Positions 1-64,000 of a stretch of DNA of 64,000 nucleotides are shown in pieces. Position 1 is the stretch's first letter, and each line of letters starts with the position of its first letter. This stretch comes from Halorubrum trapanicum (GTDB lineage: Archaea > Halobacteriota > Halobacteria > Halobacteriales > Haloferacaceae). The notes below the pieces were generated by a model. That model had not been told where the DNA came from, ran no database searches, and was given only the letters and a program-made list of their open reading frames with translations. The position numbers were made by a program, and so were the translations under genes. The stretch is from contig NZ_JAGGKE010000001.1 of assembly GCF_017873555.1 (NCBI RefSeq), forward strand, positions 124,001 to 188,000, in the 5' to 3' direction.

Positions 1-111
1 TTATACGGGCCGCGCGCGACGGCGGAGACGAGACGTGAACCGCGCGCTCGACGCCACGGTGTCGCGAGCGTCCGCGACGACGACCCGGTCGATTCCGACG
101 GCGCGGAGGGG

Positions 112-1338
112 GTGGTCGGCGTGAACTGGCGCTACCGCCACACGGTGTTGACGCTGTGTATGCTCGCCTTCTTCGTGACGTACTTCGCCCGGCTGGCGAT
201 CAGCCCGGTCGTTCCCCTCATCATCGACGACTTCGGGGTCTCGAACACGGCGGTCGGGGTCGCTCTCTCCGGCATGTGGTTCGCCTACGGGCTCTCGCAG
301 TTCCCGAGCGGAATCTTAGCGGACCGGTACGGCGAGCGCCGGGTCATCCTCGTCGCGGTCGGCGGGACGACGGCGATGAGCCTCCTCTTGGCCCTCGTCC
401 CCGTCTTCCCGGCGTTCGTGCTGGCGGCGGTCCTCCTCGGACTCGCGGCGGGGCTTCACTACGCCGTGGCGACCACGCTGCTCTCGCGGACGTTCGACGA
501 CCTCGGCACCGCGGTCGGGCTACACTCGCTCGGCGGGCCGCTGGCGGGGCTGGTCGCGCCGGTCGCCGCGACGTGGGTCGGATTCCGCTACGGGTGGCGC
601 CCCGGCGTCGCGCTGGCCGCGGTCGTCGGCGTTCCGATCTTTGTTCTGTTCGCGCGGCGCGTCCGCCCCACCGAGCCGCGGCGCCCGGACCAGCCGATGT
701 CGGAGCGGCTCCGGATCGGGCCGCTGCTCGAACTGGTCGGCCGCCGCGAGATCCTCGTCCCGCTGGCGGTCGCGACGCTCGGCACGTACGTCGCGCAGGG
801 CGTCATCTCCTTTCTCCCGACGTTCCTCGTGGAGTTGCGGGAGTACACGCCCGCGTTCGCCGGCGGCGTCTTCTCCGCGTTCTTCGTCGTTCGCGCCGGG
901 GCGCAGGTCGGACTCGGTCGGCTCTCCGACCGCGTCGGTCGCGACGCGAGCATCGCCGCGTCCCTCCTCGGCGGGGCGCTCGGTCTCGCCGGGCTGGTCG
1001 CGCTCCCCGACCTCGCCCGGCTTCCGGTCGCGGTCGGGCTGCCGGCGCTTCCCGAGGTCGTCGCGCTCGGGGTCGTCGTGTTCCTCGCCGGACTCGGGTC
1101 GAGCTTCTTCTCGGCGATCGACCCGCGGTTCATGGACGCCCTCGGCGACGCGGAGCGGGGGGCCGGCTTCGGCCTGATCCGGACCGTTTACACCGTGATC
1201 GGCTCGGCCGGGTCCGTCGGCGTCGGTCTCGTCGCGGACCTGTTCGGCTGGGGCGCGTCGTTCCTCGTCATCGCCGGGATGGCCGGGGTCGCGTTCCTCG
1301 TCATCTCGGTGAACGCGCTCGTCGGCGAGGGGCGGTGA
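112..1338 (+). CDS. MFS transporter
   Basis: A 408-residue polytopic membrane protein with about 12 hydrophobic segments and the layout of a major facilitator superfamily carrier. The loop after the second helix contains ADRYGERRV, the D-R-x-G-x-R motif of the family, and a second copy (LSDRVGRDASI) opens the C-terminal half. The substrate cannot be told from sequence. The reading frame is open from base 1 of the window, so the true start could lie upstream; the GTG at 112 and the GTG at 121 (VNWRYRHT) are the best starts visible. The PHP gene follows about 100 bases downstream on the same strand. Confidence 0.85.
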   Translation: MVGVNWRYRHTVLTLCMLAFFVTYFARLAISPVVPLIIDDFGVSNTAVGVALSGMWFAYGLSQFPSGILADRYGERRVILVAVGGTTAMSLLLALVPVFPAFVLAAVLLGLAAGLHYAVATTLLSRTFDDLGTAVGLHSLGGPLAGLVAPVAATWVGFRYGWRPGVALAAVVGVPIFVLFARRVRPTEPRRPDQPMSERLRIGPLLELVGRREILVPLAVATLGTYVAQGVISFLPTFLVELREYTPAFAGGVFSAFFVVRAGAQVGLGRLSDRVGRDASIAASLLGGALGLAGLVALPDLARLPVAVGLPALPEVVALGVVVFLAGLGSSFFSAIDPRFMDALGDAERGAGFGLIRTVYTVIGSAGSVGVGLVADLFGWGASFLVIAGMAGVAFLVISVNALVGEGR

Positions 1339-1434
1339 GGCGACCGACTCCGCTGCCGACGGGAGTGGGACGCGGCGTGTCAACCCCTCCCGCCCGACCC
1401 GAACCTTCGAGTCGACCCGGGCCGAAGTCGGACT

Positions 1435-2220
1435 GTGTACGACTATCACGCCCACACGAACTACTCGGACGGGGCGTTCCTGCGCTGGATGGTCGACGCC
1501 GCGGCCGAGGCGGGCCTCGACGGGATCGGGTTCGCCGACCACTGTAACGTCTCGCCGGCGCCGACCGCGCGGCGTCACAAGCGCGCGTTCGGGTTCAACC
1601 TGGACCTGACCTACGAGCGGCGCCGCGAGGCGATCGAGGCGGTCCGCGAGGACGCCGACGTCGACGTGTTCGACGCCGTCGAGATGGACTACGACCCCGC
1701 TCACGAGGACGCGATCGCGGCGTTCCTCGACGACGCGGGCTTCGACTACGCGGTCGGCAGCGTCCACGAACTCGACGGGGCGAACGTCCACACGCGCTCG
1801 CACTTCGTCGACAAGCCTGAGTCCGAGCGGCGGGCCCTGGTCGACCGCTACTTCGAGACGCTGGTCGCCTTGGTCGAGTCGGAGCTGTTCGCGATCGCCG
1901 CGCATCCCGACCTGATCGAGCGGAACCCGCACCTCCGCGGCTTCGCCACCGAGGACCACTACGCCGCGGTCGCCGACGCGTTCCGCGACTCGCGGACCGT
2001 CCCGGAGATCAACGCCGGACGACTGCTCGGCGACTACGGGGAGTTCCACCCGGCGCCCGCGTTCCTCGACCGCCTCGTCGACGTCGGTGTCGAGGTGACC
2101 GTCGGGACCGACAGCCACGAGCCGAGCGAGATCTCGCCTCGGGTTCGGGAAGTTGAGGCCGAACTCGATCGGCGCGGGCTGGAGCCGCTCCGACTCGACC
2201 GAGTGGCGAAGAACGCCTGA
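1435..2220 (+). CDS. PHP-domain phosphoesterase, histidinol-phosphatase-like
   Basis: A 261-residue protein that begins with YDYHAHTNYSDG, the H-x-H metal-binding motif of the PHP family. Further metal ligands are visible in FADHCN (near residue 40), in EMDY, in SVHE, in AAHPD and in the terminal GTDSHEP. This is the arrangement of monofunctional histidinol-phosphatases (last phosphatase step of histidine synthesis) and related PHP hydrolases. The substrate is not certain, because no other histidine gene is nearby. The start is a GTG at 1435 that places HAH at residue 4, as in the family. Confidence 0.8.
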   Translation: MYDYHAHTNYSDGAFLRWMVDAAAEAGLDGIGFADHCNVSPAPTARRHKRAFGFNLDLTYERRREAIEAVREDADVDVFDAVEMDYDPAHEDAIAAFLDDAGFDYAVGSVHELDGANVHTRSHFVDKPESERRALVDRYFETLVALVESELFAIAAHPDLIERNPHLRGFATEDHYAAVADAFRDSRTVPEINAGRLLGDYGEFHPAPAFLDRLVDVGVEVTVGTDSHEPSEISPRVREVEAELDRRGLEPLRLDRVAKNA

Positions 2221-2240
2221 CCCGACCGTCTATCGAGCTG

Positions 2241-2254
2241 GGCGAAGTTTCGCC
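2241..2254 (+). terminator. Small hairpin after the PHP gene
   Basis: A 6-bp stem (GGCGAA/TTCGCC) with a 2-base spacer begins 20 bases after the PHP stop codon. There is no long T tract, so a terminator role is only plausible. Confidence 0.3.
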
Positions 2255-2268
2255 TCATCAGACGACTC

Positions 2269-2290
2269 GGCTCTGTTGAATTCCTCAGGA
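2269..2290 (-). repeat. Solo end of the transposed cassette family seen at 57048-57536
   Basis: The sequence GGCTCTGTTGAATTCCTCAG matches the right end of the cassette at 57 kb read inward (GGTTCTGTTGAAACCCTCAG): 17 of 20 positions agree. The match goes past the terminal repeat into CCTCAG. No matching opposite end is visible before or after the neighbouring IS605-type element, so this is probably the relic of a damaged copy. The nearby membrane gene has its stop codon towards this end, as in the intact cassette. Confidence 0.5.
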
Positions 2291-2343
2291 ACTGACGGAT
2301 ACCGGCTGCCGAACACGGAGCGAGGACCCGGAACGAGGCCGCG

Positions 2344-2604
2344 CTATTCGCTTTGCGTTTCTTCGGCTTTCAGCGGATTGAAACTGCCCAGTATGATCCA
2401 TACGAAACCGACGACGAGCAGGCAAATTGTTACTGCTATCGCGAAGACGGAGTTCACGGCTACCCATAGCACGGCGCCGACGCTGACCGCAGGAGCGACC
2501 GTCGCCGGGACCCGGAAGCTATCGGCCCGGTAACTGTAGGCTGCGAGGGCCGCGAGCACGAGACTGAACAGGCCACCGAAGGGAAGCAAGAGGTAGAGAT
2601 ACAT
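2344..2604 (-). CDS. Small membrane protein, possible cassette passenger
   Basis: An 86-residue protein with three hydrophobic stretches (about residues 2-22, 32-52 and 54-74) and a short charged tail. I do not recognise a family. Its codon use is less GC-rich than the core genes. It sits between a solo cassette end at 2269 and the right end of an IS605-type element. In the intact cassette at 57 kb another small membrane gene likewise ends about 50-75 bases from the same type of end, so this gene may be its passenger. The two proteins do not obviously align. Confidence 0.55.
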   Translation of the reverse strand: MYLYLLLPFGGLFSLVLAALAAYSYRADSFRVPATVAPAVSVGAVLWVAVNSVFAIAVTICLLVVGFVWIILGSFNPLKAEETQSE

Positions 2605-2641
2605 TCCTGCCCCGAGCCCCGCTCCGTACCCGAGTGAACTA

Positions 2642-2691
2642 CCCTACCCTACTCGCTCACGGCTGACGCCGTTCGCTCCTTGAGGGTAGGG
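2642..2691 (-). repeat. Right-end hairpin of the IS605-type element, likely 3' part of the guide RNA
   Basis: The arms CCCTACCCT (2642-2650) and AGGGTAGGG (2683-2691) form a perfect 9-bp stem. The hairpin lies inside the last codons of tnpB and contains its TAG stop. In this family TnpA recognises such hairpins. RNAs that guide TnpB (omega-RNA) are known to come from the 3' end of tnpB and the right end, so a guide-RNA scaffold here is expected from family knowledge but is not shown directly. Confidence 0.7.
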
Positions 2692-3893
2692 CTTCCTGTT
2701 TCCACGACGCGCTTTGCAGGAACAACCTCAGTTCCCGTAGGGAGCGCAGTCTTCACAGGCGTTGATTCGGAGTCTCCCACTCCTACATCTTGTAGACCGC
2801 GAGAAAGGATGTTCCACGCCGCGTTCGCGTCCCTGTCCGCCTCGAACCCGCAGGCGGGACAGGAATGTTCACGGACCCACAGCGGCTTCTCTGTCGAGAC
2901 GCCGCACGCCGCACACTCTTTCGTCGTCCCTCTCGGGTTGACCGCCACGAAGTGCGTTCCTTCACGGTCGCACTTGTATTCGAGCAACGAGAGAAACGTT
3001 CGCCAGGCGGCAGACGCCGTGTTTCGGCTGTTCGACGGACTTTCCATCATCCCCTTCACGTTCAGGTCTTCGACCGCCACGAGGTCGTACTCCCGAGCGT
3101 AGTACGCCGAGAGCTTGTGGAGAAAGTCGCGGCGTTTCCGTCGGAGGTCGGCGTGACACTCCGCGACCCGCCGCCGTTGCTTCTCCCAATTGTTCGACCC
3201 GTGTTCCTTCCGTGAGAGGGACCCCTGTTCGCGTTCCAGACGGTCCCGTTCGTCCGAGAGGTCGAGCGACCCGACGGCGGTCCCGTCGGTGTCGTGGGCG
3301 TACTTGAGAATTCCCACGTCAATGCCGACGCACCGCTCGGGATTCTCAGGCGGTTCGGGCGGTTCACGGTCTATTTCGACTCCGAACGTGGCGAACCACT
3401 CGCCCGTCGGTTCCTTCTTGATCGTGACCTGTTTGAGCGTCGCGTCGTCAGGGATGGCGCGGTGGAGCCGAATCGGGATGTCCGCGAGTTTCGAGAGGGA
3501 CAGCACAGCCTGACCGCCCTTCTTGTCGAGCTTGAAGCCAGACTGGCTGTACGTGAAACTGCGGAACTCCCGTGGCGGCTTCCACTTGAGTTGACCGACG
3601 CCGTAGCCGTTCTCCTTGAGCGCGGAGAGTCCTTTGAGGTTGTCAAACAGGCGTTCCACGACGGTTTGGAGCACCTTCGAGTACACGTCGGAGAGGCCAT
3701 CCCACCACTGCTTGAGGTCGGGGAGTTCCGACCGAAGCGTGGTCATGGACGGCAGTTCGCCGTGTTCGTCTTGGTACTCGTTGAGGCGGTAGAGCGTGTG
3801 GTTGTAGAGTTGCCGACAAATATCGCGGTGGCGGTCCAACTCCTTGCGGTGGGCGTCGGACGGCTTGAGGCGGTACTTGTAGGCGTAGTACAT
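2649..3893 (-). CDS. tnpB: TnpB, RNA-guided nuclease of the IS605-type element
   Basis: A 414-residue TnpB if the ATG at 3893 is used (MYYAYKYRLKPSDAHRK); longer versions would run back into tnpA. The RuvC-like catalytic acids are visible: Asp in VGIDVGILKYA, Glu in VAVEDLNVKGM and Asp in ADRDANAAWN. The zinc finger reads CAACG followed by CPACGFEADRD. The helix-turn-helix-like N-terminus (RLKPSDAHRKELDRHRDICR) is also typical. The tnpA stop and tnpB start overlap as TGATG, which indicates translational coupling. No frameshift or missing active-site residue is seen. Confidence 0.93.
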   Translation of the reverse strand: MYYAYKYRLKPSDAHRKELDRHRDICRQLYNHTLYRLNEYQDEHGELPSMTTLRSELPDLKQWWDGLSDVYSKVLQTVVERLFDNLKGLSALKENGYGVGQLKWKPPREFRSFTYSQSGFKLDKKGGQAVLSLSKLADIPIRLHRAIPDDATLKQVTIKKEPTGEWFATFGVEIDREPPEPPENPERCVGIDVGILKYAHDTDGTAVGSLDLSDERDRLEREQGSLSRKEHGSNNWEKQRRRVAECHADLRRKRRDFLHKLSAYYAREYDLVAVEDLNVKGMMESPSNSRNTASAAWRTFLSLLEYKCDREGTHFVAVNPRGTTKECAACGVSTEKPLWVREHSCPACGFEADRDANAAWNILSRGLQDVGVGDSESTPVKTALPTGTEVVPAKRVVETGSPTLKERTASAVSE

Positions 3894-4300
3894 CAGCTCT
3901 CCCGCTGGTCTTCGACATACTGTTTCAACACATCCAGCGACACCTGCCCCGTCGAGATAAGACAGTACGAGTCGTTCCAGAACGAGTCGCCCCACAGTTC
4001 GGTCTTCAGTTCATCCTCGTACTCGTTTCGGATACGGCGAGCAGTCGCCCCCTTTACCGTGTTGATGAACTTCACGAGGTCCGTGGTTGGTTTCGCTCGG
4101 AACAGGATGTGAACGTGGTCGTCCTCTCCGTCGAGGTTCGTCAGTTCGACGCCGTAGTTGTCCGTGAACCCGCTGATGACCCCGCGAATGAATTGGGTTC
4201 GCTCCTCGGTTAGCACCCCACGACGATACTTCGTGGTGAGTATCAGGTGGTAGTGTAGGGAGTACGTTGAATGCGCTCCCGAATCGAGGTCGTATTTCAT
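3893..4300 (-). CDS. tnpA: TnpA, Y1 (HUH) transposase of the IS200/IS605 family
   Basis: A 135-residue single-strand DNA transposase. The HUH metal site reads DHVHILFRAKPT and the catalytic tyrosine is in SYCLISTGQVSLDVLKQY. The start MKYDLDSGAHSTYSLHYH gives the usual family length; an upstream extension to 4411 would run into the left-end hairpin and is unlikely. It cuts and joins the element ends next to the hairpins at 4406-4450 and 2642-2691. Confidence 0.93.
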   Translation of the reverse strand: MKYDLDSGAHSTYSLHYHLILTTKYRRGVLTEERTQFIRGVISGFTDNYGVELTNLDGEDDHVHILFRAKPTTDLVKFINTVKGATARRIRNEYEDELKTELWGDSFWNDSYCLISTGQVSLDVLKQYVEDQRES

Positions 4301-4405
4301 TGGGTTCGTACTATTATACGTTACCCCAATAAAAAATGTTGCGACTACGTGGCCTGTGGGCCTGTAACCGTATTGCTGTATGAATAGGTGATGACGGCGC
4401 TGTAT

Positions 4406-4450
4406 CCCCACCCTACTCCGCTCCCTTCGGTCGCTCCGTTGAGGGTGGGG
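4406..4450 (-). repeat. Left-end hairpin of the IS605-type element
   Basis: A perfect 9-bp stem (CCCCACCCT at 4406-4414, AGGGTGGGG at 4442-4450) about 105 bases upstream of the tnpA start. The sequence between the arms resembles that of the right-end hairpin, as expected for TnpA recognition sites. Confidence 0.75.
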
Positions 4451-4546
4451 GCTTAGCGCCTATATCCAGCTAATCCCTTGCGTGATGCGGCATATGCTTT
4501 GTGTGGGCCTCCTAACGACGTATTTTAGTGGATCAAGGGTGGATTC

Positions 4547-5929
4547 TCAGGCGTGTCGCGTAATGTCAGCCAAGTCAAACAGTCGTACGTCATCGCGCTC
4601 GGACACAGCTTCCTGAACGGACTGTGTCGAACCCTTCCGGGTGAATAAGGCGTACTTGGTGGTTCTCTCATCGCCGTCCGGCGTCCAGCGTATCTCGGCG
4701 GCATGGTCTTCAAGCGAGGCGAGAGCTCCGTAGTCAAGCGGTGCGTTCGTGAACTTACATTCCCCCACGACCATCGTCCCGTCCGTGGTGAATCCGACGA
4801 CATCTACCTCGTGTTCCTTGTACCACCATCGTCCGAGATCCAGGAACGTTTCGTCGGGGTAGAGGCCAGGGAGTGCGTCTTGACAAAGCCGCTCGAATTC
4901 GCGACTCACGAAATCCGGAAGTTCCGGCTCAATGACCGCGTCGTAGGCATTCTCTCCGAGCCGTTCGTATCGATCTTCCTTGCCGTAGACGAAACGGAAC
5001 CAGAACCGGAACAGGGGATCGAGGATTCGATAGCGCCCCCGGCGTGATTTTGCCTTCTCTTCAGTGATCGGGACCTCCCGCTCGATGAGCCGCAGACGCT
5101 CCAACTTCTGTGTGTACGTCGAGATCTGCTTCCCATCGATTCCTATCGCCTGAGCGATCTCGTTCGACGTCGTCTTTCCAGCAGCGATGGCGGTGAGGAT
5201 CGCAAAGTATCGGTTCGGGTCCGTGAGTTCGGTACGGAGCACGTACTCCGGTTCGTTATGGAGGTATCCCTTCTGGGAGAGGAGTTCCTCGGTGAGGACT
5301 GTTCCGAGGCTCTGTCCGCGACCGACGTCATCGAGATAGTACGGAACGCCACCGAAGATTCCCCACGTGAAAATCCGTTCTTCGGGCGAACACTCGTCCG
5401 GAACGAACTCCTGTGCGGCAGCGAAATCGAGGGGCCGAAGGTCGAGTCGTTCCGTGAATCGTCCGTACAGTGGACTGTTTCCGAGAAGCGTCGCTTCCTC
5501 CATCATGCTGATCGATGACCCGACTAACACGAGCGTCCCCGAAGTGTTTTGGAGCCGCTGGTCCCACAGTCGCTGAATGACCGAGGGGAGACTCTCGTCG
5601 GCGTCGATGAGATAGGGGAACTCGTCGAGAACCACGATTGCGTCCTGATCCCCCAGATATCCGAGCAGCGCTTCCCAGTTCTGTTTGATTTGTGTGATCC
5701 CCGGGAACGATTCGGAGGCGACATCGACGAACTCGTCAAGCTGTATCTGCGAGGTGGTCTCCGTGGCCTGATAGACGACTGCGTTGTCACGGTCGGAGAG
5801 CGAGTGCTGGACGAGTTGCGTCTTCCCGAGACGTCGCCGACCGAAAATCACGACCATCTCGGCGTCGTCGGATTCGTAGCATCCGCGTAGCCGAGAGAGT
5901 TCATCCTCCCGATCCACGAAGTGGTCCAT
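4547..5929 (-). CDS. Archaeal AAA-type ATPase with C-terminal DUF234-like nuclease-fold domain
   Basis: A 460-residue protein. The N-terminal domain has a P-loop (GRRRLGKTQL, about residues 30-39), a Walker B-like strand (IVVLDEFPYL) and a sensor segment (LVLVGSSISMM). A winged-helix region follows (SNEIAQAIGIDGKQISTYTQKLERL, about residues 255-280). The C-terminal part (VDVVGFTTDGTMVVGECK) has the D...E-x-K pattern of restriction-like nuclease folds. This is the common archaeal ATPase family ending in DUF234; its cellular role is not established. It stands alone between the IS element and a hairpin cluster, with lower GC than the core genes, which fits an acquired gene. Confidence 0.85.
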   Translation of the reverse strand: MDHFVDREDELSRLRGCYESDDAEMVVIFGRRRLGKTQLVQHSLSDRDNAVVYQATETTSQIQLDEFVDVASESFPGITQIKQNWEALLGYLGDQDAIVVLDEFPYLIDADESLPSVIQRLWDQRLQNTSGTLVLVGSSISMMEEATLLGNSPLYGRFTERLDLRPLDFAAAQEFVPDECSPEERIFTWGIFGGVPYYLDDVGRGQSLGTVLTEELLSQKGYLHNEPEYVLRTELTDPNRYFAILTAIAAGKTTSNEIAQAIGIDGKQISTYTQKLERLRLIEREVPITEEKAKSRRGRYRILDPLFRFWFRFVYGKEDRYERLGENAYDAVIEPELPDFVSREFERLCQDALPGLYPDETFLDLGRWWYKEHEVDVVGFTTDGTMVVGECKFTNAPLDYGALASLEDHAAEIRWTPDGDERTTKYALFTRKGSTQSVQEAVSERDDVRLFDLADITRHA

Positions 5930-5967
5930 ACACCCTCTCCGTCTGGACGGAGAATAATACTTCCGAA

Positions 5968-5989
5968 TAGCCTATCTCAAAATAGGCTA
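5968..5989. promoter_or_regulatory. 8-bp inverted repeat upstream of the ATPase gene
   Basis: TAGCCTAT and ATAGGCTA flank a 6-base spacer, centred about 50 bases upstream of the ATPase ATG at 5929, in an AT-rich stretch that also contains TAATATTA. The position suits an operator over the promoter of the ATPase gene. No regulator is known. Confidence 0.4.
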
Positions 5990-6132
5990 ATATTAGATTG
6001 TCTATTACTCACGTCTACAGCCCCCCTCGATCTAGAAAGAACGTTCTGATCAGTCGATGTATCCTCTGTACTGACCAGTTCGGGCTACCGCTTCCCGGCA
6101 GCGGTTCGGTGCGAGATACGCGCGCTGCTGGC

Positions 6133-6250
6133 TCGACGAAGCTACGCTTCGTCGAACACGGTGAGACGATCGCTCACTCCGTTCGCGCTGCGACCCACCT
6201 GCTCGATCCGGCTTACGCCGGATCGAACTGCGAAAATCGGAGATTTTCGC
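6133..6250. repeat. Three tandem perfect hairpins in the 5930-6263 intergenic stretch
   Basis: The 334 bases between the ATPase gene and the dehydratase stop hold no convincing gene. They hold three perfect stem-loops in a row: 6133-6142/6146-6155 (10-bp stem, loop TAC), 6203-6212/6217-6226 (10-bp stem, loop TTAC) and 6230-6238/6242-6250 (9-bp stem, loop GGA). A weaker one (GTGAG/CTCAC) lies at 6161-6177. They follow the 3' end of the minus-strand dehydratase gene and may terminate transcription, or may be dispersed palindromic repeats like those at 43.9 kb. Confidence 0.65.
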
Positions 6251-6263
6251 GCTTGACTTCGGC

Positions 6264-7502
6264 TTACGCCTCGTCAAACAACGTCTCGCCCTCGACCATG
6301 TGCTCCTCGACGGTGTCCATGTCGAGCGTGACGCCGAGACCGGGCTCCTCCGGCACCTCGATGTAACCGTCCTCGATGACGTCCTCCTCGACGAGGTCCT
6401 CCCACCAGCCCAGCTCGTAGGAGTGGTATTCGATCGCGAGCGAGTTCGGGATGGAGGTGCCGACGTGGGCCGCCGCCATCGTCGCGACCGGCGAGGCGAC
6501 GTTGTGCATCGCGACGGGGACGTAGTACTGGTTCGCCACGTCCGCGATCTTGCGGGTCTCGCGCATGCCGCCGACCTTCGGCAGGTCGGGCGCGACGATG
6601 TCGACCGCCTGGTTCTCGATGAGGCGGCGCAGTTCGGTGACGCGGTAGCGGTTCTCGCCGACCGTGATCGGCGTGGTCGTGTTCTTCGTGACCTCCTCCT
6701 GAACTTCGAGGTTCTCCGGCGGCACGGGGTCTTCGAGCCACCACACGTCGTACTCCTCGATGGCGTCCGCGAGGCGCTTCGCGGAGCCGCCCGAGAACGT
6801 CCAGTGGCAGTCGAAGGAGACGTCGGCCTTGTCCTTCACGCGCTCGGTGACCTTCTCGACGATCTCCGCCTTGTGACGGATCTCGCCGGGGCGGAGGTGG
6901 CGGTTCGCGCGGTCCTTCTCGAAGCCCGAGGGGACGTCGAGGTCGAACTTCAGGGCGTCGTAGCCCAGCTCGTCGACGACGCGCTCGGCCTCGTCCGCGC
7001 ACGCCTCGGGGTCCGCCTCCTCCTCGGTGTGGCAGTCGCAGTAGACGCGCATCTTGTCGCGGTACTTGCCGCCGAGCAGCTGGTAGGCGGGCACGTCGAG
7101 GATCTTGCCGGCGAGGTCGTGGAGCGCGACCTCGATGCCGGAGATGGCCGTGACGGTGACGCCCTCGACGGAGCCTTCGCCGGACATCTTCTGGATCAGG
7201 TGCTCGTAGAGGCGGTCGATGTCGAGCGGGTTCTCGCCGACGACGAACGGCTTCATGCGCTCGACGAGTTCTGGGACGCCGGCTCCCCAGTACGCCTCGC
7301 CGGTGCCGACGACGCCGGCGTCGGTGTAGACGCGGACGAGCGTCCACGGGAAGTTCCCGTCGACCATCGTCGTCTGAACGTCCGTGATCTCGACGTCGCG
7401 GCCGCCGCCGCGCGTCCCGGTAGTCCCCATCGTTTCGGCGGAGAGCTCCCGCATCGTGTACTCCGCGTTCGGGTCGTGGAGCGACTCGTAGTTTCGGCTC
7501 AT
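6264..7502 (-). CDS. Sugar-acid dehydratase of the enolase superfamily (gluconate/xylonate dehydratase type)
   Basis: A 412-residue member of the mandelate racemase/muconate lactonizing group. Visible are the capping domain (VRVYTDAGVVGTGEAYWG), the Lys-bearing strand (YDALKFDLDVP), and the metal ligands in SFDCHW, WLEDP and VGENR. The C-terminal VAMHN segment contributes the catalytic His side. Haloarchaeal proteins of this type dehydrate gluconate, galactonate or pentonates to 2-keto-3-deoxy acids; which one applies is not decided by sequence. I chose the ATG at 7502 (MSRNYESLHDPNAEYT) over 7517. A perfect 18-bp palindrome sits 23-40 bases upstream. Confidence 0.82.
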   Translation of the reverse strand: MSRNYESLHDPNAEYTMRELSAETMGTTGTRGGGRDVEITDVQTTMVDGNFPWTLVRVYTDAGVVGTGEAYWGAGVPELVERMKPFVVGENPLDIDRLYEHLIQKMSGEGSVEGVTVTAISGIEVALHDLAGKILDVPAYQLLGGKYRDKMRVYCDCHTEEEADPEACADEAERVVDELGYDALKFDLDVPSGFEKDRANRHLRPGEIRHKAEIVEKVTERVKDKADVSFDCHWTFSGGSAKRLADAIEEYDVWWLEDPVPPENLEVQEEVTKNTTTPITVGENRYRVTELRRLIENQAVDIVAPDLPKVGGMRETRKIADVANQYYVPVAMHNVASPVATMAAAHVGTSIPNSLAIEYHSYELGWWEDLVEEDVIEDGYIEVPEEPGLGVTLDMDTVEEHMVEGETLFDEA

Positions 7503-7524
7503 ACGACCCCGATTCATTCGGGAC

Positions 7525-7542
7525 AGGGTAAACGTTTACCCT
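7525..7542. promoter_or_regulatory. Perfect 18-bp palindrome, candidate operator of the dehydratase gene
   Basis: AGGGTAAACGTTTACCCT is identical to its own reverse complement. It lies 23 to 40 bases upstream of the dehydratase ATG at 7502, where the TATA box and TFB site of a leaderless haloarchaeal gene would be. A repressor bound here would block transcription initiation. The divergent TRAM gene starts 58 bases away on the other side. Confidence 0.65.
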
Positions 7543-7600
7543 CGTACGCGGCACGCTCCGAACAGATGGCTTTTCATCCCCGTACGCGCAATGGGCGGCC

Positions 7601-8083
7601 ATGGTCGAAATCACTGATTCTCTCGCGTGTCTGTACACGGGCCGAGTGGAGTCTCGGGGCGACGAGTACGTCGTCACCGTTCCCGCCTCTGAGATCGAAC
7701 ACGGTAGCGTCAGCGTCGGCGAGACGTACCGGATCGCCGTCCTGGACCGCGCCGGACCCGAGGAGGGGGAGTCGGCGTCTAACGCAGACGGCGGCGCGTC
7801 CGTTCCCGACGGCGACGGTGCCTCGACCGGAACCCCGTCCGAGGACGGGAAACGCCCCACCTCTCGCGGTGCCGCCGGCGCCGTCCAGCCCGATCCGCCC
7901 GTCTCGGAGGGCGAGGTCCGCGACGTGACGATCGAGACGCTCGGCGACAAAGGCGACGGGATCGCGAAGATCGAACGCGGCTACGTCGTCATCGTCCCCG
8001 ACGCCGAACCCGGCGAGGAGCCGACCGTCGAGATCACGAGCGTCCGCGAGAACGTCTCGTTCGCGAACGTCGTCGAAGAGTAG
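7601..8083 (+). CDS. TRAM-domain RNA-binding protein
   Basis: A 160-residue protein with two small domains and a linker. The N-terminal part (about residues 1-50, SLACLYTGRVESRGDEYVVT) resembles a compact beta domain seen in haloarchaeal TRAM proteins. A low-complexity linker follows (about 51-100). The C-terminal TRAM domain is clear (VTIETLGDKGDGIAKIERGY and SVRENVSFANVV). Stand-alone TRAM proteins in archaea act as RNA chaperones. The gene is divergent from the sugar-acid dehydratase gene, and functional linkage is not implied. Confidence 0.85.
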   Translation: MVEITDSLACLYTGRVESRGDEYVVTVPASEIEHGSVSVGETYRIAVLDRAGPEEGESASNADGGASVPDGDGASTGTPSEDGKRPTSRGAAGAVQPDPPVSEGEVRDVTIETLGDKGDGIAKIERGYVVIVPDAEPGEEPTVEITSVRENVSFANVVEE

Positions 8084-8097
8084 CGGCGCGTTTCTCC

Positions 8098-9210
8098 TCA
8101 CTCGGGCGGGTCGCCCCGCGAGAACAGCGACCGGAGGTTCGACGCCGAGAAGAACGAGGACGGCTCGTCCATGTGGACGCCGATCTCGCCCGACAGCGCC
8201 CGCAGGCCGACTCGCTGGACGGGTTCCGGCAGCGAGTAACACCGTCGAATCGCCTTTCCGAGACGGATCTCCGTGGCCAGCTCCTCGCGCCATCCGGACT
8301 CGTAGTCGGCGAGCGTCGCCGGGTCGCGCGGGTCGATGGCGGCCGCGGCGATGTCCGCGGCGCGCATCCCGTAGAGGATGCCGCCGCCGGTGAACGGCTT
8401 CGTCTGCGCGGCGGCGTCGCCGATCAGGAAGCCGCGGTCGCTCGTCGTCGACGCCGGCGGTCCCACCGGGATCGCGCCCGAGCAGCGGTGGTCCGTGGTC
8501 GCGCCGTACGCGTCGGTGAGCCGGTCGAACCCGGCGGAGACGTCCTCGCTCGGCGGAGCCGCCAGCCCGTACTCGACGCCCGCGTCGCCGCGCGGGATCC
8601 GCCACGCGAAGAACGTCGGCGCGGTGAGGTGGACGTCGACGTAGTCGCCCGCGTCCGACTCCTCGTCGAACGCGAGGACGCCGTGGAGCAGTTCGCCCGG
8701 CTCGGGAAGATCGAGCGACCGCCGGACGCGCGACGTGGGACCGTCGCAGCCGGCGACCATTCGGGTCTCGAACCGCTCTGTGTCGCCGTCCGCGAGGCTG
8801 GCCTCGACCGCGACCCGGTCGTCGCGCTCGTCGACCGAGACGACGGTGTGGCCCTCGCGGAGGTCCGCGCCCGCCGCCTCGGCGAGGTCCGCCAGCGTCC
8901 GGTCGAGTCCGACGCGGTCGATCACGTTCGACACCGGCTCCCGCTTGTAGAACGGGTAGGCGGCGGAGTCCGGCCCGCCGACGTGGAACCGCGCGCCGAA
9001 GACCCGGTTCTGTCGGAGCCGGTCCGGCGCGTCGCCGTCGACGTACTCCCAGATGTCCGTCGAGACGTGCCCGGAGCAGGCCAGCGGCTTCCCGACGGTC
9101 CCCGACTCCAAGAGGAGGACCTCGCGGCCCGCCTCGGCAGCCCGGCGCGCGAACCGCGACCCGGCCGGCCCGGCTCCGACGACGACGAAGTCGTACACGC
9201 CCGGAATCAC
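8098..9210 (-). CDS. Geranylgeranyl reductase family FAD-dependent oxidoreductase
   Basis: A 370-residue flavoprotein. The N-terminal FAD-binding motif is VVVGAGPAGSRFARRAAE and the second FAD motif is FLIGDAAAQTKPFTGGGI, which matches the geranylgeranyl reductase family. A substrate-side motif with a cysteine, LACSGHVS, is also present. Family members saturate isoprenoid chains of archaeal lipids, menaquinones or similar compounds. The exact substrate cannot be assigned, and haloarchaea carry several paralogues. Confidence 0.82.
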   Translation of the reverse strand: MIPGVYDFVVVGAGPAGSRFARRAAEAGREVLLLESGTVGKPLACSGHVSTDIWEYVDGDAPDRLRQNRVFGARFHVGGPDSAAYPFYKREPVSNVIDRVGLDRTLADLAEAAGADLREGHTVVSVDERDDRVAVEASLADGDTERFETRMVAGCDGPTSRVRRSLDLPEPGELLHGVLAFDEESDAGDYVDVHLTAPTFFAWRIPRGDAGVEYGLAAPPSEDVSAGFDRLTDAYGATTDHRCSGAIPVGPPASTTSDRGFLIGDAAAQTKPFTGGGILYGMRAADIAAAAIDPRDPATLADYESGWREELATEIRLGKAIRRCYSLPEPVQRVGLRALSGEIGVHMDEPSSFFSASNLRSLFSRGDPPE

Positions 9211-9256
9211 CGCCCCGAGGCGGCTAAACGGTTCCGGCTCTCGGTCGGCGCCGCGG

Positions 9257-11497
9257 TCACTCGTCGCCGCCGAGCCAGCCGAGCGCGGCGTCGAGGTCGG
9301 TCCGCGGCGGCGAGCAGGTGAACCCCTGACAGACGTAGGCGGTCGGTTCGCCGTCGGTCGCGTCCCGGTCCGCCCAGATCGGCGGGGCCTCTGCCATCCC
9401 GAGTCGGTCGAGCCACTCGTCGAGTCCCGCCGCCGTGGCCGGGCGCGGCGCGACGAGGGCGCCCGGGAGGTACCGTCCGCCGAGCGTCTCGCGCCACTCG
9501 CCGGGCACCTCGTCGGCGGCGATCGTCACCTCGACACCGCCGGTCTCGACCAGGTCGGCCGCCCGGACGAGCGAGGCGTGTTCCAGCGGTCCCCCGCGGA
9601 TCCGGTCGGCGTGGGTCGTCACGACGCGCTCCGCGATCTCCCGGAACTCCCCGTCGGTTCGGAACCCGTCGAGGAGCGCGAGCGTCTCGGCCGCGACGCC
9701 GAGGCTCGACGGCGTCGACCGGTCGGTGAACTCCTGCGGGCGCGCGATGAGGGGGCCGGCGTCCGCGGTCTCGGCGCCCTCGCCGCCATCCGCGCCCCCC
9801 TCGTCGTCCAGATCTCGCGTGAAGTAGATCGTCCCGTCGTCGGCGTCGTAGAACTCGTCGACGAGGTCGTCGGCCAACTCCAGCGCAAACCCGAGCGGCT
9901 CCGGGTCGCCGGTCGCGGCGTAGACGTCGAGCGCGCCGCGCGCAAGGAACGCGTAGTCGTCGAGGTAGCCCGGTCCCCGCACGTCGCCGCCGAGCCAGCG
10001 ACGCGCGAGCGCGCCGGTCTCCGCGTCGGCGTCGTAGAGGCGGTCGCGACAGAAGTCGAGCGCCTCCCGCGCGATTTCGGCGTACGGCTCGCCGAGGGTC
10101 CCCCCGGCCCTCGCGAACGCGGAGACGGCCCGCCCGTTCCACGAGGCCAGCACCTTCTCGTCGCGGGCGGGTCGCGGCCGCGACTCCCGGGCGTCGAACA
10201 GCGCCGCATGCGCCTCGGTCAGCGTCTCCCGAACTTCCTCGGGCGACAGGTCGCGGTCCGCGGCCAGCTCCTCGACCGACGCGGCTATCGTCGGAACGGT
10301 CGTGCCGCGCTCGAAGTTGCCCCCGGGCCGGATCCCGTACCGCTCTTTCGCCAGCGACGCCGCCGGCTCGTCGAGGACGGCGTCGACCTCCTCGGGGGTC
10401 CAGACGTAGAAGGCGCCCTCGACGTCCTCGTCCTCGGCGGATTCACTCTCGTCTTCGCCCCGGCGGCTCGCGGGCCGCCGGCTCCGCGCGTCGAGGGTGC
10501 TGAAGAAGCCGCCGTCGTCGTGGCGCAGTTCGCGGTCGAGGAACGCGAGCGACTCGCTCGCGACGCGGGCGTACGCGGGGTCGCCCGAGAGCCGGTAGCC
10601 GTCGAGGTAGGCCATCGGCAGTTCGGCGTTGTCGTACAGCATCTTCTCGAAGTGGGGCACCGTCCACTCGCGGTCGACCGCGTAGCGGTGGAACCCCCCG
10701 CCGACTTGGTCGTACATCCCGCCGCGGGCCATCCCGTCGAGGGTCCCCGTCGCGGCCGACAGGAGCGCGTCGCGCCCGCGACCGGCGTACGCTCGCATGA
10801 GGAGGTCGATCCGACCGGGCATCGGGAACTTCGCGCCGCCGCTCCCGAAGCCGCCGTACTCCTCGTCGTAGCCGCGCAGCGCGGCCGCGGCGGCCGTGTC
10901 CAGCAGGTCGTCGCCGGGCGGGGAGGGGGCGCCCTCACCGTCCGGACCCGCCGCGTCCGGCGTCGGCACCGACTCCAGTTCGTCGCGCGCGCTCTCGGTC
11001 CACTGGTCGGCCCGCCGCTTCATCTCCTCGCGCTGCTCGGGGTCGCTCCAGGAGTCGGCGATTCGCTCACAGAGGTCGCGGAAGCCGGGCTGGTTCCGCC
11101 GCGGCTCGGGCGGGAAGTAGGTCCCGACGTAGAACGGCTTCCCCTCGGGCGTACACCACGCCGAGAGCGGCCACCCGCCGCCGCCGGTGACGAGCTGGCA
11201 GACGGTCATGAACGTGCTGTCGACGTCGGGGCGCTCCTCGCGGTCGACCTTGACCGGGACGAACGACTCGTTCACCACCTCCGCGACCGACTCGTCCTCG
11301 AAGCTCTCCTCGGCCATGACGTGACACCAGTGACACGAGGAGTAGCCGATGGAGACGAACACGGGCACGTCGTGTTCGCGGGCGCGCTCGAACGCCTCCT
11401 CGCCCCACGGCTGCCAGTTGACGGGGTTGTCGGCGTGCTGCTGGAGATAGGGACTCGCCTCCCCGTCGAGGCGGTTCCGCTCGGTCGGCTGTGACAT
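9257..11497 (-). CDS. DUF255 (YyaL/SSP411-type) thioredoxin-like protein with six-hairpin glycosidase fold
   Basis: A 746-residue protein from the ATG at 11497 ([18 protein letters not shown]). The N-terminal thioredoxin-like domain contains the family signature ending [19 protein letters not shown], with CHWC at the redox position, then [12 protein letters not shown] and [18 protein letters not shown]. The remainder resembles the N-acylglucosamine-2-epimerase/cellobiase-type alpha-barrel. The biochemical role of the family is not established. A longer version to 11614 adds a Pro/Ala-rich segment with no similarity and is unlikely. Confidence 0.88.
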
Positions 11498-11665
11498 ACG
11501 CCCGGTTCGGCCCGGCGGGGCAAAAGGCGTCCGCACCGGGACGGACGCCGCCGGTCCCGCCGCCGCCGGTCCCGCCGCCGCGACCGCGATGGGTATCCAC
11601 GAATAAGCATACATCTGTCTGAACAGAGAGTAAGGTTTACACTACCGTGCGGACACCCGTCGGGC

Positions 11666-12949
11666 ATGACGGAGACCGTACTCCTGGTGGGGGGCGGCGG
11701 CCGCGAACACGCGATCGCCCGCGCGGTGGCGGACGACTGCGCGCTGTACGCCTGTGCGAGCGTCCGGAACCCGGGGATCCGACGACTCGCTGACGGCTTC
11801 GAGGCGATAGACGAGACCGACGCCGCCGCGGTCGCCGACTACGCGCTCGACGCGGGCGCGGACCTGGCGGTCATCGGGCCGGAGTCGGCGCTGGAGGCCG
11901 GGGTCGCGGACGCGCTCGACGACGCCGGCGTCTACGCGTTCGGCCCGCGGGCCGAGGAGGCCCGGCTGGAGACGGACAAGGCGTACCAGCGCCGGTTCAT
12001 GGAGGAGAACGCGATCCCCGGCTGCCCCGACTACGCGGTGTTCGACGACACGGAGGCCGCCTGCGAGCACATCGACGAGTACGACGGGGACCTCGCGGTC
12101 AAGCCCGCCGGACTCACCGGCGGCAAGGGCGTGAAGGTGATCGGCGATCAGGTGACCGCCGAGGAGGCGAAGGCGTACCTCCGCGACTCCGACTACGACC
12201 GCGTCGTCCTCGAAGAGCGGCTCGTCGGCGAGGAGTTCACGATTCAGGCGTTCGTCGCGAACGGCGACGCCCGGACGACGCCCGCGGTCCAGGACCACAA
12301 GCGCGCCTACGAGGGCGACGAGGGACCGAACACCGGCGGGATGGGGTCGTACACGGACACCGGCTTCTCGCTGCCGTTCATGACCGAGGGCGACTACGAC
12401 GCCGCCGTCGACGTGCTGGACGCCGTCGTCGACGCGCTCCCCGACTACAAGGGCGTCCTCTACGGGCAGTTCATGCTCACCGACGAGGGACCGAAGGTGG
12501 TCGAGTTCAACGCGCGCTTCGGCGACCCGGAGGCGATGAACACGCTGCCCGTCCTCGACACGCCGTTCGTCGACGTGCTCGCCGCCGCGCGCGACGGCGA
12601 GTCGCTTCCCGAACTCTCCTTCTCGGGCGAGGCGACCGTCTGTAAATACGCGGTGCCCGACGGCTACCCGACCGACCCCGACGCGGGCGCCGAGATCGCG
12701 GTCGACGAGGAGAGCGCGGGCGACGCGCTCCTCTACTACGCGAGCGTCGACGAGCGCGACGGCCGACTGTACACCACCACCTCGCGGGCGTTCGCGGTCG
12801 TCGGCCGCGGCGACTCCATCGCGGCCGCCGAAACGCAGGCGGAAGACGCGCTGGCGGCCGCGGGCGACCGCGTCCGGATCCGCCACGACATCGGCACGGC
12901 GGCCCTCGTGGAGCGCCGGATCGAGCACATGGACGAGCTGCGGAGCTGA
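11666..12949 (+). CDS. purD: Phosphoribosylamine-glycine ligase (GAR synthetase)
   Basis: A 427-residue enzyme of purine synthesis that joins glycine to phosphoribosylamine with ATP. The N-terminus has LLVGGGGREHAIA. The ATP-grasp core shows VKPAGLTGGKGVKVI, QDHKRAYEGDEGPNTGGMG and VEFNARFGDPEAMNTL. The length is normal. It is single, without other pur genes beside it. A TATA-like AT-rich stretch lies upstream around 11600-11640. Confidence 0.96.
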   Translation: MTETVLLVGGGGREHAIARAVADDCALYACASVRNPGIRRLADGFEAIDETDAAAVADYALDAGADLAVIGPESALEAGVADALDDAGVYAFGPRAEEARLETDKAYQRRFMEENAIPGCPDYAVFDDTEAACEHIDEYDGDLAVKPAGLTGGKGVKVIGDQVTAEEAKAYLRDSDYDRVVLEERLVGEEFTIQAFVANGDARTTPAVQDHKRAYEGDEGPNTGGMGSYTDTGFSLPFMTEGDYDAAVDVLDAVVDALPDYKGVLYGQFMLTDEGPKVVEFNARFGDPEAMNTLPVLDTPFVDVLAAARDGESLPELSFSGEATVCKYAVPDGYPTDPDAGAEIAVDEESAGDALLYYASVDERDGRLYTTTSRAFAVVGRGDSIAAAETQAEDALAAAGDRVRIRHDIGTAALVERRIEHMDELRS

Positions 12950-13043
12950 GGCCGCGGGTCCGCCGGGCCGCGGTCGTCCTCCGAACCGTCGAGACCGGAG
13001 ACCGGGAGCGACCCTTTTATTCTCGCCGTCCGAACGGCGTGAC

Positions 13044-13619
13044 GTGACAGACGACGACGCGGCCGCGACGCGCGACGATTCGGACGCGACGCGCGACGGC
13101 GCCGACCCGGCCCGGAGCGACCGCCTCGACCGGTTCCCGACGCCGGGAGCGCGCAACTCCCTGTGGTCGTGGCCGGACGCGAAGTCGCCGCTCGCGGTCG
13201 TCCGCAACTACGTGGTGATCGTCCTCGCGCGGATCTGTCCGAGCCTCCGGCTGAAGAACTGGCTGCTGCGGCGGATCGGCGTCACGGTCGGGACGGGCGT
13301 CGCGTGGGGGTTGGAGTCGACGCCGGACGTGTTCTGGCCCGAGCGGATCCGCGTCGGCGACGACGCGATAATCGGGTACGACGCCACGCTGCTGTGCCAC
13401 GAGTTTCTCCACGAGGAGTACCGGCTCGGCGACGTGGTCGTCGAGGACGAGGCGATGATCGGCGCTGGCGCGGTCGTGCTCCCCGGCGTCACGGTCGGCG
13501 AGGGGGCGCGCGTCGCCGCGAACTCGCTCGTCGCGGAGGACGTGCCCCCGGGCGCGACCGTCGCCGGCGTTCCCGCGGACGTGGTCTCGCGGACGGACGC
13601 GGCTGCCAGCGACGATTAA
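13044..13619 (+). CDS. Acyltransferase with left-handed beta-helix (hexapeptide repeats)
   Basis: A 191-residue protein with a disordered acidic N-terminus (about 40 residues), an amphipathic segment (VVRNYVVIVLARICPSL) and a hexapeptide-repeat core (IRVGDDAIIGYDATLL, VVVEDEAMIGAGAVVLPG, VTVGEGARVAANSLV). The end VPPGATVAGVPA is the standard terminus of LacA/CysE-type O-acetyltransferases. The substrate is unknown. The start is a GTG at 13044. It overlaps the convergent gene at 13616 by four bases. Confidence 0.82.
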   Translation: MTDDDAAATRDDSDATRDGADPARSDRLDRFPTPGARNSLWSWPDAKSPLAVVRNYVVIVLARICPSLRLKNWLLRRIGVTVGTGVAWGLESTPDVFWPERIRVGDDAIIGYDATLLCHEFLHEEYRLGDVVVEDEAMIGAGAVVLPGVTVGEGARVAANSLVAEDVPPGATVAGVPADVVSRTDAAASDD

Positions 13620-13960
13620 GCGGCGTCTTCGTCGCCGCTCACTTCGTCGTTGCTCTCGTCGTCAGCGTCGGCGTCACCGTTTTCCTCGTCCCTCGCGGCG
13701 GCGGCCGTCGCTTCCGCGTCCGTGATGTGCGCCTCGGTGCTCACGCGCTCCAAGTCGACGCCGACCTCCTCGGCGACGGCGTCGAGGACGGCCCGCTGTT
13801 CGGCCATCTCGTTTTCGAGCCCCTTGACGCGCTCCGAGGTGTCGATCACGGTCGTCTGCGTCTCCTCGACCTCCTCGCGGAGCTCGTTGATCTTCTTGTA
13901 GGTTCGCTCCGCGCGGTCGGCGAGCGTCTGGATCTTCTTGGCGGTGTCCCCGAATCCCAT
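13616..13960 (-). CDS. DUF5798-type coiled-coil protein
   Basis: A 114-residue protein starting MGFGDTAKKIQTLADRAE. Residues about 10-55 are a strong coiled coil (KKINELREEVEETQTTVIDT), followed by a short globular part (AVAEEVGVDLERV) and an acidic disordered tail. It looks like a small protein family restricted to haloarchaea; the DUF number is from memory. Function unknown. The ATG at 13960 is chosen because the upstream frame is Arg/Pro-rich antisense of surE. Confidence 0.75.
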   Translation of the reverse strand: MGFGDTAKKIQTLADRAERTYKKINELREEVEETQTTVIDTSERVKGLENEMAEQRAVLDAVAEEVGVDLERVSTEAHITDAEATAAAARDEENGDADADDESNDEVSGDEDAA

Positions 13961-14086
13961 ACCGGACGGTCGCCCCGGCGATACGTGTGCTTTTCCGTTC
14001 GGCTCGGAGTCTCCGGCTGCTCCGGTCGCGTCGCGCTCCCCCTCCACCGACGGTGGACTTTTGCCCGACTCGCCCGTGTTACGGGT

Positions 14087-14881
14087 ATGAGCGTCGACCG
14101 GATCCTGTTGACCAACGACGACGGCGTCGACGCCGCGGGGCTGCGCGCCCTCTACGACGCCCTCGCGGCCGAGTACGCGGTGACGGTCGTCGCGCCGGCC
14201 GACGACCAGTCCTCGGTCGGTCGCCGCCTCTCCGCCGACGTCGCCGTCGACGACCACGAGTTGGGGTACGTCGTCGACGGCACCCCGGTGGACTGCGTCG
14301 TCGCGGGACTCGACGAGCTCGTCCCCGACGTGGACCTGGTCGTCGCCGGCTGTAACGAGGGCGCGAACCTCGGGGCGTACACGCTCGGCCGGTCGGGGAC
14401 GGTCTCGGCGGCGGTCGAGGCGGCGTTCTTCGGGGTTCCCGGGGTCGCGACCTCGATGTACGTGCCCGGCGGCGACGACTGGTGGAAACGCGAGTTCGAG
14501 ACCGACGACTTCGCGCACGCGGTCCGCACGACGCGGTTCCTCGTCGACGAGGCGGTCGGCGCCGGGGTGTTCAACCGCGCGGACTACCTCAACGTCAACG
14601 CCCCCATCGCGGACGCGGACCGCGCGCCGCTCCGCGTCACGACGCCCTCGACGTGGTACGGGATGCGCGCGGAGCGGAACGGCGACGGCCGCGTCGGCTT
14701 CTCCGACCCGATCTGGGACCGGATGAACGACGGCGACGTGCCGGACCCCGTCGGGACCGACCGCCGGGCCGTCGTCGACGGCGAGGTCTCGGTGTCGCCG
14801 CTGTCGGTCCCGCACGCGGCCGAACCGAACGCGGGACTCGACGAACTTGTCGACGCCTACGAGACGACGGTTCGGTCCTGA
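14087..14881 (+). CDS. surE: 5'/3'-nucleotidase SurE
   Basis: A 264-residue phosphatase. The metal-binding start ILLTNDDGVDAAGL is diagnostic. VVAPADDQSSVGRRLS and CNEGANLGAYTLGRSGTVSAA match the SurE fold, including the second metal site. SurE proteins remove phosphate from nucleoside monophosphates. Start ATG at 14087 (MSVDRILLTND). It is convergent with grpE. Confidence 0.94.
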   Translation: MSVDRILLTNDDGVDAAGLRALYDALAAEYAVTVVAPADDQSSVGRRLSADVAVDDHELGYVVDGTPVDCVVAGLDELVPDVDLVVAGCNEGANLGAYTLGRSGTVSAAVEAAFFGVPGVATSMYVPGGDDWWKREFETDDFAHAVRTTRFLVDEAVGAGVFNRADYLNVNAPIADADRAPLRVTTPSTWYGMRAERNGDGRVGFSDPIWDRMNDGDVPDPVGTDRRAVVDGEVSVSPLSVPHAAEPNAGLDELVDAYETTVRS

Positions 14882-14921
14882 CCCGGACCGGCGGATCGGC
14901 CGTGAAAAACGATTCGCGCTG

Positions 14922-14962
14922 CTCGCCGTCGCTCTACTCGCCGTCGCTCTACTCGCCGTCGC
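14922..14962. repeat. 15-bp tandem repeat across the grpE stop codon
   Basis: The unit CTCGCCGTCGCTCTA occurs at 14922-14936 and 14937-14951, with a third partial copy from 14952. The grpE stop (TAG on the minus strand, 14949-14951) lies at the edge of the unit, so the duplication added an extra in-frame copy of Ser-Asp-Gly-Glu-stop beyond the real end. Confidence 0.8.
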
Positions 14963-15647
14963 CGGTACTCACGGTCACCTTCGCCTCGCTCAGCACGCGG
15001 TCGCCCATCTCGTAGCCCGGCTCGTACACCTCGTGGATCGTTCCCTCCGGTCGGTCGCTGTCGACGCGGAGCATCACCTGATGGCGCGCGGGGTCGACCT
15101 CCTCGCCCGGCTCCGGCTCTATCGAGTCGACGCCCTCGTCGGCGAGCACCTCGTCGAACTTCTCCAGCGTCGACTCGACGCCGGGACGGAGGTCGCTCCC
15201 CTCGTCCTGGTCGAGCGCGCGCAGGAGGTCGTTCCTGACGGGCGCGAGCCGCTCGACCAGCCCCTCTGAGGCGCGCTCGCGGATCTCCTCCTGCTTCCGC
15301 TTCGCGCGTTCCTTGTAGTTGCTGAAGTCCGCCTTCACGCGGGCGAGCTTGCTCGTCAGCTCCTCGACCTCCTCGTCGCGCTCGCGGAGCGCCTCTCGGG
15401 TCTCGGCGAGGTCCGCCTCCAGCGCAGCGACCTCCCGCGCGAGCGCCTCGTCGTGCTCGGCGACGGCCGTGGCGAGCGCCTCCTCGTCCCGGCGGGCGTC
15501 GCGGTCGGTCGGCTCGCCGTCCGCCGACTCGCCGTCCGCCGACCCGCCGCTCCGTTCCTCGGCAGTCGCCTCCGCCGTACCGTTCGTCCTCGCCGCGTCG
15601 CCCTCGTCGTCGGGGGACTCGACATCGACGGCGTCGTCGTCGCTCAT
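14949..15647 (-). CDS. grpE: GrpE nucleotide exchange factor for DnaK
   Basis: A 232-residue GrpE from the ATG at 15647 (MSDDDAVDVES). An acidic N-terminal region of about 75 residues is followed by a long coiled coil (EALREREDEVEELTSKL-like heptads) and the GrpE head (KADFSNYKERAKRKQEE, RNDLLRALDQ, VLADEGVDSIEPEPGE and HQVMLRVDS). It works with DnaK and DnaJ in protein folding; neither gene is in this window. Its stop codon lies inside a tandem repeat. Confidence 0.93.
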   Translation of the reverse strand: MSDDDAVDVESPDDEGDAARTNGTAEATAEERSGGSADGESADGEPTDRDARRDEEALATAVAEHDEALAREVAALEADLAETREALRERDEEVEELTSKLARVKADFSNYKERAKRKQEEIRERASEGLVERLAPVRNDLLRALDQDEGSDLRPGVESTLEKFDEVLADEGVDSIEPEPGEEVDPARHQVMLRVDSDRPEGTIHEVYEPGYEMGDRVLSEAKVTVSTGDGE

Positions 15648-15738
15648 ACCCGATCGAAGTCGGTCGTCGGGCATAAGCGTTCAGAAGCGCGACGCGGCGA
15701 GTCCGACGGGCCACCGGAACCGGACCGGCGGCGAACCG

Positions 15739-17298
15739 CTACTGCCGGGCCGACAGCGCCGTGACGACGCCGTTCGTCCAGCCGAACCCGTACTGCGGGT
15801 CGTACTCGCCCAGATCGGTCGTCTCGCCGACCGAGCGAACGTCGTACTTCTCCGCCATGCGGCCGGTCTCCTCGAAAGAGCTTCTCGCGAGGTCGACCCA
15901 GCGGTTCGCGATCTCGTCGGCCAGGGCGTCGTGGCCGTACCGGCGCAGGCCGGTGACGGCCATCCAGTGGAGGGGCGCCCAGCCGCTCGGCGCGTCCCAC
16001 TGCTCGCCGGTGTCTTCGAGCGTCGTCACCAGCCCGCCGGGCCGGAGGAAGTCCCGTCGGAGCCGGTCGGCGACCGCTGCCGCCCGGTCCTCGGTCGCGG
16101 CCCCGGTGAAAAGCGGCGCGACGGCGGCGAGGGTGAGCCGGTCGCTCCGGCGCTCGTCGACCCACGAGTAGTCGACGTAGAAGCCGGCGTCCGGGTCCCA
16201 AAAGTACCGGTTGATCGCCTCGCGGCGGTCCGCGGCTAGGTCGGCGTACCGCTCGCCGGCGGCCGGCTGCCCGACGCGCGGGAGCCACTCCGCGAGGGCG
16301 GTCTCCACGCCGTAGAGGACGGCGTTGAGATCGACCGGCACCAGATCGGTCGTCCGGATCGTGGTGAGGTCGTCGCCCGCGAGCCACCGGGAGCTGAAGT
16401 CCCACCCGGACTCGCAGGCGGCCCGGACGTCCCGGAACAGGTCGGGCCGGTCGTCGACCGGGACCCGGTCGGCGAGGCGACGGTCCTCGTGATAGGACTC
16501 CGGTCGCGGGCGAGCGCGGTCGTCCCAGTACCGGTTGAGGACCGTCTCGTCCGCGACCCCGACGACGCGGCGGTGCGCCGCGGCTCCGTCGGCGTCGGGA
16601 GCACCGTCGCCGCCGGGGGCACCGTCGCCGCCGCCGACGCGGTCGGCCCCGTCCATCCAGAACTCGTGTTCCGTCCGGAGCGCCTCCACGTGAGGGGCGA
16701 CGGCGTCGAATCCCTCCTCGCGCTCCAACACGCGGAGCATGCGGTAGAACAGCGGGACCTGCGACCGGCTGTCGTAGTACGCTCGGTTCCCGAGCGGGAC
16801 GAACTCGAAGCGGTCCAGGAGCGACGCGACGTTCCCGACCATTCCCCTGATCAGGTCGGTCCGGCCGGCCGCCGCCAGCCCCTCCGCGGTGAAGTAGCTG
16901 TCCCAGTAGTACATCTCGCGGAAGCGGCCGCCGGGGACGACGTGCGGGTTCGGGAGGGCGATGATCGTCGACCCCGTCGAATCGGCGTCCTCGAACGTCC
17001 GGGTCAACGTCTCCCACAGCGACGACACGTGGTCCTCCATCGACCGCGACGGGGCGAGATCCGGCGCGGCGGAGACCGGCTCCGGCAGCCTGAACTGGTC
17101 TTCGACGAACGACTTCAGGTCGAAGTCGGTTCGGTCCCGTCTCGTCAGATACCGCTCGAACAACAGATCCGGAGGGACGCGCGGCTCGGCGTCGACGAAC
17201 CGCTTGTCGTCGTCGAAGAGGTCCCGCCGCTGGACGGTGCGAAAGAGTTCGCCGGAGATCTGGGGAAAATGACTGTAGTCGAAGAGACCGGAACTCAT
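15739..17298 (-). CDS. Alpha,alpha-trehalase, glycoside hydrolase family 37
   Basis: A 519-residue cytoplasmic trehalase. Both family signatures are present: PGGRFREMYYWDSY (about residues 122-135) and QWDAPSGWAP (about 430). The catalytic acid lies in ESGWDFSSRW (about 297) and the base in RMAEKYD near the C-terminus. There is no signal peptide. It splits trehalose into two glucose units. It is divergent from an ABC importer and belongs to a cluster with a sulfatase and a TrmB regulator. I chose the ATG at 17298 over the GTG at 17307. Confidence 0.93.
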   Translation of the reverse strand: MSSGLFDYSHFPQISGELFRTVQRRDLFDDDKRFVDAEPRVPPDLLFERYLTRRDRTDFDLKSFVEDQFRLPEPVSAAPDLAPSRSMEDHVSSLWETLTRTFEDADSTGSTIIALPNPHVVPGGRFREMYYWDSYFTAEGLAAAGRTDLIRGMVGNVASLLDRFEFVPLGNRAYYDSRSQVPLFYRMLRVLEREEGFDAVAPHVEALRTEHEFWMDGADRVGGGDGAPGGDGAPDADGAAAHRRVVGVADETVLNRYWDDRARPRPESYHEDRRLADRVPVDDRPDLFRDVRAACESGWDFSSRWLAGDDLTTIRTTDLVPVDLNAVLYGVETALAEWLPRVGQPAAGERYADLAADRREAINRYFWDPDAGFYVDYSWVDERRSDRLTLAAVAPLFTGAATEDRAAAVADRLRRDFLRPGGLVTTLEDTGEQWDAPSGWAPLHWMAVTGLRRYGHDALADEIANRWVDLARSSFEETGRMAEKYDVRSVGETTDLGEYDPQYGFGWTNGVVTALSARQ

Positions 17299-17325
17299 CT
17301 CCAACACGTAGTGAAAGGATTGCTA

Positions 17326-17335
17326 AGTAATTACT
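17326..17335. promoter_or_regulatory. Palindrome AGTAATTACT, candidate TrmB-type operator
   Basis: A perfect 10-bp palindrome 28-37 bases upstream of the trehalase ATG, at the expected TATA position of a leaderless gene and in the 140-base divergent space with the ABC ATPase gene. TTACT half-sites recur at 22490-22530 between the binding-protein and sulfatase genes. The cluster's own TrmB regulator is the natural candidate to bind. Confidence 0.4.
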
Positions 17336-17403
17336 GAAATAGCCGGGAAGAGAACGAATAGCGCGCACCGGCGGCCGTCCTCTTATCCATGGTCCATGAT
17401 TAA

Positions 17404-17410
17404 TTATAAG
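17404..17410 (+). promoter_or_regulatory. TATA box of the sugar ABC transporter operon
   Basis: TTATAAG lies about 30 bases before the ATG at 17440, as in leaderless haloarchaeal transcripts. Just upstream, TCCATG occurs twice in close succession (about 17387-17399), a possible regulator site. Confidence 0.5.
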
Positions 17411-17439
17411 TGTAATAAATGAATATCGGCGGATAGTCG

Positions 17440-18504
17440 ATGACCCGTATTAGCATGCGATCGGTGAGCAAGTACTTCGACGGGGGTGACACGGTCGCCA
17501 ACTACAAGCTGGACATGGAGGTGGACGACGGGGAGTTCGTGGTGTTTCTCGGGCCGTCCGGCTGCGGAAAGACGACCGCGCTCCGGATGATCGCGGGGCT
17601 GGAAGACCCCTCGGAGGGCGAGATCTACTTCGACGACGACCGCGTCGACGGGACCCCGCCCGCCGACCGCAACGTCGCGATGGTGTTCCAGAACTACGCG
17701 CTGTATCCTCACATGACCGTTCGGGAGAACATCGAGTACCCGCTGAAGGTCAGGGGCGTCCCGCCGGAGGAGCGCGACGAGCGCGTCGCGCAGGTCGCCG
17801 AGCTGTTACACATCGAAGACCAGATGGACAGCGACCCCGGCGAGATATCCGGCGGGCAGCGCCAGCGGACCTCGCTCGCGCGGGCGATCGTCCGCGAGCC
17901 GTCCGTGTTCCTCCTCGACGAGCCGCTCAGTAACCTCGACGCGAAGCTCCGCCTGGAGATGCGCTCCGAGCTGAAGCGGATCCAGAACGAGCTGGGGATC
18001 ACGACGGTGTACGTCACGCACAACCAGGAGGAGGCGATGAGCATGGGGGACAAGATCGTCGTGTTGAACGACGGCACGATCCGACAGGTCGCCGACCCCG
18101 AGGAGCTGTACGAGCGACCGCGGACCACCTGGGTCGCGAAGTTCATCGGGTCGCCGCCGATGAACCTCTTCGAGGGCGAGAACCGCGACGGCGTCGTCCG
18201 GCTCGCCGAGGACAACACACTCCCGATGCCGGCAGAGACGTCGTCGCAGACCGTGTCGGTCGGCGTCCGGCCCGAGGACATCGACGTGTCGACCGGCGCG
18301 CCCGACACGGACTGGACCGTGCCGGGCACGGTGAAGACGGTCGAACCGCTCGGGGAGTACGTGCTGGTCAACGTCGAGGTGGGCGGCTCCGTGGTGAACG
18401 TGAAGGTCCCGCAGACGGACGCGGAGGCGGGGGACCGCGTCCACCTCACGTTCGATCCGACCGACGCGTACCTCTACGACGAGGACGGGGAACTGGTGGC
18501 CTGA
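17440..18504 (+). CDS. Sugar ABC transporter ATP-binding protein (MalK/UgpC type)
   Basis: A 354-residue ATPase. Walker A is GPSGCGKTT (about residue 37), the Q-loop is VFQNYALYPHM, the signature is SGGQRQR, Walker B is VFLLDEPLSNLDA and the switch His is in VYVTHNQEEAMS. A C-terminal TOBE domain (about residues 275-350) marks the carbohydrate importer subfamily. It is first in an operon with two permeases; the next start is five bases after its stop codon. The binding protein is encoded 1 kb further on, on the opposite strand. Confidence 0.95.
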   Translation: MTRISMRSVSKYFDGGDTVANYKLDMEVDDGEFVVFLGPSGCGKTTALRMIAGLEDPSEGEIYFDDDRVDGTPPADRNVAMVFQNYALYPHMTVRENIEYPLKVRGVPPEERDERVAQVAELLHIEDQMDSDPGEISGGQRQRTSLARAIVREPSVFLLDEPLSNLDAKLRLEMRSELKRIQNELGITTVYVTHNQEEAMSMGDKIVVLNDGTIRQVADPEELYERPRTTWVAKFIGSPPMNLFEGENRDGVVRLAEDNTLPMPAETSSQTVSVGVRPEDIDVSTGAPDTDWTVPGTVKTVEPLGEYVLVNVEVGGSVVNVKVPQTDAEAGDRVHLTFDPTDAYLYDEDGELVA

Positions 18505-18508
18505 TACC

Positions 18509-19447
18509 ATGTCAGTCGGATCGTACCTCGAGGACCGGCTCGACCGCGACGTGAACCGGGAGAAGCTCACGGCGATCCTCGTGTTCATGCTCCCCGGTCT
18601 CACGCTGTTCGCCGTCTTCTCCGTCGGCCCGATGCTGTACTCGGCGGTCGGGAGCCTCTTCACCTGGGACGGGTTCACTATCGGGCAGTTCGCCGGGTTC
18701 GAGACGTGGATCGCGACGTTTCAGGACGACGCGATCATCAACTGGGACAACCTCCTCGCGTTCGAGTACCCGATGGGGGCGCTCCCGCAGAACATCATCT
18801 GGATGGTCGTCCACGTCCCGCTGAGCACGCTGCTCGGACTCGGACTCGCGCTGCTTTTCGCCGACCTGCGCGGCCGGAGCATCCTCCGCTCGATGGTGTT
18901 CTTGGCGTTCACGACGCCGACCGTCGTGATCGGGCTGGTGCTTTTGTTCGTCTACGACCCGCAGGCCGGGATCTTCAACGGGCTGCTCCGGTCGATCGGG
19001 CTGGAGGGACTGGTCCGGAACTGGGTCCAGGAGCCGCAGATCGCAATTTACGCGCTCATCGCCGGCGGCGTCTGGGTACAGACCGGGTTCAGCATGCTGT
19101 TGTACAGCTCCGCGCTCGCGGGGATCGACCCCGCGCTGCTGGAGTCCGCCCGCGTCGACGGCGCGGGGCGGTTCCGGCGGTTCAAGGACATCATCTGGCC
19201 GCTCGTCAAGCCCGTGACGGCGGTCGTGGTGATCATGAGCATGATCTGGGTGATCCGGATCTTCGCCATCGTCTACGCGGCCGGGGGTCCGTCCGGCGGT
19301 CCGGGCGGCGTGTTCTCGGTGCTCGGCCTCGAGGTGTATCAGGCCGCGTTCTCGACGCCGATCGAGTACAGCAAGGCGATGGTCGTCGCGCTCATCGAAC
19401 TGGTGATCGCGCTCCCGATGGCGTGGTACATCGCGTCAATGGACTGA
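18509..19447 (+). CDS. Sugar ABC transporter permease (MalF type)
   Basis: A 312-residue inner membrane permease with six predicted helices, the first around residues 23-45 (ILVFMLPGLTLFAVFSVGPM). The EAA loop that docks on the ATPase reads ESARVDGAGRFRRFKDIIWP. It pairs with the following permease and the ATPase at 17440. It matches carbohydrate importer permeases of the CUT1 class. Confidence 0.92.
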   Translation: MSVGSYLEDRLDRDVNREKLTAILVFMLPGLTLFAVFSVGPMLYSAVGSLFTWDGFTIGQFAGFETWIATFQDDAIINWDNLLAFEYPMGALPQNIIWMVVHVPLSTLLGLGLALLFADLRGRSILRSMVFLAFTTPTVVIGLVLLFVYDPQAGIFNGLLRSIGLEGLVRNWVQEPQIAIYALIAGGVWVQTGFSMLLYSSALAGIDPALLESARVDGAGRFRRFKDIIWPLVKPVTAVVVIMSMIWVIRIFAIVYAAGGPSGGPGGVFSVLGLEVYQAAFSTPIEYSKAMVVALIELVIALPMAWYIASMD

Positions 19448-19453
19448 CCCACA

Positions 19454-20443
19454 ATGACTGACACACACAACCCGGACGACCCGACCGATGCCGGCAACGA
19501 ACCGCGGTCCGACGCCGACAGCGAGCCGAAGACCGACGGCGGACGCGTGTACCACGAGCCGCCGGAGACCGCACCGATATCCGACCGCAGTCCCGTTGAG
19601 CGCGTTCGCGCGGCCGTCCCGAGCGGTCCGCGCGCGCTGCGATACGCGATCGCGATCGGCGTCGCGCTCCTGTGGCTCGTCCCGCTCGTGGGGCTGTTCA
19701 TGGCTTCCGTCCGCCCGCTCGACCAGATCATCCAGGGCTGGTGGAACTTCGAGACGCTCACCGTCACCTTCGAGAACTACGCCCGCGCGTGGACGTTCCA
19801 GTCCGGCCCGATGCGGCAGGCGATGTGGAACACCGCGATCGTCACGATCCCGTCGGTCCTCGCCGTGACGCTGCTCGGCACGATGGTCGCGTACCCGTTC
19901 GCCCGCTTCGACTTCCCGGTGAAGAAGTGGCTGTTCTTCCTGCTCATCGTCGTCATGGCCGCGCCGCCGGAGCTGGTGGCGATGGGGAACTACAACACGC
20001 TGCGGACGACCGGCCTGTTCGACACGTACATGGGTCTCATCCTGGTCCACATCGGCTGGGGGATGGGGTGGGTCGTCATGTTCCTCCGGAACTTCCTGCT
20101 CGGACTCCCGGAGGAGCTGGAGGAGGCCGCCCGGATCGACGGCGCGTCCCGGTACCAGATATTCAAGTCGATCGTGTTGCCGTACTCCGCCCCGGCGCTC
20201 GTCTCCGTGGCCGTCATCCAGTTCACGTGGGTGTGGAACTCCTTCTTCTTCCCCCTCGTGTTCATGCGGTCACGTGAGAACCAGCTCGCGCCGCAGGTGC
20301 TCCCGCTGATGAAGGGGCGGCTCCAGATCGACTGGGGCCTCGTCGCCGCCGGCTCGGTGCTGACGATGATCGTCCCCATCGTCCTGTTCGTCACCCTCCA
20401 GCGGTACTACAAGCAGGGGATGGTGGCCGCGGTCGCGGACTGA
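19454..20443 (+). CDS. Sugar ABC transporter permease (MalG type)
   Basis: A 329-residue permease with a hydrophilic, acidic N-terminal extension of about 60 residues and six helices. The EAA loop is EEAARIDGASRYQIFKSIVLP. The extension is longer than in bacterial MalG. It is the third gene of the importer operon, starting six bases after the previous stop. Confidence 0.92.
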   Translation: MTDTHNPDDPTDAGNEPRSDADSEPKTDGGRVYHEPPETAPISDRSPVERVRAAVPSGPRALRYAIAIGVALLWLVPLVGLFMASVRPLDQIIQGWWNFETLTVTFENYARAWTFQSGPMRQAMWNTAIVTIPSVLAVTLLGTMVAYPFARFDFPVKKWLFFLLIVVMAAPPELVAMGNYNTLRTTGLFDTYMGLILVHIGWGMGWVVMFLRNFLLGLPEELEEAARIDGASRYQIFKSIVLPYSAPALVSVAVIQFTWVWNSFFFPLVFMRSRENQLAPQVLPLMKGRLQIDWGLVAAGSVLTMIVPIVLFVTLQRYYKQGMVAAVAD

Positions 20444-20533
20444 GTCGGCGTCGTCGATCCGTATTCCGTCGGGACGCCGGCCGTTTTTTCCGCCGTTATG
20501 ACTCGCGCTACCCGTTATGACTCGCGCTACCCG

Positions 20534-20769
20534 TCAGGACTCGCGCCACTTGTGACCGCACTCGACGCAGGTGAACAGCCGAACCTCGTAGGAGCCGCCG
20601 GGCTTCGGTATCATCTCGTAGTTGGCCCGGTCGCCGTCGCAGTCGTCCGCCCGGCAGGGAACCTCCATCGTCTCGGGGGAGTCCCGGGTCGCGTCGGCGA
20701 CGGCGGGTGCCCCGTCGTCCCGCTGTCCGTCCCAGGCATCATCGAACCGCACGCCTCACAGAACTTCAG
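20534..20769 (-). pseudogene. TFS/RpoM-like zinc-ribbon gene with internal deletion and frameshift
   Basis: Two frames together spell parts of a transcription factor S-like protein. From 20769 one frame reads KFCEACGSMMPGTD, the N-terminal zinc ribbon of this family, but begins with CTG where ATG is expected and then loses similarity. Another frame, with a GTG at 20752, carries the C-terminal ribbon: CRADDC, then EVRLFTCVECGHKWRES. The middle, including the second Cys pair of the first ribbon, is missing. An intact 72-residue single-ribbon protein from the GTG is the alternative. The catalytic Asp-Glu pair of TFS is replaced by Gly-Gly (PKPGGSYEV). Confidence 0.6.
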
Positions 20770-20853
20770 ACGAGAGTGGGACACGCCGCTGTCGGATATC
20801 TGTGGTAACCACCGGCCCGCGGTAGTTCGAAAAGGGAGCCGCGCCGCTCCGTC

Positions 20854-21159
20854 TCAGTACGGCAGCAGGCCCGTCACGGTGCCGAGCAGCGCGACGCCGA
20901 TGGCGAGCACCTGCGCGACGAAGAACGCCTTCGAGGAGGCCCAGCCGAAGTACAGCAGCGCGGCCATCGGGACAGCGCCGATTGCCGCCGGCCAGAACCC
21001 CATCGTGAACAGGATCGCGAGGAGACCGGTCGTCGCGAGGATGAGCACGTCCATCCCGAGCGAGACGAGGTTGCGTCGGCGAAGCTCCTCGGGGTCGAAC
21101 ATCCGCGCCAGCGACCCGCGCCGGTCGCTTCGGTCGTCCGCGGTCGACGTCGACTCCAT
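20854..21159 (-). CDS. Small membrane protein encoded with the sugar-binding protein
   Basis: A 101-residue protein with a charged N-terminus (about 30 residues, including MFDPEELRRRNLVSLG) and two or three hydrophobic segments (LGMDVLILATTGLLAILFTM, AAIGAVPMAALLYF, AQVLAIGVALLGTV). It starts two bases after the binding-protein stop codon on the same strand, so it is probably co-translated. It is not a standard ABC subunit and I do not recognise the family. Confidence 0.65.
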   Translation of the reverse strand: MESTSTADDRSDRRGSLARMFDPEELRRRNLVSLGMDVLILATTGLLAILFTMGFWPAAIGAVPMAALLYFGWASSKAFFVAQVLAIGVALLGTVTGLLPY

Positions 21160-21161
21160 CG

Positions 21162-22466
21162 TCAGTCGTTAAGCGTCTCCTGGTGGGCGTCGTCGAGCGC
21201 GCCGACGATGTCCTCGGTCGGCGTGTCCGGCGAGGCCCACAGCCCCTTGAGCTGCGACCAGAACTCCGCCTGGAACGGGTTGCCGAGCGCGTCGTCGAGG
21301 TCCGGAACGACCGTCACCTCGGCGGCGAGGTCGGGCAGGTTCGCCATGACCTCGATTTCGTAGGCGTCGTCGGGCACCGCGGTGTTGGAGGCGATGAACC
21401 CGCCGTCCTCGACCCACACCTGCTGGCCCTCGGCGGAGACGAACGAGCTCAGGGCGTCGCGGGCGGCGTCGACGTTGTCCGAGTACGTCGGCACGGTGAA
21501 CCAGTTGACCGACGAGGAGATGCCGTCGACGCCGGGCAGCCGGAAGACGCCGAGATCCGACGGGTCCTGGACCGCGTCCTGCGCCGGGGTGAACGAGCCC
21601 ATGAAGTACAGCGGGAGGCTGTTGTCCCAGAAGTACTCGTACTGGACGCCGAAGTCGCGCGTCTGGCTGAAGTACCCCTCGTCGTGGAGGGTTTTGATCT
21701 CGTCGAACGCCGTGGCGACCCGGTCGTCGGTCATGGAGGCGTCGCCGTCGATGAGCCCCTGCTGGAGCGACGCGCCGTCCTCCTGCCGCATGAAGAAGCC
21801 CTCGGTGAGGTCGCTCAGCGGCCAGCCGGTGCCGTTCCCGGAGGCGATGGGCGCGTCGACGCCGTCGACGGCCGCGATGTCGTCGAGCAGCGTCATGAAC
21901 TCGTCCCAGCTCTCCGGCTCGGAGAGGTCGTGCTCGTCGAAGAACGACTGCCGGTACCAGAAGCCGGGCTTGAGGTCCATCTTGAACGGCGCGGCGTACA
22001 CCCTTCCGTCGACGGTCACTCGCGAGGGATCGACCGCGAAGTTCTCCGGATTCCACGCGTCGCCGACCGGCGCGAGGTGGCCGTTCTGCGCGTCCGAGAT
22101 GATCCGCGCCGGCGAGGGCATCACGACGATGTCCGCGGAGGCGACGCCGGACTCGTAGTCCATCAGCGTCCCGGTGAGCAGGCTGTCGGTGTCGCGCGGG
22201 AAGTACTCCAGGCTCATTCCCGTCGACTCCTCCACGAAGTCCATCACCTTGCTGAACGACTCCTGCTCGCCGCCGGACCAGACGCCCGTTATCTCGAGGT
22301 TGTCGCCGCCGCTTCCGCCGTCGTCGCCGTCACCGCCGTCGGATCCGTCTCCTCCGTCGCCGCCGTTGCCAGAGCAACCGGCCAGCGCGACGCTGCCCAG
22401 CACCGACGCGGTCCCGGTCGTCTTCAGTACGCTCCGCCGCGTAGTACAGGATCGATCATTGGACAT
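21162..22466 (-). CDS. Extracellular sugar-binding lipoprotein of the ABC importer
   Basis: A 434-residue family 1 solute-binding protein from the ATG at 22466. The twin-arginine signal is TTRRSVLKTTGTASVLG and the lipobox ends LAGCSGN, so it is exported folded and anchored by lipid. A Gly/Asp/Ser linker follows, then the mature domain (WSGGEQESFSKVMDFVEEST and later YWDNSLPLYFMGSFTPAQDA). It delivers substrate to the permeases at 18509 and 19454. Its ligand is not shown by sequence. It is divergent from the sulfatase gene. Confidence 0.92.
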   Translation of the reverse strand: MSNDRSCTTRRSVLKTTGTASVLGSVALAGCSGNGGDGGDGSDGGDGDDGGSGGDNLEITGVWSGGEQESFSKVMDFVEESTGMSLEYFPRDTDSLLTGTLMDYESGVASADIVVMPSPARIISDAQNGHLAPVGDAWNPENFAVDPSRVTVDGRVYAAPFKMDLKPGFWYRQSFFDEHDLSEPESWDEFMTLLDDIAAVDGVDAPIASGNGTGWPLSDLTEGFFMRQEDGASLQQGLIDGDASMTDDRVATAFDEIKTLHDEGYFSQTRDFGVQYEYFWDNSLPLYFMGSFTPAQDAVQDPSDLGVFRLPGVDGISSSVNWFTVPTYSDNVDAARDALSSFVSAEGQQVWVEDGGFIASNTAVPDDAYEIEVMANLPDLAAEVTVVPDLDDALGNPFQAEFWSQLKGLWASPDTPTEDIVGALDDAHQETLND

Positions 22467-22496
22467 GTCGTCCCAACCCAGTCGACCCACTTACTT

Positions 22497-22571
22497 CAAA
22501 TTTGCTTATTAATTACCGCTATAGTTACTAATCACAATCGAACTGACGCGAAACGCGATCACGGCTATTTA
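22497..22571. promoter_or_regulatory. AT-rich divergent promoter between binding protein and sulfatase
   Basis: The stretch contains TTTGCTTATTAA (22501-22512), a likely TATA region for the minus-strand binding protein, and CTATTTATG (about 22564-22572), about 30 bases before the sulfatase ATG. Between them is the near-palindrome TAGTTACTA (22522-22530), with TTACT half-sites shared with the trehalase promoter. Confidence 0.45.
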
Positions 22572-22598
22572 TGGGAGTATCGAGGGTTAGTGGTGGAT

Positions 22599-23954
22599 AT
22601 GACCAACGGAGGCCACGCCTCTCCAGACACGTCGAACCGCCCGAACCTCGTACTTGTTCACTGTCACGACCTCGGACAGCACCTCGGCTGTTACGGCGCC
22701 GACGTCGACACGCCGAACATCGACCGGATCGCGGGCGACGGCGCGCGGATGGCGAACAGCTTCTGTTCGGCCCCGCAGTGTTCGCCGAGCCGCTCCAGCA
22801 TGATGACCGGCTACTACCCCCACGAGAACGGCGTCATGGGACTCGCGCACATGGGCTGGGCGCTCGGCGACGACTGGGAGACTCTCCCGAAACGCCTCCG
22901 AGCGGCGGGGTACGACACCGCCCTGCTCGGCTTCCAACACGAGGTCCCGGACGAGCCGGAACGGCTGGGATACGACTACGTCGACAGCGGGACGAAGCGC
23001 GCGCGCGAACTCGTCGACGTCGTCGACGACTTCCTCGCAGCGCGCGCCGACGCCGACGACCCCTTCTTCGTCTCGATCGGCATCGAGGAGCCGCATCGGC
23101 CGTTCCGCCGGGAGTACCTCCCCGAGGGGACGTACGACTCCGCCGACCCCGACGCGGTCGACCTCGACGACTTCCCGTACCTCCCCGACGAGCCGGGGGT
23201 CCGCGAGGACGCCGCCGACCTCGGGGCCCTGATCGAGGAGGTGCTCGACCCGGCGGTGGGCCGCTACCGCGAGTCGCTCGCGGACGCCGGGCTGGCCGAG
23301 GAGACGGTCTTCGTCTTCACGACCGACCACGGGCTGGCCATCCCGCGCGCGAAGGGTACCTGCTACGACCCGGGGATCGAGACCGCGCTCCTGGTCCACC
23401 AGCCCGGCGTCGTCGAGGGCGGCGAGGTCCACGACGCGCTCGTCACCAACGTCGACTTCACGCCGACGATGCTCGACTTACTCGGTATCGACCCGCCGAC
23501 GGACGCGTCGGGCGAGTCGTTCGCGCCGCTGCTCCGGGGGGAACCGCACGACGGCCGCGACCGACTCTTCGCCGAGATGACGTGGCACGACCGGTACAAC
23601 CCGATCCGCGCGGTCCGGACGGAGCGGTACAAGTACGTCCGCAACTTCTCGGTGCTCCCGAGGGTGTTCGTCCCGATGGACGTCGCGCCCACCGCCTCGG
23701 GCCGCGAGGTCCACGAGGAGTTCCACGTCCCGCAGCGCCCGACCGAGGAGCTGTACGACCTCGAAGCCGATCCGAACGAGACGGAGAACCTCGCCTCGGA
23801 CAGGAAGCCGTTCGAGACGGCGACGGAGGCGAGCGACCCCGACCCGGCCCACGTCGACGCGCTCGATCGGCTCCGCGACGAACTGGAGACGTGGATGGCG
23901 TCGACCGACGACCCGCTCCTCGACGGTCCCGTCCCGTACCCCGACGTGGAGTGA
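22599..23954 (+). CDS. Sulfatase, heparan-N-sulfatase-like (alkaline phosphatase superfamily)
   Basis: A 451-residue sulfatase without a signal peptide, hence cytoplasmic. Cys61 in CSPSRSSMMTG is the residue converted to formylglycine in type I sulfatases, with Arg in place. Other blocks fit the SGSH-like group: PHENGVMGL, IEEPHRPFRREY, FTTDHGLAIP and VDFTPTMLDLLGI. The first metal motif reads HCHDLGQHLGCYG rather than the usual D-D, so one ligand is His. It likely removes sulfate from a sugar brought in by the adjacent importer. The substrate is an inference. Confidence 0.85.
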   Translation: MTNGGHASPDTSNRPNLVLVHCHDLGQHLGCYGADVDTPNIDRIAGDGARMANSFCSAPQCSPSRSSMMTGYYPHENGVMGLAHMGWALGDDWETLPKRLRAAGYDTALLGFQHEVPDEPERLGYDYVDSGTKRARELVDVVDDFLAARADADDPFFVSIGIEEPHRPFRREYLPEGTYDSADPDAVDLDDFPYLPDEPGVREDAADLGALIEEVLDPAVGRYRESLADAGLAEETVFVFTTDHGLAIPRAKGTCYDPGIETALLVHQPGVVEGGEVHDALVTNVDFTPTMLDLLGIDPPTDASGESFAPLLRGEPHDGRDRLFAEMTWHDRYNPIRAVRTERYKYVRNFSVLPRVFVPMDVAPTASGREVHEEFHVPQRPTEELYDLEADPNETENLASDRKPFETATEASDPDPAHVDALDRLRDELETWMASTDDPLLDGPVPYPDVE

Positions 23955-23970
23955 GGCGTCCGGCGGCGTC

Positions 23971-24024
23971 GACGACGCCGTCGAACTCGGTCTCCTTCGC
24001 CTCCAGCTCGGCCTGACGGGTCTC
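23971..24024 (-). pseudogene. Short fumarase (fumC-like) fragment in antisense
   Basis: On the minus strand this stretch reads ETRQAELEAKETEFDGVV. The fumC at 27130 reads ETLHAELEAKETEFDGVV. Over the 42 bases 23971-24012, 38 are identical to 27634-27675 and all four differences are synonymous. Similarity stops on both sides. This suggests a relic of a diverged class II fumarase/aspartase-family gene, not a fresh copy of the local fumC. Confidence 0.55.
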
Positions 24025-24094
24025 GGGACGGTCGCCCGCTCCGTGACGGCTCATCTCGGTGTTTTTTGTGTACCGAGGTAGTTAATCGATTGTC

Positions 24095-25192
24095 ATGGAC
24101 ACCGAGGAACTCCTGGAGACGCTCCAGGCGGCGGATCTCTCTTACTATCAGGCGAACGCGTACGTCACGCTGCTCGAACTGGGGACCGCGTCCGCGACCG
24201 AAGTCGCGCAGGCCAGCGACGTGCCCGACGCGCGGATCTACGACGTGCTCCGCGACCTCGACGACTTCGGCTACGTGGAGCTGTACGAACAGGAGACGTT
24301 CCAGGCGCGCGCGACCGACCCGGAGACGATCGTCTCCGGGCTCACCGACCGCGCGAGCGCGCTGGAGTCGGCGGCCGCGGAGATCGAGGAGCGCTACGAG
24401 CGACCGACGCTGGACACCCAGACGGTCAGCATCGTCAAGCGGTTCGACACCGTGCTCGAGGCGGCCCGGACGTTCGTCCGCGACGCGGACACCCAGGTCC
24501 ACGCGACGCTCACCCGCGACCAGTTCGACGCGCTGCGAGGCGACCTGGCCGACGCCCGCGACCGCGGCGTGACGGTCAACGTCACGCTCCTCGCCCGCGA
24601 CGGCGACGAACCGCTCACGGACGCCGACTACGAGGGAGCCGTGAGCGTCGCGCACCGCCTCTCTCGACCCGCCCCGTTCGTGCTCACCTCCGACCTCCGG
24701 CGCACGGCGTTCGCGCCGAACCCAGCCGCCGTCGAGGACTACGGTCTCATCCTCCGCAACCGGTCGTTCACGTACGTCTTCTTCTGGCACTTCCTGCTTT
24801 TCATGTGGCTCCCCTCGACCGTCGCGTACGAGGCCGACGCGGCGGGTCCGAAGCGGTACGCCGACATCCGACAGTTCCTGCTGGAGAACCGCGATCGGAT
24901 CCACCGAGACGAGCCGCTCCGGGTCGAGATCGAGGGCCGTGAGACCGACAGCGACCGGTCCGTGACCCTCTCCGGCGAGGTCGTCGACGCCGAACACGTC
25001 TCGGAGAGCGACGGCGACGCCGACCGCGCCCCGAGCGTGATGGCGCTGACGGGCACCGCCTCCATGGTCGTCGACGACGGCGAGAAGCGGTGGACCGTCG
25101 GCGGCTGGGGGGCGACCTACGAGGACGTGGAGGCGAACCGGATCCGCGTGACGGACGCGCCGACCGCGACCGAGGCCGAGCCGGCGGAGTGA
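24095..25192 (+). CDS. TrmB-family sugar-responsive transcriptional regulator
   Basis: A 365-residue TrmB protein. The N-terminal winged helix is LSYYQANAYVTLLELGTASATEVAQASDVPDARIYDVLRDL in outline (about residues 14-55), a coiled linker follows (about 85-105), and the C-terminal half is the effector domain of the family (about 110-365). TrmB proteins control sugar transport and central carbon genes and release DNA on binding sugars. Its place at the end of the trehalase/ABC/sulfatase block makes it the likely local regulator. Confidence 0.87.
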   Translation: MDTEELLETLQAADLSYYQANAYVTLLELGTASATEVAQASDVPDARIYDVLRDLDDFGYVELYEQETFQARATDPETIVSGLTDRASALESAAAEIEERYERPTLDTQTVSIVKRFDTVLEAARTFVRDADTQVHATLTRDQFDALRGDLADARDRGVTVNVTLLARDGDEPLTDADYEGAVSVAHRLSRPAPFVLTSDLRRTAFAPNPAAVEDYGLILRNRSFTYVFFWHFLLFMWLPSTVAYEADAAGPKRYADIRQFLLENRDRIHRDEPLRVEIEGRETDSDRSVTLSGEVVDAEHVSESDGDADRAPSVMALTGTASMVVDDGEKRWTVGGWGATYEDVEANRIRVTDAPTATEAEPAE

Positions 25193-25287
25193 CGTCCGCG
25201 GAGTGACCCCGGTGTCGTGACGTCGGTGCCGTCGTCCCATCGACGACGCCCGCGACGCGCTGGAGGCGCTCCGGGGCGAACGCTCCC

Positions 25288-25375
25288 GGGTCGACCGGGT
25301 GTAGCGACCGCGTCCGGATCGGGCCGGGTCGACCGGGTGTAGCGACCGCGTCCGGATCGGGCCGGGTCGACCGGG
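25288..25375 (+). repeat. 38-bp tandem repeat between trmB and bolA
   Basis: Two perfect copies of a 38-bp unit (25288-25325 and 25326-25363) plus 12 bases of a third. The preceding bases read in one frame as a coding-like tail (IDDARDALEALRGERSR) whose stop lies within the unit. This could be the end of a decayed gene. The remaining intergenic stretch shows no gene. Confidence 0.8.
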
Positions 25376-25429
25376 GACCCCGCCGCACAGGGCCGGTCGA
25401 CTTTTGCCCGTCCGCGACCGAGCGGGACC

Positions 25430-25753
25430 ATGACCATCGAACCCGACGCGGTCGCGGACCTCATCGAGGAGCACCTCCCCGACGCGGTCGCCGACGTGAC
25501 CGCGCCCCGGATCCACGACGACGAGGACGAGGACGCTCACTTCGCGGCGGTCGTCGTCTCACCGGCCTTCGAGGGCGAGTCGCTCGTCGACCAGCACCAG
25601 CGCGTGTACGACGCGGTCGGCGACCACATGACCCGGTCCGTCCACGCCCTGGAGATCAAGACGTACACCCCCGAGGCGTACGCGGAACACGGGGACGGCG
25701 CCCTCGCCGACGACCTCCGCGAGGCGGGGCTGTTCCCGGTCGACGAGGCCTGA
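25430..25753 (+). CDS. BolA/IbaG family protein
   Basis: A 107-residue protein. The BolA core is visible as DEDAHFAAVVVSPAFEGESL, then VDQHQRVYDAVGDHM and VHALEIKTYTPEAY, which correspond to the class II KH-like fold and its conserved His. BolA proteins cooperate with monothiol glutaredoxins in iron-sulfur trafficking in other organisms; the archaeal role is not settled. The start is an ATG at 25430. Confidence 0.85.
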   Translation: MTIEPDAVADLIEEHLPDAVADVTAPRIHDDEDEDAHFAAVVVSPAFEGESLVDQHQRVYDAVGDHMTRSVHALEIKTYTPEAYAEHGDGALADDLREAGLFPVDEA

Positions 25754-25792
25754 CGCCGACGACACGGGCCCGTCACCCAATCCCTCCACACG

Positions 25793-26320
25793 ATGCGCTC
25801 CGCCATCGCTCGCGCCCTCCGCGGGACCCTCGCCGCGGTCTCGCTGTTGGCGTTCGTCGGGCTCTTTTTCGCCCTCGAAGCGCGCGTCACCTCCCCGGCC
25901 GTCCTCCTCGGACTCGCCGCGGTCGGCGTGGTTTCGCTCCTCGCGGCCGCCGGTCGTTCGGGGGTTCGGCGGTTGCTCGGGCGGGCCGACTCGGACCCCG
26001 GCAGTCACGGAGAGACGGCCGCCGAGGACGACGCGTGGCTCGACGAGTCGGCCGGCGACACGCCGTGGACCGACCGGACGGACCGCGCCGACGCCGAGAC
26101 CGACTGGTGGCTCGCGCGGCTCGAACCCGCGCTCGACGACGCGTGGAACCGGTGGTCGGACGCCGCGCTGACGGTCGGATTGGCGGCGCTGGGGGGCGGC
26201 TCGCTCGTCCTGATCGCCACCTACTCGGGCGGAGATCCCCCGCTCGGGCTGCTGTTGCTGGTCGCGTTCGGACTCAACGGGGCGCTCGTGACGCTCCCGT
26301 TTCTCTTTAAAAAAGACTGA
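25793..26320 (+). CDS. Hypothetical membrane protein
   Basis: A 175-residue protein with two helices at the N-terminus (about residues 10-30 and 35-52), an acidic soluble stretch (about 60-115, rich in Asp, Glu and Trp) and two helices at the C-terminus (about 125-145 and 150-170), ending in KKD. No family recognised. It probably forms a hairpin-type membrane protein with a soluble acidic loop. Confidence 0.65.
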   Translation: MRSAIARALRGTLAAVSLLAFVGLFFALEARVTSPAVLLGLAAVGVVSLLAAAGRSGVRRLLGRADSDPGSHGETAAEDDAWLDESAGDTPWTDRTDRADAETDWWLARLEPALDDAWNRWSDAALTVGLAALGGGSLVLIATYSGGDPPLGLLLLVAFGLNGALVTLPFLFKKD

Positions 26321-26333
26321 GGTGGACTTCAGG

Positions 26334-26936
26334 TCAGGCGTCGTCTCGGTCGTCCGTCGCGGCCGCCTCGCGGGCTTCGCCAGCGTCGTCAGCGTCGTCG
26401 ACGCCGTCGCCCGCGACGCGGTCGGCGACCGCCTCGGCCAGCGGGTCGACGGTGACCGTCAGGCGGGCGACGAGGAACACCACGGGGACGAGCGCGACGA
26501 ACAGGAAGACGGCGTCGTACGCCCACGCGGCGTCGTTCAACAGGGGGATCGCCGCGCCGGCGAGCCCGCGGTACGCGACGAGGACGGCCCCGAAGACCAC
26601 GAGCCAGTAGGCCATTCCCCCGGCGTTCTCGGCGATCCGGCTCGGCGGCGCGTCGGTCTCCGCGTCGACTCCCCGCCCGCCGAGCGCCAGCCGCGTCAAC
26701 AGCGCGAACTTGGGCGCGGCGTACAGGAGGATGCCCGCCACCGCGAGGGCGACCACGGCCGTCGCGACCGCGGCGAACGTCACGGGCGCGAACGGGACGA
26801 GACGGTCGATGCCCGGCAGCAGTGTGACCACCGCGAGGACGCCGACGATCGCAATCGCGGCGATCAGGAGTTTGCTCGCGGACTGAACCGTGTCGCGGTC
26901 GAGCGCGCTTCCGATCGTTGAGTCGTTCGAGCTCAT
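26334..26936 (-). CDS. Hypothetical membrane protein, four to five helices
   Basis: A 200-residue protein with helices at about residues 22-42, 48-70, 105-125 and 138-160, and a very acidic C-terminal tail. It is convergent with the gene at 25793, with 13 bases between stops. Promoter-like AT bases (ACTTATATAAAG) lie at about 26960. No family recognised with confidence. Confidence 0.7.
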   Translation of the reverse strand: MSSNDSTIGSALDRDTVQSASKLLIAAIAIVGVLAVVTLLPGIDRLVPFAPVTFAAVATAVVALAVAGILLYAAPKFALLTRLALGGRGVDAETDAPPSRIAENAGGMAYWLVVFGAVLVAYRGLAGAAIPLLNDAAWAYDAVFLFVALVPVVFLVARLTVTVDPLAEAVADRVAGDGVDDADDAGEAREAAATDDRDDA

Positions 26937-27129
26937 GTGCGCCCGGCCGTTGGCGACGGATACTTATATAAAGGGCAAGCGTTTGCGCCGATTTTCGGCC
27001 GTTTCGCTCGATTTTACCCGTCGTCCTTTCCCTGTTGTGTGTTACCAATCATCTCGGTATTCGGATGCGCGTTCCCGCGCGCTGGCGGCTTCCAATAGCT
27101 TTTACAGCGTCTCGCGGGAAGGTCAGCGC

Positions 27130-28539
27130 ATGGGTGACGACTACCGCACGGAGGAGGACAGCCTCGGCGAGATGCAGGTGCCGGCGGACGCTTACTGGGG
27201 CGCACAGACCCAGCGCGCCGTCGAGAACTTCCCAGTCTCGGGGATCGGAATGAGCCGCCGGTTCATCCGCGCGCTCGGCGTCGTCAAGAAGGCCGCGGCG
27301 CAGGCGAACCGGGACCTGGACCTCATCGAGGCGGACACCGCGGAGGCGATCGTCGCCGCCGCCGACGAGGTCATCGCCGGCGAGCACGACGACCAGTTCC
27401 CGGTCGACGTGTTCCAGACCGGCTCCGGCACCTCCTCGAACATGAACGCCAACGAGGTGATCGCCAACCGCGCCGCCGAGATCGCGGGCGCGGAGATCGG
27501 CGACCGGGTCGTCCACCCCAACGACCACGTCAACTACGGCCAGTCGAGCAACGACGTGATCCCCACCGCGATGCACGTCGCCGCGCTCGAAGCCGTCGAG
27601 AAGGACCTCGTGCCCGCCCTCGAGACCCTCCACGCCGAACTCGAAGCCAAGGAGACCGAGTTCGACGGCGTCGTCAAGACCGGCCGCACGCACCTCCAGG
27701 ACGCCACGCCGATTCGACTCGGCCAGGAGTTCAGCGGCTACCGGACGCAGGTCGCGAAGGGTATCGAGCGCGCCGAGACCGTTCAGTCGAACCTCCGCGA
27801 ACTCGCGCTGGGCGGCACCGCGGTCGGGACCGGACTCAACACCCACCCCGAGTTCCCCGAACTCGCCGCGGAGTACATCTCCGACGAGACGGGCACCGAG
27901 TTCCGCGAGGCGGAGAACCACTTCGAGGCGCAGGCGGCCCACGACGCGATGGCGGAGGCCCACGGCGCGCTGCGCACGATCGCGGGCAGCCTCAACAAGA
28001 TCGCCAACGACCTGCGGCTGCTCGCTTCGGGACCGCGAAACGGTCTCGGCGAGGTCGAACAGCCGGAGAACCAGCCCGGCTCCTCGATCATGCCCGGGAA
28101 GATCAACCCGGTCGTCGCGGAGTCGGTCAATCAGGTCCACAAGCAGGTCGTCGGCAACGACGCCGCCGTCTCGGCGGGCGCCGCGCGCGGCGAGATCGAC
28201 CTGAACCTCTATAAGCCCGTCATCGCGCACAACTTCCTCGAATCGGCGGAGCTGCTCTCGAACGTCGCGGCGACGTTCGGCGAGCGCTTCGTGGCGAAGC
28301 TGGAGGCCAACGAGGAGCACTGCGAGACGCGCGTCGAGCAGTCGATGGCGCTGGCGACCGCCCTGAACCCCGCGATCGGCTACGACAAGGCCTCGAAGGT
28401 CGCGAAGAAGGCGCTCGCCGAGGACAAAAGCGTCCGCGAGGTCGCCGTGAGCGAGGGGTACCTCACCGAGGCGGAGGCCGACGAGGTGCTCGACCCCGAG
28501 TCGATGACCCACCGCGTGATCCTCGGCGACGACGACTGA
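27130..28539 (+). CDS. fumC: Fumarate hydratase, class II
   Basis: A 469-residue enzyme that interconverts fumarate and malate in the citric acid cycle. The class II signature is GSSIMPGKINPV. GSGTSSNMNANEV, HPNDHVNYGQSSND, KTGRTHLQDATP and TGTGLN-type segments are all present. The start is the ATG at 27130 (MGDDYRTEEDSLGEMQVP); upstream codons in frame look non-coding. Class II enzymes need no iron-sulfur cluster. Confidence 0.96.
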   Translation: MGDDYRTEEDSLGEMQVPADAYWGAQTQRAVENFPVSGIGMSRRFIRALGVVKKAAAQANRDLDLIEADTAEAIVAAADEVIAGEHDDQFPVDVFQTGSGTSSNMNANEVIANRAAEIAGAEIGDRVVHPNDHVNYGQSSNDVIPTAMHVAALEAVEKDLVPALETLHAELEAKETEFDGVVKTGRTHLQDATPIRLGQEFSGYRTQVAKGIERAETVQSNLRELALGGTAVGTGLNTHPEFPELAAEYISDETGTEFREAENHFEAQAAHDAMAEAHGALRTIAGSLNKIANDLRLLASGPRNGLGEVEQPENQPGSSIMPGKINPVVAESVNQVHKQVVGNDAAVSAGAARGEIDLNLYKPVIAHNFLESAELLSNVAATFGERFVAKLEANEEHCETRVEQSMALATALNPAIGYDKASKVAKKALAEDKSVREVAVSEGYLTEAEADEVLDPESMTHRVILGDDD

Positions 28540-28590
28540 CGGGCCGAAATCGCCGGATCACGTTTATGTCCCCGCGGCTACATTACGGGG

Positions 28591-29286
28591 ATGATGCCCG
28601 ACGCGGATAGCCCTCCCCCCGAGACCGCGGACGGTCTCCTGTCCGGGGTCACGGAGATTCCGCCGGTGACGCTCGCTAACGTCGCGGTCGCGCTCTTCGC
28701 GCTGCCGCTTTTCTCCTTCCTGAGCCAGTCGTTCGTCGAGATCGGTCCGATCGGCGAGCTCGCGGTCCAGTGGACCGTCGCCGCCGCGGTCCTCGGCGTG
28801 GCCGTCGCGGTCGAGGGGCAGTCGCTCCCGGACGTTGGCTTCCGGCGTCCCGCGTGGATCGACCTCGGCTACCTCCTCGCGGCCGCGGCCGCGGCGCTGC
28901 TCGCGTTCGCGGCGACCGATCCCGCGATCGAGGCGCTGGGACTCCGGGTCGCCGACGACGCCGGAACGATGACGGCGGGCGCGAGCCTCGGCGTCGCCCT
29001 CGCGGGCGCGGTGACCGCCGGCGTCGTCGAGGAGGTCCTCTTCAGGGGCTACGCGATCGAGCGTCTGCTCGCGTACACGGGGCGCCCCCTCGTCGCCGGC
29101 GGGATCGCGTGGGGGGCCTTCACCGCGGCGCACGCCGTCGTCTGGCCGGTCGGGAACCTCGTCCAGATCGCGGCCGTCGCCGCGGTCTTCACCGCCGTGT
29201 ACGTCCGCCGCCGCACGCTCGCTCCCGTCGTCGTCGCACACGTGCTCGTGTGGGGGATGTCGGCGTTGGGGCAGGCGTACGGGTGA
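28591..29286 (+). CDS. CPBP-family intramembrane metalloprotease
   Basis: A 231-residue polytopic protein with the EExxxR motif of the CAAX protease/bacteriocin-processing family ([15 protein letters not shown], about residue 150), a second conserved block ([11 protein letters not shown]) and the final His motif ([10 protein letters not shown]). These are the glutamyl and histidine zinc-site residues of Rce1/CPBP proteases. The substrate is unknown. Two adjacent ATG codons at 28591 and 28594 are both possible starts. Confidence 0.85.
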
Positions 29287-29414
29287 GCCGGCCCGCCGAC
29301 TGCTGTCGGACGGCTCCCCGACGCGCGCGACCGAGCGGGCGACGGGGGCGGTCGCGCGTCCGTCCGCGCCGAATCGGAACCATTTAAGCCGATGTCGGTA
29401 CCGATCCCACACGG

Positions 29415-30560
29415 ATGAAACTTCACGAATATCAAGCGAAGTCTATCTTCGCGGACGCCGGGATCCCGGTTCCGGACTCCCGGCTCGCGACGAGCGTCGA
29501 CGAGGCGCTCGACGCCGTCGACGAGATCGGCTACCCGGCCGCGATCAAGGCGCAGGTCCACGTGGGGGGCCGCGGGAAGGCCGGCGGGATCAAGATCGCG
29601 ACGGACCGCGAGGAGGCCGAGGCGTACGCCGACGAGATCCTGGGGATGGACCTCAAGGGATACACCGTCGACCGGGTCCTCGTCGAGGCCGGCGTCGACT
29701 TCGTCGACGAGCTGTACGTCGGCGTCACGATGGACCGCGGCGAGGGGAAGCCGGTCCTGATGGTGTCGACCGAGGGCGGCGTGAACATCGAGGAGGTCGC
29801 CGAGGAGAACCCCGACGCGATCGCGCGCGAACACGTCGACCCCGCGTTCGGGCTTCACCCGTACCAGGCCCGGAAGGTCGTTTACGAGGCCGGCGTCGAC
29901 GCCGACGTGGCACTCGACGTGGCGTCGATTCTCTCGACGCTGTACGACCTCTACGAGGAGAACGACGCCTCCGAGATCGAGGTCAACCCCGTCATGATCA
30001 CGGAGGACCGCGACGTCGTCGCCGCGGACGCCGTGATGAACATCGACGAGGACGCGCTGTTCCGCCAGCCCGACCTCGCCGAGATGGCCGAGGAGTCCTA
30101 CGAGGACGACCTCGAACGCAAGGCCGGCGAGTACGGCTTCGACTACGTCCGCCTGTCGGGCAACGTCGGTATCATCGGCAACGGCGCCGGACTCGTGATG
30201 ACGACGCTCGACCTGGTCGACTACTACGGCGGCGCGCCCGCCAACTTCCTCGACATCGGTGGCGGCGCGAAGGCCGAGCGCGTCACGCAGGCGCTCGACA
30301 TGGTGTTCTCCGACGACAACGTCGACGCCGTCGTCTTCAACATCTTCGGCGGGATCACCCGCGGCGACGAGGTCGCCAAGGGGATCAACGAGGCCTTAGC
30401 GCAGTTCGACGAGATCCCCAAGAAGGTCGTCGTCCGACTCGCCGGCACGAACGCCGAGGAGGGGATGGAGATTCTGAACACCGACCTCGTCGAGGTCGAG
30501 AAGACGCTGGAGGACGCGGTCCAGCGCGCGGTGAAGAACGCCGAGGAGGTGACCCAATGA
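29415..30560 (+). CDS. sucC: Succinate-CoA ligase, beta subunit
   Basis: A 381-residue ATP-grasp protein beginning [51 protein letters not shown] and [16 protein letters not shown] are typical. With SucD it makes succinate and ATP or GTP from succinyl-CoA in the citric acid cycle. A TATA-like ATTTAAG lies about 30 bases upstream. The stop and the sucD start overlap as ATGA. Confidence 0.97.
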
Positions 30561-31426
30561 GCATTTTCGTCGACGACGACACGCGCGTCGTGGTACAGGG
30601 TATCACCGGCGGGGAAGGCAAGTTCCACGCCGGCCAGATGATCGAGTACGGCACCAACGTCGTCGCCGGCGCGGTGCCCGGCAAGGGCGGGCAGGAGGTC
30701 GACGGCGTCCCGGTCTACGACACCGTCGACGAGGCCGTCGAGGCGGAGGACGCGGACGCCTCCGTCATCTTCGTGCCGCCGGCGTTCGCCGGCGACGCGG
30801 TGTTCGAGGCGCTCGACACGGACCTCGACCTCGCGGTCGCGATCACGGAGGGGATCCCGACCCAGGACATGGCGAAGGTGAACAAGCGCCTGAGCGAGAC
30901 GGACACCCGCCTTCTCGGCCCGAACTGCCCCGGGATCATCACGCCCGGCGAGGCGAAGCTCGGCATCCTCCCCGGCAACATCTTCTCGGACGGCAACGTC
31001 GGGCTGGTCTCCCGCTCGGGCACCCTGACGTACCAGGTCGTCGACAACCTCACCGAGCGCGGGCTGGGCCAGTCGACCGCCATCGGCATCGGCGGCGACC
31101 CGATCATCGGCACCTCCTTCGTCGACGCCCTCGAGGCGTTCGAGGCCGACCCCGACACCGACGCGGTCGTGATGTGCGGCGAGATCGGCGGCGAGGACGA
31201 GGAGCAGGCCGCCCGCTTCATCGGCGAGCACATGGACACGCCGGTCGCCGGCTTCATCGCCGGGCGCACGGCGCCGCCGGGAAAACGCATGGGCCACGCG
31301 GGCGCCATCGTCTCCGGCTCCGGCACGGGCACGGCGCAGTCGAAGATCGACGCGCTCAACGACGCGGGCGTCCCCGTCGGCGACACCCCCGAGGAGGTCG
31401 CCGACCACGTCGAGGAGTTCCTGTAA
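30557..31426 (+). CDS. sucD: Succinate-CoA ligase, alpha subunit
   Basis: A 289-residue CoA-binding subunit. Diagnostic are [18 protein letters not shown], the CoA-site [17 protein letters not shown], and [19 protein letters not shown] with the phosphohistidine. The overlap with sucC (ATGA at 30557-30560) indicates coupled translation of the two subunits. Confidence 0.97.
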
Positions 31427-31527
31427 GCGGCCGTCTCATCGGCGACCCCCTCCGTTCGCCGCGACCCGGTTTTCAATTCCGGTAGCTGGAGCGAAAGCTA
31501 AAATTACCGGTAGGGCAACTAACGGAC

Positions 31528-34116
31528 ATGAATGCCGGTCCCGGCGGCTCGTCGAAAGAGACCGACTCGGCCGCGTCAGACCCGTCGGGATCGGGCGGCG
31601 ACGGGCTTCGGCGCGTCCTGTTCGTCGACGACGAGCCGGGGGCGGCCGACCTCGCCGCGACCCACGTCGAACGGCTCGTCGAGGACATCGAGACGGTCAC
31701 CCGGACGTCGCCGGACGAGGCGCTCGACGTGGTCCGAGACGGGCGTGTCGACTGCGTCGTCAGCGACTTCGACATGCCGGGCCGCGACGGACTCGAACTC
31801 CTCGAGGGGGTCCGTTCGATCGATCCCGGTCTCCCGTTCGTGCTGTTCACCGGGAAGGGAAGCGAGGAGATAGCGAGCGACGCCATCTCGGCCGGCGTCA
31901 CCGACTACCTCCAGAAGGGGACCGGCCGGGACCGCTACGAGATGCTCGCGAACAGCGTCGCGAACGCGCTCGGACGCCGCCGGGCCGAGCGCGACCTCCG
32001 CGAGGTGAACGCGAAGGTCACGGCGATCCACGAGTTCGCGACGGAACTGGCGTCGGTGACCGACGTCGCGACGGTGTTCGACCGCACGGTCGACGCGGCC
32101 GAGGAGATACTGGAGTTCGACCGGTGCGTCACCGCCCGCCGGCGCGGCGATCGGGTCGTCCCCGCCGTCCTCTCCGAGAGCGTCACCGAGGATGAGGTCC
32201 GGACGTTCGACGTCGGCGAGGGCGTCGTCGGGACCACGGTCGCCGAGCAGGAGACGATGGTGGTCGACAACCTCAGCGTCGATCCCACGGACCCGGACCA
32301 GCTGGAGGACCCCTCGTCTCCGGGGCAGGCGTCGGCCCGGGCCGACCGGCGGGAGGGGTCGGAGGTGGCGGACCCGGTCGCGGACGACATTCGCTCGGCG
32401 ATCAGCGTCCCGATCGGCTCGCACGGCGTGTTACAGACCGTCTCGAACGGCTACGCCGCGTTCGACGAGCGCGACGTCGAGTTCGCGGAGCTACTGACGG
32501 CCCACGCGGCCAACGCCATCGAGCAGATCGAGACGGAGAACGCGCTCCGTCGGGAGCGGGACCGGCTGACGGCGCTGTTCCACGACCTCCCGCTCCCGGC
32601 GGTGCGAACCGTCGCGCTCGGCGACGGCGCGCGTCGGCTCGACGCCACCAACGAGGCGTTCGAGGAGACGTTCGGGTACGGCGCCGACAGCGGGTACGAG
32701 CAGATCCGGGCGGAGATCATCCCCGACGGCGGCGACCGGCTCGACCCGGCGGCGGTGCTCGAACGCGACGAACCCTCACGGCTCGAGGTGCGTCGCCGGA
32801 CCACGGAGGGGTTACGCGACTTCATCCTCCACGTCATCCCGGTCAAGCGGTCGAACGAGACCGTTATCTACTCCGTCTACGCCGACATCGGCGAACAGAA
32901 GCGCGTCGAGCGAACTCTCAGGAAGCTCCACGCGACGACTCGAGGAATGTTCGACGGCGAGGACAGAGCGGAGATCGCCGGACTGGCCGCCCGCGCGGCG
33001 ATCGACATCCTCGAGTTCCCGAGCAGCGGCGTTCGGCTGTACGACCCCGACGCGAACGTCCTCTGCCCGACGGCGATAAGCGAGGAGGCGACCGAGGCGT
33101 TCGGCGACCGACCGGCGTTCGGTCCGGGAGACGGTCGCGTTTGGGAGGCGTTCGACGCCGGCGAGCCGGTCGTCGTCGACGACCTCGACGCGGTCGACAC
33201 CGCGGTCGGATACGGCGAGCTCCGGAGCCTGCTCGCCGTGCCGCTCGGCGACCACGGCGTCATGCCGCTCGGCTCGCGCGAGCCGGACTTTTTCGACGAG
33301 ACGGACCTCCAACTGGCCCGCGTCCTCGCCGCGAACGTCACGGTCGCGCTCGATCACGCCGAGCGGACCGAGCAGCTGCGCGACCGCGACGCCGCGCTCC
33401 AGCGGGAGATAGAGCGGTTGGAGAAGTTCGCCGGGCTGGTTTCTCACGACCTGCGGAGCCCGCTCAACGTCGCCGCCGGCCGGACCGATATGGCTCGGTC
33501 GTTGACCGACGACGCGGCCGTCCTCGCCGAGCTCGACCGGGTCGAGGACGCACACCACCGGATGACACAGCTGATAGAAGACCTCCTCGCGCTGGCGCGA
33601 CAGGGCCGAACGGTCGACGAGATCGAGTCCGTCCCGCTCGACGCGGCGGCCGAGCGCGCGTGGGGTACCGTCGACACCGCGACCGCGACGCTCGACGTGT
33701 CGGAGGCGACGTCCGCGGTCGACGCCGACCCGGAGCGGCTCCGGACGCTCTTCGAGAACCTATTCGCGAACAGCGTGGAACACGGTTCCACGAGCAGTCG
33801 GGTGGAACCCGACGACAGCATCGAGCACGGCTCGACGGGCAGCCGGACGGAGTCCGGCGACAGCGTGGAACACGGCTCGACGGACGACGGACTCACCGTC
33901 TCCGTCGGCTCGCTCCCTGACGGGTTCTACGTCGCGGACGACGGGTCCGGCTTCGACATCGACCCGGACGAGGCGGCGACCTACGGGCGGTCGAGTACGC
34001 CGGACGGGACGGGGTTCGGTCTCGCGATCGTGCGCGAGATAGCGGCCGCACACGGCTGGGAGATGTCGATCGACGGCGACGGCGGCGCTCGCTTCGAGTT
34101 CCGGACCGACAACTGA
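31528..34116 (+). CDS. Hybrid sensor histidine kinase (REC-GAF-PAS-GAF-HisKA-HATPase)
   Basis: An 862-residue cytoplasmic kinase. A receiver domain comes first (VLFVDDEPGAADLA, phospho-Asp in VVSDFDMPGRDGLELL, Lys in LQKGTG). A GAF domain (about 165-335), a PAS domain (about 345-450) and a second GAF domain (about 455-605) follow. The phospho-His is in LVSHDLRSPLNVAAG. The ATPase domain has its N-box at FENLFANSVEHGS and a G-box at DGTGFGLAIV. The N-box is followed by a 15-residue unit repeated nearly three times. No transmembrane helix is present. The signal is unknown. Confidence 0.9.
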   Translation: MNAGPGGSSKETDSAASDPSGSGGDGLRRVLFVDDEPGAADLAATHVERLVEDIETVTRTSPDEALDVVRDGRVDCVVSDFDMPGRDGLELLEGVRSIDPGLPFVLFTGKGSEEIASDAISAGVTDYLQKGTGRDRYEMLANSVANALGRRRAERDLREVNAKVTAIHEFATELASVTDVATVFDRTVDAAEEILEFDRCVTARRRGDRVVPAVLSESVTEDEVRTFDVGEGVVGTTVAEQETMVVDNLSVDPTDPDQLEDPSSPGQASARADRREGSEVADPVADDIRSAISVPIGSHGVLQTVSNGYAAFDERDVEFAELLTAHAANAIEQIETENALRRERDRLTALFHDLPLPAVRTVALGDGARRLDATNEAFEETFGYGADSGYEQIRAEIIPDGGDRLDPAAVLERDEPSRLEVRRRTTEGLRDFILHVIPVKRSNETVIYSVYADIGEQKRVERTLRKLHATTRGMFDGEDRAEIAGLAARAAIDILEFPSSGVRLYDPDANVLCPTAISEEATEAFGDRPAFGPGDGRVWEAFDAGEPVVVDDLDAVDTAVGYGELRSLLAVPLGDHGVMPLGSREPDFFDETDLQLARVLAANVTVALDHAERTEQLRDRDAALQREIERLEKFAGLVSHDLRSPLNVAAGRTDMARSLTDDAAVLAELDRVEDAHHRMTQLIEDLLALARQGRTVDEIESVPLDAAAERAWGTVDTATATLDVSEATSAVDADPERLRTLFENLFANSVEHGSTSSRVEPDDSIEHGSTGSRTESGDSVEHGSTDDGLTVSVGSLPDGFYVADDGSGFDIDPDEAATYGRSSTPDGTGFGLAIVREIAAAHGWEMSIDGDGGARFEFRTDN

Positions 34117-34195
34117 TATATAAAAACGGGGTTGACGTGCGTGGTGGGCGCACAGGCGGGCCACGGTTATGCGCGATTCGCCCCTATAAATCGAT

Positions 34196-34516
34196 ATGGA
34201 CGAAGGAACTCGCGAGCTGCTCGAACCGCTCCCGCCGAGCGCCAAGCTGGTCTACTACGTGCTCGACGCGGAGGGCCGGTTCGACCAGACCGGTCTCGCC
34301 GAGGAGACCCGTCTCTCCACTCGAACCGTCCGATTCGCGGTCGAGAAGCTCACCGAGGTCGGCCTCGTCGAGGAGGGGCTGTGCCCCCGAGACGCCCGCC
34401 GGTCGGTCTACCAGGCCGTTCCGCCCGCGGAACGCGACGCCGTCGGCGAGCCTGACGCCCCCGCGGAGTCGGTCTCCGAGACCGACGCGCCGACCGCCGC
34501 GGTCGCCGAGGACTGA
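34196..34516 (+). CDS. Small winged-helix transcriptional regulator
   Basis: A 106-residue protein. Residues about 12-70 form a winged helix (PPSAKLVYYVLDAEGRFDQT, then ETRLSTRTVRFAVEKLTEVG), as in MarR/TrmB-like haloarchaeal regulators. The Ala/Asp/Glu-rich tail is disordered. Targets are unknown. A CTATAAAT sequence sits only about ten bases before the ATG and another TATATAAA about 70 bases upstream. Confidence 0.8.
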   Translation: MDEGTRELLEPLPPSAKLVYYVLDAEGRFDQTGLAEETRLSTRTVRFAVEKLTEVGLVEEGLCPRDARRSVYQAVPPAERDAVGEPDAPAESVSETDAPTAAVAED

Positions 34517-34608
34517 CCCCCCGAGGTCCGGACTCGTCGCGCTGCCGCGGCCCGGACGCCCGGATCCGTCGCGCTTTTGCCCCCGGGACCGGTAGTGAGC
34601 GCACTCAG

Positions 34609-35985
34609 ATGGCGACGTACCACATCGAAACGTACGGCTGTAGCTCGAACCGGGGCGAGAGCCGGGAGATCGAGCGCACCCTCCGCGACGGGGGCCACCG
34701 CCCGGCCGACGGCCCGGAAGACGCGGACGTCGCCATCCTCAACACCTGTACCGTCGTCGAGAAAACTGAACAGAACATGCTCCGCCGCGCCGAGGAGCTG
34801 TCGGAGACGACCGCCGAACTCGTCGTCACCGGCTGTATGGCGCTCGCGCAGGGCGAGCTGTTCGCGGAGGCGGACGTCGACGCCGAGATCCTCCACTGGG
34901 ACGAGGTCCCCTCCTACGTGCTCAACGGCGAGTGCCCGACGGTCACCCCCGACGCCGAGCCGGTCTTGGACGGCGTCGTCGGCATCCTCCCCATCGCGCG
35001 CGGCTGTATGAGCAACTGCTCGTACTGTATCACCAAGTTCGCCACCGGCCGGGTCGACTCCCCGCCGATCGAGGAGAACGTCGAGAAGGCGCGTGCCCTG
35101 GTCCACGCCGGCGCGAAGGAGATCCGCGTCACCGGTCAGGACACCGGCGTCTACGGCTGGGATAACGGGGACCGGAAGCTGCCCGACCTGCTCGACCGGA
35201 TCTGCGACATCGACGGCGAGTTCCGGGTCCGGCTGGGGATGGCGAACCCCGGCGGGATCCACGGGATCCACGAGGAGCTGGCGGACGTGTTCGCCGAGAA
35301 CGAGGAGCTGTACGACTTCATCCACGCGCCCGTTCAGTCCGGTTCCGACGACGTGCTCGAAGACATGCGCCGGCAACACCGCGTCGAGAAGTTCCGCGAG
35401 GTCGTCGAGACGTTCGACGACCGGCTCGACCACTGGACGCTCTCGACAGACTTCATCGTCGGCTTCCCCACGGAGACCGAGGCGGACCACGAGCTGTCGA
35501 TGGACCTCCTCGCCGAGGTCCGGCCGGAGAAGATCAACGTCACGCGCTTCTCGAAGCGCCCCGGCACCGACGCCGCCGACATGAAGGGACTCGGCGGGAC
35601 CGTCAAGAAGGAGCGTTCGAAGGCGATGTCCGAGCTGAAGATGGAGGTCGTCGGCGAGGCGTACGAGTCGATGGTCGGCGAGACGTTCGAGGTGCTCGTC
35701 GTCGAGGAGGGGACCGGCGACTCCGTGAAGTGCCGCGACGGCGCCTACCGCCAGATCATCGTCCAGAACGCGAACGACCGCGGGGTCGAGGTCGGCGACT
35801 TCCTCACCGTCGAGGTGACCGGCCACAACACGGTGTACGCGTTCGGTGAACCCGTCACGGCGGCGGCGACCGAAAGCGACCCGGCCGAGCGCGACCCAAC
35901 CGGGCGCGACCCAACCGGGCGCGACCGCGTCGACGACTCCGTCGAGCGCGACGACCGCCCGGAATCGACGGTCTCCTCGGCGTAG
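34609..35985 (+). CDS. tRNA t6A methylthiotransferase (archaeal e-MtaB/CDKAL1 type)
   Basis: A 458-residue radical SAM enzyme of the MiaB group. The N-terminal domain has the cluster cysteines in ETYGCSSNRGE, ILNTCTVVEKT and VTGCMALAQGE. The radical SAM motif is RGCMSNCSYCITK. A C-terminal TRAM domain (about residues 365-425) precedes a disordered tail with a short repeated unit (DPTGR). Archaeal members add methylthio groups to t6A37 of tRNA. The gene stands alone. Confidence 0.92.
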   Translation: MATYHIETYGCSSNRGESREIERTLRDGGHRPADGPEDADVAILNTCTVVEKTEQNMLRRAEELSETTAELVVTGCMALAQGELFAEADVDAEILHWDEVPSYVLNGECPTVTPDAEPVLDGVVGILPIARGCMSNCSYCITKFATGRVDSPPIEENVEKARALVHAGAKEIRVTGQDTGVYGWDNGDRKLPDLLDRICDIDGEFRVRLGMANPGGIHGIHEELADVFAENEELYDFIHAPVQSGSDDVLEDMRRQHRVEKFREVVETFDDRLDHWTLSTDFIVGFPTETEADHELSMDLLAEVRPEKINVTRFSKRPGTDAADMKGLGGTVKKERSKAMSELKMEVVGEAYESMVGETFEVLVVEEGTGDSVKCRDGAYRQIIVQNANDRGVEVGDFLTVEVTGHNTVYAFGEPVTAAATESDPAERDPTGRDPTGRDRVDDSVERDDRPESTVSSA

Positions 35986-36036
35986 CGGTTCGGGAACCGA
36001 ATCGGCTCGTCGCCCGCGAGGAGCCGGCGGTCCGAC

Positions 36037-37215
36037 TCATTCGGCTTCGCTTGAGTTCGCCTCGTCCGATTTCGGATCGTCCGATTTCGAGCGCCCCGAC
36101 CTCGGAGCGTCCGACTGCCACTGCTTCGGCTCAGGACCCCTCGGTTTCCCGCCGACCGAACGGGGCGATCCGGGTCGGTGGGGGAGCCGGATCTGGACGA
36201 CGGTCCCCCGCGGGTCGTTTTCGGCGAACTCGACCGTTCCGCCCGCCCGCGTCACGGTCCAGTAAATCAGCCACATCCCGAGTCCCTCGGTGTGTTCGAG
36301 AGCCGTTTCTTCGGCGTTCTGAAGCGTCCGCCGTTCGATCTGTGGGATTCCTCGTCCGGTGTCTTCGATGACGAGCGTCGTCGCGTCCTCGTCTCGCCGC
36401 ACGCGAACCGTGATCGTCAGGTCGTCGTCGTTGTGTTCGATCGCGTTCCGAAGCGCTTCCTCGAACGCGAGCGGGAGCGACGGATGCGTCCGAACAATAC
36501 AGCTGTCCGGGAGCTCCGTTCGAACCGTCACTCCGGGCGCCTCCGCGGTCAACTGGCCCACTCGCGCCTCGACGACGGTGACGATGTCGAACGACTGGAG
36601 CGTCTCGGTCCGCCAGATCGACGCGATGCGGCGCGTTCGCTCGCTCGTCTCGACCAGCTCCTCCAGGTGGCTCCGAGCGATTCGCGCTCGGTCCCCGATC
36701 TCCGATCTGTCGGCCGCGTCCTCGATCCCGTCGAGGTGGCCGAGCGCGACCGAGAGCTCGTTGCGGATGTTGTGGCGGAGCACGCGGTCGTTGATCGAAA
36801 GCAGGGTCGCCAGCTCCTGTGCCTCGATGAGCTGTTCGTCGGCCTTCACCGCGTACAGCCCCGCCCGCGATCCGACCGCCGCTCCGAGGCTGGCCGCGAA
36901 CGAAAGCAGGAACGAGAGCTTGAACGGCTGCTGTTCGAGCAGCCAAATGAGCCAGACGACGACGGCGAGCGCCGCGAACGTGGCGGCGGTCCCGACGCCG
37001 ATCCGCACCGCCCGCCACCGTCCGGACGGCGAGACCTCCCACCGCGGGAGGTCGTACGCGGTGTAGAAGGCCACACCGGAGAGTCCGACGATCAGCCCGA
37101 ACTCGAGCAGCACGCCCGCGCCTCCGCCGTTGAACGCCAGGTGCCGCGCGCCGAGCCCGGCGCAGATCCCGCCGAGCGCGACGAACCCCGTTCGGGGGGA
37201 GACGAGGGAGGCCAT
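36037..37215 (-). CDS. Membrane-bound sensor histidine kinase
   Basis: A 392-residue kinase with four hydrophobic N-terminal segments (about residues 10-125), a phospho-His helix (DRVLRHNIRNELSVALGHLD, about residue 150) and a HATPase domain (N-box FEEALRNAIEHNDDD, G1 IEDTGRGIP, G2 TEGLGMWLIYW). The C-terminal 40 residues are a charged tail rich in Ser, Asp and Lys. No response regulator gene is adjacent. The membrane part may sense the signal. Confidence 0.87.
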   Translation of the reverse strand: MASLVSPRTGFVALGGICAGLGARHLAFNGGGAGVLLEFGLIVGLSGVAFYTAYDLPRWEVSPSGRWRAVRIGVGTAATFAALAVVVWLIWLLEQQPFKLSFLLSFAASLGAAVGSRAGLYAVKADEQLIEAQELATLLSINDRVLRHNIRNELSVALGHLDGIEDAADRSEIGDRARIARSHLEELVETSERTRRIASIWRTETLQSFDIVTVVEARVGQLTAEAPGVTVRTELPDSCIVRTHPSLPLAFEEALRNAIEHNDDDLTITVRVRRDEDATTLVIEDTGRGIPQIERRTLQNAEETALEHTEGLGMWLIYWTVTRAGGTVEFAENDPRGTVVQIRLPHRPGSPRSVGGKPRGPEPKQWQSDAPRSGRSKSDDPKSDEANSSEAE

Positions 37216-37278
37216 CGAGAGTCGTACTCCCCCGCGACGTTTATGGGTTTCCCGGGGAGTCGGAGCGTCTCGGCGGGG

Positions 37279-39399
37279 CTACTCGTCGTAGATCAGCTCG
37301 ACCTCGTCGGCGAACCGGTCGAGGATGTTCCGCCGCTTCTTCTTCATCGTCGGCGTGAGCAGGTCGTTCGCCTCGGTGAACTCCTCCTCGACGATCCGGA
37401 ACCGCTTGATCTGCTCGTACGACTCGAACTCCTCGTTCACGCGGTCGACCTCCGCTTGGATCCGCTCGCGGACGCGGTCGTCGCGGCAGATCGCCGCGGG
37501 GTCGTCGGGGAGGTCGATCCCGCTGTCGTCGGCCCAGGCCGCGACCTTCTCGAAGTTCGGGACGATGAGCGCGGAGACGAACTTCCGGCCGTCGCCGAGG
37601 ACGACGCACTGCTCGACGAACTCGTTGGCGGCGAACCGATCCTCGATCGGGCCGGGCGCGACGTTCTTCCCGGTCGAGAGCACGAGCAGCTGCTTGGCGC
37701 GCTCGCGGAAGGCGACGTACCCGTCCGGGCGGAGCTGGACGATGTCGCCGGTGCGGAACCACGGCTCCGCGGCCGCGGTCGACTCCCCGTCGTCCGTTCT
37801 GTCCCCGCCGATGCCGACGCGCTCGTCGGGAGGCGTCCCGGCGGTGACGACGCTCTCGGAGAGTTCTCCGGCGTCGACGAACGCCTCCGCGGTCGCGTCC
37901 GGCCGGTTCCAGTAGCCGTCGGTCACCTGCGGGCCGCGAACGAGCAGTTCGCCGACGTTGCCGGCCAGGTCCGCGACCTCCTCGCCGACGACTCCGCCGT
38001 CGATCGCGATCTCCGTGTCGACGACCGGCGGGCCGATGGTGCCGACCTTCGGCCGCTCCGGCGGGTTGACGCTGATGACGGGCGACGTCTCCGTCAGACC
38101 GTACCCCTCTAAGATCGGCAGGTCCATCGCGTGGTACAGCGCGCAGAGCTCGGCCGACAGCGACCCGCCGCCGGAGATGAAGAAGTCGATGTTACCGCCG
38201 ATCGCCTCCCGGACCGACGAGAAGACGAGCCGGTCGGCGACCGCGCGCTTGGCGTCGAGGAGGGCGCCCGGGTCGTCGGTCTCGTGGTGGGCGCGGCCGA
38301 CTTCGACCGCCCACTCGAAGATGCGCTCCTTGACCGGCGACTCGCTCGCCTGCTCGCGGATCGCGTCGTACAGCTTCTCGTAGACGCGCGGGACGCTCGT
38401 CGTCGTCGTCGGACGCACCAGTCCGAAGTCCTCGCGGAGGGTGTCGGGGCTCTCCGCGTACGCGACGGTCGCGCCCGCGGCGAACATCATGTAGTGGCCG
38501 GCCATCCGCTCGAAGACGTGCGCGAGCGGGAGGAACGAGAGCGTCGTCGACTCCGCCGAGATCCCGGGCACCTCGGGGTCGCGGTCGGGCCGGTCCGCGA
38601 ACCGCCGGTAACACTGCGAGACGTTGTCGCGGAAGTTCGCGTGCGTCAGCCGGACGCCCTTCGGCTTCCCGGTCGTCCCGGAGGTGTAGATCAGGCTGGC
38701 GAGGTCGCCGGCGTCGACCGCGTCGAGCCACCCCTCGTAGGTCGACTCGCCGAACGCCGCGTCGCCGAGTTCGTGAACCTCGCCGAGCGTGTACACGTCG
38801 TCGACCGATTCCGCATCGCCGACCGACGCCTCGCCGTCGGCCGTCGATTCCCCACCCCCTATCTCGGCCGCGACCGCCTCGGCGTCAACGTCGTCGATCG
38901 TCACGATCGCGTCGAGTTCGTGTTCGAGGTCGCCCCGTACCCGGAGCACGTCGCCGAGCATCTCACGGTTCTCGGCGACGACGACGGTCGCCTCCGGGTC
39001 CTCCAGCAGGTACCGGAGCTGGTTCGGCGACGAGGAAGCGTACACCGTCGTGACTACGGCTCCCGCGGCCAGCGCCGCGAAGTCCGTCTGCGCCCACTCC
39101 ATGCGGGTCTTCGAGTACATCGCCAGGCGGGTGTCGCCGTCGACGCCCAGCTCGCGGAGCCCCGCCGCCAGGTTCCGGACGATCCCGCGCATCTCGCCGT
39201 ACGTCAGGTCGGCGTACTCCCCCGCGGGCGCCGACGGGACGACGTCTTCGGCGACGAGCGACCGGTCGTGGATCCCCCCCTTGTACCGCTGTGCGAGCCG
39301 GTCCGCGTGCCGCTCCGCGGTCCCCTCGAACATCCGCGGGAGCGTCTCTCGGGCGATCGCGGGGTCCGTGAACGCTCGTTCCGCCTCCTGCCAACTCAT
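37279..39399 (-). CDS. Long-chain acyl-CoA synthetase (FAA1 type AMP-forming ligase)
   Basis: A 706-residue adenylate-forming enzyme. The AMP motif is YTSGTTGKPKGVRLTH and the second motif is YGLTETSPVISVNPP. FRTGDIVQLRPDGYVAFRER and STGKNVAPGPIEDR mark the hinge of the FAA1 class. The acidic insert around residues 190-205 is a halophilic feature. It activates fatty acids with CoA and ATP. Haloarchaea use fatty acids for degradation, not for their ether lipids. Substrate length is not decided by sequence. Confidence 0.92.
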   Translation of the reverse strand: MSWQEAERAFTDPAIARETLPRMFEGTAERHADRLAQRYKGGIHDRSLVAEDVVPSAPAGEYADLTYGEMRGIVRNLAAGLRELGVDGDTRLAMYSKTRMEWAQTDFAALAAGAVVTTVYASSSPNQLRYLLEDPEATVVVAENREMLGDVLRVRGDLEHELDAIVTIDDVDAEAVAAEIGGGESTADGEASVGDAESVDDVYTLGEVHELGDAAFGESTYEGWLDAVDAGDLASLIYTSGTTGKPKGVRLTHANFRDNVSQCYRRFADRPDRDPEVPGISAESTTLSFLPLAHVFERMAGHYMMFAAGATVAYAESPDTLREDFGLVRPTTTTSVPRVYEKLYDAIREQASESPVKERIFEWAVEVGRAHHETDDPGALLDAKRAVADRLVFSSVREAIGGNIDFFISGGGSLSAELCALYHAMDLPILEGYGLTETSPVISVNPPERPKVGTIGPPVVDTEIAIDGGVVGEEVADLAGNVGELLVRGPQVTDGYWNRPDATAEAFVDAGELSESVVTAGTPPDERVGIGGDRTDDGESTAAAEPWFRTGDIVQLRPDGYVAFRERAKQLLVLSTGKNVAPGPIEDRFAANEFVEQCVVLGDGRKFVSALIVPNFEKVAAWADDSGIDLPDDPAAICRDDRVRERIQAEVDRVNEEFESYEQIKRFRIVEEEFTEANDLLTPTMKKKRRNILDRFADEVELIYDE

Positions 39400-39582
39400 A
39401 CGAACTCAGTCCCGCCCTACCCTCATAAACAATCCGGTAGTTTGGAGTTTCTCCCTGCGGGTCTCTCCGGTCCGGACGACCGCCCGCGTCTCCGAGCCGT
39501 TCTCACCGGTCGTCGAGCGCGGTGGCGAAGCCTCCCGATAGTCGTTCCCGACGGCGAAATCTTTCGAGAGCGCTCCCGGAGG

Positions 39583-40566
39583 TCAGCGGTCGGCGGCGAT
39601 CCGCGTCCCGACGCCGTCTCTGTCCGTGCGGATCCGGTCTGCGAGCTCCGCCACCTGCGCCAACACCGGATAGCGCGGCCCGTCGGTGGGTCCGTAGAGG
39701 TAGCCGTAGAACGTCCGCTCGTGGTCGTCGCCGTCGAGGTTGGGGGTCAACGGCGGGTCGTCGAGCGAGGACTGTCGGTCGGCGGCGAGCTCGTCGCACT
39801 CTCGTTCCAGCTCCGCCAGTCGGTTCCAGATGTCGATCGCCGCGTCGGTCTCGCGCCCGGATCGGACCCCCTCCAGGTGAGCGAGCAGTCGCTGTCGGCG
39901 GCGGTCGATCGCCGTGAGCGTCGTCTCCCGGTCGGCCAGCTCGTCGATCTCCTCGTCGATCGCGCCCGCCAGCCGGTCGCGCGCGTCAGCGGCGCGCCGA
40001 CTCCGGTCGACGAGCGCCGACTTGGCGCCGCTCGACAGCCCGCCGTCCGACGCCAGCGCGGTCGCCGTGTCCGGGCCGAGTTCGGCCGCCAGGCTCTCCG
40101 CCGCCGTCTCGTCGTACTCGGCCCGGTAATGCGGCAGCGACAGCACGGTGTCGTCGTACGCGGCCAGCACCCGCCGGAGCGTCACGTCGCCGCCGGACGG
40201 TCCGCCGTCGGGCGGGATCCCGTTCCCGGCCGAACCGATACTACCGAGCGCACCGGCGGGCACGCCGGACGGGTTCGAGTCCGTCGCGACCGGGACGGTG
40301 TCCATCTCGGCCACCCGGTCGGCGAACGCCTCGAACGCGTCCCGCTCGTCGAGGACGCGTCGTCGCTCGCCGCGGCAGGCCGCCTCGGCGTCGCGGACGT
40401 ACGCGAACGCGAGCAGCGCGAGGATCCCGGCGATCGCGACCGCCGTGACCACTCCCGGCTCGGTCGCAATCGCGCCCAGTTCGCACCAGACGCTCGAACA
40501 CCCCGCCGCTGTCACCCCCTGATCGGGGATCTGGAAGACCGCCGTCGACCCAGTCTGTACGCTCAT
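39583..40566 (-). CDS. DUF7260-like haloarchaeal protein
   Basis: A 327-residue protein from the ATG at 40566 (MSVQTGSTAVFQIPDQ). One membrane segment (about residues 35-55, VVTAVAIAGILALLAFAYV) is followed by a long helical, charged cytoplasmic region (RRVLDERDAFEAFADRVAEM and later EEIDELADRETTLTAIDRRR) with coiled-coil character. A final TDGPRYPVLAQVAELADRI segment closes the protein. It looks haloarchaea-specific; the DUF number is from memory. Function unknown. Confidence 0.65.
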   Translation of the reverse strand: MSVQTGSTAVFQIPDQGVTAAGCSSVWCELGAIATEPGVVTAVAIAGILALLAFAYVRDAEAACRGERRRVLDERDAFEAFADRVAEMDTVPVATDSNPSGVPAGALGSIGSAGNGIPPDGGPSGGDVTLRRVLAAYDDTVLSLPHYRAEYDETAAESLAAELGPDTATALASDGGLSSGAKSALVDRSRRAADARDRLAGAIDEEIDELADRETTLTAIDRRRQRLLAHLEGVRSGRETDAAIDIWNRLAELERECDELAADRQSSLDDPPLTPNLDGDDHERTFYGYLYGPTDGPRYPVLAQVAELADRIRTDRDGVGTRIAADR

Positions 40567-40729
40567 TGCGTCTGTTAACACGGTACACGCACAAAGCGTT
40601 TTGGGCCGTGAGAGTGCCGCGTTACCACTCAACACGGATACCGGGTGATCGCCGACGGTGATCAGATCGATGCGGACAGGTTAGTGGACGATGCGTATCG
40701 GGCAGCTTTGCCTCCCGTCCGGTCAGATG

Positions 40730-41224
40730 CTATTCTTCCTTTCCGGACGTCTGGAACGATTCTTCGAGCGCGTTTCGAAGAATACTGTTGTCTAACTCGT
40801 TTTCTTCGATACCAGTACCGGTCGCTCGAAACCCGATTCCCTCGTCATTCAGAAAAGCAACAATGACTGGGTACAGTTCCTGTGTGTCTCTTTCTTGGTC
40901 CTGAATCTCATCCAGCTCCGCTATCATATCGTACGATACCTCACCGCTGTCGACTCTTTCCGGGTCCAGACCGATCCACGTGGCTATCGCTCGATCGTCC
41001 TCGTTCGTATAGCGGTGTATGACTTGATAGAAGTCGAACGGGTCTTCCGGACGTACGCCGCCCTGAACGATAGATTCCGTCACTTCGTATCCTCGTTCAC
41101 GTATCCTTTCGTCGAGATCCGCGAATGGTGTGGTATCGCAGACACGCTCTAAGAGCATCTCCCCTTTCTGCCCGACCACCTGATGCCTCGAATTTTTGCG
41201 ACTGTTCGCGCTGTCTTCGTCCAT
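40730..41224 (-). CDS. Hypothetical soluble protein, AT-rich gene
   Basis: A 164-residue soluble, acidic protein of unknown family (DFYQVIHRYTNEDDRAIATW is its most structured-looking part). Its base composition is clearly more AT-rich than the genes on either side, and the flanks at 40636-40729 and 41225-41290 are AT-rich too. This points to a recently acquired gene. No partner or toxin motif is recognised. Confidence 0.6.
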   Translation of the reverse strand: MDEDSANSRKNSRHQVVGQKGEMLLERVCDTTPFADLDERIRERGYEVTESIVQGGVRPEDPFDFYQVIHRYTNEDDRAIATWIGLDPERVDSGEVSYDMIAELDEIQDQERDTQELYPVIVAFLNDEGIGFRATGTGIEENELDNSILRNALEESFQTSGKEE

Positions 41225-41343
41225 TTTGTATTGTTATTCTGGAATTAAAAATTGTATTTACTTATACTCATTCACCGAGACAAGTTACAGAGGGTGGTAC
41301 GCGGGCGTCCGCTCGAATCTGTTCGTCCGTCCTCGATATCGAC

Positions 41344-42186
41344 TCAGTTTCGGACGCCGTCGTCGGTGATCACGGTGTCGATCATGCCGATCGGGGTGGC
41401 GTCGTAGCTGGGGTTTTCGATCTCCACGTCCTCGACCGGTTCGCGCATCACCTCGACGGCGTCGCGGAACTCGTTCTCGAACCGGAACTCCTCGATGGTC
41501 TTCGCGCCGGAGCCGACCGCGGTGACGGGGACGCCGAGCTCGCGGGCGGTGACGACCAGCGGGAAGGTGCCGATCCGGTTGTAGTACGTCCCGCCGGTGA
41601 TACAGGTGATCCCGAGGAGGACGCGGTCGCAGTCGCGGAGCGCGTACCCCATCGCGCTGTCGACGACCATCCGCGTCTCGACGCGGGACATCCCGGCGAG
41701 GACGCGCGCGGTCTTGCGACCGAGGGTCCGCGGGCGCGCCTCGGTGACGTAGACGGTGAGGTGCGCCCCGTCGCGGGCGGCGTTCTCGATGGCCTCCAGC
41801 ACCGTCGTCGAGTAGTCGTGGACGAGCAGCGTGTCGCCGTCCTCGATGTGTTCGGCCGCGTTGGCGGCCGCCTCGCCTTTCGCCGTCTCGATGTCGTCGA
41901 CGACCCGGGCGATCACGTCTTCGAGCAGCTGCTTCGCGCCCTCGACGCTCGTCGCCTCGCCGACGATGGAGCGCTCCACGTCGCGCATCGCGTTGTGGAG
42001 CGCGGCGTGGGAGGGGTTCGACCGGCGCAACACGCCTGCGTTGTGTTCGAGGTCGCGCTCGAACTCGTCGACGGTCACGTACTCGCGGTCGAGGAGGTCC
42101 GCGAGCGACCGCGTCGCCTTCACGGCCACCGCCGACGTGCTGTGAGTCCGCATCGCCCGAATCTCGGCGACGGTCTCGTCGATCAT
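41344..42186 (-). CDS. eIF2B alpha-like protein, ribose-1,5-bisphosphate isomerase-like
   Basis: A 280-residue member of the eIF2B/methylthioribose-1-phosphate isomerase/R15P isomerase fold. Visible are the N-terminal helical part (RTHSTSAVAVKATRSLADLL), LLVHDYSTTVLEAI, VTEARPRTLGRKTARVLAG, the catalytic-type Cys in LGITCITGG and NRIGTFPLVVTAREL. Archaeal R15P isomerase makes ribulose-1,5-bisphosphate from ribose-1,5-bisphosphate in nucleoside breakdown, a route reported in haloarchaea. A role as a translation factor subunit or a paralogue of unknown role is the alternative. Confidence 0.7.
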   Translation of the reverse strand: MIDETVAEIRAMRTHSTSAVAVKATRSLADLLDREYVTVDEFERDLEHNAGVLRRSNPSHAALHNAMRDVERSIVGEATSVEGAKQLLEDVIARVVDDIETAKGEAAANAAEHIEDGDTLLVHDYSTTVLEAIENAARDGAHLTVYVTEARPRTLGRKTARVLAGMSRVETRMVVDSAMGYALRDCDRVLLGITCITGGTYYNRIGTFPLVVTARELGVPVTAVGSGAKTIEEFRFENEFRDAVEVMREPVEDVEIENPSYDATPIGMIDTVITDDGVRN

Positions 42187-42303
42187 GCCCGAAGGGTCGG
42201 CCGGACCGGTAAAAGGGGTTCCGGGGGCAGGCCGGCGGGGTGGGATAGCGGCGAGCGGAAGCGAGGCGGGCCGGCGGCGAGGCGCTCCAGCCGCGCCGGC
42301 GGC

Positions 42304-43254
42304 CTACTCGAACCCGAGTCGGCCGACCGCGCGCGGCAGACACCCCTCGCCCGGTTCGACGTACGAGTAGTGGTCCGCGACGAGGTCGGTGACCTCGACG
42401 TCGGCGTACCCGTCCGGCGCGGTCGCGGCGTCCGGGAGTCCGCCGTGCCCGACCGCTCTGGTCCGGTCGGAGGCGCGATACACCCAGCCGAGGACGCGGT
42501 CGTTGCGGCTGTGGAAGTTGTAGAGCGGGGCGTCGAGCGCGGCGATCGCCGACCCGTATCGCCCGTCGGTCCCGGCGCTCTCGTTCGGGATCGCTCCGCC
42601 GAACAGCGACGCGGAGGCGAGGACGCCGGTCCGCCCGCGCTCGTCGAGTTCGCGGAGCGTCTCGCCCGTCACCCGGGCGCCCAGCGAGTGCGCGAACAGG
42701 TGGACCGGGCGCCCGTCCTCGTCCGCCCACGCCGTCAGCCAATCGGCCAGCGGGACGGCGTTCGCCTCGGCGGTCTCCTTCGCGGGTCCCCAGTCGTCGT
42801 TCGACGCCCACGAGTAGCCGATCACGGGGCGTGCGCTCTCAGCGCCGGCGTCACCGTCGCCCGCCCCGCCCGTCGCCGCATCCAGCCCCAGCCGAGCGGT
42901 GTACGCCTGATCGCGGGCGGACTCGGCGTCCGCGCCGAGACCGTGAACGTACAGGACCACGGAGTCGGTCCCGCCGAACTCCCACGAACCCGACCGCTCC
43001 GTCGGGTCCGCCTCGTCGAGGCGCCCGCGCGTCGACACCATCGGCTGCGTCTCGGGCGCGTCGTACCCGCCGGAGTCGCCGTCGAGCGCGTTCGCGACGT
43101 AGAGACCGCCGCCGCCGAGGAGACCGAGACCGCCCGCAGCGCCGTACAGGAGTCGCCGTCGCGTGACGAGTCCGGAGGGGCCGTCCGATGCGTCCGAATC
43201 GTCGGCAGGGATATCGGATGAGATATCGAATCGTCGGCCCGAACGATCAAATAT
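42304..43254 (-). CDS. Tat-exported alpha/beta hydrolase, start unresolved
   Basis: The reading frame encodes a twin-arginine signal (VTRRRLLYGAAGGLGLLGGG) followed by an alpha/beta hydrolase with VVLYVHGLGADAES and the nucleophile elbow LFAHSLGARVTGE, and a late His in DHYSYVEPGEGC. It resembles secreted lipase/DUF900-type hydrolases. In this frame there is no ATG, GTG or TTG between the Tat motif and the promoter at 43276; the next upstream start would lie deep inside the divergent gene. A TTG at 43250 is in another frame. The limit given is the likely promoter-proximal end. Confidence 0.7.
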   Translation of the reverse strand: MFDRSGRRFDISSDIPADDSDASDGPSGLVTRRRLLYGAAGGLGLLGGGGLYVANALDGDSGGYDAPETQPMVSTRGRLDEADPTERSGSWEFGGTDSVVLYVHGLGADAESARDQAYTARLGLDAATGGAGDGDAGAESARPVIGYSWASNDDWGPAKETAEANAVPLADWLTAWADEDGRPVHLFAHSLGARVTGETLRELDERGRTGVLASASLFGGAIPNESAGTDGRYGSAIAALDAPLYNFHSRNDRVLGWVYRASDRTRAVGHGGLPDAATAPDGYADVEVTDLVADHYSYVEPGEGCLPRAVGRLGFE

Positions 43255-43302
43255 CTGACGCGGCGGCGACGGCTGTTTATAAACGGATCTCCTACGTCGG
43301 GT

Positions 43303-43785
43303 ATGAGCTACCCGGTCACGTACTACTGTCCCCACTGCGGGACGCTCGTCGCGCTCGAACGCGAGGGGTACCTCGCGGACAAGTCGGTGACGCCGTACCC
43401 GCTGGAGGGGTGGACCTACGTCGCGCCGACGGAGCCGTTCGACGCGGATGAAGACGGTGAGAGCGATGACAATACCGTTGAGGCGGATGGCGTCCGGTTC
43501 GTCTGCGGCGAGAGCGACGGGGTCGACTGGGACCCGCACGACGGCGTGCGGGGGACCGACGTGGGCGGCGACGAGCCGTATCGGGAGCCTGACGGCGAGG
43601 GCGTCGGCTGCGGCGAGCCGTTTTATTTGTCTTTCGTCCGCTACGAGGACGGCCGGGAGATCGACCCGGAAGCGGAGTCGGAGCCGGTCGAGATCAATCC
43701 CGATCCGCGGCCGAGCGGTCCCCGCGGGCCGGGCGGTCCCGGCGAGACCGGCGGCCCGGGCGACTCCGACGGCGGCTTCTGGTGA
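43303..43785 (+). CDS. Zinc-ribbon protein with Pro/Gly-rich tail
   Basis: A 160-residue acidic protein. The N-terminus has a CPHCG knuckle (YYCPHCGTLVALER) and further single cysteines (FVCGES and GVGCGEPFYLSF) that could complete a metal site. The last 30 residues are a Pro/Gly-rich tail ending GGPGDSDGGFW. TTTATAAA at about 43276-43283 is about 23 bases from the ATG, fitting a leaderless transcript. Function unknown. Confidence 0.7.
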   Translation: MSYPVTYYCPHCGTLVALEREGYLADKSVTPYPLEGWTYVAPTEPFDADEDGESDDNTVEADGVRFVCGESDGVDWDPHDGVRGTDVGGDEPYREPDGEGVGCGEPFYLSFVRYEDGREIDPEAESEPVEINPDPRPSGPRGPGGPGETGGPGDSDGGFW

Positions 43786-44300
43786 CTACTCGGTGAAAGC
43801 TGCGGCCAACTGCTTATAAATGGTTGCTAGCGCAGAGAGTGTCTCAAAAACCCCAGCCGCTCGCTTATAAATAGTTGATAACAGATCGACGGCGAACACC
43901 GCCAAAGCCCCAGCCGTGAGGGCGGCGCACGCTCGCTGTCGTTCGAGACGCCTTCGGCGTCTCGTGATGACGAAACGGCTTCGCCGTTTCGAACCACGCT
44001 CCTCACTCGGTCGCTCACTCCGCTCGCTCCCTCGTTGTGGTGCTTGCGTCGCCTGCGCCGCCCTCGCGGCTGCCCCTTTGAGTCCCGTCCCGCACAGCAC
44101 CTCACCCTCCCCAGCCTCGTCGGCGGTCCTCCGCTTCGCTCCGGACCGCCGACTCCCTCGCGCGTGCTCCTCGCGGCCGCCTTCGGCGGCCACTCGGAGG
44201 CGCGCGCCACCGTATCGTTCATTTATAAGTGTCGTCTCCGTGGACTCCCGAGACTTCGCGAGTCGAACAGCCAAACCCCTTAAACGGGGAGCGAGTAGCT
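43786..44300. other. Structured intergenic block with hairpins and repeated TATA motifs
   Basis: About 520 bases without a convincing gene. Two direct copies of CTTATAAAT followed by RGTTG occur at about 43813 and 43864, each followed by CCCCAGCCG (43849 and 43908 regions). An opposing ACTTATAAATG on the minus strand lies near 44220. In between are hairpins at 43944-43952/43956-43964 and 43971-43979/43983-43991 (9-bp stems, TTC loops), 44121-44129/44143-44151 (9-bp arms) and 44175-44181/44185-44191. It may be a dispersed repeat or an RNA gene read from the minus strand. Minus-strand ORFs here look spurious. Confidence 0.55.
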
Positions 44301-44306
44301 CCGTCC

Positions 44307-45245
44307 ATGGAAAGCATCAATCGGACCGCGATCGAGCTGGTCGACGAGGCGCTCGATTTCGCCGGCGAACTGGACGTCGTCGGCTACGAGCTGGACAACG
44401 GCGCCACCGTCGTCGACTTCGGGGTCGACGCGGCCGGCGGGGTCGAGGCGGGACTGCTGCTCGCGGAGATCCAGACCGCCGGGCTGGCGAACCTGCGGAC
44501 CCGAATGGGAACGCTCGCGGGCGCGCCGCGCCAGTACGTCGAGCTGTCGACGGATCACCCCGCGGTCGCGCTGCTCTGCTCGCAGAAGGCCGGGTGGGAG
44601 GTCACGACCGAGGGCGGCTTCGAGGGCCTCGGCTCCGGGCCGGCTCGCGCGCTCGTCGGCCGCGAGGCGGAGTTCGAGCGCGTCGGCTACTACGACTCCT
44701 CGGAGTTCGCCACGCTCGCGATAGAGTCGACGACGCTGCCCGACGAGGCGGTCGCCGAGCAGGTCGCGGAGATGGCCGAAGTCGACGCCGAGGGCGTGTT
44801 CCTCCCGACGTTCGCCACCGGCTCGACCGCCGGCTCCGTCACCACCGCGGCCCGCGCCGCGGAGCTCGCCGTCTTCCGCCTGCTGGAGGTCGGCTACGAG
44901 CCGACGGACGTGCTCCACGCCTCCGGCTCGGCGCCGATCGCGCCCCCGACCCGCGACGAGACCGAAGCGATGGGCCGGACCAACGACGCGCTCGCGTACG
45001 GCGGCGAGGTCCACCTTCAGGTCGCCCGCGACGACGACCGCTTCGACGAGATCGTCTCGACCGCCAGCGAGGAGTACGGGACCCCCTTCGTCGAGGTGTT
45101 CGAGGACGCCGACTGGGACTTCTACGAGGTGCCGGAGAGCGTGTTCGCCCCGGCGCAGGTCACGGTCGACGTCGTCGACGGTCCCGTCTACACGGTCGGC
45201 GAGACCGACGAGGAACTGCTCGCGGAGTCGTTCGGCTACCGCTGA
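44307..45245 (+). CDS. mch: Methenyltetrahydromethanopterin cyclohydrolase
   Basis: A 312-residue enzyme that hydrolyses the methenyl form of a methanopterin-type C1 carrier to the formyl form. Family blocks are VDFGVDAAGGVEAGL, LSTDHPAVALLCSQKAGWEV, SGPARALVGREAEF, VFLPTFATGSTAGSVTTAAR and SGSAPIAPPTRDETEAMGRT. Haloarchaea are not methanogens; the gene is thought to serve C1 metabolism there. The ATG at 44307 (MESINRTAIELVDEAL) is chosen; an extension to 44229 enters the hairpin block. Confidence 0.93.
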   Translation: MESINRTAIELVDEALDFAGELDVVGYELDNGATVVDFGVDAAGGVEAGLLLAEIQTAGLANLRTRMGTLAGAPRQYVELSTDHPAVALLCSQKAGWEVTTEGGFEGLGSGPARALVGREAEFERVGYYDSSEFATLAIESTTLPDEAVAEQVAEMAEVDAEGVFLPTFATGSTAGSVTTAARAAELAVFRLLEVGYEPTDVLHASGSAPIAPPTRDETEAMGRTNDALAYGGEVHLQVARDDDRFDEIVSTASEEYGTPFVEVFEDADWDFYEVPESVFAPAQVTVDVVDGPVYTVGETDEELLAESFGYR

Positions 45246-45264
45246 TCTCCGTCGGACTCGACGC

Positions 45265-45792
45265 GTGCGACTCAAACCCGTCCCCGAACCCCCGACCGAC
45301 CTCGATCGCCTCCGCGAGTACCAGCGCGCGGTCCCGCTCGTCCCCGGCGACACCGACGACTGCTGCGCCCGCCTCCGCCGGCGGTGTGACCTCCCCGACC
45401 GGCAAACGGCCAACGACTGGCTCGCGTTCCTGCGCGCGCTCGGCTTGGTCGAGGAGACCTCTCGGGGGTTCGTCCGCGCCGACGCCGAACCGACCCCGGA
45501 GCGCGTCCGCGAGGGGCTTCGGACCGGGATCCTGTTCGTTCCCGAGGCGCTCGCCGCGCTCGACGAGGCTTCGCCCGACGACCCCCTGACCCCGGACGAC
45601 CTCTTCGCGGCCACCCGCGACGCGGTCCCGCGCCACGACCGCGCCCGCGACCCCGATTGGGAGGCCGCGTGGCGCGACCGCGCGCGGCGGCTGCTGGAGT
45701 GGCTCGCGCTCGTCGACCTCGCGGTTCGCGCGGACGCCGACCCGGACGGAGCCGCGGAAGGCGCCGGCTACGTCGCCGGCGACGCCGCCTGA
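45265..45792 (+). CDS. Conserved-looking haloarchaeal hypothetical protein
   Basis: A 175-residue soluble protein starting at a GTG at 45265, 19 bases after the mch stop, so likely in one operon with mch. It contains a helical, winged-helix-like segment (LPDRQTANDWLAFLRALGLV) and a second helical half with many Trp and Arg residues (DPDWEAAWRDRARRLLEW). No family recognised. DNA binding is possible but not supported by more than the helix pattern. Confidence 0.65.
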   Translation: MRLKPVPEPPTDLDRLREYQRAVPLVPGDTDDCCARLRRRCDLPDRQTANDWLAFLRALGLVEETSRGFVRADAEPTPERVREGLRTGILFVPEALAALDEASPDDPLTPDDLFAATRDAVPRHDRARDPDWEAAWRDRARRLLEWLALVDLAVRADADPDGAAEGAGYVAGDAA

Positions 45793-45900
45793 CGGCGCGA
45801 CACTCGTCGTCCGCCCGACGGCTCGGCGCTCGCGGGCCGCCCTCCACCCCGACCGCCACCCCGCAACAAGCCTTTTACTCGCCGCCGGAGAGTGGCGCAT

Positions 45901-47094
45901 ATGGGACGCTTCGACGAGCGCACGGTCCGCTACGAGCCGACGAGCGTCAAGGACCTGCTCGTCGAGATGAAGGACACCGCGGAGCTACTGATAGACCTCT
46001 CGTACTCGGCGGTGCTCCACGGGAGTCCGACGGTCGCCCACGAGGTCGTCGAGCTGGAACACCGGATGGACGTGCTCCAGATGCGCGCCCGGATGAGCCT
46101 GATGCTCGCCGCGCGGAACCCCAACGAGGCGGAGACGCTCGCGCCGGTCCTCGGCGTCATCGCCGCCGCCGACAAGGTCGCGGACGCCGCGGGCGACATC
46201 GCCAAGATCGTCACCGAGGAGATCGGGCTCCCCGACGCGATGCGGGGCGCGCTCTCGGCGGGCGTCGAGACGCTGATCCGCGGGACCGTGGCCGCCGACT
46301 CCGCGTACGCCGGGCGGACGCTCGACGACATCGACCTCGAATCGGAGACGGGCGTCCGCGTCATCGCGGTCCGCCGCGACGAGGACTGGATCCTCAACCC
46401 CGGGCCGGGCACCCGACTGAAGGCGGGCGACGTGACGCTGTTGCGCGGGCCGGAGGCCGGCGTCGCCGACGTGTACCCCGAACTGAGCGGCGAGGCGTTC
46501 GAGCCGGAGCCGCCGGCCGAGCCGGCGATAGACGATCTGGAGCGCGCCGTCGACTCGATCGTGTTGATGAAGAACCTCTCGGAGCTCGCCGTCGATCTGG
46601 CGTACGGCTCCGTCCTCTTCGACAACGAGGAGCTGGCGGAGGAGGTGAGCAACCTCGAGATCGAGGTGGACGCGCTCCAGTCGCGGTTCGAGGCGTGGAC
46701 GCTCCGCGCGGCGGCCGAGGCCGACGATCCGGTGTCGCTGCGCGGACTTATCCACCTCGGCGTCGCGACCGAGGAGATCTCCGACGCCGCGCTGGCGATC
46801 ACCGAGGGCGTCCGCCGCGACCTCGACGTCCACCCCGTCGTGGAGATGGCGGTCCAGGAGTCCGACGAGATAATCACTCGCACCATCGTCGGCGAGGGGA
46901 GCGACCTCGACGGGACCGCGGTCGCCGACGGCGTGCCCGCGACCGACATCTCGACGAGCGTGCTCGCGATCCGCCGACCGGACGACGGGTGGCTGGTCGG
47001 TCCGGACATCGACACCACGCTGCGGGGCGGCGACGTGATCATCGCGAAGGGGACCCGGACCTCGGCGGAGGAGTTCGATGCCCTCGCGGCGTGA
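45901..47094 (+). CDS. Duplicated PhoU-RCK_C protein, likely ion-channel regulator
   Basis: A 397-residue protein made of two homologous halves. Each starts with a PhoU-like helical bundle (VKDLLVEMKDTAELLIDLSY; IVLMKNLSELAVDLAYGSVL) and ends with a TrkA-C/RCK_C-type ligand domain (TGVRVIAVRRDEDWILNPGP; TSVLAIRRPDDGWLVGPDID). RCK_C domains bind nucleotides or ions in potassium transport regulators. No channel gene is next to it. The ATG at 45901 is chosen over 45892. Confidence 0.85.
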   Translation: MGRFDERTVRYEPTSVKDLLVEMKDTAELLIDLSYSAVLHGSPTVAHEVVELEHRMDVLQMRARMSLMLAARNPNEAETLAPVLGVIAAADKVADAAGDIAKIVTEEIGLPDAMRGALSAGVETLIRGTVAADSAYAGRTLDDIDLESETGVRVIAVRRDEDWILNPGPGTRLKAGDVTLLRGPEAGVADVYPELSGEAFEPEPPAEPAIDDLERAVDSIVLMKNLSELAVDLAYGSVLFDNEELAEEVSNLEIEVDALQSRFEAWTLRAAAEADDPVSLRGLIHLGVATEEISDAALAITEGVRRDLDVHPVVEMAVQESDEIITRTIVGEGSDLDGTAVADGVPATDISTSVLAIRRPDDGWLVGPDIDTTLRGGDVIIAKGTRTSAEEFDALAA

Positions 47095-47455
47095 GGCGGA
47101 CGGGGAAGCCAGGGGCGGGGAGTCGGACCCGGCTGCCCTCGCTCGGTCGTACTACGACGCGCTCGACGCCGGCGAGTACGACCGGCTCGCGTCGCTGCTC
47201 CACCCCGAGTTCGTCCAGCGACGCCCCGACCGAACGTTCGAGGGGCGCGACCGGTTCGTCGCGTTCATGCGCGACGAGCGGCCGAACACCGACACCACAC
47301 ACGTCGTCGAGCGCGTCTATCCGGCCGGTCCCGGCGTGGCGGTTCGGGGGCGCGTGCTCGACGCCGACGGCGCGGAGCTGTTCGCGTTCGTCGACGTCTT
47401 CTCGGTCGACGCGGGGCGGCTGACCGCGCTGGAGACGTACGCGGCCGAATCGTAG
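47078..47455 (+). CDS. SnoaL-like (NTF2 fold) protein
   Basis: A 125-residue protein of the NTF2/SnoaL fold: ARSYYDALDAGEYDRLASLL, then HPEFVQRRPDRTFEGRDRFV and FVDVFSVDAGRLTALETYAA. The fold serves as an enzyme (cyclase, isomerase) or a ligand-binding scaffold. The start ATG at 47078 overlaps the previous gene by 17 bases, so coupled expression is likely. The specific function is unknown. Confidence 0.8.
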   Translation: MPSRREADGEARGGESDPAALARSYYDALDAGEYDRLASLLHPEFVQRRPDRTFEGRDRFVAFMRDERPNTDTTHVVERVYPAGPGVAVRGRVLDADGAELFAFVDVFSVDAGRLTALETYAAES

Positions 47456-47491
47456 ACTGCGCGCCGGCGACACCGTCCCCCGAACGAGCTT

Positions 47492-48703
47492 CTACCAGGC
47501 CGCGCGCAACACGCCGAGGACCTCCTCCGCCGTCGCGTCGAGGTCGGCCGGCGCGCGCTCCATCGGCGGGTCAGCGGCGACGAACTCGGCGATTTCCGGC
47601 AGGTCCACCTCGTCGGTCTCGGGCAGGTCTCGGAGCCGGCTCGGCACGTCGAGCGCGTCGCGGACCTCGGCGACCGCCTCGACGACGTCCTCGGCGACCG
47701 CGTCGTCGTCGCGGCCTTCGGTCCGAACGCCCAGCCCGGCCGCGAGCGCCCGGCGGCTCGCGTCGACCCGGTCGAAGAGGGACGCCAGCGCGTGGGGGGC
47801 GACGACCGCGTGGATCGCGCCCTGTTGGACGTCGTACCGGCGGGCGAACCCGTGACCGAACGCGTGGATCACGCTGATCTTGCGGTCGAGCTGGACGAGC
47901 AGCGCCCCCACGACCGCGCGGTCGGTTGCGGCCTCGCCGCCCGGTCGGTCGCCGGCCACGCGGGGGAGCGCGTCAGAGAGGAGGCGGAGCCCGTGGACCG
48001 CGGCCGCGTCGCTCACGGGGGAGGCGTCGCGGGCGTACGGCGTCTCGATCCCCTTGTCGAAGCCGTTCATCGCCGATCCGGCCAGCACCGAGGTCGGCGT
48101 CGTCTCGAACAGCGCCGGGTCGGCGACGTCCGCGACCGGCCACGCGCCGCTCCCGCTGACGGTCACCGGCTGGCCGGTCGGCGACTCGGCGGCCGAAAAG
48201 ACCTCCAGCGACCCGCCGGCCGAGACGTCCGCGCCGGCGAACGTCGTCGGGACGGCGACGACGGAGAGGTCGGGGTCCGTCCCGGCTGCGAGGTCGCCGA
48301 GGGCGTCCGGCCCGGTCTCCGCGTCGGCGCGGAGTTCGCCGAGGTCCCGGCCGTCGGCCGCGAGCAGCGTCGCCTGTCTGGCGATATCGAGGCTGGCGCC
48401 GCCGCCGACCGCGACGAGGACGCTCGCTCCCACCTCCGCTCGCGCGTCGAGCAGGTCGTACGCCGTCTCGACATGCTTGTCGGGAGCAGTCCCGTCGAAG
48501 ACGCCGGCGAGCCGGTCGCCGAGGCCCTCCCGGACCGGACCCATCAGGGCGTCGTTCGCGCCCGTGTTCGATCCGCAGACGACGAGCGCGTCCCCGAGGT
48601 CGCGGTCGTCGAGCCAGTCGCCGAGACCGGCGATCCGTCCCCGTCCGTATCGGATCTCGCAGCCTCGGTGAACGTGTTCGAAGGAGTCCGCGATCGGTAG
48701 CAT
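47492..48703 (-). CDS. Iron-containing alcohol dehydrogenase family protein
   Basis: A 403-residue group III alcohol dehydrogenase-like enzyme from the ATG at 48703 (MLPIADSFEHVHRGCEIRYG). The NAD(P) motif is VAVGGGASLDIAR and VPTTFAGADVSAGG follows. Metal-site His residues are in IHAFGHGFARRY and AIHAVVAPHAL. The usual Asp ligand region reads NGFDKGIE. The physiological substrate is unknown. A longer start at 48829 adds an unlikely Pro/Ser-rich lead. Confidence 0.85.
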   Translation of the reverse strand: MLPIADSFEHVHRGCEIRYGRGRIAGLGDWLDDRDLGDALVVCGSNTGANDALMGPVREGLGDRLAGVFDGTAPDKHVETAYDLLDARAEVGASVLVAVGGGASLDIARQATLLAADGRDLGELRADAETGPDALGDLAAGTDPDLSVVAVPTTFAGADVSAGGSLEVFSAAESPTGQPVTVSGSGAWPVADVADPALFETTPTSVLAGSAMNGFDKGIETPYARDASPVSDAAAVHGLRLLSDALPRVAGDRPGGEAATDRAVVGALLVQLDRKISVIHAFGHGFARRYDVQQGAIHAVVAPHALASLFDRVDASRRALAAGLGVRTEGRDDDAVAEDVVEAVAEVRDALDVPSRLRDLPETDEVDLPEIAEFVAADPPMERAPADLDATAEEVLGVLRAAW

Positions 48704-48880
48704 CGACGGGCGGTACGCGGGGCGCCGGCTTGTAGCTGTGGGAATGCTCCGCATACTGCGGTTTACTCCTGGACCGGGACCCGACGGTGCGCCGAATCGA
48801 CCCTCCGACGCGTCGACCTCGCCGTTCACGCGCGCGGGCGTGCGCCGGGTTTAACTACTGACGGCGATTAGCGACGGTAA

Positions 48881-53292
<4,412 letters not shown>

Positions 53293-53375
53293 CGTTCGGC
53301 GACCATCTTTTCGGCGCGTCGACGACCGCGAGCGGCGTGTGTGGGCTTGAAGTCCCACCGCGACAAGCGACCGCC

Positions 53376-53759
53376 ATGGAACGACGTCGACTCCTCGCCG
53401 CGAGCGCCGGCGCGCTCGCCGGAGCGGCCGCGGGCTGTCTCGGGGTCGGCGAGTCCGAGCCGAGCCGCCTCGACCTGACGGTCCGCAACGACGGCGACGA
53501 CGCGGTCGACGTGGAGGTGGTCGTCGAGGGCGACGACGGAACGACGTACGCGGAGGAGTCCGACCGCGTCGACGCCGGCGTCGCGCGGGCGTTCGAGGTG
53601 CCCGTCGGCGAAACCGGGCGTCACGAACTCGCGGTGACCGGTGCCGACTGGGAGGGTCGGCTGGCGTGGGACGCGGGCACCTGTCGCCTGTACGACGGGC
53701 AGATCACGGTCGACGGCGAGCAGGTCGCGGTCGCGGGCGAGTGCGCCGATCCGCGGTAG
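53376..53759 (+). CDS. Small Tat lipoprotein
   Basis: A 127-residue secreted lipoprotein. The signal is ERRRLLAASAGALAGAAAG with the lipobox Cys in AGCLGVG. The mature part looks like a beta-sandwich (LDLTVRNDGDDAVDVEVVV, VPVGETGRHELAVTGADWEG) with two Cys residues in the C-terminal half (AGTCRLYDG and AGECADPR) that may form a disulfide. It follows gyrA by 83 bases. Function unknown. Confidence 0.78.
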   Translation: MERRRLLAASAGALAGAAAGCLGVGESEPSRLDLTVRNDGDDAVDVEVVVEGDDGTTYAEESDRVDAGVARAFEVPVGETGRHELAVTGADWEGRLAWDAGTCRLYDGQITVDGEQVAVAGECADPR

Positions 53760-53807
53760 GTCTCTCAGGAAAGTTACTTACTGTCTCCGCGAAAACCCCC
53801 GGACGAG

Positions 53808-55862
53808 ATGGACGAGTACGAGGGGATAGACGAGGTCGTACACGAACCGAGCGAGGCGTTCGCCGAGTCGACGAACGTCGCCGCGTTCATGCGCGAGTAC
53901 GGGATCGACGACTACGAGGCCCTCATCGAACGCACCACCTCGGAGGTCCCGGGCGAACCCGACTCCGGCGTCGACTGGTTCTGGGACGAGATCGTCGACT
54001 ACCTCGATATCGACTTCTACACCGACTACGACGCCGTTCGAGACGACAGCGACGGCCCGCAGTTCTCCGACTGGTACCCCGGCGGCGAGGTGAACGTCGC
54101 CCACAACGTCGTCGACCGCCACGCCGCGGTCGACTCGCCGAACCGCAACCGCGTCGCGCTGATCTGGGAGGGCGAGCCGGGCGACGGTCGCGAGATCACC
54201 TTTCACGAGCTCCGCCGGCAGAGCGACCGCGTCGCCAACTACCTGACCGAGGCCGGGATCGAGACCGGCGACACCGTCGGGCTGTACATGCCGATGGTGC
54301 CCGAGGTCGTCGCCATCCTCTACGGCTGCCTGAAGGTCGGCGCGATCGCGGTGCCGATATTCTCCGGGTTCGGCCGCGAGGCGACCGCGACGCGGATCGA
54401 CGACGGGGAGCCGTCGGTGCTTTTCACCGGCGACGGGTTCTACCGCCGCGGCGACGAGGTCCGGCTCAAGGGCACCGCGGACGAGGCGGTCGCGGACGCC
54501 GGCCACGTCGAGGAGGTGGTCGTGTACGACCGACTGGGTGCGACGCCCGCGAGCGACGACGAGGCGGGGGGAGAGACCGGCACCGGTGGAGCGACCGACG
54601 ACGCCGACCCCGTCCCCTGGGACGACGAGCGCGACCGGACGTGGGACGACGCGGTCGGCTCCCAGCCCGCGACGTACGAGACGAAACCCCTCCCGAGCGA
54701 TCAGGAGTCCATGCTCCTGTACTCCTCGGGGACCACGGGCGAGCCGAAGGGGATCGTCCACACCCACGCGGGCGTCCTCACGCAGTGCGCGAAGGAGATT
54801 CACTTCGGCTTCGACCAGAAACCCGCGGATCGGTTCTTCTGGGTCTCCGACATCGGCTGGATGATGGGTCCGTGGACGCTGATCGGCAACCACGCGTTCG
54901 GCGGGACGGTGGTGATGTACGAGGGCGCCCCCGACCACCCCGAACCGGACCGCTTCTGGGAGCTGATCGACCGGCACGGAATCACGCAGTTCGGCATCTC
55001 GCCGACCGCGATCCGCGCGCTCCGCAAGCACGGAGACGAGTGGGTCGAGGGCCACGACCTCTCCTCGCTACGCATTTTGGGTTCGACCGGCGAGCCGTGG
55101 GACCCCGAGTCGTGGCGCTGGTTCTACGACGCGGTCGGCGGCGGCGACTGCCCGATAATCAACATCTCCGGCGGCACGGAGATCTGCGGCTGCTTCCTGA
55201 TGCCGATGCCGAACCAGCCGCTGAAGCCCTGTACGCTCGGCGGCCCGGGACTCGGCATGGACATCGACATCGTCGACGAGACCGGCGAGTCGGTGCGGGA
55301 GTCGGGCGAGCGCGGCTACCTCGTCGCGCGCGATTCCTGTCCCTCGATGACGAAGTCGCTGTGGTCGGGCGACGAGCGCTATCTCGACGAGTACTGGTCG
55401 ACGTGGGAGGACCTCTGGGACCACGGCGACTTCGCGCAGAAGGACGCGGACGGCTTCTGGTTCCTCCACGGCCGCGCCGACGACGCCCTCAACGTCGCCG
55501 GTCGGAAGGTCGGCCCGGCCGAGATCGAGGGCGTCCTCATCGACCACGACGCCGTCAACCAGGCGGCCGCGGTCGGCGTTCCCGACGACACCACCGGCAC
55601 CGCGGTCGTCGCGTACGTCGTCCTCGAACCGGGCGTCGACCCGAGCGACGACCTCCGCGAGGAGCTTCGGGCCTTGGTCGGCGACGAACACGGCAAGCCG
55701 TTCCGGCCGCGAGAGCTGCTGTTCGTCGACGCCTTCCCGAAAACGCAGTCGGGGAAGATCATCCGTCGCGCGATCGAGTCCGTCTACAACGGCGAGGACC
55801 CCGGCGACCTCTCGTCGATGGAGAACCCGGAGGCGCTCGACGCGCTCCGCGACCCGTCCTGA
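53808..55862 (+). CDS. Acetyl-CoA synthetase-like acyl-CoA ligase
   Basis: A 684-residue AMP-forming ligase. The P-loop is LLYSSGTTGEPKGIVHTHAG, the acyl pocket region is WVSDIGWMMGPWTLIGNHAF, the A5 motif is ISGGTEICGCFLMPM and the catalytic Lys is in KTQSGKIIRRAIES. An acidic insert lies at about residues 245-275. The GWMMGPW motif resembles short-chain ligases such as acetyl-CoA or propionyl-CoA synthetase; the substrate is not proven. The gene is single. Confidence 0.88.
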   Translation: MDEYEGIDEVVHEPSEAFAESTNVAAFMREYGIDDYEALIERTTSEVPGEPDSGVDWFWDEIVDYLDIDFYTDYDAVRDDSDGPQFSDWYPGGEVNVAHNVVDRHAAVDSPNRNRVALIWEGEPGDGREITFHELRRQSDRVANYLTEAGIETGDTVGLYMPMVPEVVAILYGCLKVGAIAVPIFSGFGREATATRIDDGEPSVLFTGDGFYRRGDEVRLKGTADEAVADAGHVEEVVVYDRLGATPASDDEAGGETGTGGATDDADPVPWDDERDRTWDDAVGSQPATYETKPLPSDQESMLLYSSGTTGEPKGIVHTHAGVLTQCAKEIHFGFDQKPADRFFWVSDIGWMMGPWTLIGNHAFGGTVVMYEGAPDHPEPDRFWELIDRHGITQFGISPTAIRALRKHGDEWVEGHDLSSLRILGSTGEPWDPESWRWFYDAVGGGDCPIINISGGTEICGCFLMPMPNQPLKPCTLGGPGLGMDIDIVDETGESVRESGERGYLVARDSCPSMTKSLWSGDERYLDEYWSTWEDLWDHGDFAQKDADGFWFLHGRADDALNVAGRKVGPAEIEGVLIDHDAVNQAAAVGVPDDTTGTAVVAYVVLEPGVDPSDDLREELRALVGDEHGKPFRPRELLFVDAFPKTQSGKIIRRAIESVYNGEDPGDLSSMENPEALDALRDPS

Positions 55863-55895
55863 GCGCGATCGCTGTCCGACCGAATCGGTCGCCAG

Positions 55896-56366
55896 TTAGC
55901 CGCTCGCGTCCGCCACCGCCTCGTCGAGCGCGTCGTAGTCCGGCTCCTGCCCGGCGTTCTCGGCGAGCCAGCGGTACGTCACGGTGCCGTCGGCGTCGAT
56001 CACGAAGACGGCGCGCTGCGCGACCGTCTCGACCCCGTAGTGCTCGAAGTCCTCGATCACGTCGTACGCCTCGATCGCGCGGTGGTCGGGGTCGCCGACC
56101 AAGGCGAACGGGAGGTCGTACTGGGCGCGGTACGCGGCGAGCGCGTGCGGGAGGTCGGTGCTCACGCCGAACAGGGTACAGCCGTCGCGGTCGAACCCGT
56201 CGCGCAGCGCCTCCATCTCGTCGGTACAGGTGTTCGAGAAGGCGGCGGGGAAGAAGGCGAGCACGACCGGCTCGTCGCCGAGGTGGTCGGCGAGTTCGAA
56301 CGGCGCGATGTCGCCGTCTACGAGCGATCCGGTGAAGTCGGGGGCGTCGTCGCCGACAGCTGGCAT
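55896..56366 (-). CDS. Peroxiredoxin (AhpC/TSA redoxin family)
   Basis: A 156-residue peroxiredoxin. The peroxidatic Cys is in FFPAAFSNTCTDEM, matching the Pxxx(S/T)xxC motif, and the conserved Arg lies in ETVAQRAVFVID. A second Cys (DGCTLFGVSTD) is about 33 residues later and could act as the resolving residue. It reduces peroxides. Convergent with the ligase gene and divergent from tatA. Confidence 0.9.
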   Translation of the reverse strand: MPAVGDDAPDFTGSLVDGDIAPFELADHLGDEPVVLAFFPAAFSNTCTDEMEALRDGFDRDGCTLFGVSTDLPHALAAYRAQYDLPFALVGDPDHRAIEAYDVIEDFEHYGVETVAQRAVFVIDADGTVTYRWLAENAGQEPDYDALDEAVADASG

Positions 56367-56468
56367 ATCCGATTCTCGTCTGCCGGCCGTATCACCGTTT
56401 CGGCGGCGGCGCTCCGATCGAGCGAGGCAAAAAGACTATAGTCGCCACAGGGCTACTGCGAGATAGAG

Positions 56469-56741
56469 ATGACAAGTGCGATTCCACTGTTCGGCGGCCT
56501 TCCGGTGGGGCCGGAGCTCCTCATAATCCTGCTCGTGTTGGTCCTGCTGTTCGGGGCGAACAAGATTCCGAAGCTCGCCCGGTCGACGGGGCAGGCGATG
56601 GGTGAGTTCAAGAAGGGCCGCGAAGAGATCGAAGAGGAGCTGAAAGAGATGGAAGACGGCGGAGAGGGGTCGACGCTCGACGACGAGGACGACGAGTTCG
56701 ACGACCTCGAAACCGAGACCGAAAAGGAAACGAGCGCGTAA
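56469..56741 (+). CDS. tatA: Twin-arginine translocase subunit TatA
   Basis: A 90-residue protein with one N-terminal helix (GPELLIILLVLVLLFGANKI), the FG hinge, an amphipathic helix (KLARSTGQAMGEFKKGREEI) and an acidic tail. TatA forms the pore for folded proteins. Haloarchaea export most secreted proteins this way, which matches the Tat signals of the proteins encoded at 22466, 43254 and 53376. Confidence 0.95.
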   Translation: MTSAIPLFGGLPVGPELLIILLVLVLLFGANKIPKLARSTGQAMGEFKKGREEIEEELKEMEDGGEGSTLDDEDDEFDDLETETEKETSA

Positions 56742-56795
56742 CCCGGTCCCGACGCCGACGGACAGCCGCTGTCGTATTTTCTCCTCCCCCGTTCT

Positions 56796-56868
56796 GGGCG
56801 CGTGGCCTAGCGGACAGGGCGAGAGGTTCCTAACCTCTCGATCGCGGGTTCGAATCCCGTCGCGCCCG
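56796..56868 (+). tRNA. tRNA-Arg (anticodon CCT)
   Basis: A complete 73-nt cloverleaf. The acceptor arms GGGCGCG and CGCGCCC pair fully, the D-stem is GCCT/GGGC, the anticodon stem is AGAGG/CCTCT around loop TTCCTAA, and the T-loop is TTCGAAT. The anticodon CCT reads AGG. CCA is not encoded and no intron is seen. Confidence 0.95.
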
Positions 56869-56910
56869 TTCCTTCGCTTCGCTCAGTCACGGGCGCGACT
56901 GGCTCCCCGC

Positions 56911-57040
56911 TCGCTTCGCTCGCGTGGATCCCGCCGCGCCCGCTACCTGCGAACAAAGTGAGCAGTATCGACGCAATCGGGACTTGAAGCAGGGAACGAC
57001 CCCTGCCTCACTCCGCTCGCGTGGATCCCACCGCACCCTC
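56911..57040 (+). repeat. Two tRNA-3'-end-like direct repeats downstream of tRNA-Arg
   Basis: Copies at 56911-56943 and 57008-57040 match at 28 of 33 positions. Each contains TGGATCCCRCCGCRCCC, similar to the 3' part of the tRNA gene (TCGAATCCCGTCGCGCCC). No other tRNA parts are present. They look like decayed attachment sites left by elements that integrate at tRNA 3' ends. The rest of the 56869-57047 stretch shows no gene. Confidence 0.6.
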
Positions 57041-57047
57041 GCAGATC

Positions 57048-57536
57048 GGCTCTGTTGAAATCCCATTAGTCAGATATATTACCGACTGAAACAGCCGGTC
57101 GATGAGAGCTGCGAAAAGAACAAACTGTTTCTCCTTGGAATGTAACTCTCTCAACGTGATCGATCAGGAGTTACGGAGAAACCTCTGTAGGGTAGGAATC
57201 ATCGTTGTTGCTTTCTTCGGAGCGGTTTTTGTTTTCGTCTACCTCGATTCGCATTTCCTCAGCTCCCTGTTCTCGTTAGTCGCCGTCGCTGGTGTGTTCC
57301 TGCTCTTGAATCTTCAGAAGGCGTACTCAGTCATTATGATCGTCGTTGGAGTTCTCGCACTTGCGTTCGCCGTTCTCGGCTATCTGAATCTTGGTCTCGT
57401 AAATATGCCCGTTCTGTATGCCCTCCTCGCAGTACTGGGAATCGTTCGTGGCGGTCAGGCGTATCGAGCAACGGAAAAACTGTACTGACCGCGACTGGGC
57501 CAAAATATGTCCTTTGCTGAGGGTTTCAACAGAACC
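57048..57536 (+). mobile_element. Transposase-less mobile cassette with passenger gene
   Basis: The ends are inverted: GGCTCTGTTGAAA at 57048-57060 and, on the minus strand from 57536, GGTTCTGTTGAAA (12 of 13). The 8-base sequence CGCAGATC flanks both sides (57040-57047 and 57537-57544), a clean target duplication. The interior (489 bp in total) holds one membrane protein gene and no transposase. The GGYTCTGTTG ends and 8-bp duplication resemble IS6-family insertion sequences, so a full-length IS elsewhere in the genome probably moved it. Confidence 0.88.
57102..57488 (+). CDS. Membrane protein carried by the mobile cassette
   Basis: A 128-residue protein with four hydrophobic segments (about residues 30-50, 54-72, 75-95 and 100-118), ending YRATEKLY. 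The first 28 residues are charged and contain three Cys; a later internal start is possible. The gene is much more AT-rich than its surroundings and fills most of the cassette, with its start near the left end and its stop 48 bases from the right end. No known family is recognised. Confidence 0.75.
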   Translation: MRAAKRTNCFSLECNSLNVIDQELRRNLCRVGIIVVAFFGAVFVFVYLDSHFLSSLFSLVAVAGVFLLLNLQKAYSVIMIVVGVLALAFAVLGYLNLGLVNMPVLYALLAVLGIVRGGQAYRATEKLY

Positions 57537-57588
57537 CGCAGATCATTTTAAATTCCCCTCACCGTCCTCGACGTCTCGGGAGCGTCCC

Positions 57589-58296
57589 TCAGTCCGATCC
57601 CTCGCCCAGCCGCGGAAACGAATGCGACGCGAGCGCGACCGATCCGACCGCGATAGCGAGCGTCGCGGCCGCCAGTCCGGTTCCGGGTTCGTACAAAAGC
57701 GGCGGGTGGTAGCCCACCCAGTAGTCGACGACGACGTTCGCGATGCCGAGCGCCAGCGCCGCCGCGAGCGCGCCCGGCGTCGTGCGTCCGAAGGCGGGAA
57801 ACAGGAGGGCGAGTCCGACGAACAGCAGGTGCGTCCCGATCACGCCCCAGTAGTAGAGCCAGGCGTCGGGGGCGGCGACGTACTGTCCGAACGCGAGGTT
57901 GAGCGAGACCAGCGGCCAGACGCCGAACTGGACCAGCCAGACGAACGCGAGCGTCTGGAGGTACGCCAGCCCGCGCGAGTTCGGGGCGTCAGCGGTGACG
58001 TCGCCGCCGCGTCGGACGGTGGGCGCAGTCGCGACGAGGACGGTGCCGCCGAGCGCGACCGCGGCCGCGGAGTCCGCGTACAGCGGCCAGAGGGGGACCG
58101 GTACCCCGCCCGCCGTCGACGCGTAGTACCCGACTCCCACCGCGAGCATGAACGCGGTGAACGCGCAGACGACGGCGAGGCTCCGCGGCGTCCCGAGCAG
58201 CTCCTCCGCGATCGCCGCCCGGACCCGCCGCCTGACCGCGCGCCGCCGAAGGCGCTTGAGCCGCCGAAGTCGCCGGAACCGCTCGGTGCGTGTCAC
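57589..58296 (-). CDS. DUF1405-like membrane protein
   Basis: A 235-residue polytopic protein with a basic Arg-rich N-terminus (MTRTERFRRLRRLKRLRRR) and about six helices. WPLYADSAAAVALGGTVL and WLYYWGVIGTHLLFVGLALL match the pattern I know for the DUF1405 (YpjA-like) family. Function unknown. Divergent from the secretion ATPase gene. Confidence 0.7.
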   Translation of the reverse strand: MTRTERFRRLRRLKRLRRRAVRRRVRAAIAEELLGTPRSLAVVCAFTAFMLAVGVGYYASTAGGVPVPLWPLYADSAAAVALGGTVLVATAPTVRRGGDVTADAPNSRGLAYLQTLAFVWLVQFGVWPLVSLNLAFGQYVAAPDAWLYYWGVIGTHLLFVGLALLFPAFGRTTPGALAAALALGIANVVVDYWVGYHPPLLYEPGTGLAAATLAIAVGSVALASHSFPRLGEGSD

Positions 58297-58404
58297 ACCC
58301 GACGATCGGTTCGCGTGGGACTAAAACCCGCCCGTCCGCTGTCGATTATCAATCGCGGTGTTTTGCGAGACACCTTTTTCAACGGACGAGGCATTCCCGG
58401 AACC

Positions 58405-61400
58405 ATGAGCAACGAGGACGCCGAGCGCTCCGCCCCGCGGTCCGATCCGAAGGGCGATCGCTCGGCGTCCGACGCGTCCGAATCCGGCGGGGAGGCGGCG
58501 GACGCAACCGAGGCGGACGCACCGGAAGCGGGCGCGGCAGAGGCGGACGCGACAGGGGCAGATGGGCCGGACGAAGACACGCCGAGCGCGACGGATTCGC
58601 CCCCGAAATCGCCGGATCAGACGGGTGACGACAGCTCGGGCGACGACAGCCCGAGCGACGACAGCTCAGACGACGACAGCCCGAACGACGACAACCCGGA
58701 CGACGGAGCGTCCGAACCACCCGAATTCGACGAGGGGACGGGATCGAACGACGGGTCTCCGGTCGTCACCGGCCGGTACTCCTGGCGGTCGCTGCTCGCG
58801 GAGCGCGGACACGAGGGCGCCGCGAAGCGCGTGTACGGCGACGTGCCGGACGCGCCGGCGGTCCCGGGCGACGCGGTCGCGCTCCACCTCCCAGACGGCG
58901 TCGACGAGGTGATCCGGGCCGCCGGCGTCGACGAACCCTTCGAGACCGACGGTGAGACCGCCGTTCCCGGCCACGGCACCCTCGAGCGAGGCACGCTCGT
59001 GATCGGTCCGGACGCCGTCCTCCTCAGCGGTTCGGCGGTCGTACCGACGGGCGAGCGACGCGCGACGCCCCCGACCTCCCTGACCGCTGAGACCGACGAG
59101 AACGGGGGCGAAACCGCAGACGACGCCGAGGGGAGCGCGGACGCCGATCCCGAGACGGACTCAGACGAGGTGGCGGAGCCGGATCCGGCGGAGACCGCCG
59201 ACGCGGCGGACGTCGACCCCGACGCCGACCCGGACCCCGACGCCGGCTCGGACTCTGTCTTCGCCGGTCCGGTCGGTCGGGGCGGCGTCCCCGGAATCGT
59301 CGTCGCGCCCGGAGACGGCGTCGAGTCGGTCCCGGCGCGCGCGCCGACCCCGGAGGAGTGGGACCGCGTCGAGTTCGATCCGGCGGACCTCCTCGGGTTC
59401 GATCCGAGCGAGTCGGAGTACCGGTTCCGCGCGGCCGCCGCGGTCGGCGACGTCCTCTGGGACATGTGTGCGGCCCGGTACGACCCCTACTCGGTCCCGG
59501 TGTTGAAGGGGTACTACACGTGGGACGACTACCGCGAGGAGTTCTTCCTCGACGAGGAGGGGAACCCGCCGACCGAGGAGAACGAGGCGGGAGCGGAGGT
59601 GCCGCTCTCGTTCACCCACGAGGACAAGACGGAGGCGCTCGGTTTCGACCCGGACCGCACCGAGGAGCTGCTCGGCGCGGGCGAAAGCGCCGCCGCCGAA
59701 CTCGCGGACCTCGTCGACGAGCGGACCGTCGACGTCAACCCGGAGATCGACGAGGACGCGTTCTTCTCGACCGCGTCGGGCCACACCACCCTGACGAACC
59801 GGTACGACTTGGAGAAGGCGGTGCCGATGCCGAAGAAGACGCACTTCCGCGAGGAGGAGCGCTACTGGGTGAACAAGCCGTACGCGTTCGTCATCGTCTT
59901 CCGGTCGACGAAGGAGAACGAGGTGAAGTACTACGCGGTCCAGCCGTACCGGACGGAGATCGAGGCGGACCTCACCGAGTTCCTCACCGGGAAGCTCCGG
60001 ACGTCGATCAAGTACGCCGACGAGTCGATCGCGGGCGGCGACGAGGCGTTCCGCGAGGAGGTGATCGTCGAGGAGACGCGCTCGCTGCTCGACCGGTTCG
60101 ACCTCTACGAGGACGGCGGTGACGAGCGCGGGATCGCGGACACGCTGGTCGACCGGTTCGGCGTCGACCCGACGGACGGGATCGCCGGGCGGATCGCGGA
60201 GTCGCTGGGGTACGAGCCGCCCGTAGAGTCGCCGTCGGACCCGCCGTCGATTAGCGCCCGCCCGGAGCCGGCCGTCCTCGCGGAGGACGCCGAGACGCTC
60301 TCCGAACATCAGGTCGAGAAGCTGCTGTACTACCTCAAACGGGACTTCATCGGCTACGAGCGGATCGATCCGATCAAGTACGACATCAACGTCGAGGACA
60401 TCTCCTGTGACGGGTACAACTCGCCCGTCTTCGTCTACCACTCGGAGTACGAGCAGATCATCACGAACATCCACCACGGCACCGACGAGCTGGACGACTT
60501 CGTCGTGAAGCTCGCCCAGCGCTCCGGGAAGGGGATCTCGAAGCGCCGGCCGCAGGTGGACGCCACCCTCCCGGACGGCTCGCGCGCCCAGCTCACGCTC
60601 GGCCGCGAGGTCTCCGACCACGGGACCAACTACACCATCCGGCAGTTCAACGACGTCCCGTTCACGCCGATCGACCTGATCAACTGGAAGACGTTCTCGC
60701 TCGACGAGATGGCGTTCCTCTGGCTCTCGATCGAGAACCACAAGAGCCTGATCTTCGCGGGCGGCACCGCCTCCGGGAAGACGACGAGCCTGAACGCGGT
60801 CTCGCTTTTCATCCCCTCGAACGCGAAGATCGTCTCCATCGAGGACACCCGCGAGGTGGAGCTTCCTCAGCGCAACTGGATCGCCTCGGTCACGCGCCCC
60901 TCCTTCTCCGACGACGACAAGGGGGACATCGACGAGTTCGACCTGCTGGAGGCCGCGCTCCGCCAGCGCCCCGACTACATCGTGATGGGCGAGATCCGCG
61001 GCGAGGAGGGCCGCACGGCCTTCCAAGTGATGTCCACGGGCCACACCACCTACACCACGTTCCACGCCGACTCCGTCGGCGAGGTGCTCAAGCGGTTCAC
61101 CACCGACCCGATCAACGTCTCGAAGACGATGTTCACGGCCCTCGATCTGGTCTCCATCCAGACGTCGACCCGCGTTCAGGGGAAGAAGGTGCGCCGGAAC
61201 AAGTCGATCACCGAGATCAACCACTACGACGCCGAGAACGACGAGATCAACGTTCAGGACGTGTTCCAGTGGCAGGCGGAGACGGACGAGTTCCTCCAGA
61301 TGGGCGACTCGAACACCCTCGAAGACATCATGTTCGACCGCGGCTGGAGCCGGGCGACCCTCGACGAGGAGCTCCGCAAGCGTCGGGTCGTGTTGGCGTA

Positions 61401-62343
61401 CCTCATCGACCGCGGACTCAACAGCTACGCGCAGGTGGCGGCGACGTTCCAGGCGTTCATCAACGACCCGGAGACGGTGCTGGCGCTGATGGCGAACGAC
61501 GAGCTGGAGCGCTCGCTGGAGGACCTCCGCGAGATGGAGTCGGTGCTGATCAACGTCGACCGCGACAAGGAGGAGCTGGTCCCGCGGCCCGACCCGGACG
61601 CCGAGGCCGAGGCGGCGGTCGCCGAGATTCTCGACTCGGCCGAGGACCTGTTCGAGACGTACCGCGGCGAGGTTCCCGACTCGGTCGCGGACGCCCTCCT
61701 GGAGATGGACAGCGCCCGCGACGTCGAAGCCCGCCCGACAGCCGAGCGCGAGGCCCTCGCCGAGACGGCTCGGGAGGCGGACGCGACCGCGACGGATCCG
61801 GATACGGCGGCGAACGCGACCGACGCGGGCCTGATCGATGCGGACGCGACGACCAAGGACGCGACGACTACGGATCCGATCGACGCCGACCCCTCTGCCG
61901 CCCCGTCTCCCGGCCCCGCTCACGGCGACTTCGAGGGGGTTTCTGAGGGGGACGCGACCGCGGCCGGCGACGGCTCCGGCGATTCCGGAGAGATAGACTT
62001 CGAAGAGCCGTTCGACGAGGGAGTCGACGTACTCTCGTCGTCCGCGGAGCCGTCCGAGCGGGGCGCGGTACCCGAGACGGACGCCGCACCGGACGTGAGC
62101 GAGGGGTTCAGCGCCGCCGACCCCGTCGCGGGCGACGGTCCCGACGGAACCGTTGACGGGGAGCCAGGCGAGACCGACGAGGAGGGGACGGCGGCCGGCG
62201 GCGACGCGGCGACCGACGGCGTTGAAACGGCCGAGAGCGCCGACGCCGACGCCGACGACGCCGCTGAATCCGACGACATCGACCCCGACGACGACATCGA
62301 CGACTGGGGGTTCGACGCCGTCGAGTCCGCGGAGGAGGGGTGA
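58405..62343 (+). CDS. Type IV pilus/secretion ATPase (PilB/VirB11-like) with very long acidic extensions
   Basis: A 1312-residue protein. The first 250 residues are mostly Asp, Glu, Ala and Ser, interrupted by a short globular part (YSWRSLLAERGHEGAAKRVY). The ATPase core is central: N-domain (KKTHFREEERYWVNKPYAF), Walker A FAGGTASGKTTSLNAV (about residue 785), Asp box EDTREVELPQ, Walker B DYIVMGEIRGEEGRTAFQ and a His box (STGHTTYTTFHAD). The last 220 residues are acidic and disordered. It powers assembly of type IV pili or related filaments with the membrane protein that follows. The ATG at 58405 is chosen. Confidence 0.9.
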   Translation: MSNEDAERSAPRSDPKGDRSASDASESGGEAADATEADAPEAGAAEADATGADGPDEDTPSATDSPPKSPDQTGDDSSGDDSPSDDSSDDDSPNDDNPDDGASEPPEFDEGTGSNDGSPVVTGRYSWRSLLAERGHEGAAKRVYGDVPDAPAVPGDAVALHLPDGVDEVIRAAGVDEPFETDGETAVPGHGTLERGTLVIGPDAVLLSGSAVVPTGERRATPPTSLTAETDENGGETADDAEGSADADPETDSDEVAEPDPAETADAADVDPDADPDPDAGSDSVFAGPVGRGGVPGIVVAPGDGVESVPARAPTPEEWDRVEFDPADLLGFDPSESEYRFRAAAAVGDVLWDMCAARYDPYSVPVLKGYYTWDDYREEFFLDEEGNPPTEENEAGAEVPLSFTHEDKTEALGFDPDRTEELLGAGESAAAELADLVDERTVDVNPEIDEDAFFSTASGHTTLTNRYDLEKAVPMPKKTHFREEERYWVNKPYAFVIVFRSTKENEVKYYAVQPYRTEIEADLTEFLTGKLRTSIKYADESIAGGDEAFREEVIVEETRSLLDRFDLYEDGGDERGIADTLVDRFGVDPTDGIAGRIAESLGYEPPVESPSDPPSISARPEPAVLAEDAETLSEHQVEKLLYYLKRDFIGYERIDPIKYDINVEDISCDGYNSPVFVYHSEYEQIITNIHHGTDELDDFVVKLAQRSGKGISKRRPQVDATLPDGSRAQLTLGREVSDHGTNYTIRQFNDVPFTPIDLINWKTFSLDEMAFLWLSIENHKSLIFAGGTASGKTTSLNAVSLFIPSNAKIVSIEDTREVELPQRNWIASVTRPSFSDDDKGDIDEFDLLEAALRQRPDYIVMGEIRGEEGRTAFQVMSTGHTTYTTFHADSVGEVLKRFTTDPINVSKTMFTALDLVSIQTSTRVQGKKVRRNKSITEINHYDAENDEINVQDVFQWQAETDEFLQMGDSNTLEDIMFDRGWSRATLDEELRKRRVVLAYLIDRGLNSYAQVAATFQAFINDPETVLALMANDELERSLEDLREMESVLINVDRDKEELVPRPDPDAEAEAAVAEILDSAEDLFETYRGEVPDSVADALLEMDSARDVEARPTAEREALAETAREADATATDPDTAANATDAGLIDADATTKDATTTDPIDADPSAAPSPGPAHGDFEGVSEGDATAAGDGSGDSGEIDFEEPFDEGVDVLSSSAEPSERGAVPETDAAPDVSEGFSAADPVAGDGPDGTVDGEPGETDEEGTAAGGDAATDGVETAESADADADDAAESDDIDPDDDIDDWGFDAVESAEEG

Positions 62344-62370
62344 CACGATGTCCGTCGTGAGGGCCGAGCA

Positions 62371-64000
62371 GTGAGCATCGACGTGGACGCGGGCGACGGG
62401 GGTCTCGACGCGAACGTCCTCGCGGAGCTGTGCTATCCGGTGTTCGAGCTGCTGTTCGACTCGGATGGCGACTTCGTGGACGACGTCGAGCGCAAGCTCG
62501 TCGAGGCGCGGATGCCGGACCAGGTCGAGATGTACATCTCGCTGGCGCTCGCCGTCGGGCTGCTGGTCGGCGGGGCGCTCTGGGCGCTCGGGACGCTCGT
62601 CGGCTACGGCGTGTTCTCGCTCGGACTGATCGACCCCGAGGCGCTCTCGCTCGGGATCCCCGCGCCGACGCCCGGCGTTCAGGCGGTGCTTCGGTCGCTC
62701 GTCGTCCCGACCGCGGTGCTCGTCAGCGGTCTCGTCTTCGGCTCGATCGGGTTCGCGATCGGGTTCGGCGGTCTCATCGCGGTCCCGTACTCGCGGGCCT
62801 CCTCGCGGAAGCGCGAGATCAACCTCCTGCTCGCGGACTCCGTCTCGTTCATGTACGCGCTGTCGGTCGGCGGACTCAACCAACTGGAGATCCTCCGCGC
62901 GATGGCGACCGCCGAGGACACCTACGGCGAGGTGTCCCGCGAGTTCCAGAGCATCGTCAACGAGACGGAGTACTTCGGCACCGACTACCGCAACGCGATC
63001 CGCCAGCAGTCGATGGAGACGCCCTCCGACGAGCTCTCGCAGTTCCTCGCCGACATGCTCTCTATCGTCAACTCCGGCGGCGACATGGAGGGCTTCCTGA
63101 AGGACAAAAAGGAGAAACACCTCCGCACGTCGAAACAGGAGCGCGAGATGACGCTGGAGACGCTGGAGCTGTTCGGCGAGATGTACATGACGCTCTCGCT
63201 GTTCCCCCTCCTACTCATCATCATCCTCGTCATCATGGGGATGATGGGCGAGGCCGACGACCGCCTGCTGTACGTCACGGTGTACCTGCTCATTCCGCTG
63301 GTCGGCGTCGGCTTCCTCGTGCTCGTCTCGACGGTGAAACAGGACGACCCGGGCGACGGCTTCCTCCAGCCCGACGGCGGCAGCGAACGGCTCCGACAGA
63401 CCAGCCGGGAGGGCCTGTTCCACTTCGGGCTGGTGGAGGCGTTCGTCGGCAACTTCCGCGTCTTCGACCGCATCCGCGACCGCGAGGGGACTCACAAGAC
63501 GATGGAGATCCTCTCCGCGCCGCACCTCTTCTTGCGCGAGAACCCCCTATACACGCTCGCGCTGACCGTTCCCGCGGCGCTCGCCTTGGTCGGCGTCGCG
63601 GCCGCGGCCGGCTCGGCGCCGACGACGCTCGACGGCTGGATCGCCCGCCCGGTCTGGTCGGCGTTCGTGTGGGTGTACGTCCCCCTCTACGTCGTGTTGC
63701 TCCCGCTCGGGGTCTTCTACGAGTGGCACCAGCGCTCGCGGCGGGCGGTGACGGGGAAGCTCTCCGAGACGCTCCGGAAGCTCTCCTCCGCGAACGACAC
63801 CGGGCAGACGCTGCTCGAGTCCGTGCGCACGGTCTCGGAGACGTCGACCGGGAAGCTCGCGGAGGAGTTCGAGGTGGTTCACGCGAAGGTGAACTACGGG
63901 ATGAGCCTGCGCGACGCCCTCGTGGAGTTCAACAACGCCTACGCGGTGCCCCGGCTCGCGCGGACGGTGAAGCTCATTACGGAGGCGCAGGAGGCCTCCT
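62371..64000 (+). CDS. Archaeal TadC/PilC-type membrane platform protein, truncated by window end
   Basis: Starting at a GTG at 62371, the frame stays open to the window edge (543 codons). It encodes a membrane protein with T2SSF-type domains: helices near residues 50-70 and 105-135, a cytoplasmic helical bundle (SREFQSIVNETEYFGTDYRN, LSQFLADMLSIVNSGGDMEG), more helices (LSLFPLLLIIILVIMGMMGE), and the start of a second such domain near the end. It is the partner of the upstream ATPase, 27 bases after its stop codon. The start could also lie slightly downstream. Confidence 0.87.
   Translation, partial: MSIDVDAGDGGLDANVLAELCYPVFELLFDSDGDFVDDVERKLVEARMPDQVEMYISLALAVGLLVGGALWALGTLVGYGVFSLGLIDPEALSLGIPAPTPGVQAVLRSLVVPTAVLVSGLVFGSIGFAIGFGGLIAVPYSRASSRKREINLLLADSVSFMYALSVGGLNQLEILRAMATAEDTYGEVSREFQSIVNETEYFGTDYRNAIRQQSMETPSDELSQFLADMLSIVNSGGDMEGFLKDKKEKHLRTSKQEREMTLETLELFGEMYMTLSLFPLLLIIILVIMGMMGEADDRLLYVTVYLLIPLVGVGFLVLVSTVKQDDPGDGFLQPDGGSERLRQTSREGLFHFGLVEAFVGNFRVFDRIRDREGTHKTMEILSAPHLFLRENPLYTLALTVPAALALVGVAAAAGSAPTTLDGWIARPVWSAFVWVYVPLYVVLLPLGVFYEWHQRSRRAVTGKLSETLRKLSSANDTGQTLLESVRTVSETSTGKLAEEFEVVHAKVNYGMSLRDALVEFNNAYAVPRLARTVKLITEAQEAS

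Follow-up and report, generated by a model that had tools for sequence, protein, structure and literature searches.

The window analysed here, a stretch of 64,000 nucleotides from Halorubrum trapanicum, carries on its minus strand a gene for a sugar-acid dehydratase of 412 aa (P0001, 6264–7502), in which the enolase-superfamily Pfam domains MR_MLE_N and MR_MLE_C are present. The best NCBIfam model for this protein, that of the bifunctional D-gluconate/D-galactonate dehydratase, gave 214.4 bits, which is below its cut-off of 750 and leaves the subfamily unassigned. Orthologues sharing 95–99% identity are found in many named Halorubrum genomes, and dehydratase matches, paralogues counted, in 113 of 119 genomes of the family (E ≤ 1e-60). 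In the genome G002, the gene is clustered with genes for a DHDPS-family aldolase and a PfkB-family kinase, the group faces trmB, and a ROK-family kinase gene is nearby. Because of its conservation through haloarchaea and of this neighbourhood (aldolase, PfkB kinase, trmB), P0001 is probably gad, with gluconate dehydratase as its predicted activity, and we take it to be the equivalent of the Haloferax gad gene. The aligned start codon is an ATG in 69 of the 80 named gad orthologues. An in-frame ATG located 15 bp further upstream (7517) is a possible start, but it differs from the aligned start of the relatives.

A gene for a TRAM-domain protein (PF01938) is divergently oriented on the plus strand, at 7601–8083. 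A scan of positions 7400–7700 for sigma-70 promoters and terminators found nothing. Elsewhere in the window, an IS200/IS605-type element was observed on the minus strand (2649–4411), with a Y1 transposase (3893–4411) and a TnpB (OrfB) gene (2649–3896).

Direct reading of positions 7525–7542 confirmed a perfect palindrome of 18 bp, AGGGTAAACGTTTACCCT, fully self-complementary and assigned to neither strand, which a sequence-only reading of this DNA had singled out. It spans -40 to -23 from the dehydratase start codon (7502), the gene being on the minus strand, and its centre, given earlier as some 32 bases before the start codon, is at about -31.5. That it lies over the promoter of this sugar-acid dehydratase gene is supported as well. 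In contrast, the statement that a perfect 18-bp palindrome is very unlikely to occur there by chance was too strong. The window contains two perfect palindromes that reach 18 bp or more, the other being one of 22 bp at 24319–24340, whereas 40 dinucleotide-preserving shuffles of the window had a mean of 1.5, with at least one in 72.5% of the shuffles. The palindrome alone is therefore unsurprising, and what is unusual is only that it lies in a promoter. The 22-bp palindrome (CCCGGAGACGATCGTCTCCGGG) falls inside the gene coding for a TrmB-family paralogue (24095–25192), and the rate is about what chance expects.

The sequence-only reading had proposed that the palindrome perhaps marks a regulon, and had likened its core to the operators of LacI- or IclR-like regulators. 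With up to three mismatches allowed, a search of the 3.08-Mb genome gave no second copy of the 18-mer. Among 52 genomes of the genus, 12 contain its 12-bp core, GTAAACGTTTAC, in one copy each and always 24–25 bp before the same dehydratase gene; the 40 others lack it. Allowing two mismatches, the 12-mer was found in 33 places, versus 9 for the reversed pattern, but only the gad site was perfect, and many of the near-matches resemble coding sequence, as judged by eye. A regulon marked by the palindrome was rejected on the uniqueness of the 18-mer in the genome and on the confinement of the 12-mer to gad in a minority of congeners.

Conservation of the dyad was inspected in 81 gad promoters, consisting of 80 named orthologous loci and the locus of H. 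trapanicum itself. The perfect 18-mer was found in two of them. A Halorubrum group of 29 promoters was picked by hand (the own locus, L047–L071, L075, L088 and L093); it takes in one record labelled Halobellus captivus as well as MAG records, and Halorubrum sp. CBA1125 (L078) was placed with the other 52 promoters. Within this group the palindrome was perfect in two promoters, and the outer G-C pairs 2, 3 and 4 were complementary in 3, 8 and 7 of the 29, respectively. Pairs 5–7 (TAA/TTA) were invariant, and hence uninformative on symmetry. Over the nine pairs of the palindrome, not a single compensatory change was seen in the 29 promoters. Absence elsewhere in the genome and at orthologous genes had been named beforehand as what would speak against an operator; the first holds for the whole remainder of the genome, and the second very nearly.

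These data bear on the possibility that a dyad-binding repressor uses the palindrome as a genuine operator, acquired in a single Halorubrum subclade and acting on gad alone. The GG..CC arms are kept in all 12 genomes that have GTAAACGTTTAC, while flanking bases vary, and we take AAACGTTT to resemble the cores of LacI-family operators. Such an operator is nevertheless very unlikely, given the lack of compensatory changes, the absence of a second genomic copy, the 40 congeners devoid of the 12-mer, and the supply of similar palindromes by chance. A LacI- or IclR-like reader is left unsupported by a single-copy site whose dyad shows no compensation.

Alignment of the promoters pointed to other conserved parts. 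Sequences were anchored on TTTAC, and the 13 promoters of 81 without this anchor were left out, so that the conservation of TTTAC is partly by construction. Over the 68 anchored promoters, the conserved columns were AAA, TTTAC and CGA[AG]T-N-AA; the dyad was not among them. In the promoter of H. trapanicum, counted from the start codon, AAA occupies -35 to -33, and positions -30 to -27 read TTTA. Positions of BRE and TATA in leaderless haloarchaeal promoters have been described (PMC4158304, PMC10817205, PMC4983044), with CGAAA as the BRE consensus and adenines at -34/-33 (PMC4983044, PMC4158304), and 72% of the protein-coding transcripts of Hfx. volcanii are reported to be leaderless (PMC4983044). 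In a haloarchaeal core promoter the TATA box is expected near -27. The spacing of AAA and TTTA fits BRE and TATA as placed in leaderless promoters, which indicates that the palindrome core is BRE plus TATA. TAAACG (7533–7538, minus strand), in the left arm of the palindrome core, is the probable BRE, its A's being those at -35 to -33, and TTTACC (7527–7532, minus strand, -30 to -25) the probable TATA box. The gad promoter would be leaderless, with a putative transcription start at or near the start codon. The sole difference from an ordinary haloarchaeal leaderless core promoter is the exact reverse complementarity of its BRE and TATA. The palindrome thus looks like a chance symmetry of ordinary promoter parts: BRE and TATA box would happen to be reverse complements, and a few lineage-specific bases would have been added. 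This calls for caution more generally, as AT-rich palindromes over archaeal promoters can arise from BRE and TATA sequences that are near reverse complements.

The conserved columns reach beyond the palindrome. TTTAC and CGA[A/G]T-N-AA together form a 20-bp inverted element, TTTACy-N8-ArTnAA, whose spacing is that of the haloarchaeal TrmB motif. At gad of H. trapanicum this TrmB-like element, TTTACCCTGTCCCGAATGAA, occupies 7513–7532 on the minus strand (-30 to -11). Its left half-site is the probable TATA box, and its right half-site, CCGAATGAA (7513–7521, minus strand), in which CGA[AG]T-N-AA is kept over the 68 promoters, lies outside the palindrome, so that the element and the palindrome overlap in the right arm of the latter only. 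Of the strong repressor site predicted by the sequence-only reading, one part stands, in that a repressor site probably overlaps the promoter; the equation of that site with the palindrome is not supported.

The significance of the element was estimated with a matrix trained on 30 trmB, 10 gapII and 9 of 10 ppsA loci of the genus set (one start codon was not found), gad being excluded and a second PPDK_N locus of the own genome (L216) left out; the training sites were chosen by their likeness to TTACT-N8-AGTWA, which makes the matrix mildly circular. The own gad site had a p of 0.007 against 400 shuffles and ranked third among 63,981 positions of the window. At p≤0.05, the matrix matched 68 of the 81 promoters: 39 of the 52 others and all 29 of the Halorubrum group, where the site was always at -30/-29 and 27 promoters reached p≤0.01. 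As a control, gapI promoters gave no match (0 of 10). Pyruvate kinase promoters were meant as a second negative control, but 9 of 10 matched; this control is not clean, because pykA is repressed by TrmB in Hbt. salinarum (PMC10817205). In the genus, gapII and ppsA promoters have conserved elements at the same spacing, and TACT-N7/8-GAGT is present in 26 of 30 trmB promoters of the family. The own ppsA promoter (L215) has a 22-bp perfect palindrome, CACAACTCGGTACCGAGTTGTG, at the place where congeneric ppsA promoters have a TrmB-like element.

Could the conserved block be a core promoter only, with CGA[A/G]T-N-AA a basal element (promoter-proximal or -10) and nothing regulatory? AAA and TTTA are at the correct distances, and a WW element at -10 has been proposed for haloarchaea (PMC4983044). 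However, CGA[AG]T is much more specific than WW, its spacing from TTTAC is constant over many genera, and gapI promoters lack it, which makes a purely basal role improbable. The divergent TRAM gene probably does not share the gad element, because the element persists in relatives having a different upstream flank. Bidirectional use of the palindrome for this gene was likewise rejected by inference; a T-rich box of its own was read directly at 7571–7574 on the plus strand (-30 to -27), and its position suggests that it probably serves the TRAM gene.

The element was missing in 13 of the 81 gad promoters. Seven of these (L103, L109, L110, L117, L118, L120 and L123) belong to Haloarcula or its relatives. 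Their lack of the element agrees with the ChIP-seq list of Har. hispanica, in which gdh is included and gad is not.

The TrmB motif published for Hbt. salinarum is TACT-N7/8-GAGTA (PMC3794607, PMC4158304). Exact matches to it were present in 17 of the 81 gad promoters, versus a mean of 0.02 in mononucleotide shuffles. The gad element of Haloferax, TTTACTAACGTCCGAGTAAA, contains the published motif. The own gad site reads TACC-N7-GAATG and does not match it exactly; relative to the strict motif, the Halorubrum gad half-sites are degenerate, with TACC for TACT and AATGA for AGTWA. No genome-wide excess of the exact motif was found in the own genome (17 occurrences, versus 22 for the reversed pattern), and there was little in a Haloferax-like genome (34 versus 27). 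The exact motif was rejected as a genome-wide regulon signal on these counts.

The genome of H. trapanicum encodes a TrmB orthologue, P0002, which scored 607.9 bits with NF047392 (cut-off 500). In three genomes (G002, G030 and G050), gad and trmB are divergent and about 1 kb apart, and the gad promoter of G002 holds TTACTACGCGTGTAGTAA. A palindromic sequence, TACTCGGAACCGAGTGA, was also observed in G002 between the divergent gad-side genes and trmB (L257, G002:C1:773500-781500). In the window, the top matrix scores (at 22509 and 17400) were those of AT-rich elements with TAATTA words. One of these elements (17319–17419) separates a trehalase gene from a MalK-like ABC transporter gene, and the other (22497–22532) precedes a gene for a solute-binding protein. 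The TAATTA elements are likely the operators of the local TrmB paralogue (24095–25192), which suggests a trehalose-type regulon.

Taken together, the most probable explanation is a core promoter overlapped by a TrmB-type repressor site, which would keep the gluconate dehydratase gene silent in the absence of glucose. The functional control element would be the minus-strand inverted element of 20 bp (7532 down to 7513), from the TATA box to -11, and TrmB, a sugar-sensing regulator, is predicted to read it. When glucose is absent, TrmB lying over the TATA box to -11 would block TBP, TFB or RNA polymerase, and gluconate dehydratase, an enzyme of the semi-phosphorylative Entner-Doudoroff pathway, would be off during gluconeogenesis. 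When glucose is present, TrmB would release the site and gad would be transcribed. TrmB is reported to bind its sites without glucose and to release them with glucose, and sites overlapping the BRE are associated with repression, upstream sites with activation (PMC10817205). With the putative transcription start, the gad element at -30 to -11 has the BRE/TATA overlap of repressed genes; since it covers the TATA box to -11, repression without glucose is predicted. In the literature searched, no paper was found that links TrmB to gluconate dehydratase through such a site.

The downstream element might instead belong to another regulator, most plausibly GfcR, a PurR-like activator of sugar catabolism in haloarchaea, with TrmB uninvolved. 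The gad gene is reportedly a direct target of GfcR, and CCGAAT resembles half of a PurBox. In Hfx. volcanii, GfcR activates the degradation of glucose and fructose, and both gapI and pyk are described as its targets (PMC11519228). However, gapI promoters do not have the element (0 of 10), whereas those of trmB, gapII and ppsA do, at the same spacing, and an activator site over the TATA box to -11 would be unusual. Moreover, a different shared word, CTCGGTCGG, is found directly upstream of the BRE in the gad of Haloferax and in gapI, and is a likelier candidate for GfcR. We therefore consider it unlikely that the downstream element is a GfcR site. Among the gapI promoters of the genus (L186–L195), several have a word similar to CTCGGTCGG just upstream of TATA/BRE, as do gad promoters of Haloferax (L072–L076); these words are candidate GfcR sites.

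The proposed TrmB site at gad resembles in several respects the operators of known TrmB systems, those of Halobacterium salinarum (VNG1451C) and Haloarcula hispanica (TrmBHar): an inverted arrangement of the TACT...AGTA type with a spacing of 7–8 bp, a position over BRE/TATA like that seen at repressed genes, and a TrmB orthologue encoded in the genome. It differs from them by the degeneracy of its half-sites in Halorubrum (TACC, AATGA). It is also comparable to the TrmB site at malE of Pyrococcus furiosus, a palindromic operator over BRE/TATA that blocks recruitment of RNA polymerase (PMC4158304), but there the spacing is TACT-N3-AGTA, whereas 8 bp separate TACY from ARTN here. For Har. hispanica, the 15 TrmB sites in Table 2 of PMC10817205 exclude gad, and gdh is bound instead. 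The same source reports no direct repression of glycolytic enzymes by TrmB in this species, unlike in Hbt. salinarum, and proposes a rewiring of the regulon (PMC10817205).

A broader scheme joining these observations can be put forward tentatively, and we rate it as somewhat less than even. TrmB would repress gad directly in many haloarchaea, by an operator overlying the TATA box. Haloarcula and its relatives would have lost this connection at gad and have it at glucose dehydrogenase instead. The palindrome would have been made, in one subclade of Halorubrum, by the rise of a mirrored TTTACC half-site (GGTAAA) beside the operator, perhaps as a second, overlapping site. If this is true, a single sugar-responsive switch has shifted by one step within one pathway, between gad and glucose dehydrogenase. 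A TrmB-type site at gad in Halorubrum, Haloferax and many genera, but not in Haloarcula, would make the rewiring testable at one promoter. The gad element belongs to ordinary biology, and its rewiring aspect is open to test.

Follow-up and report, generated by a model that had tools for sequence, protein, structure and literature searches.

A large structured repeat dispersed between genes in Halorubrum and other haloarchaea

The gap between two plus-strand genes of Halorubrum trapanicum (43303-43785 and 44306-45245 of the window, the 64,000-nt stretch of DNA analysed here) is filled by a block, 43786-44300, that carries one member of a dispersed family of structured repeats. The element is real and widespread in haloarchaea, and was not previously described in the open literature searched (haloarchaeal repeats, MITEs, REPs, small RNAs). 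Family copies make up about 1% of a Halorubrum genome, and nearly half of the genomes sampled from the order have the family. Its minus strand folds, and from the strand-specific covariation described below one would expect a folded single strand to be recognised by some partner. The explanation preferred here, with a chance only a little short of even, is that of an old, non-autonomous, dispersed haloarchaeal repeat whose conserved minus-strand fold would be recognised in trans as DNA.

The copy in the window

A codon-usage gene caller (a simple codon model, also used for the placement counts below) calls no gene in the block; a protein-coding reading was rejected on this ground, in agreement with the sequence-only reading, which had seen no credible ORF. 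The copy itself spans 43904-44213 on the minus strand, with its 5' end at 44213, as judged from covariation and a covariance-model match (model R1, 44213-44070, 137.5 bits), and two leader units starting at 43812 accompany it. The first of these tandem units of about 51-57 bp (TTATAAAT ... AAACCCCAGCCG, 43812-43862, plus strand, direct repeats D2/D4) is also tandem at other copies. In the second (43863-43903, plus strand), TTATAAAT lies 39 bp before AAAGCCCC, a spacing that is fixed in the family, 85 of 236 copies having TTATAA at this distance upstream. The two direct TATA-containing units described from sequence are thus present, as 18-mers TTATAAAT at 43812 and 43863 and as AAA(A/G)CCCCAGCCG at 43847 and 43904, and so is the opposing TATA element, on the minus strand at 44220-44229, just beyond the right end; across the family, 76 of 214 copies have this box 12-15 nt beyond the element. 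The TATA pattern has three matches in the window, with 0.00 expected.

Four strong hairpins had been proposed for the block. They are indeed strong, and five were counted: P1, two nested within it, P2 and P3. The P1 domain (43903-44080, minus strand, inverted repeat I1) has an outer CAAAG/CTTTG helix, a GGGG internal loop, an 18-bp variable stem and a core of 2-bp steps parted by conserved GA/GA mismatches, an architecture found in other families as well. Within it, at 43939-43996, is a nested 58-bp double-hairpin insert that resembles a small mobile repeat (TCGTTCGA-hairpin-TCGTGATGACGA-hairpin-TCGAACCA) and is missing at that position from uninterrupted copies. A nearly invariant G-rich linker follows (44081-44119, minus strand, GAGGCTGGGGAGG ... 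GGGACTCAAAGGGG), in which TGGGGAGG is found in 48 of 48 copies. The P2 hairpin (44120-44152, minus strand), identified with model R1, has its minus-strand loop within GCGAAGC, and P3 (44155-44212, minus strand, GGTGGCGCGCGCC ... GCACGCGCGAGGG) is a double-stem hairpin with two-sided changes in 9 of the 18 pairs of its helix 1. The minus strand of the block has a folding energy of -184.9 kcal/mol (z -7.65), and the plus strand a folding z of -7.0. T-rich stretches had also been described after GGCTGGGG on the minus strand; the sequence there is CTTTGG..., not clearly T-rich.

Architecture, copy number and distribution

The family layout is about 250 bases, three hairpin domains with nearly invariant linkers between them. 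Read on the plus strand, one to several leader units of 51-57 bp (TTATAAATAGTTGA...GAACACCNCCAAAGCCCCAGCCG) are followed by P1, a long stem interrupted by an internal CCCC loop and irregular in its core; a linker from GCCCCTTTGAGTCCC to CCTCCCCAGCCTCG; the P2 hairpin; the P3 double stem, with the end CACGCGCCACCGC; and, in about one third of copies, a TTATAA box 12-15 bp further on. Four G-tracts are conserved on the minus strand (TGGGGAGG in 48/48 copies, GGGYGGG, GGGGC and GGGGC), from which a G-quadruplex is conceivable. A subtype (family f17; L263, L264, L266, L271-L273) keeps P3, P2 and the GGGGAGG linker, with GCAGTAGCTAGC replacing the GGGACT...P1 part.

BLAST with the block found 74 pieces in its own genome. 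The 15-base anchor GCCCCTTTGAGTCCC, with up to two mismatches allowed, has 129 genome matches (68 on the plus strand, 61 on the minus), compared to six for a reversed control, and R1, a model of P3, P2 and the linker, has 141. The genome-wide copy count is about 130-141; 93 copies with two conserved anchors were extracted. R1 also matched all 22 of the same-genus relatives searched, with 16 to more than 77 matches each, scoring being capped at 77, and in a 30-mer search all 80 named records among the matches listed were from Halorubrum. With a second, broader model, R2, the family was found in 57 of 117 genomes, representing 23 of the 48 genera of the order, and in none of 60 genomes of that order; E-values of these custom models are rough. 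Weak matches in other families share the linkers, the P1 outer helix (GAAAG/CUUUC), the GGGG loop and the core ladder. Plasmids of Halobaculum, Halorussus, Haladaptatus, Natrinema and others also have matches, unannotated in nearly all cases; the two named examples inspected both lie between convergent genes. The suggestion from sequence that this could be a dispersed repeat or family of mobile palindromes is supported, with some 130 copies here, occurrence in all Halorubrum searched and in 23/48 genera, and differences in presence and absence between species.

A fold conserved on the minus strand

In a minus-strand alignment of 48 copies, 98.4% of the cells paired in the consensus structure are able to pair, compared to 87.0% after shuffling. 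Two-sided compensatory changes affect 29 of 56 pairs (18.3 in shuffled alignments) and 296 cells (80.7), although covariation between copies is partly cassette reuse, so that independent compensatory events are fewer than the cell counts. This covariation was reached by none of 500 shuffles, and every slid version of the structure was far worse; compensatory base changes beyond controls, as looked for in a structured noncoding RNA, are present. Covariance modelling of homologous blocks thus bears out the conservation of the stems, which are nearly perfectly paired despite differing sequence, with 58 distinct 5' arms in 83 own-genome copies.

That it is the minus strand which folds is shown by the wobble bias and the conserved GA/GA steps. 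Among P1 stems of 195 copies, read on the plus strand, A-C oppositions outnumber G-T ones by 53 to 13, and the asymmetry is significant separately in the own genome (p 0.0003) and in other species (p 0.0009). This excess on the plus strand means that the minus strand tolerates wobble pairs; over the structure as a whole, the latter strand has 70 G-T (GU) oppositions and 16 A-C. The P1 core is a ladder in which GA stands opposite GA, invariantly or nearly so, at minus-strand columns 213/214-274/275, 230/231-258/259 and 237/238-254/255. GA/GA mismatches form stable sheared pairs on the minus strand; on the plus strand they are C/U mismatches.

Persistence, exchange and rearrangement of copies

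Compared to the closest relative (about 93% identical), the element is retained at eight of nine resolvable syntenic sites in 400 kb. At site L009 (copy L009-1574), a VapBC-like toxin-antitoxin pair is found instead in relative G139 (C1, offset 288178-288931 of the 400-kb stretch). Shared sites differ in their hairpins: at L032 P1 is identical and P2 and P3 differ, at L038 P2 is identical and P1 differs, and at L033 the P1 core is inverted. The window's own site has the element in six further species, and the stems keep pairing across several of them; in H. sodomense (L215) the element is reduced to fused ends, and elsewhere it is absent or another gene is found instead. Further sites are polymorphic for presence or absence between species. 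Flanks of empty sites are too diverged to define a target duplication, and one empty site retains a leader unit. On this showing the family is old: its copies are for the most part inherited at their sites, some are gained or lost, and cassettes are often exchanged. The linkers are identical at one orthologous site in several species, which suggests constraint in place, beyond past mobility alone.

In about 3% of copies (L033, L059-1786, L082+1800, L270), and also in another family, the P1 core lies reversed between the arms of its own stem; this is recurrent DNA inversion at inverted repeats. On a larger scale, at L039 (G000:C1:405094-409694) two inverted copies surround a gene-sized segment whose orientation is opposite in the close relative G139, as expected for recombination between flanking copies.

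The double-hairpin insert of 58-75 bp (TCGTTCGA-hairpin-TCGTGATGACGA-hairpin-TCGAACCA) is found inside hairpins of unrelated elements (window 43939-43996, L295, L268): many copies have it in P1, and the tnpB element L295 has it in the palindrome at its right end. It draws its hairpin sequences from a small recurring set, and may be a small-mobile-repeat-like family that targets palindromes. A second nested type (AGCGAGGGACCGAAGGTCCCTCTGGCAGCCGGCGCGTAGCGCCGGCGAC) occurs between P2 and P3 at one fixed position, in both orientations (L036+3318, L037, L059, L084, L086 and others). Many contigs of G000 end in copies with poly-G/C junk (C2, C3, C5, C9, C10, C20; L002, L013, L056), an assembly artefact due to the repeats. 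Family members are hot spots of recombination (swapped hairpins, inversions, one gene turned round between copies), targets for nested palindromes, and assembly breakpoints.

Genomic placement

Of 92 copies, 34 lie between convergent genes, 48 between tandem and 10 between divergent ones, where 17, 50 and 25 would be expected from background intergenic gaps (p 5e-6). Copies between tandem genes face either way at random (26 and 22), and a cis-acting element of the upstream mRNA was rejected for that reason. A fixed partner gene was rejected as well, since the flanks of eight loci from other genera are ordinary and mutually unrelated. TTATAA is found at both ends at fixed spacing, and no terminal repeat other than these boxes was seen on the element. 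The boxes are independent of the direction of the neighbouring gene, and so belong to the element or its target.

Possible functions

The preferred explanation begins with the folded minus strand, which, as single-stranded (or extruded) DNA, would be recognised by a trans-acting factor, much as happens in attC-, REPIN- or PATE-like systems. That factor may once have spread the element, while the hairpins would now be exchanged and homogenised by recombination between copies. Any stem sequence would be allowed if paired; the purine-rich linkers and the GA/GA ladder would be contacted directly, and hence fixed. Copies would survive mainly between the 3' ends of genes, the places least harmful to promoters, and might also insulate or terminate.

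The loops bear on whether DNA or RNA is the folded molecule. Triloops close 172 of the 232 different hairpins, and 89 of these loops read GNA on either the one strand or the other, with only a mild strand bias (56 minus, 33 plus); among 37 tetraloops there is one GNRA and no UUCG. A DNA minihairpin of sequence GCGAAGC is unusually stable (PMC4686876), and P2 carries this sequence. The triloops, the near-absence of RNA tetraloops and GCGAAGC in P2 favour folding at the DNA level, and the evidence from loop types leans towards it. The TATA boxes were also considered. In most copies that have one, the minus-strand TATA lies 12-15 nt before the element, and in about half of copies it is absent. 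Transcripts from haloviral promoters are reported to start 26 nt downstream of TATA (PMC8707807), and with this spacing a start would fall inside the first stem, so in most copies the box is too close for a normal promoter of an intact minus-strand RNA. For these two reasons, loop types and TATA position, the single-stranded DNA or mobile reading is placed slightly ahead of an RNA one. Against it, no trans enzyme was identified, and an irregular 250-nt fold whose linkers are kept invariant order-wide is no less to be expected of a functional RNA.

The sequence-only reading had proposed, as one of two possibilities, an abundant structured RNA transcribed from a minus-strand unit. The strand has held up, since it is the minus strand that folds, as has conservation of the stems; the spacing from TATA to start does not suit such a unit, and the loops are not RNA-like. 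A multicopy family of structured noncoding RNA genes read off the minus strand, with P3, P2, the G-rich linkers and a P1 rod, functional at each site, is nevertheless plausible, if on balance doubtful. Covariation and wobble bias single out the strand it requires, TTATAA boxes are present at the ends, and pairing is kept at an orthologous site in several species. The irregular helix, with its GA/GA and A-A mismatches, and the invariant linkers are conserved in other families; the irregular GA ladder, the linkers and the order-wide conservation fit a functional RNA equally well. It has to contend with triloops where GNRA is almost lacking and UUCG is absent, with a minus-strand TATA that about half of the copies lack and that, in most of those having it, leaves too little room before the 5' stem, and with P1 cores that are inverted in some copies. 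Both readings predict a functional minus strand.

Placement raises the question of a bidirectional terminator, insulator or mRNA 3'-end stabiliser, like BIME/REP at gene ends. The hairpins are very stable on both strands, copies are enriched twofold between convergent genes and depleted between divergent ones, and the two named plasmid copies are between convergent genes, but selection against landings in promoters would give the same distribution. Such a role is unlikely, as half of the copies are between tandem genes in random orientation, yet one strand only is adapted to fold, and a terminator does not need invariant 15-nt linkers. That the family is a functionless by-product, with palindromes perfected by template switching and homogenised by gene conversion, would account for near-perfect stems with short loops and for cassette replacement at orthologous sites, but is very improbable: correction of palindromes would do away with the GA/GA and A-A mismatches and offers no means of preserving linkers, both of which persist across families, and a strand-specific wobble bias is not predicted.

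Comparison with known systems

Several known types were rejected. Rfam 15 gives one tRNA only in the window, and its best match in the block (E 0.14) is far below threshold. For a viral repeat, no match was found in 50,697 phage records. The intergenic repeats of halovirus HF2 are units of about 57 bp with a TATA motif (PMC8707807); they resemble the family in length and TATA, but are viral promoters with other conserved motifs, not hairpin elements. An IS605 end or omega-RNA was rejected, there being no convincing model match at tnpB or Y1 loci. IS200/IS605 omega-RNAs (sotRNAs) are likewise structured, multicopy, haloarchaeal and related to mobile elements, but the family is not next to tnpB and is without an Rfam match. 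The window contains an ordinary IS605-type element with tnpA (Y1) and tnpB, at about 2800-4270 on the minus strand, which G139 lacks at the equivalent position.

Among described elements, the closest are the PATEs and small mobile repeats (SMR-A) of Haloquadratum walsbyi (PMC3119063). Compared by description, the family is like them in being transposase-free, palindrome-rich, intergenic and present in many copies. PATEs have near-terminal palindromes in common with IS605-type elements; in contrast, the fold described here is missing from 13 tnpB and four Y1-transposase loci (best R1 E 0.56), and such shared palindromic ends were not found. SMR-A elements are small palindromic repeats that insert inside the palindromes of larger elements, as does the 58-bp double hairpin, and it is this nested insert only, with its TCGTTCGA...TCGAACCA arms, that has the SMR-A features (short, terminal inverted repeats, insertion in palindromes), a likeness by description.

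As a mosaic of interchangeable hairpins, with around 100 copies in intergenic gaps, the family also resembles BIME/REP/REPIN elements, but is much larger, and its linkers are fixed and its fold conserved. A stand-alone RAYT-like Y1 transposase was not found in the genome; the four Y1 transposases present are about 1 kb away from tnpB genes, the arrangement of ordinary IS605 elements, with no family element nearby.

Integron attC sites have hypervariable stem sequences, a conserved fold and conserved unpaired bases, and act through one strand only. The family would work in a like manner, with stem sequences that vary and a fold and unpaired bases that are kept on one strand, although membership is not claimed; no integrase or gene cassettes were seen, and the fold is a three-domain one of 250 nt. 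More broadly, and with somewhat less than an even chance, the family may represent an order-wide class of large (about 250 nt) structured nucleic acid with a GA/GA rod, four G-tracts and variable stems, in up to more than 100 intergenic copies per genome, that would be either a functional RNA or a substrate for recombination as single-stranded DNA that belongs to none of the known transposon or integron systems.
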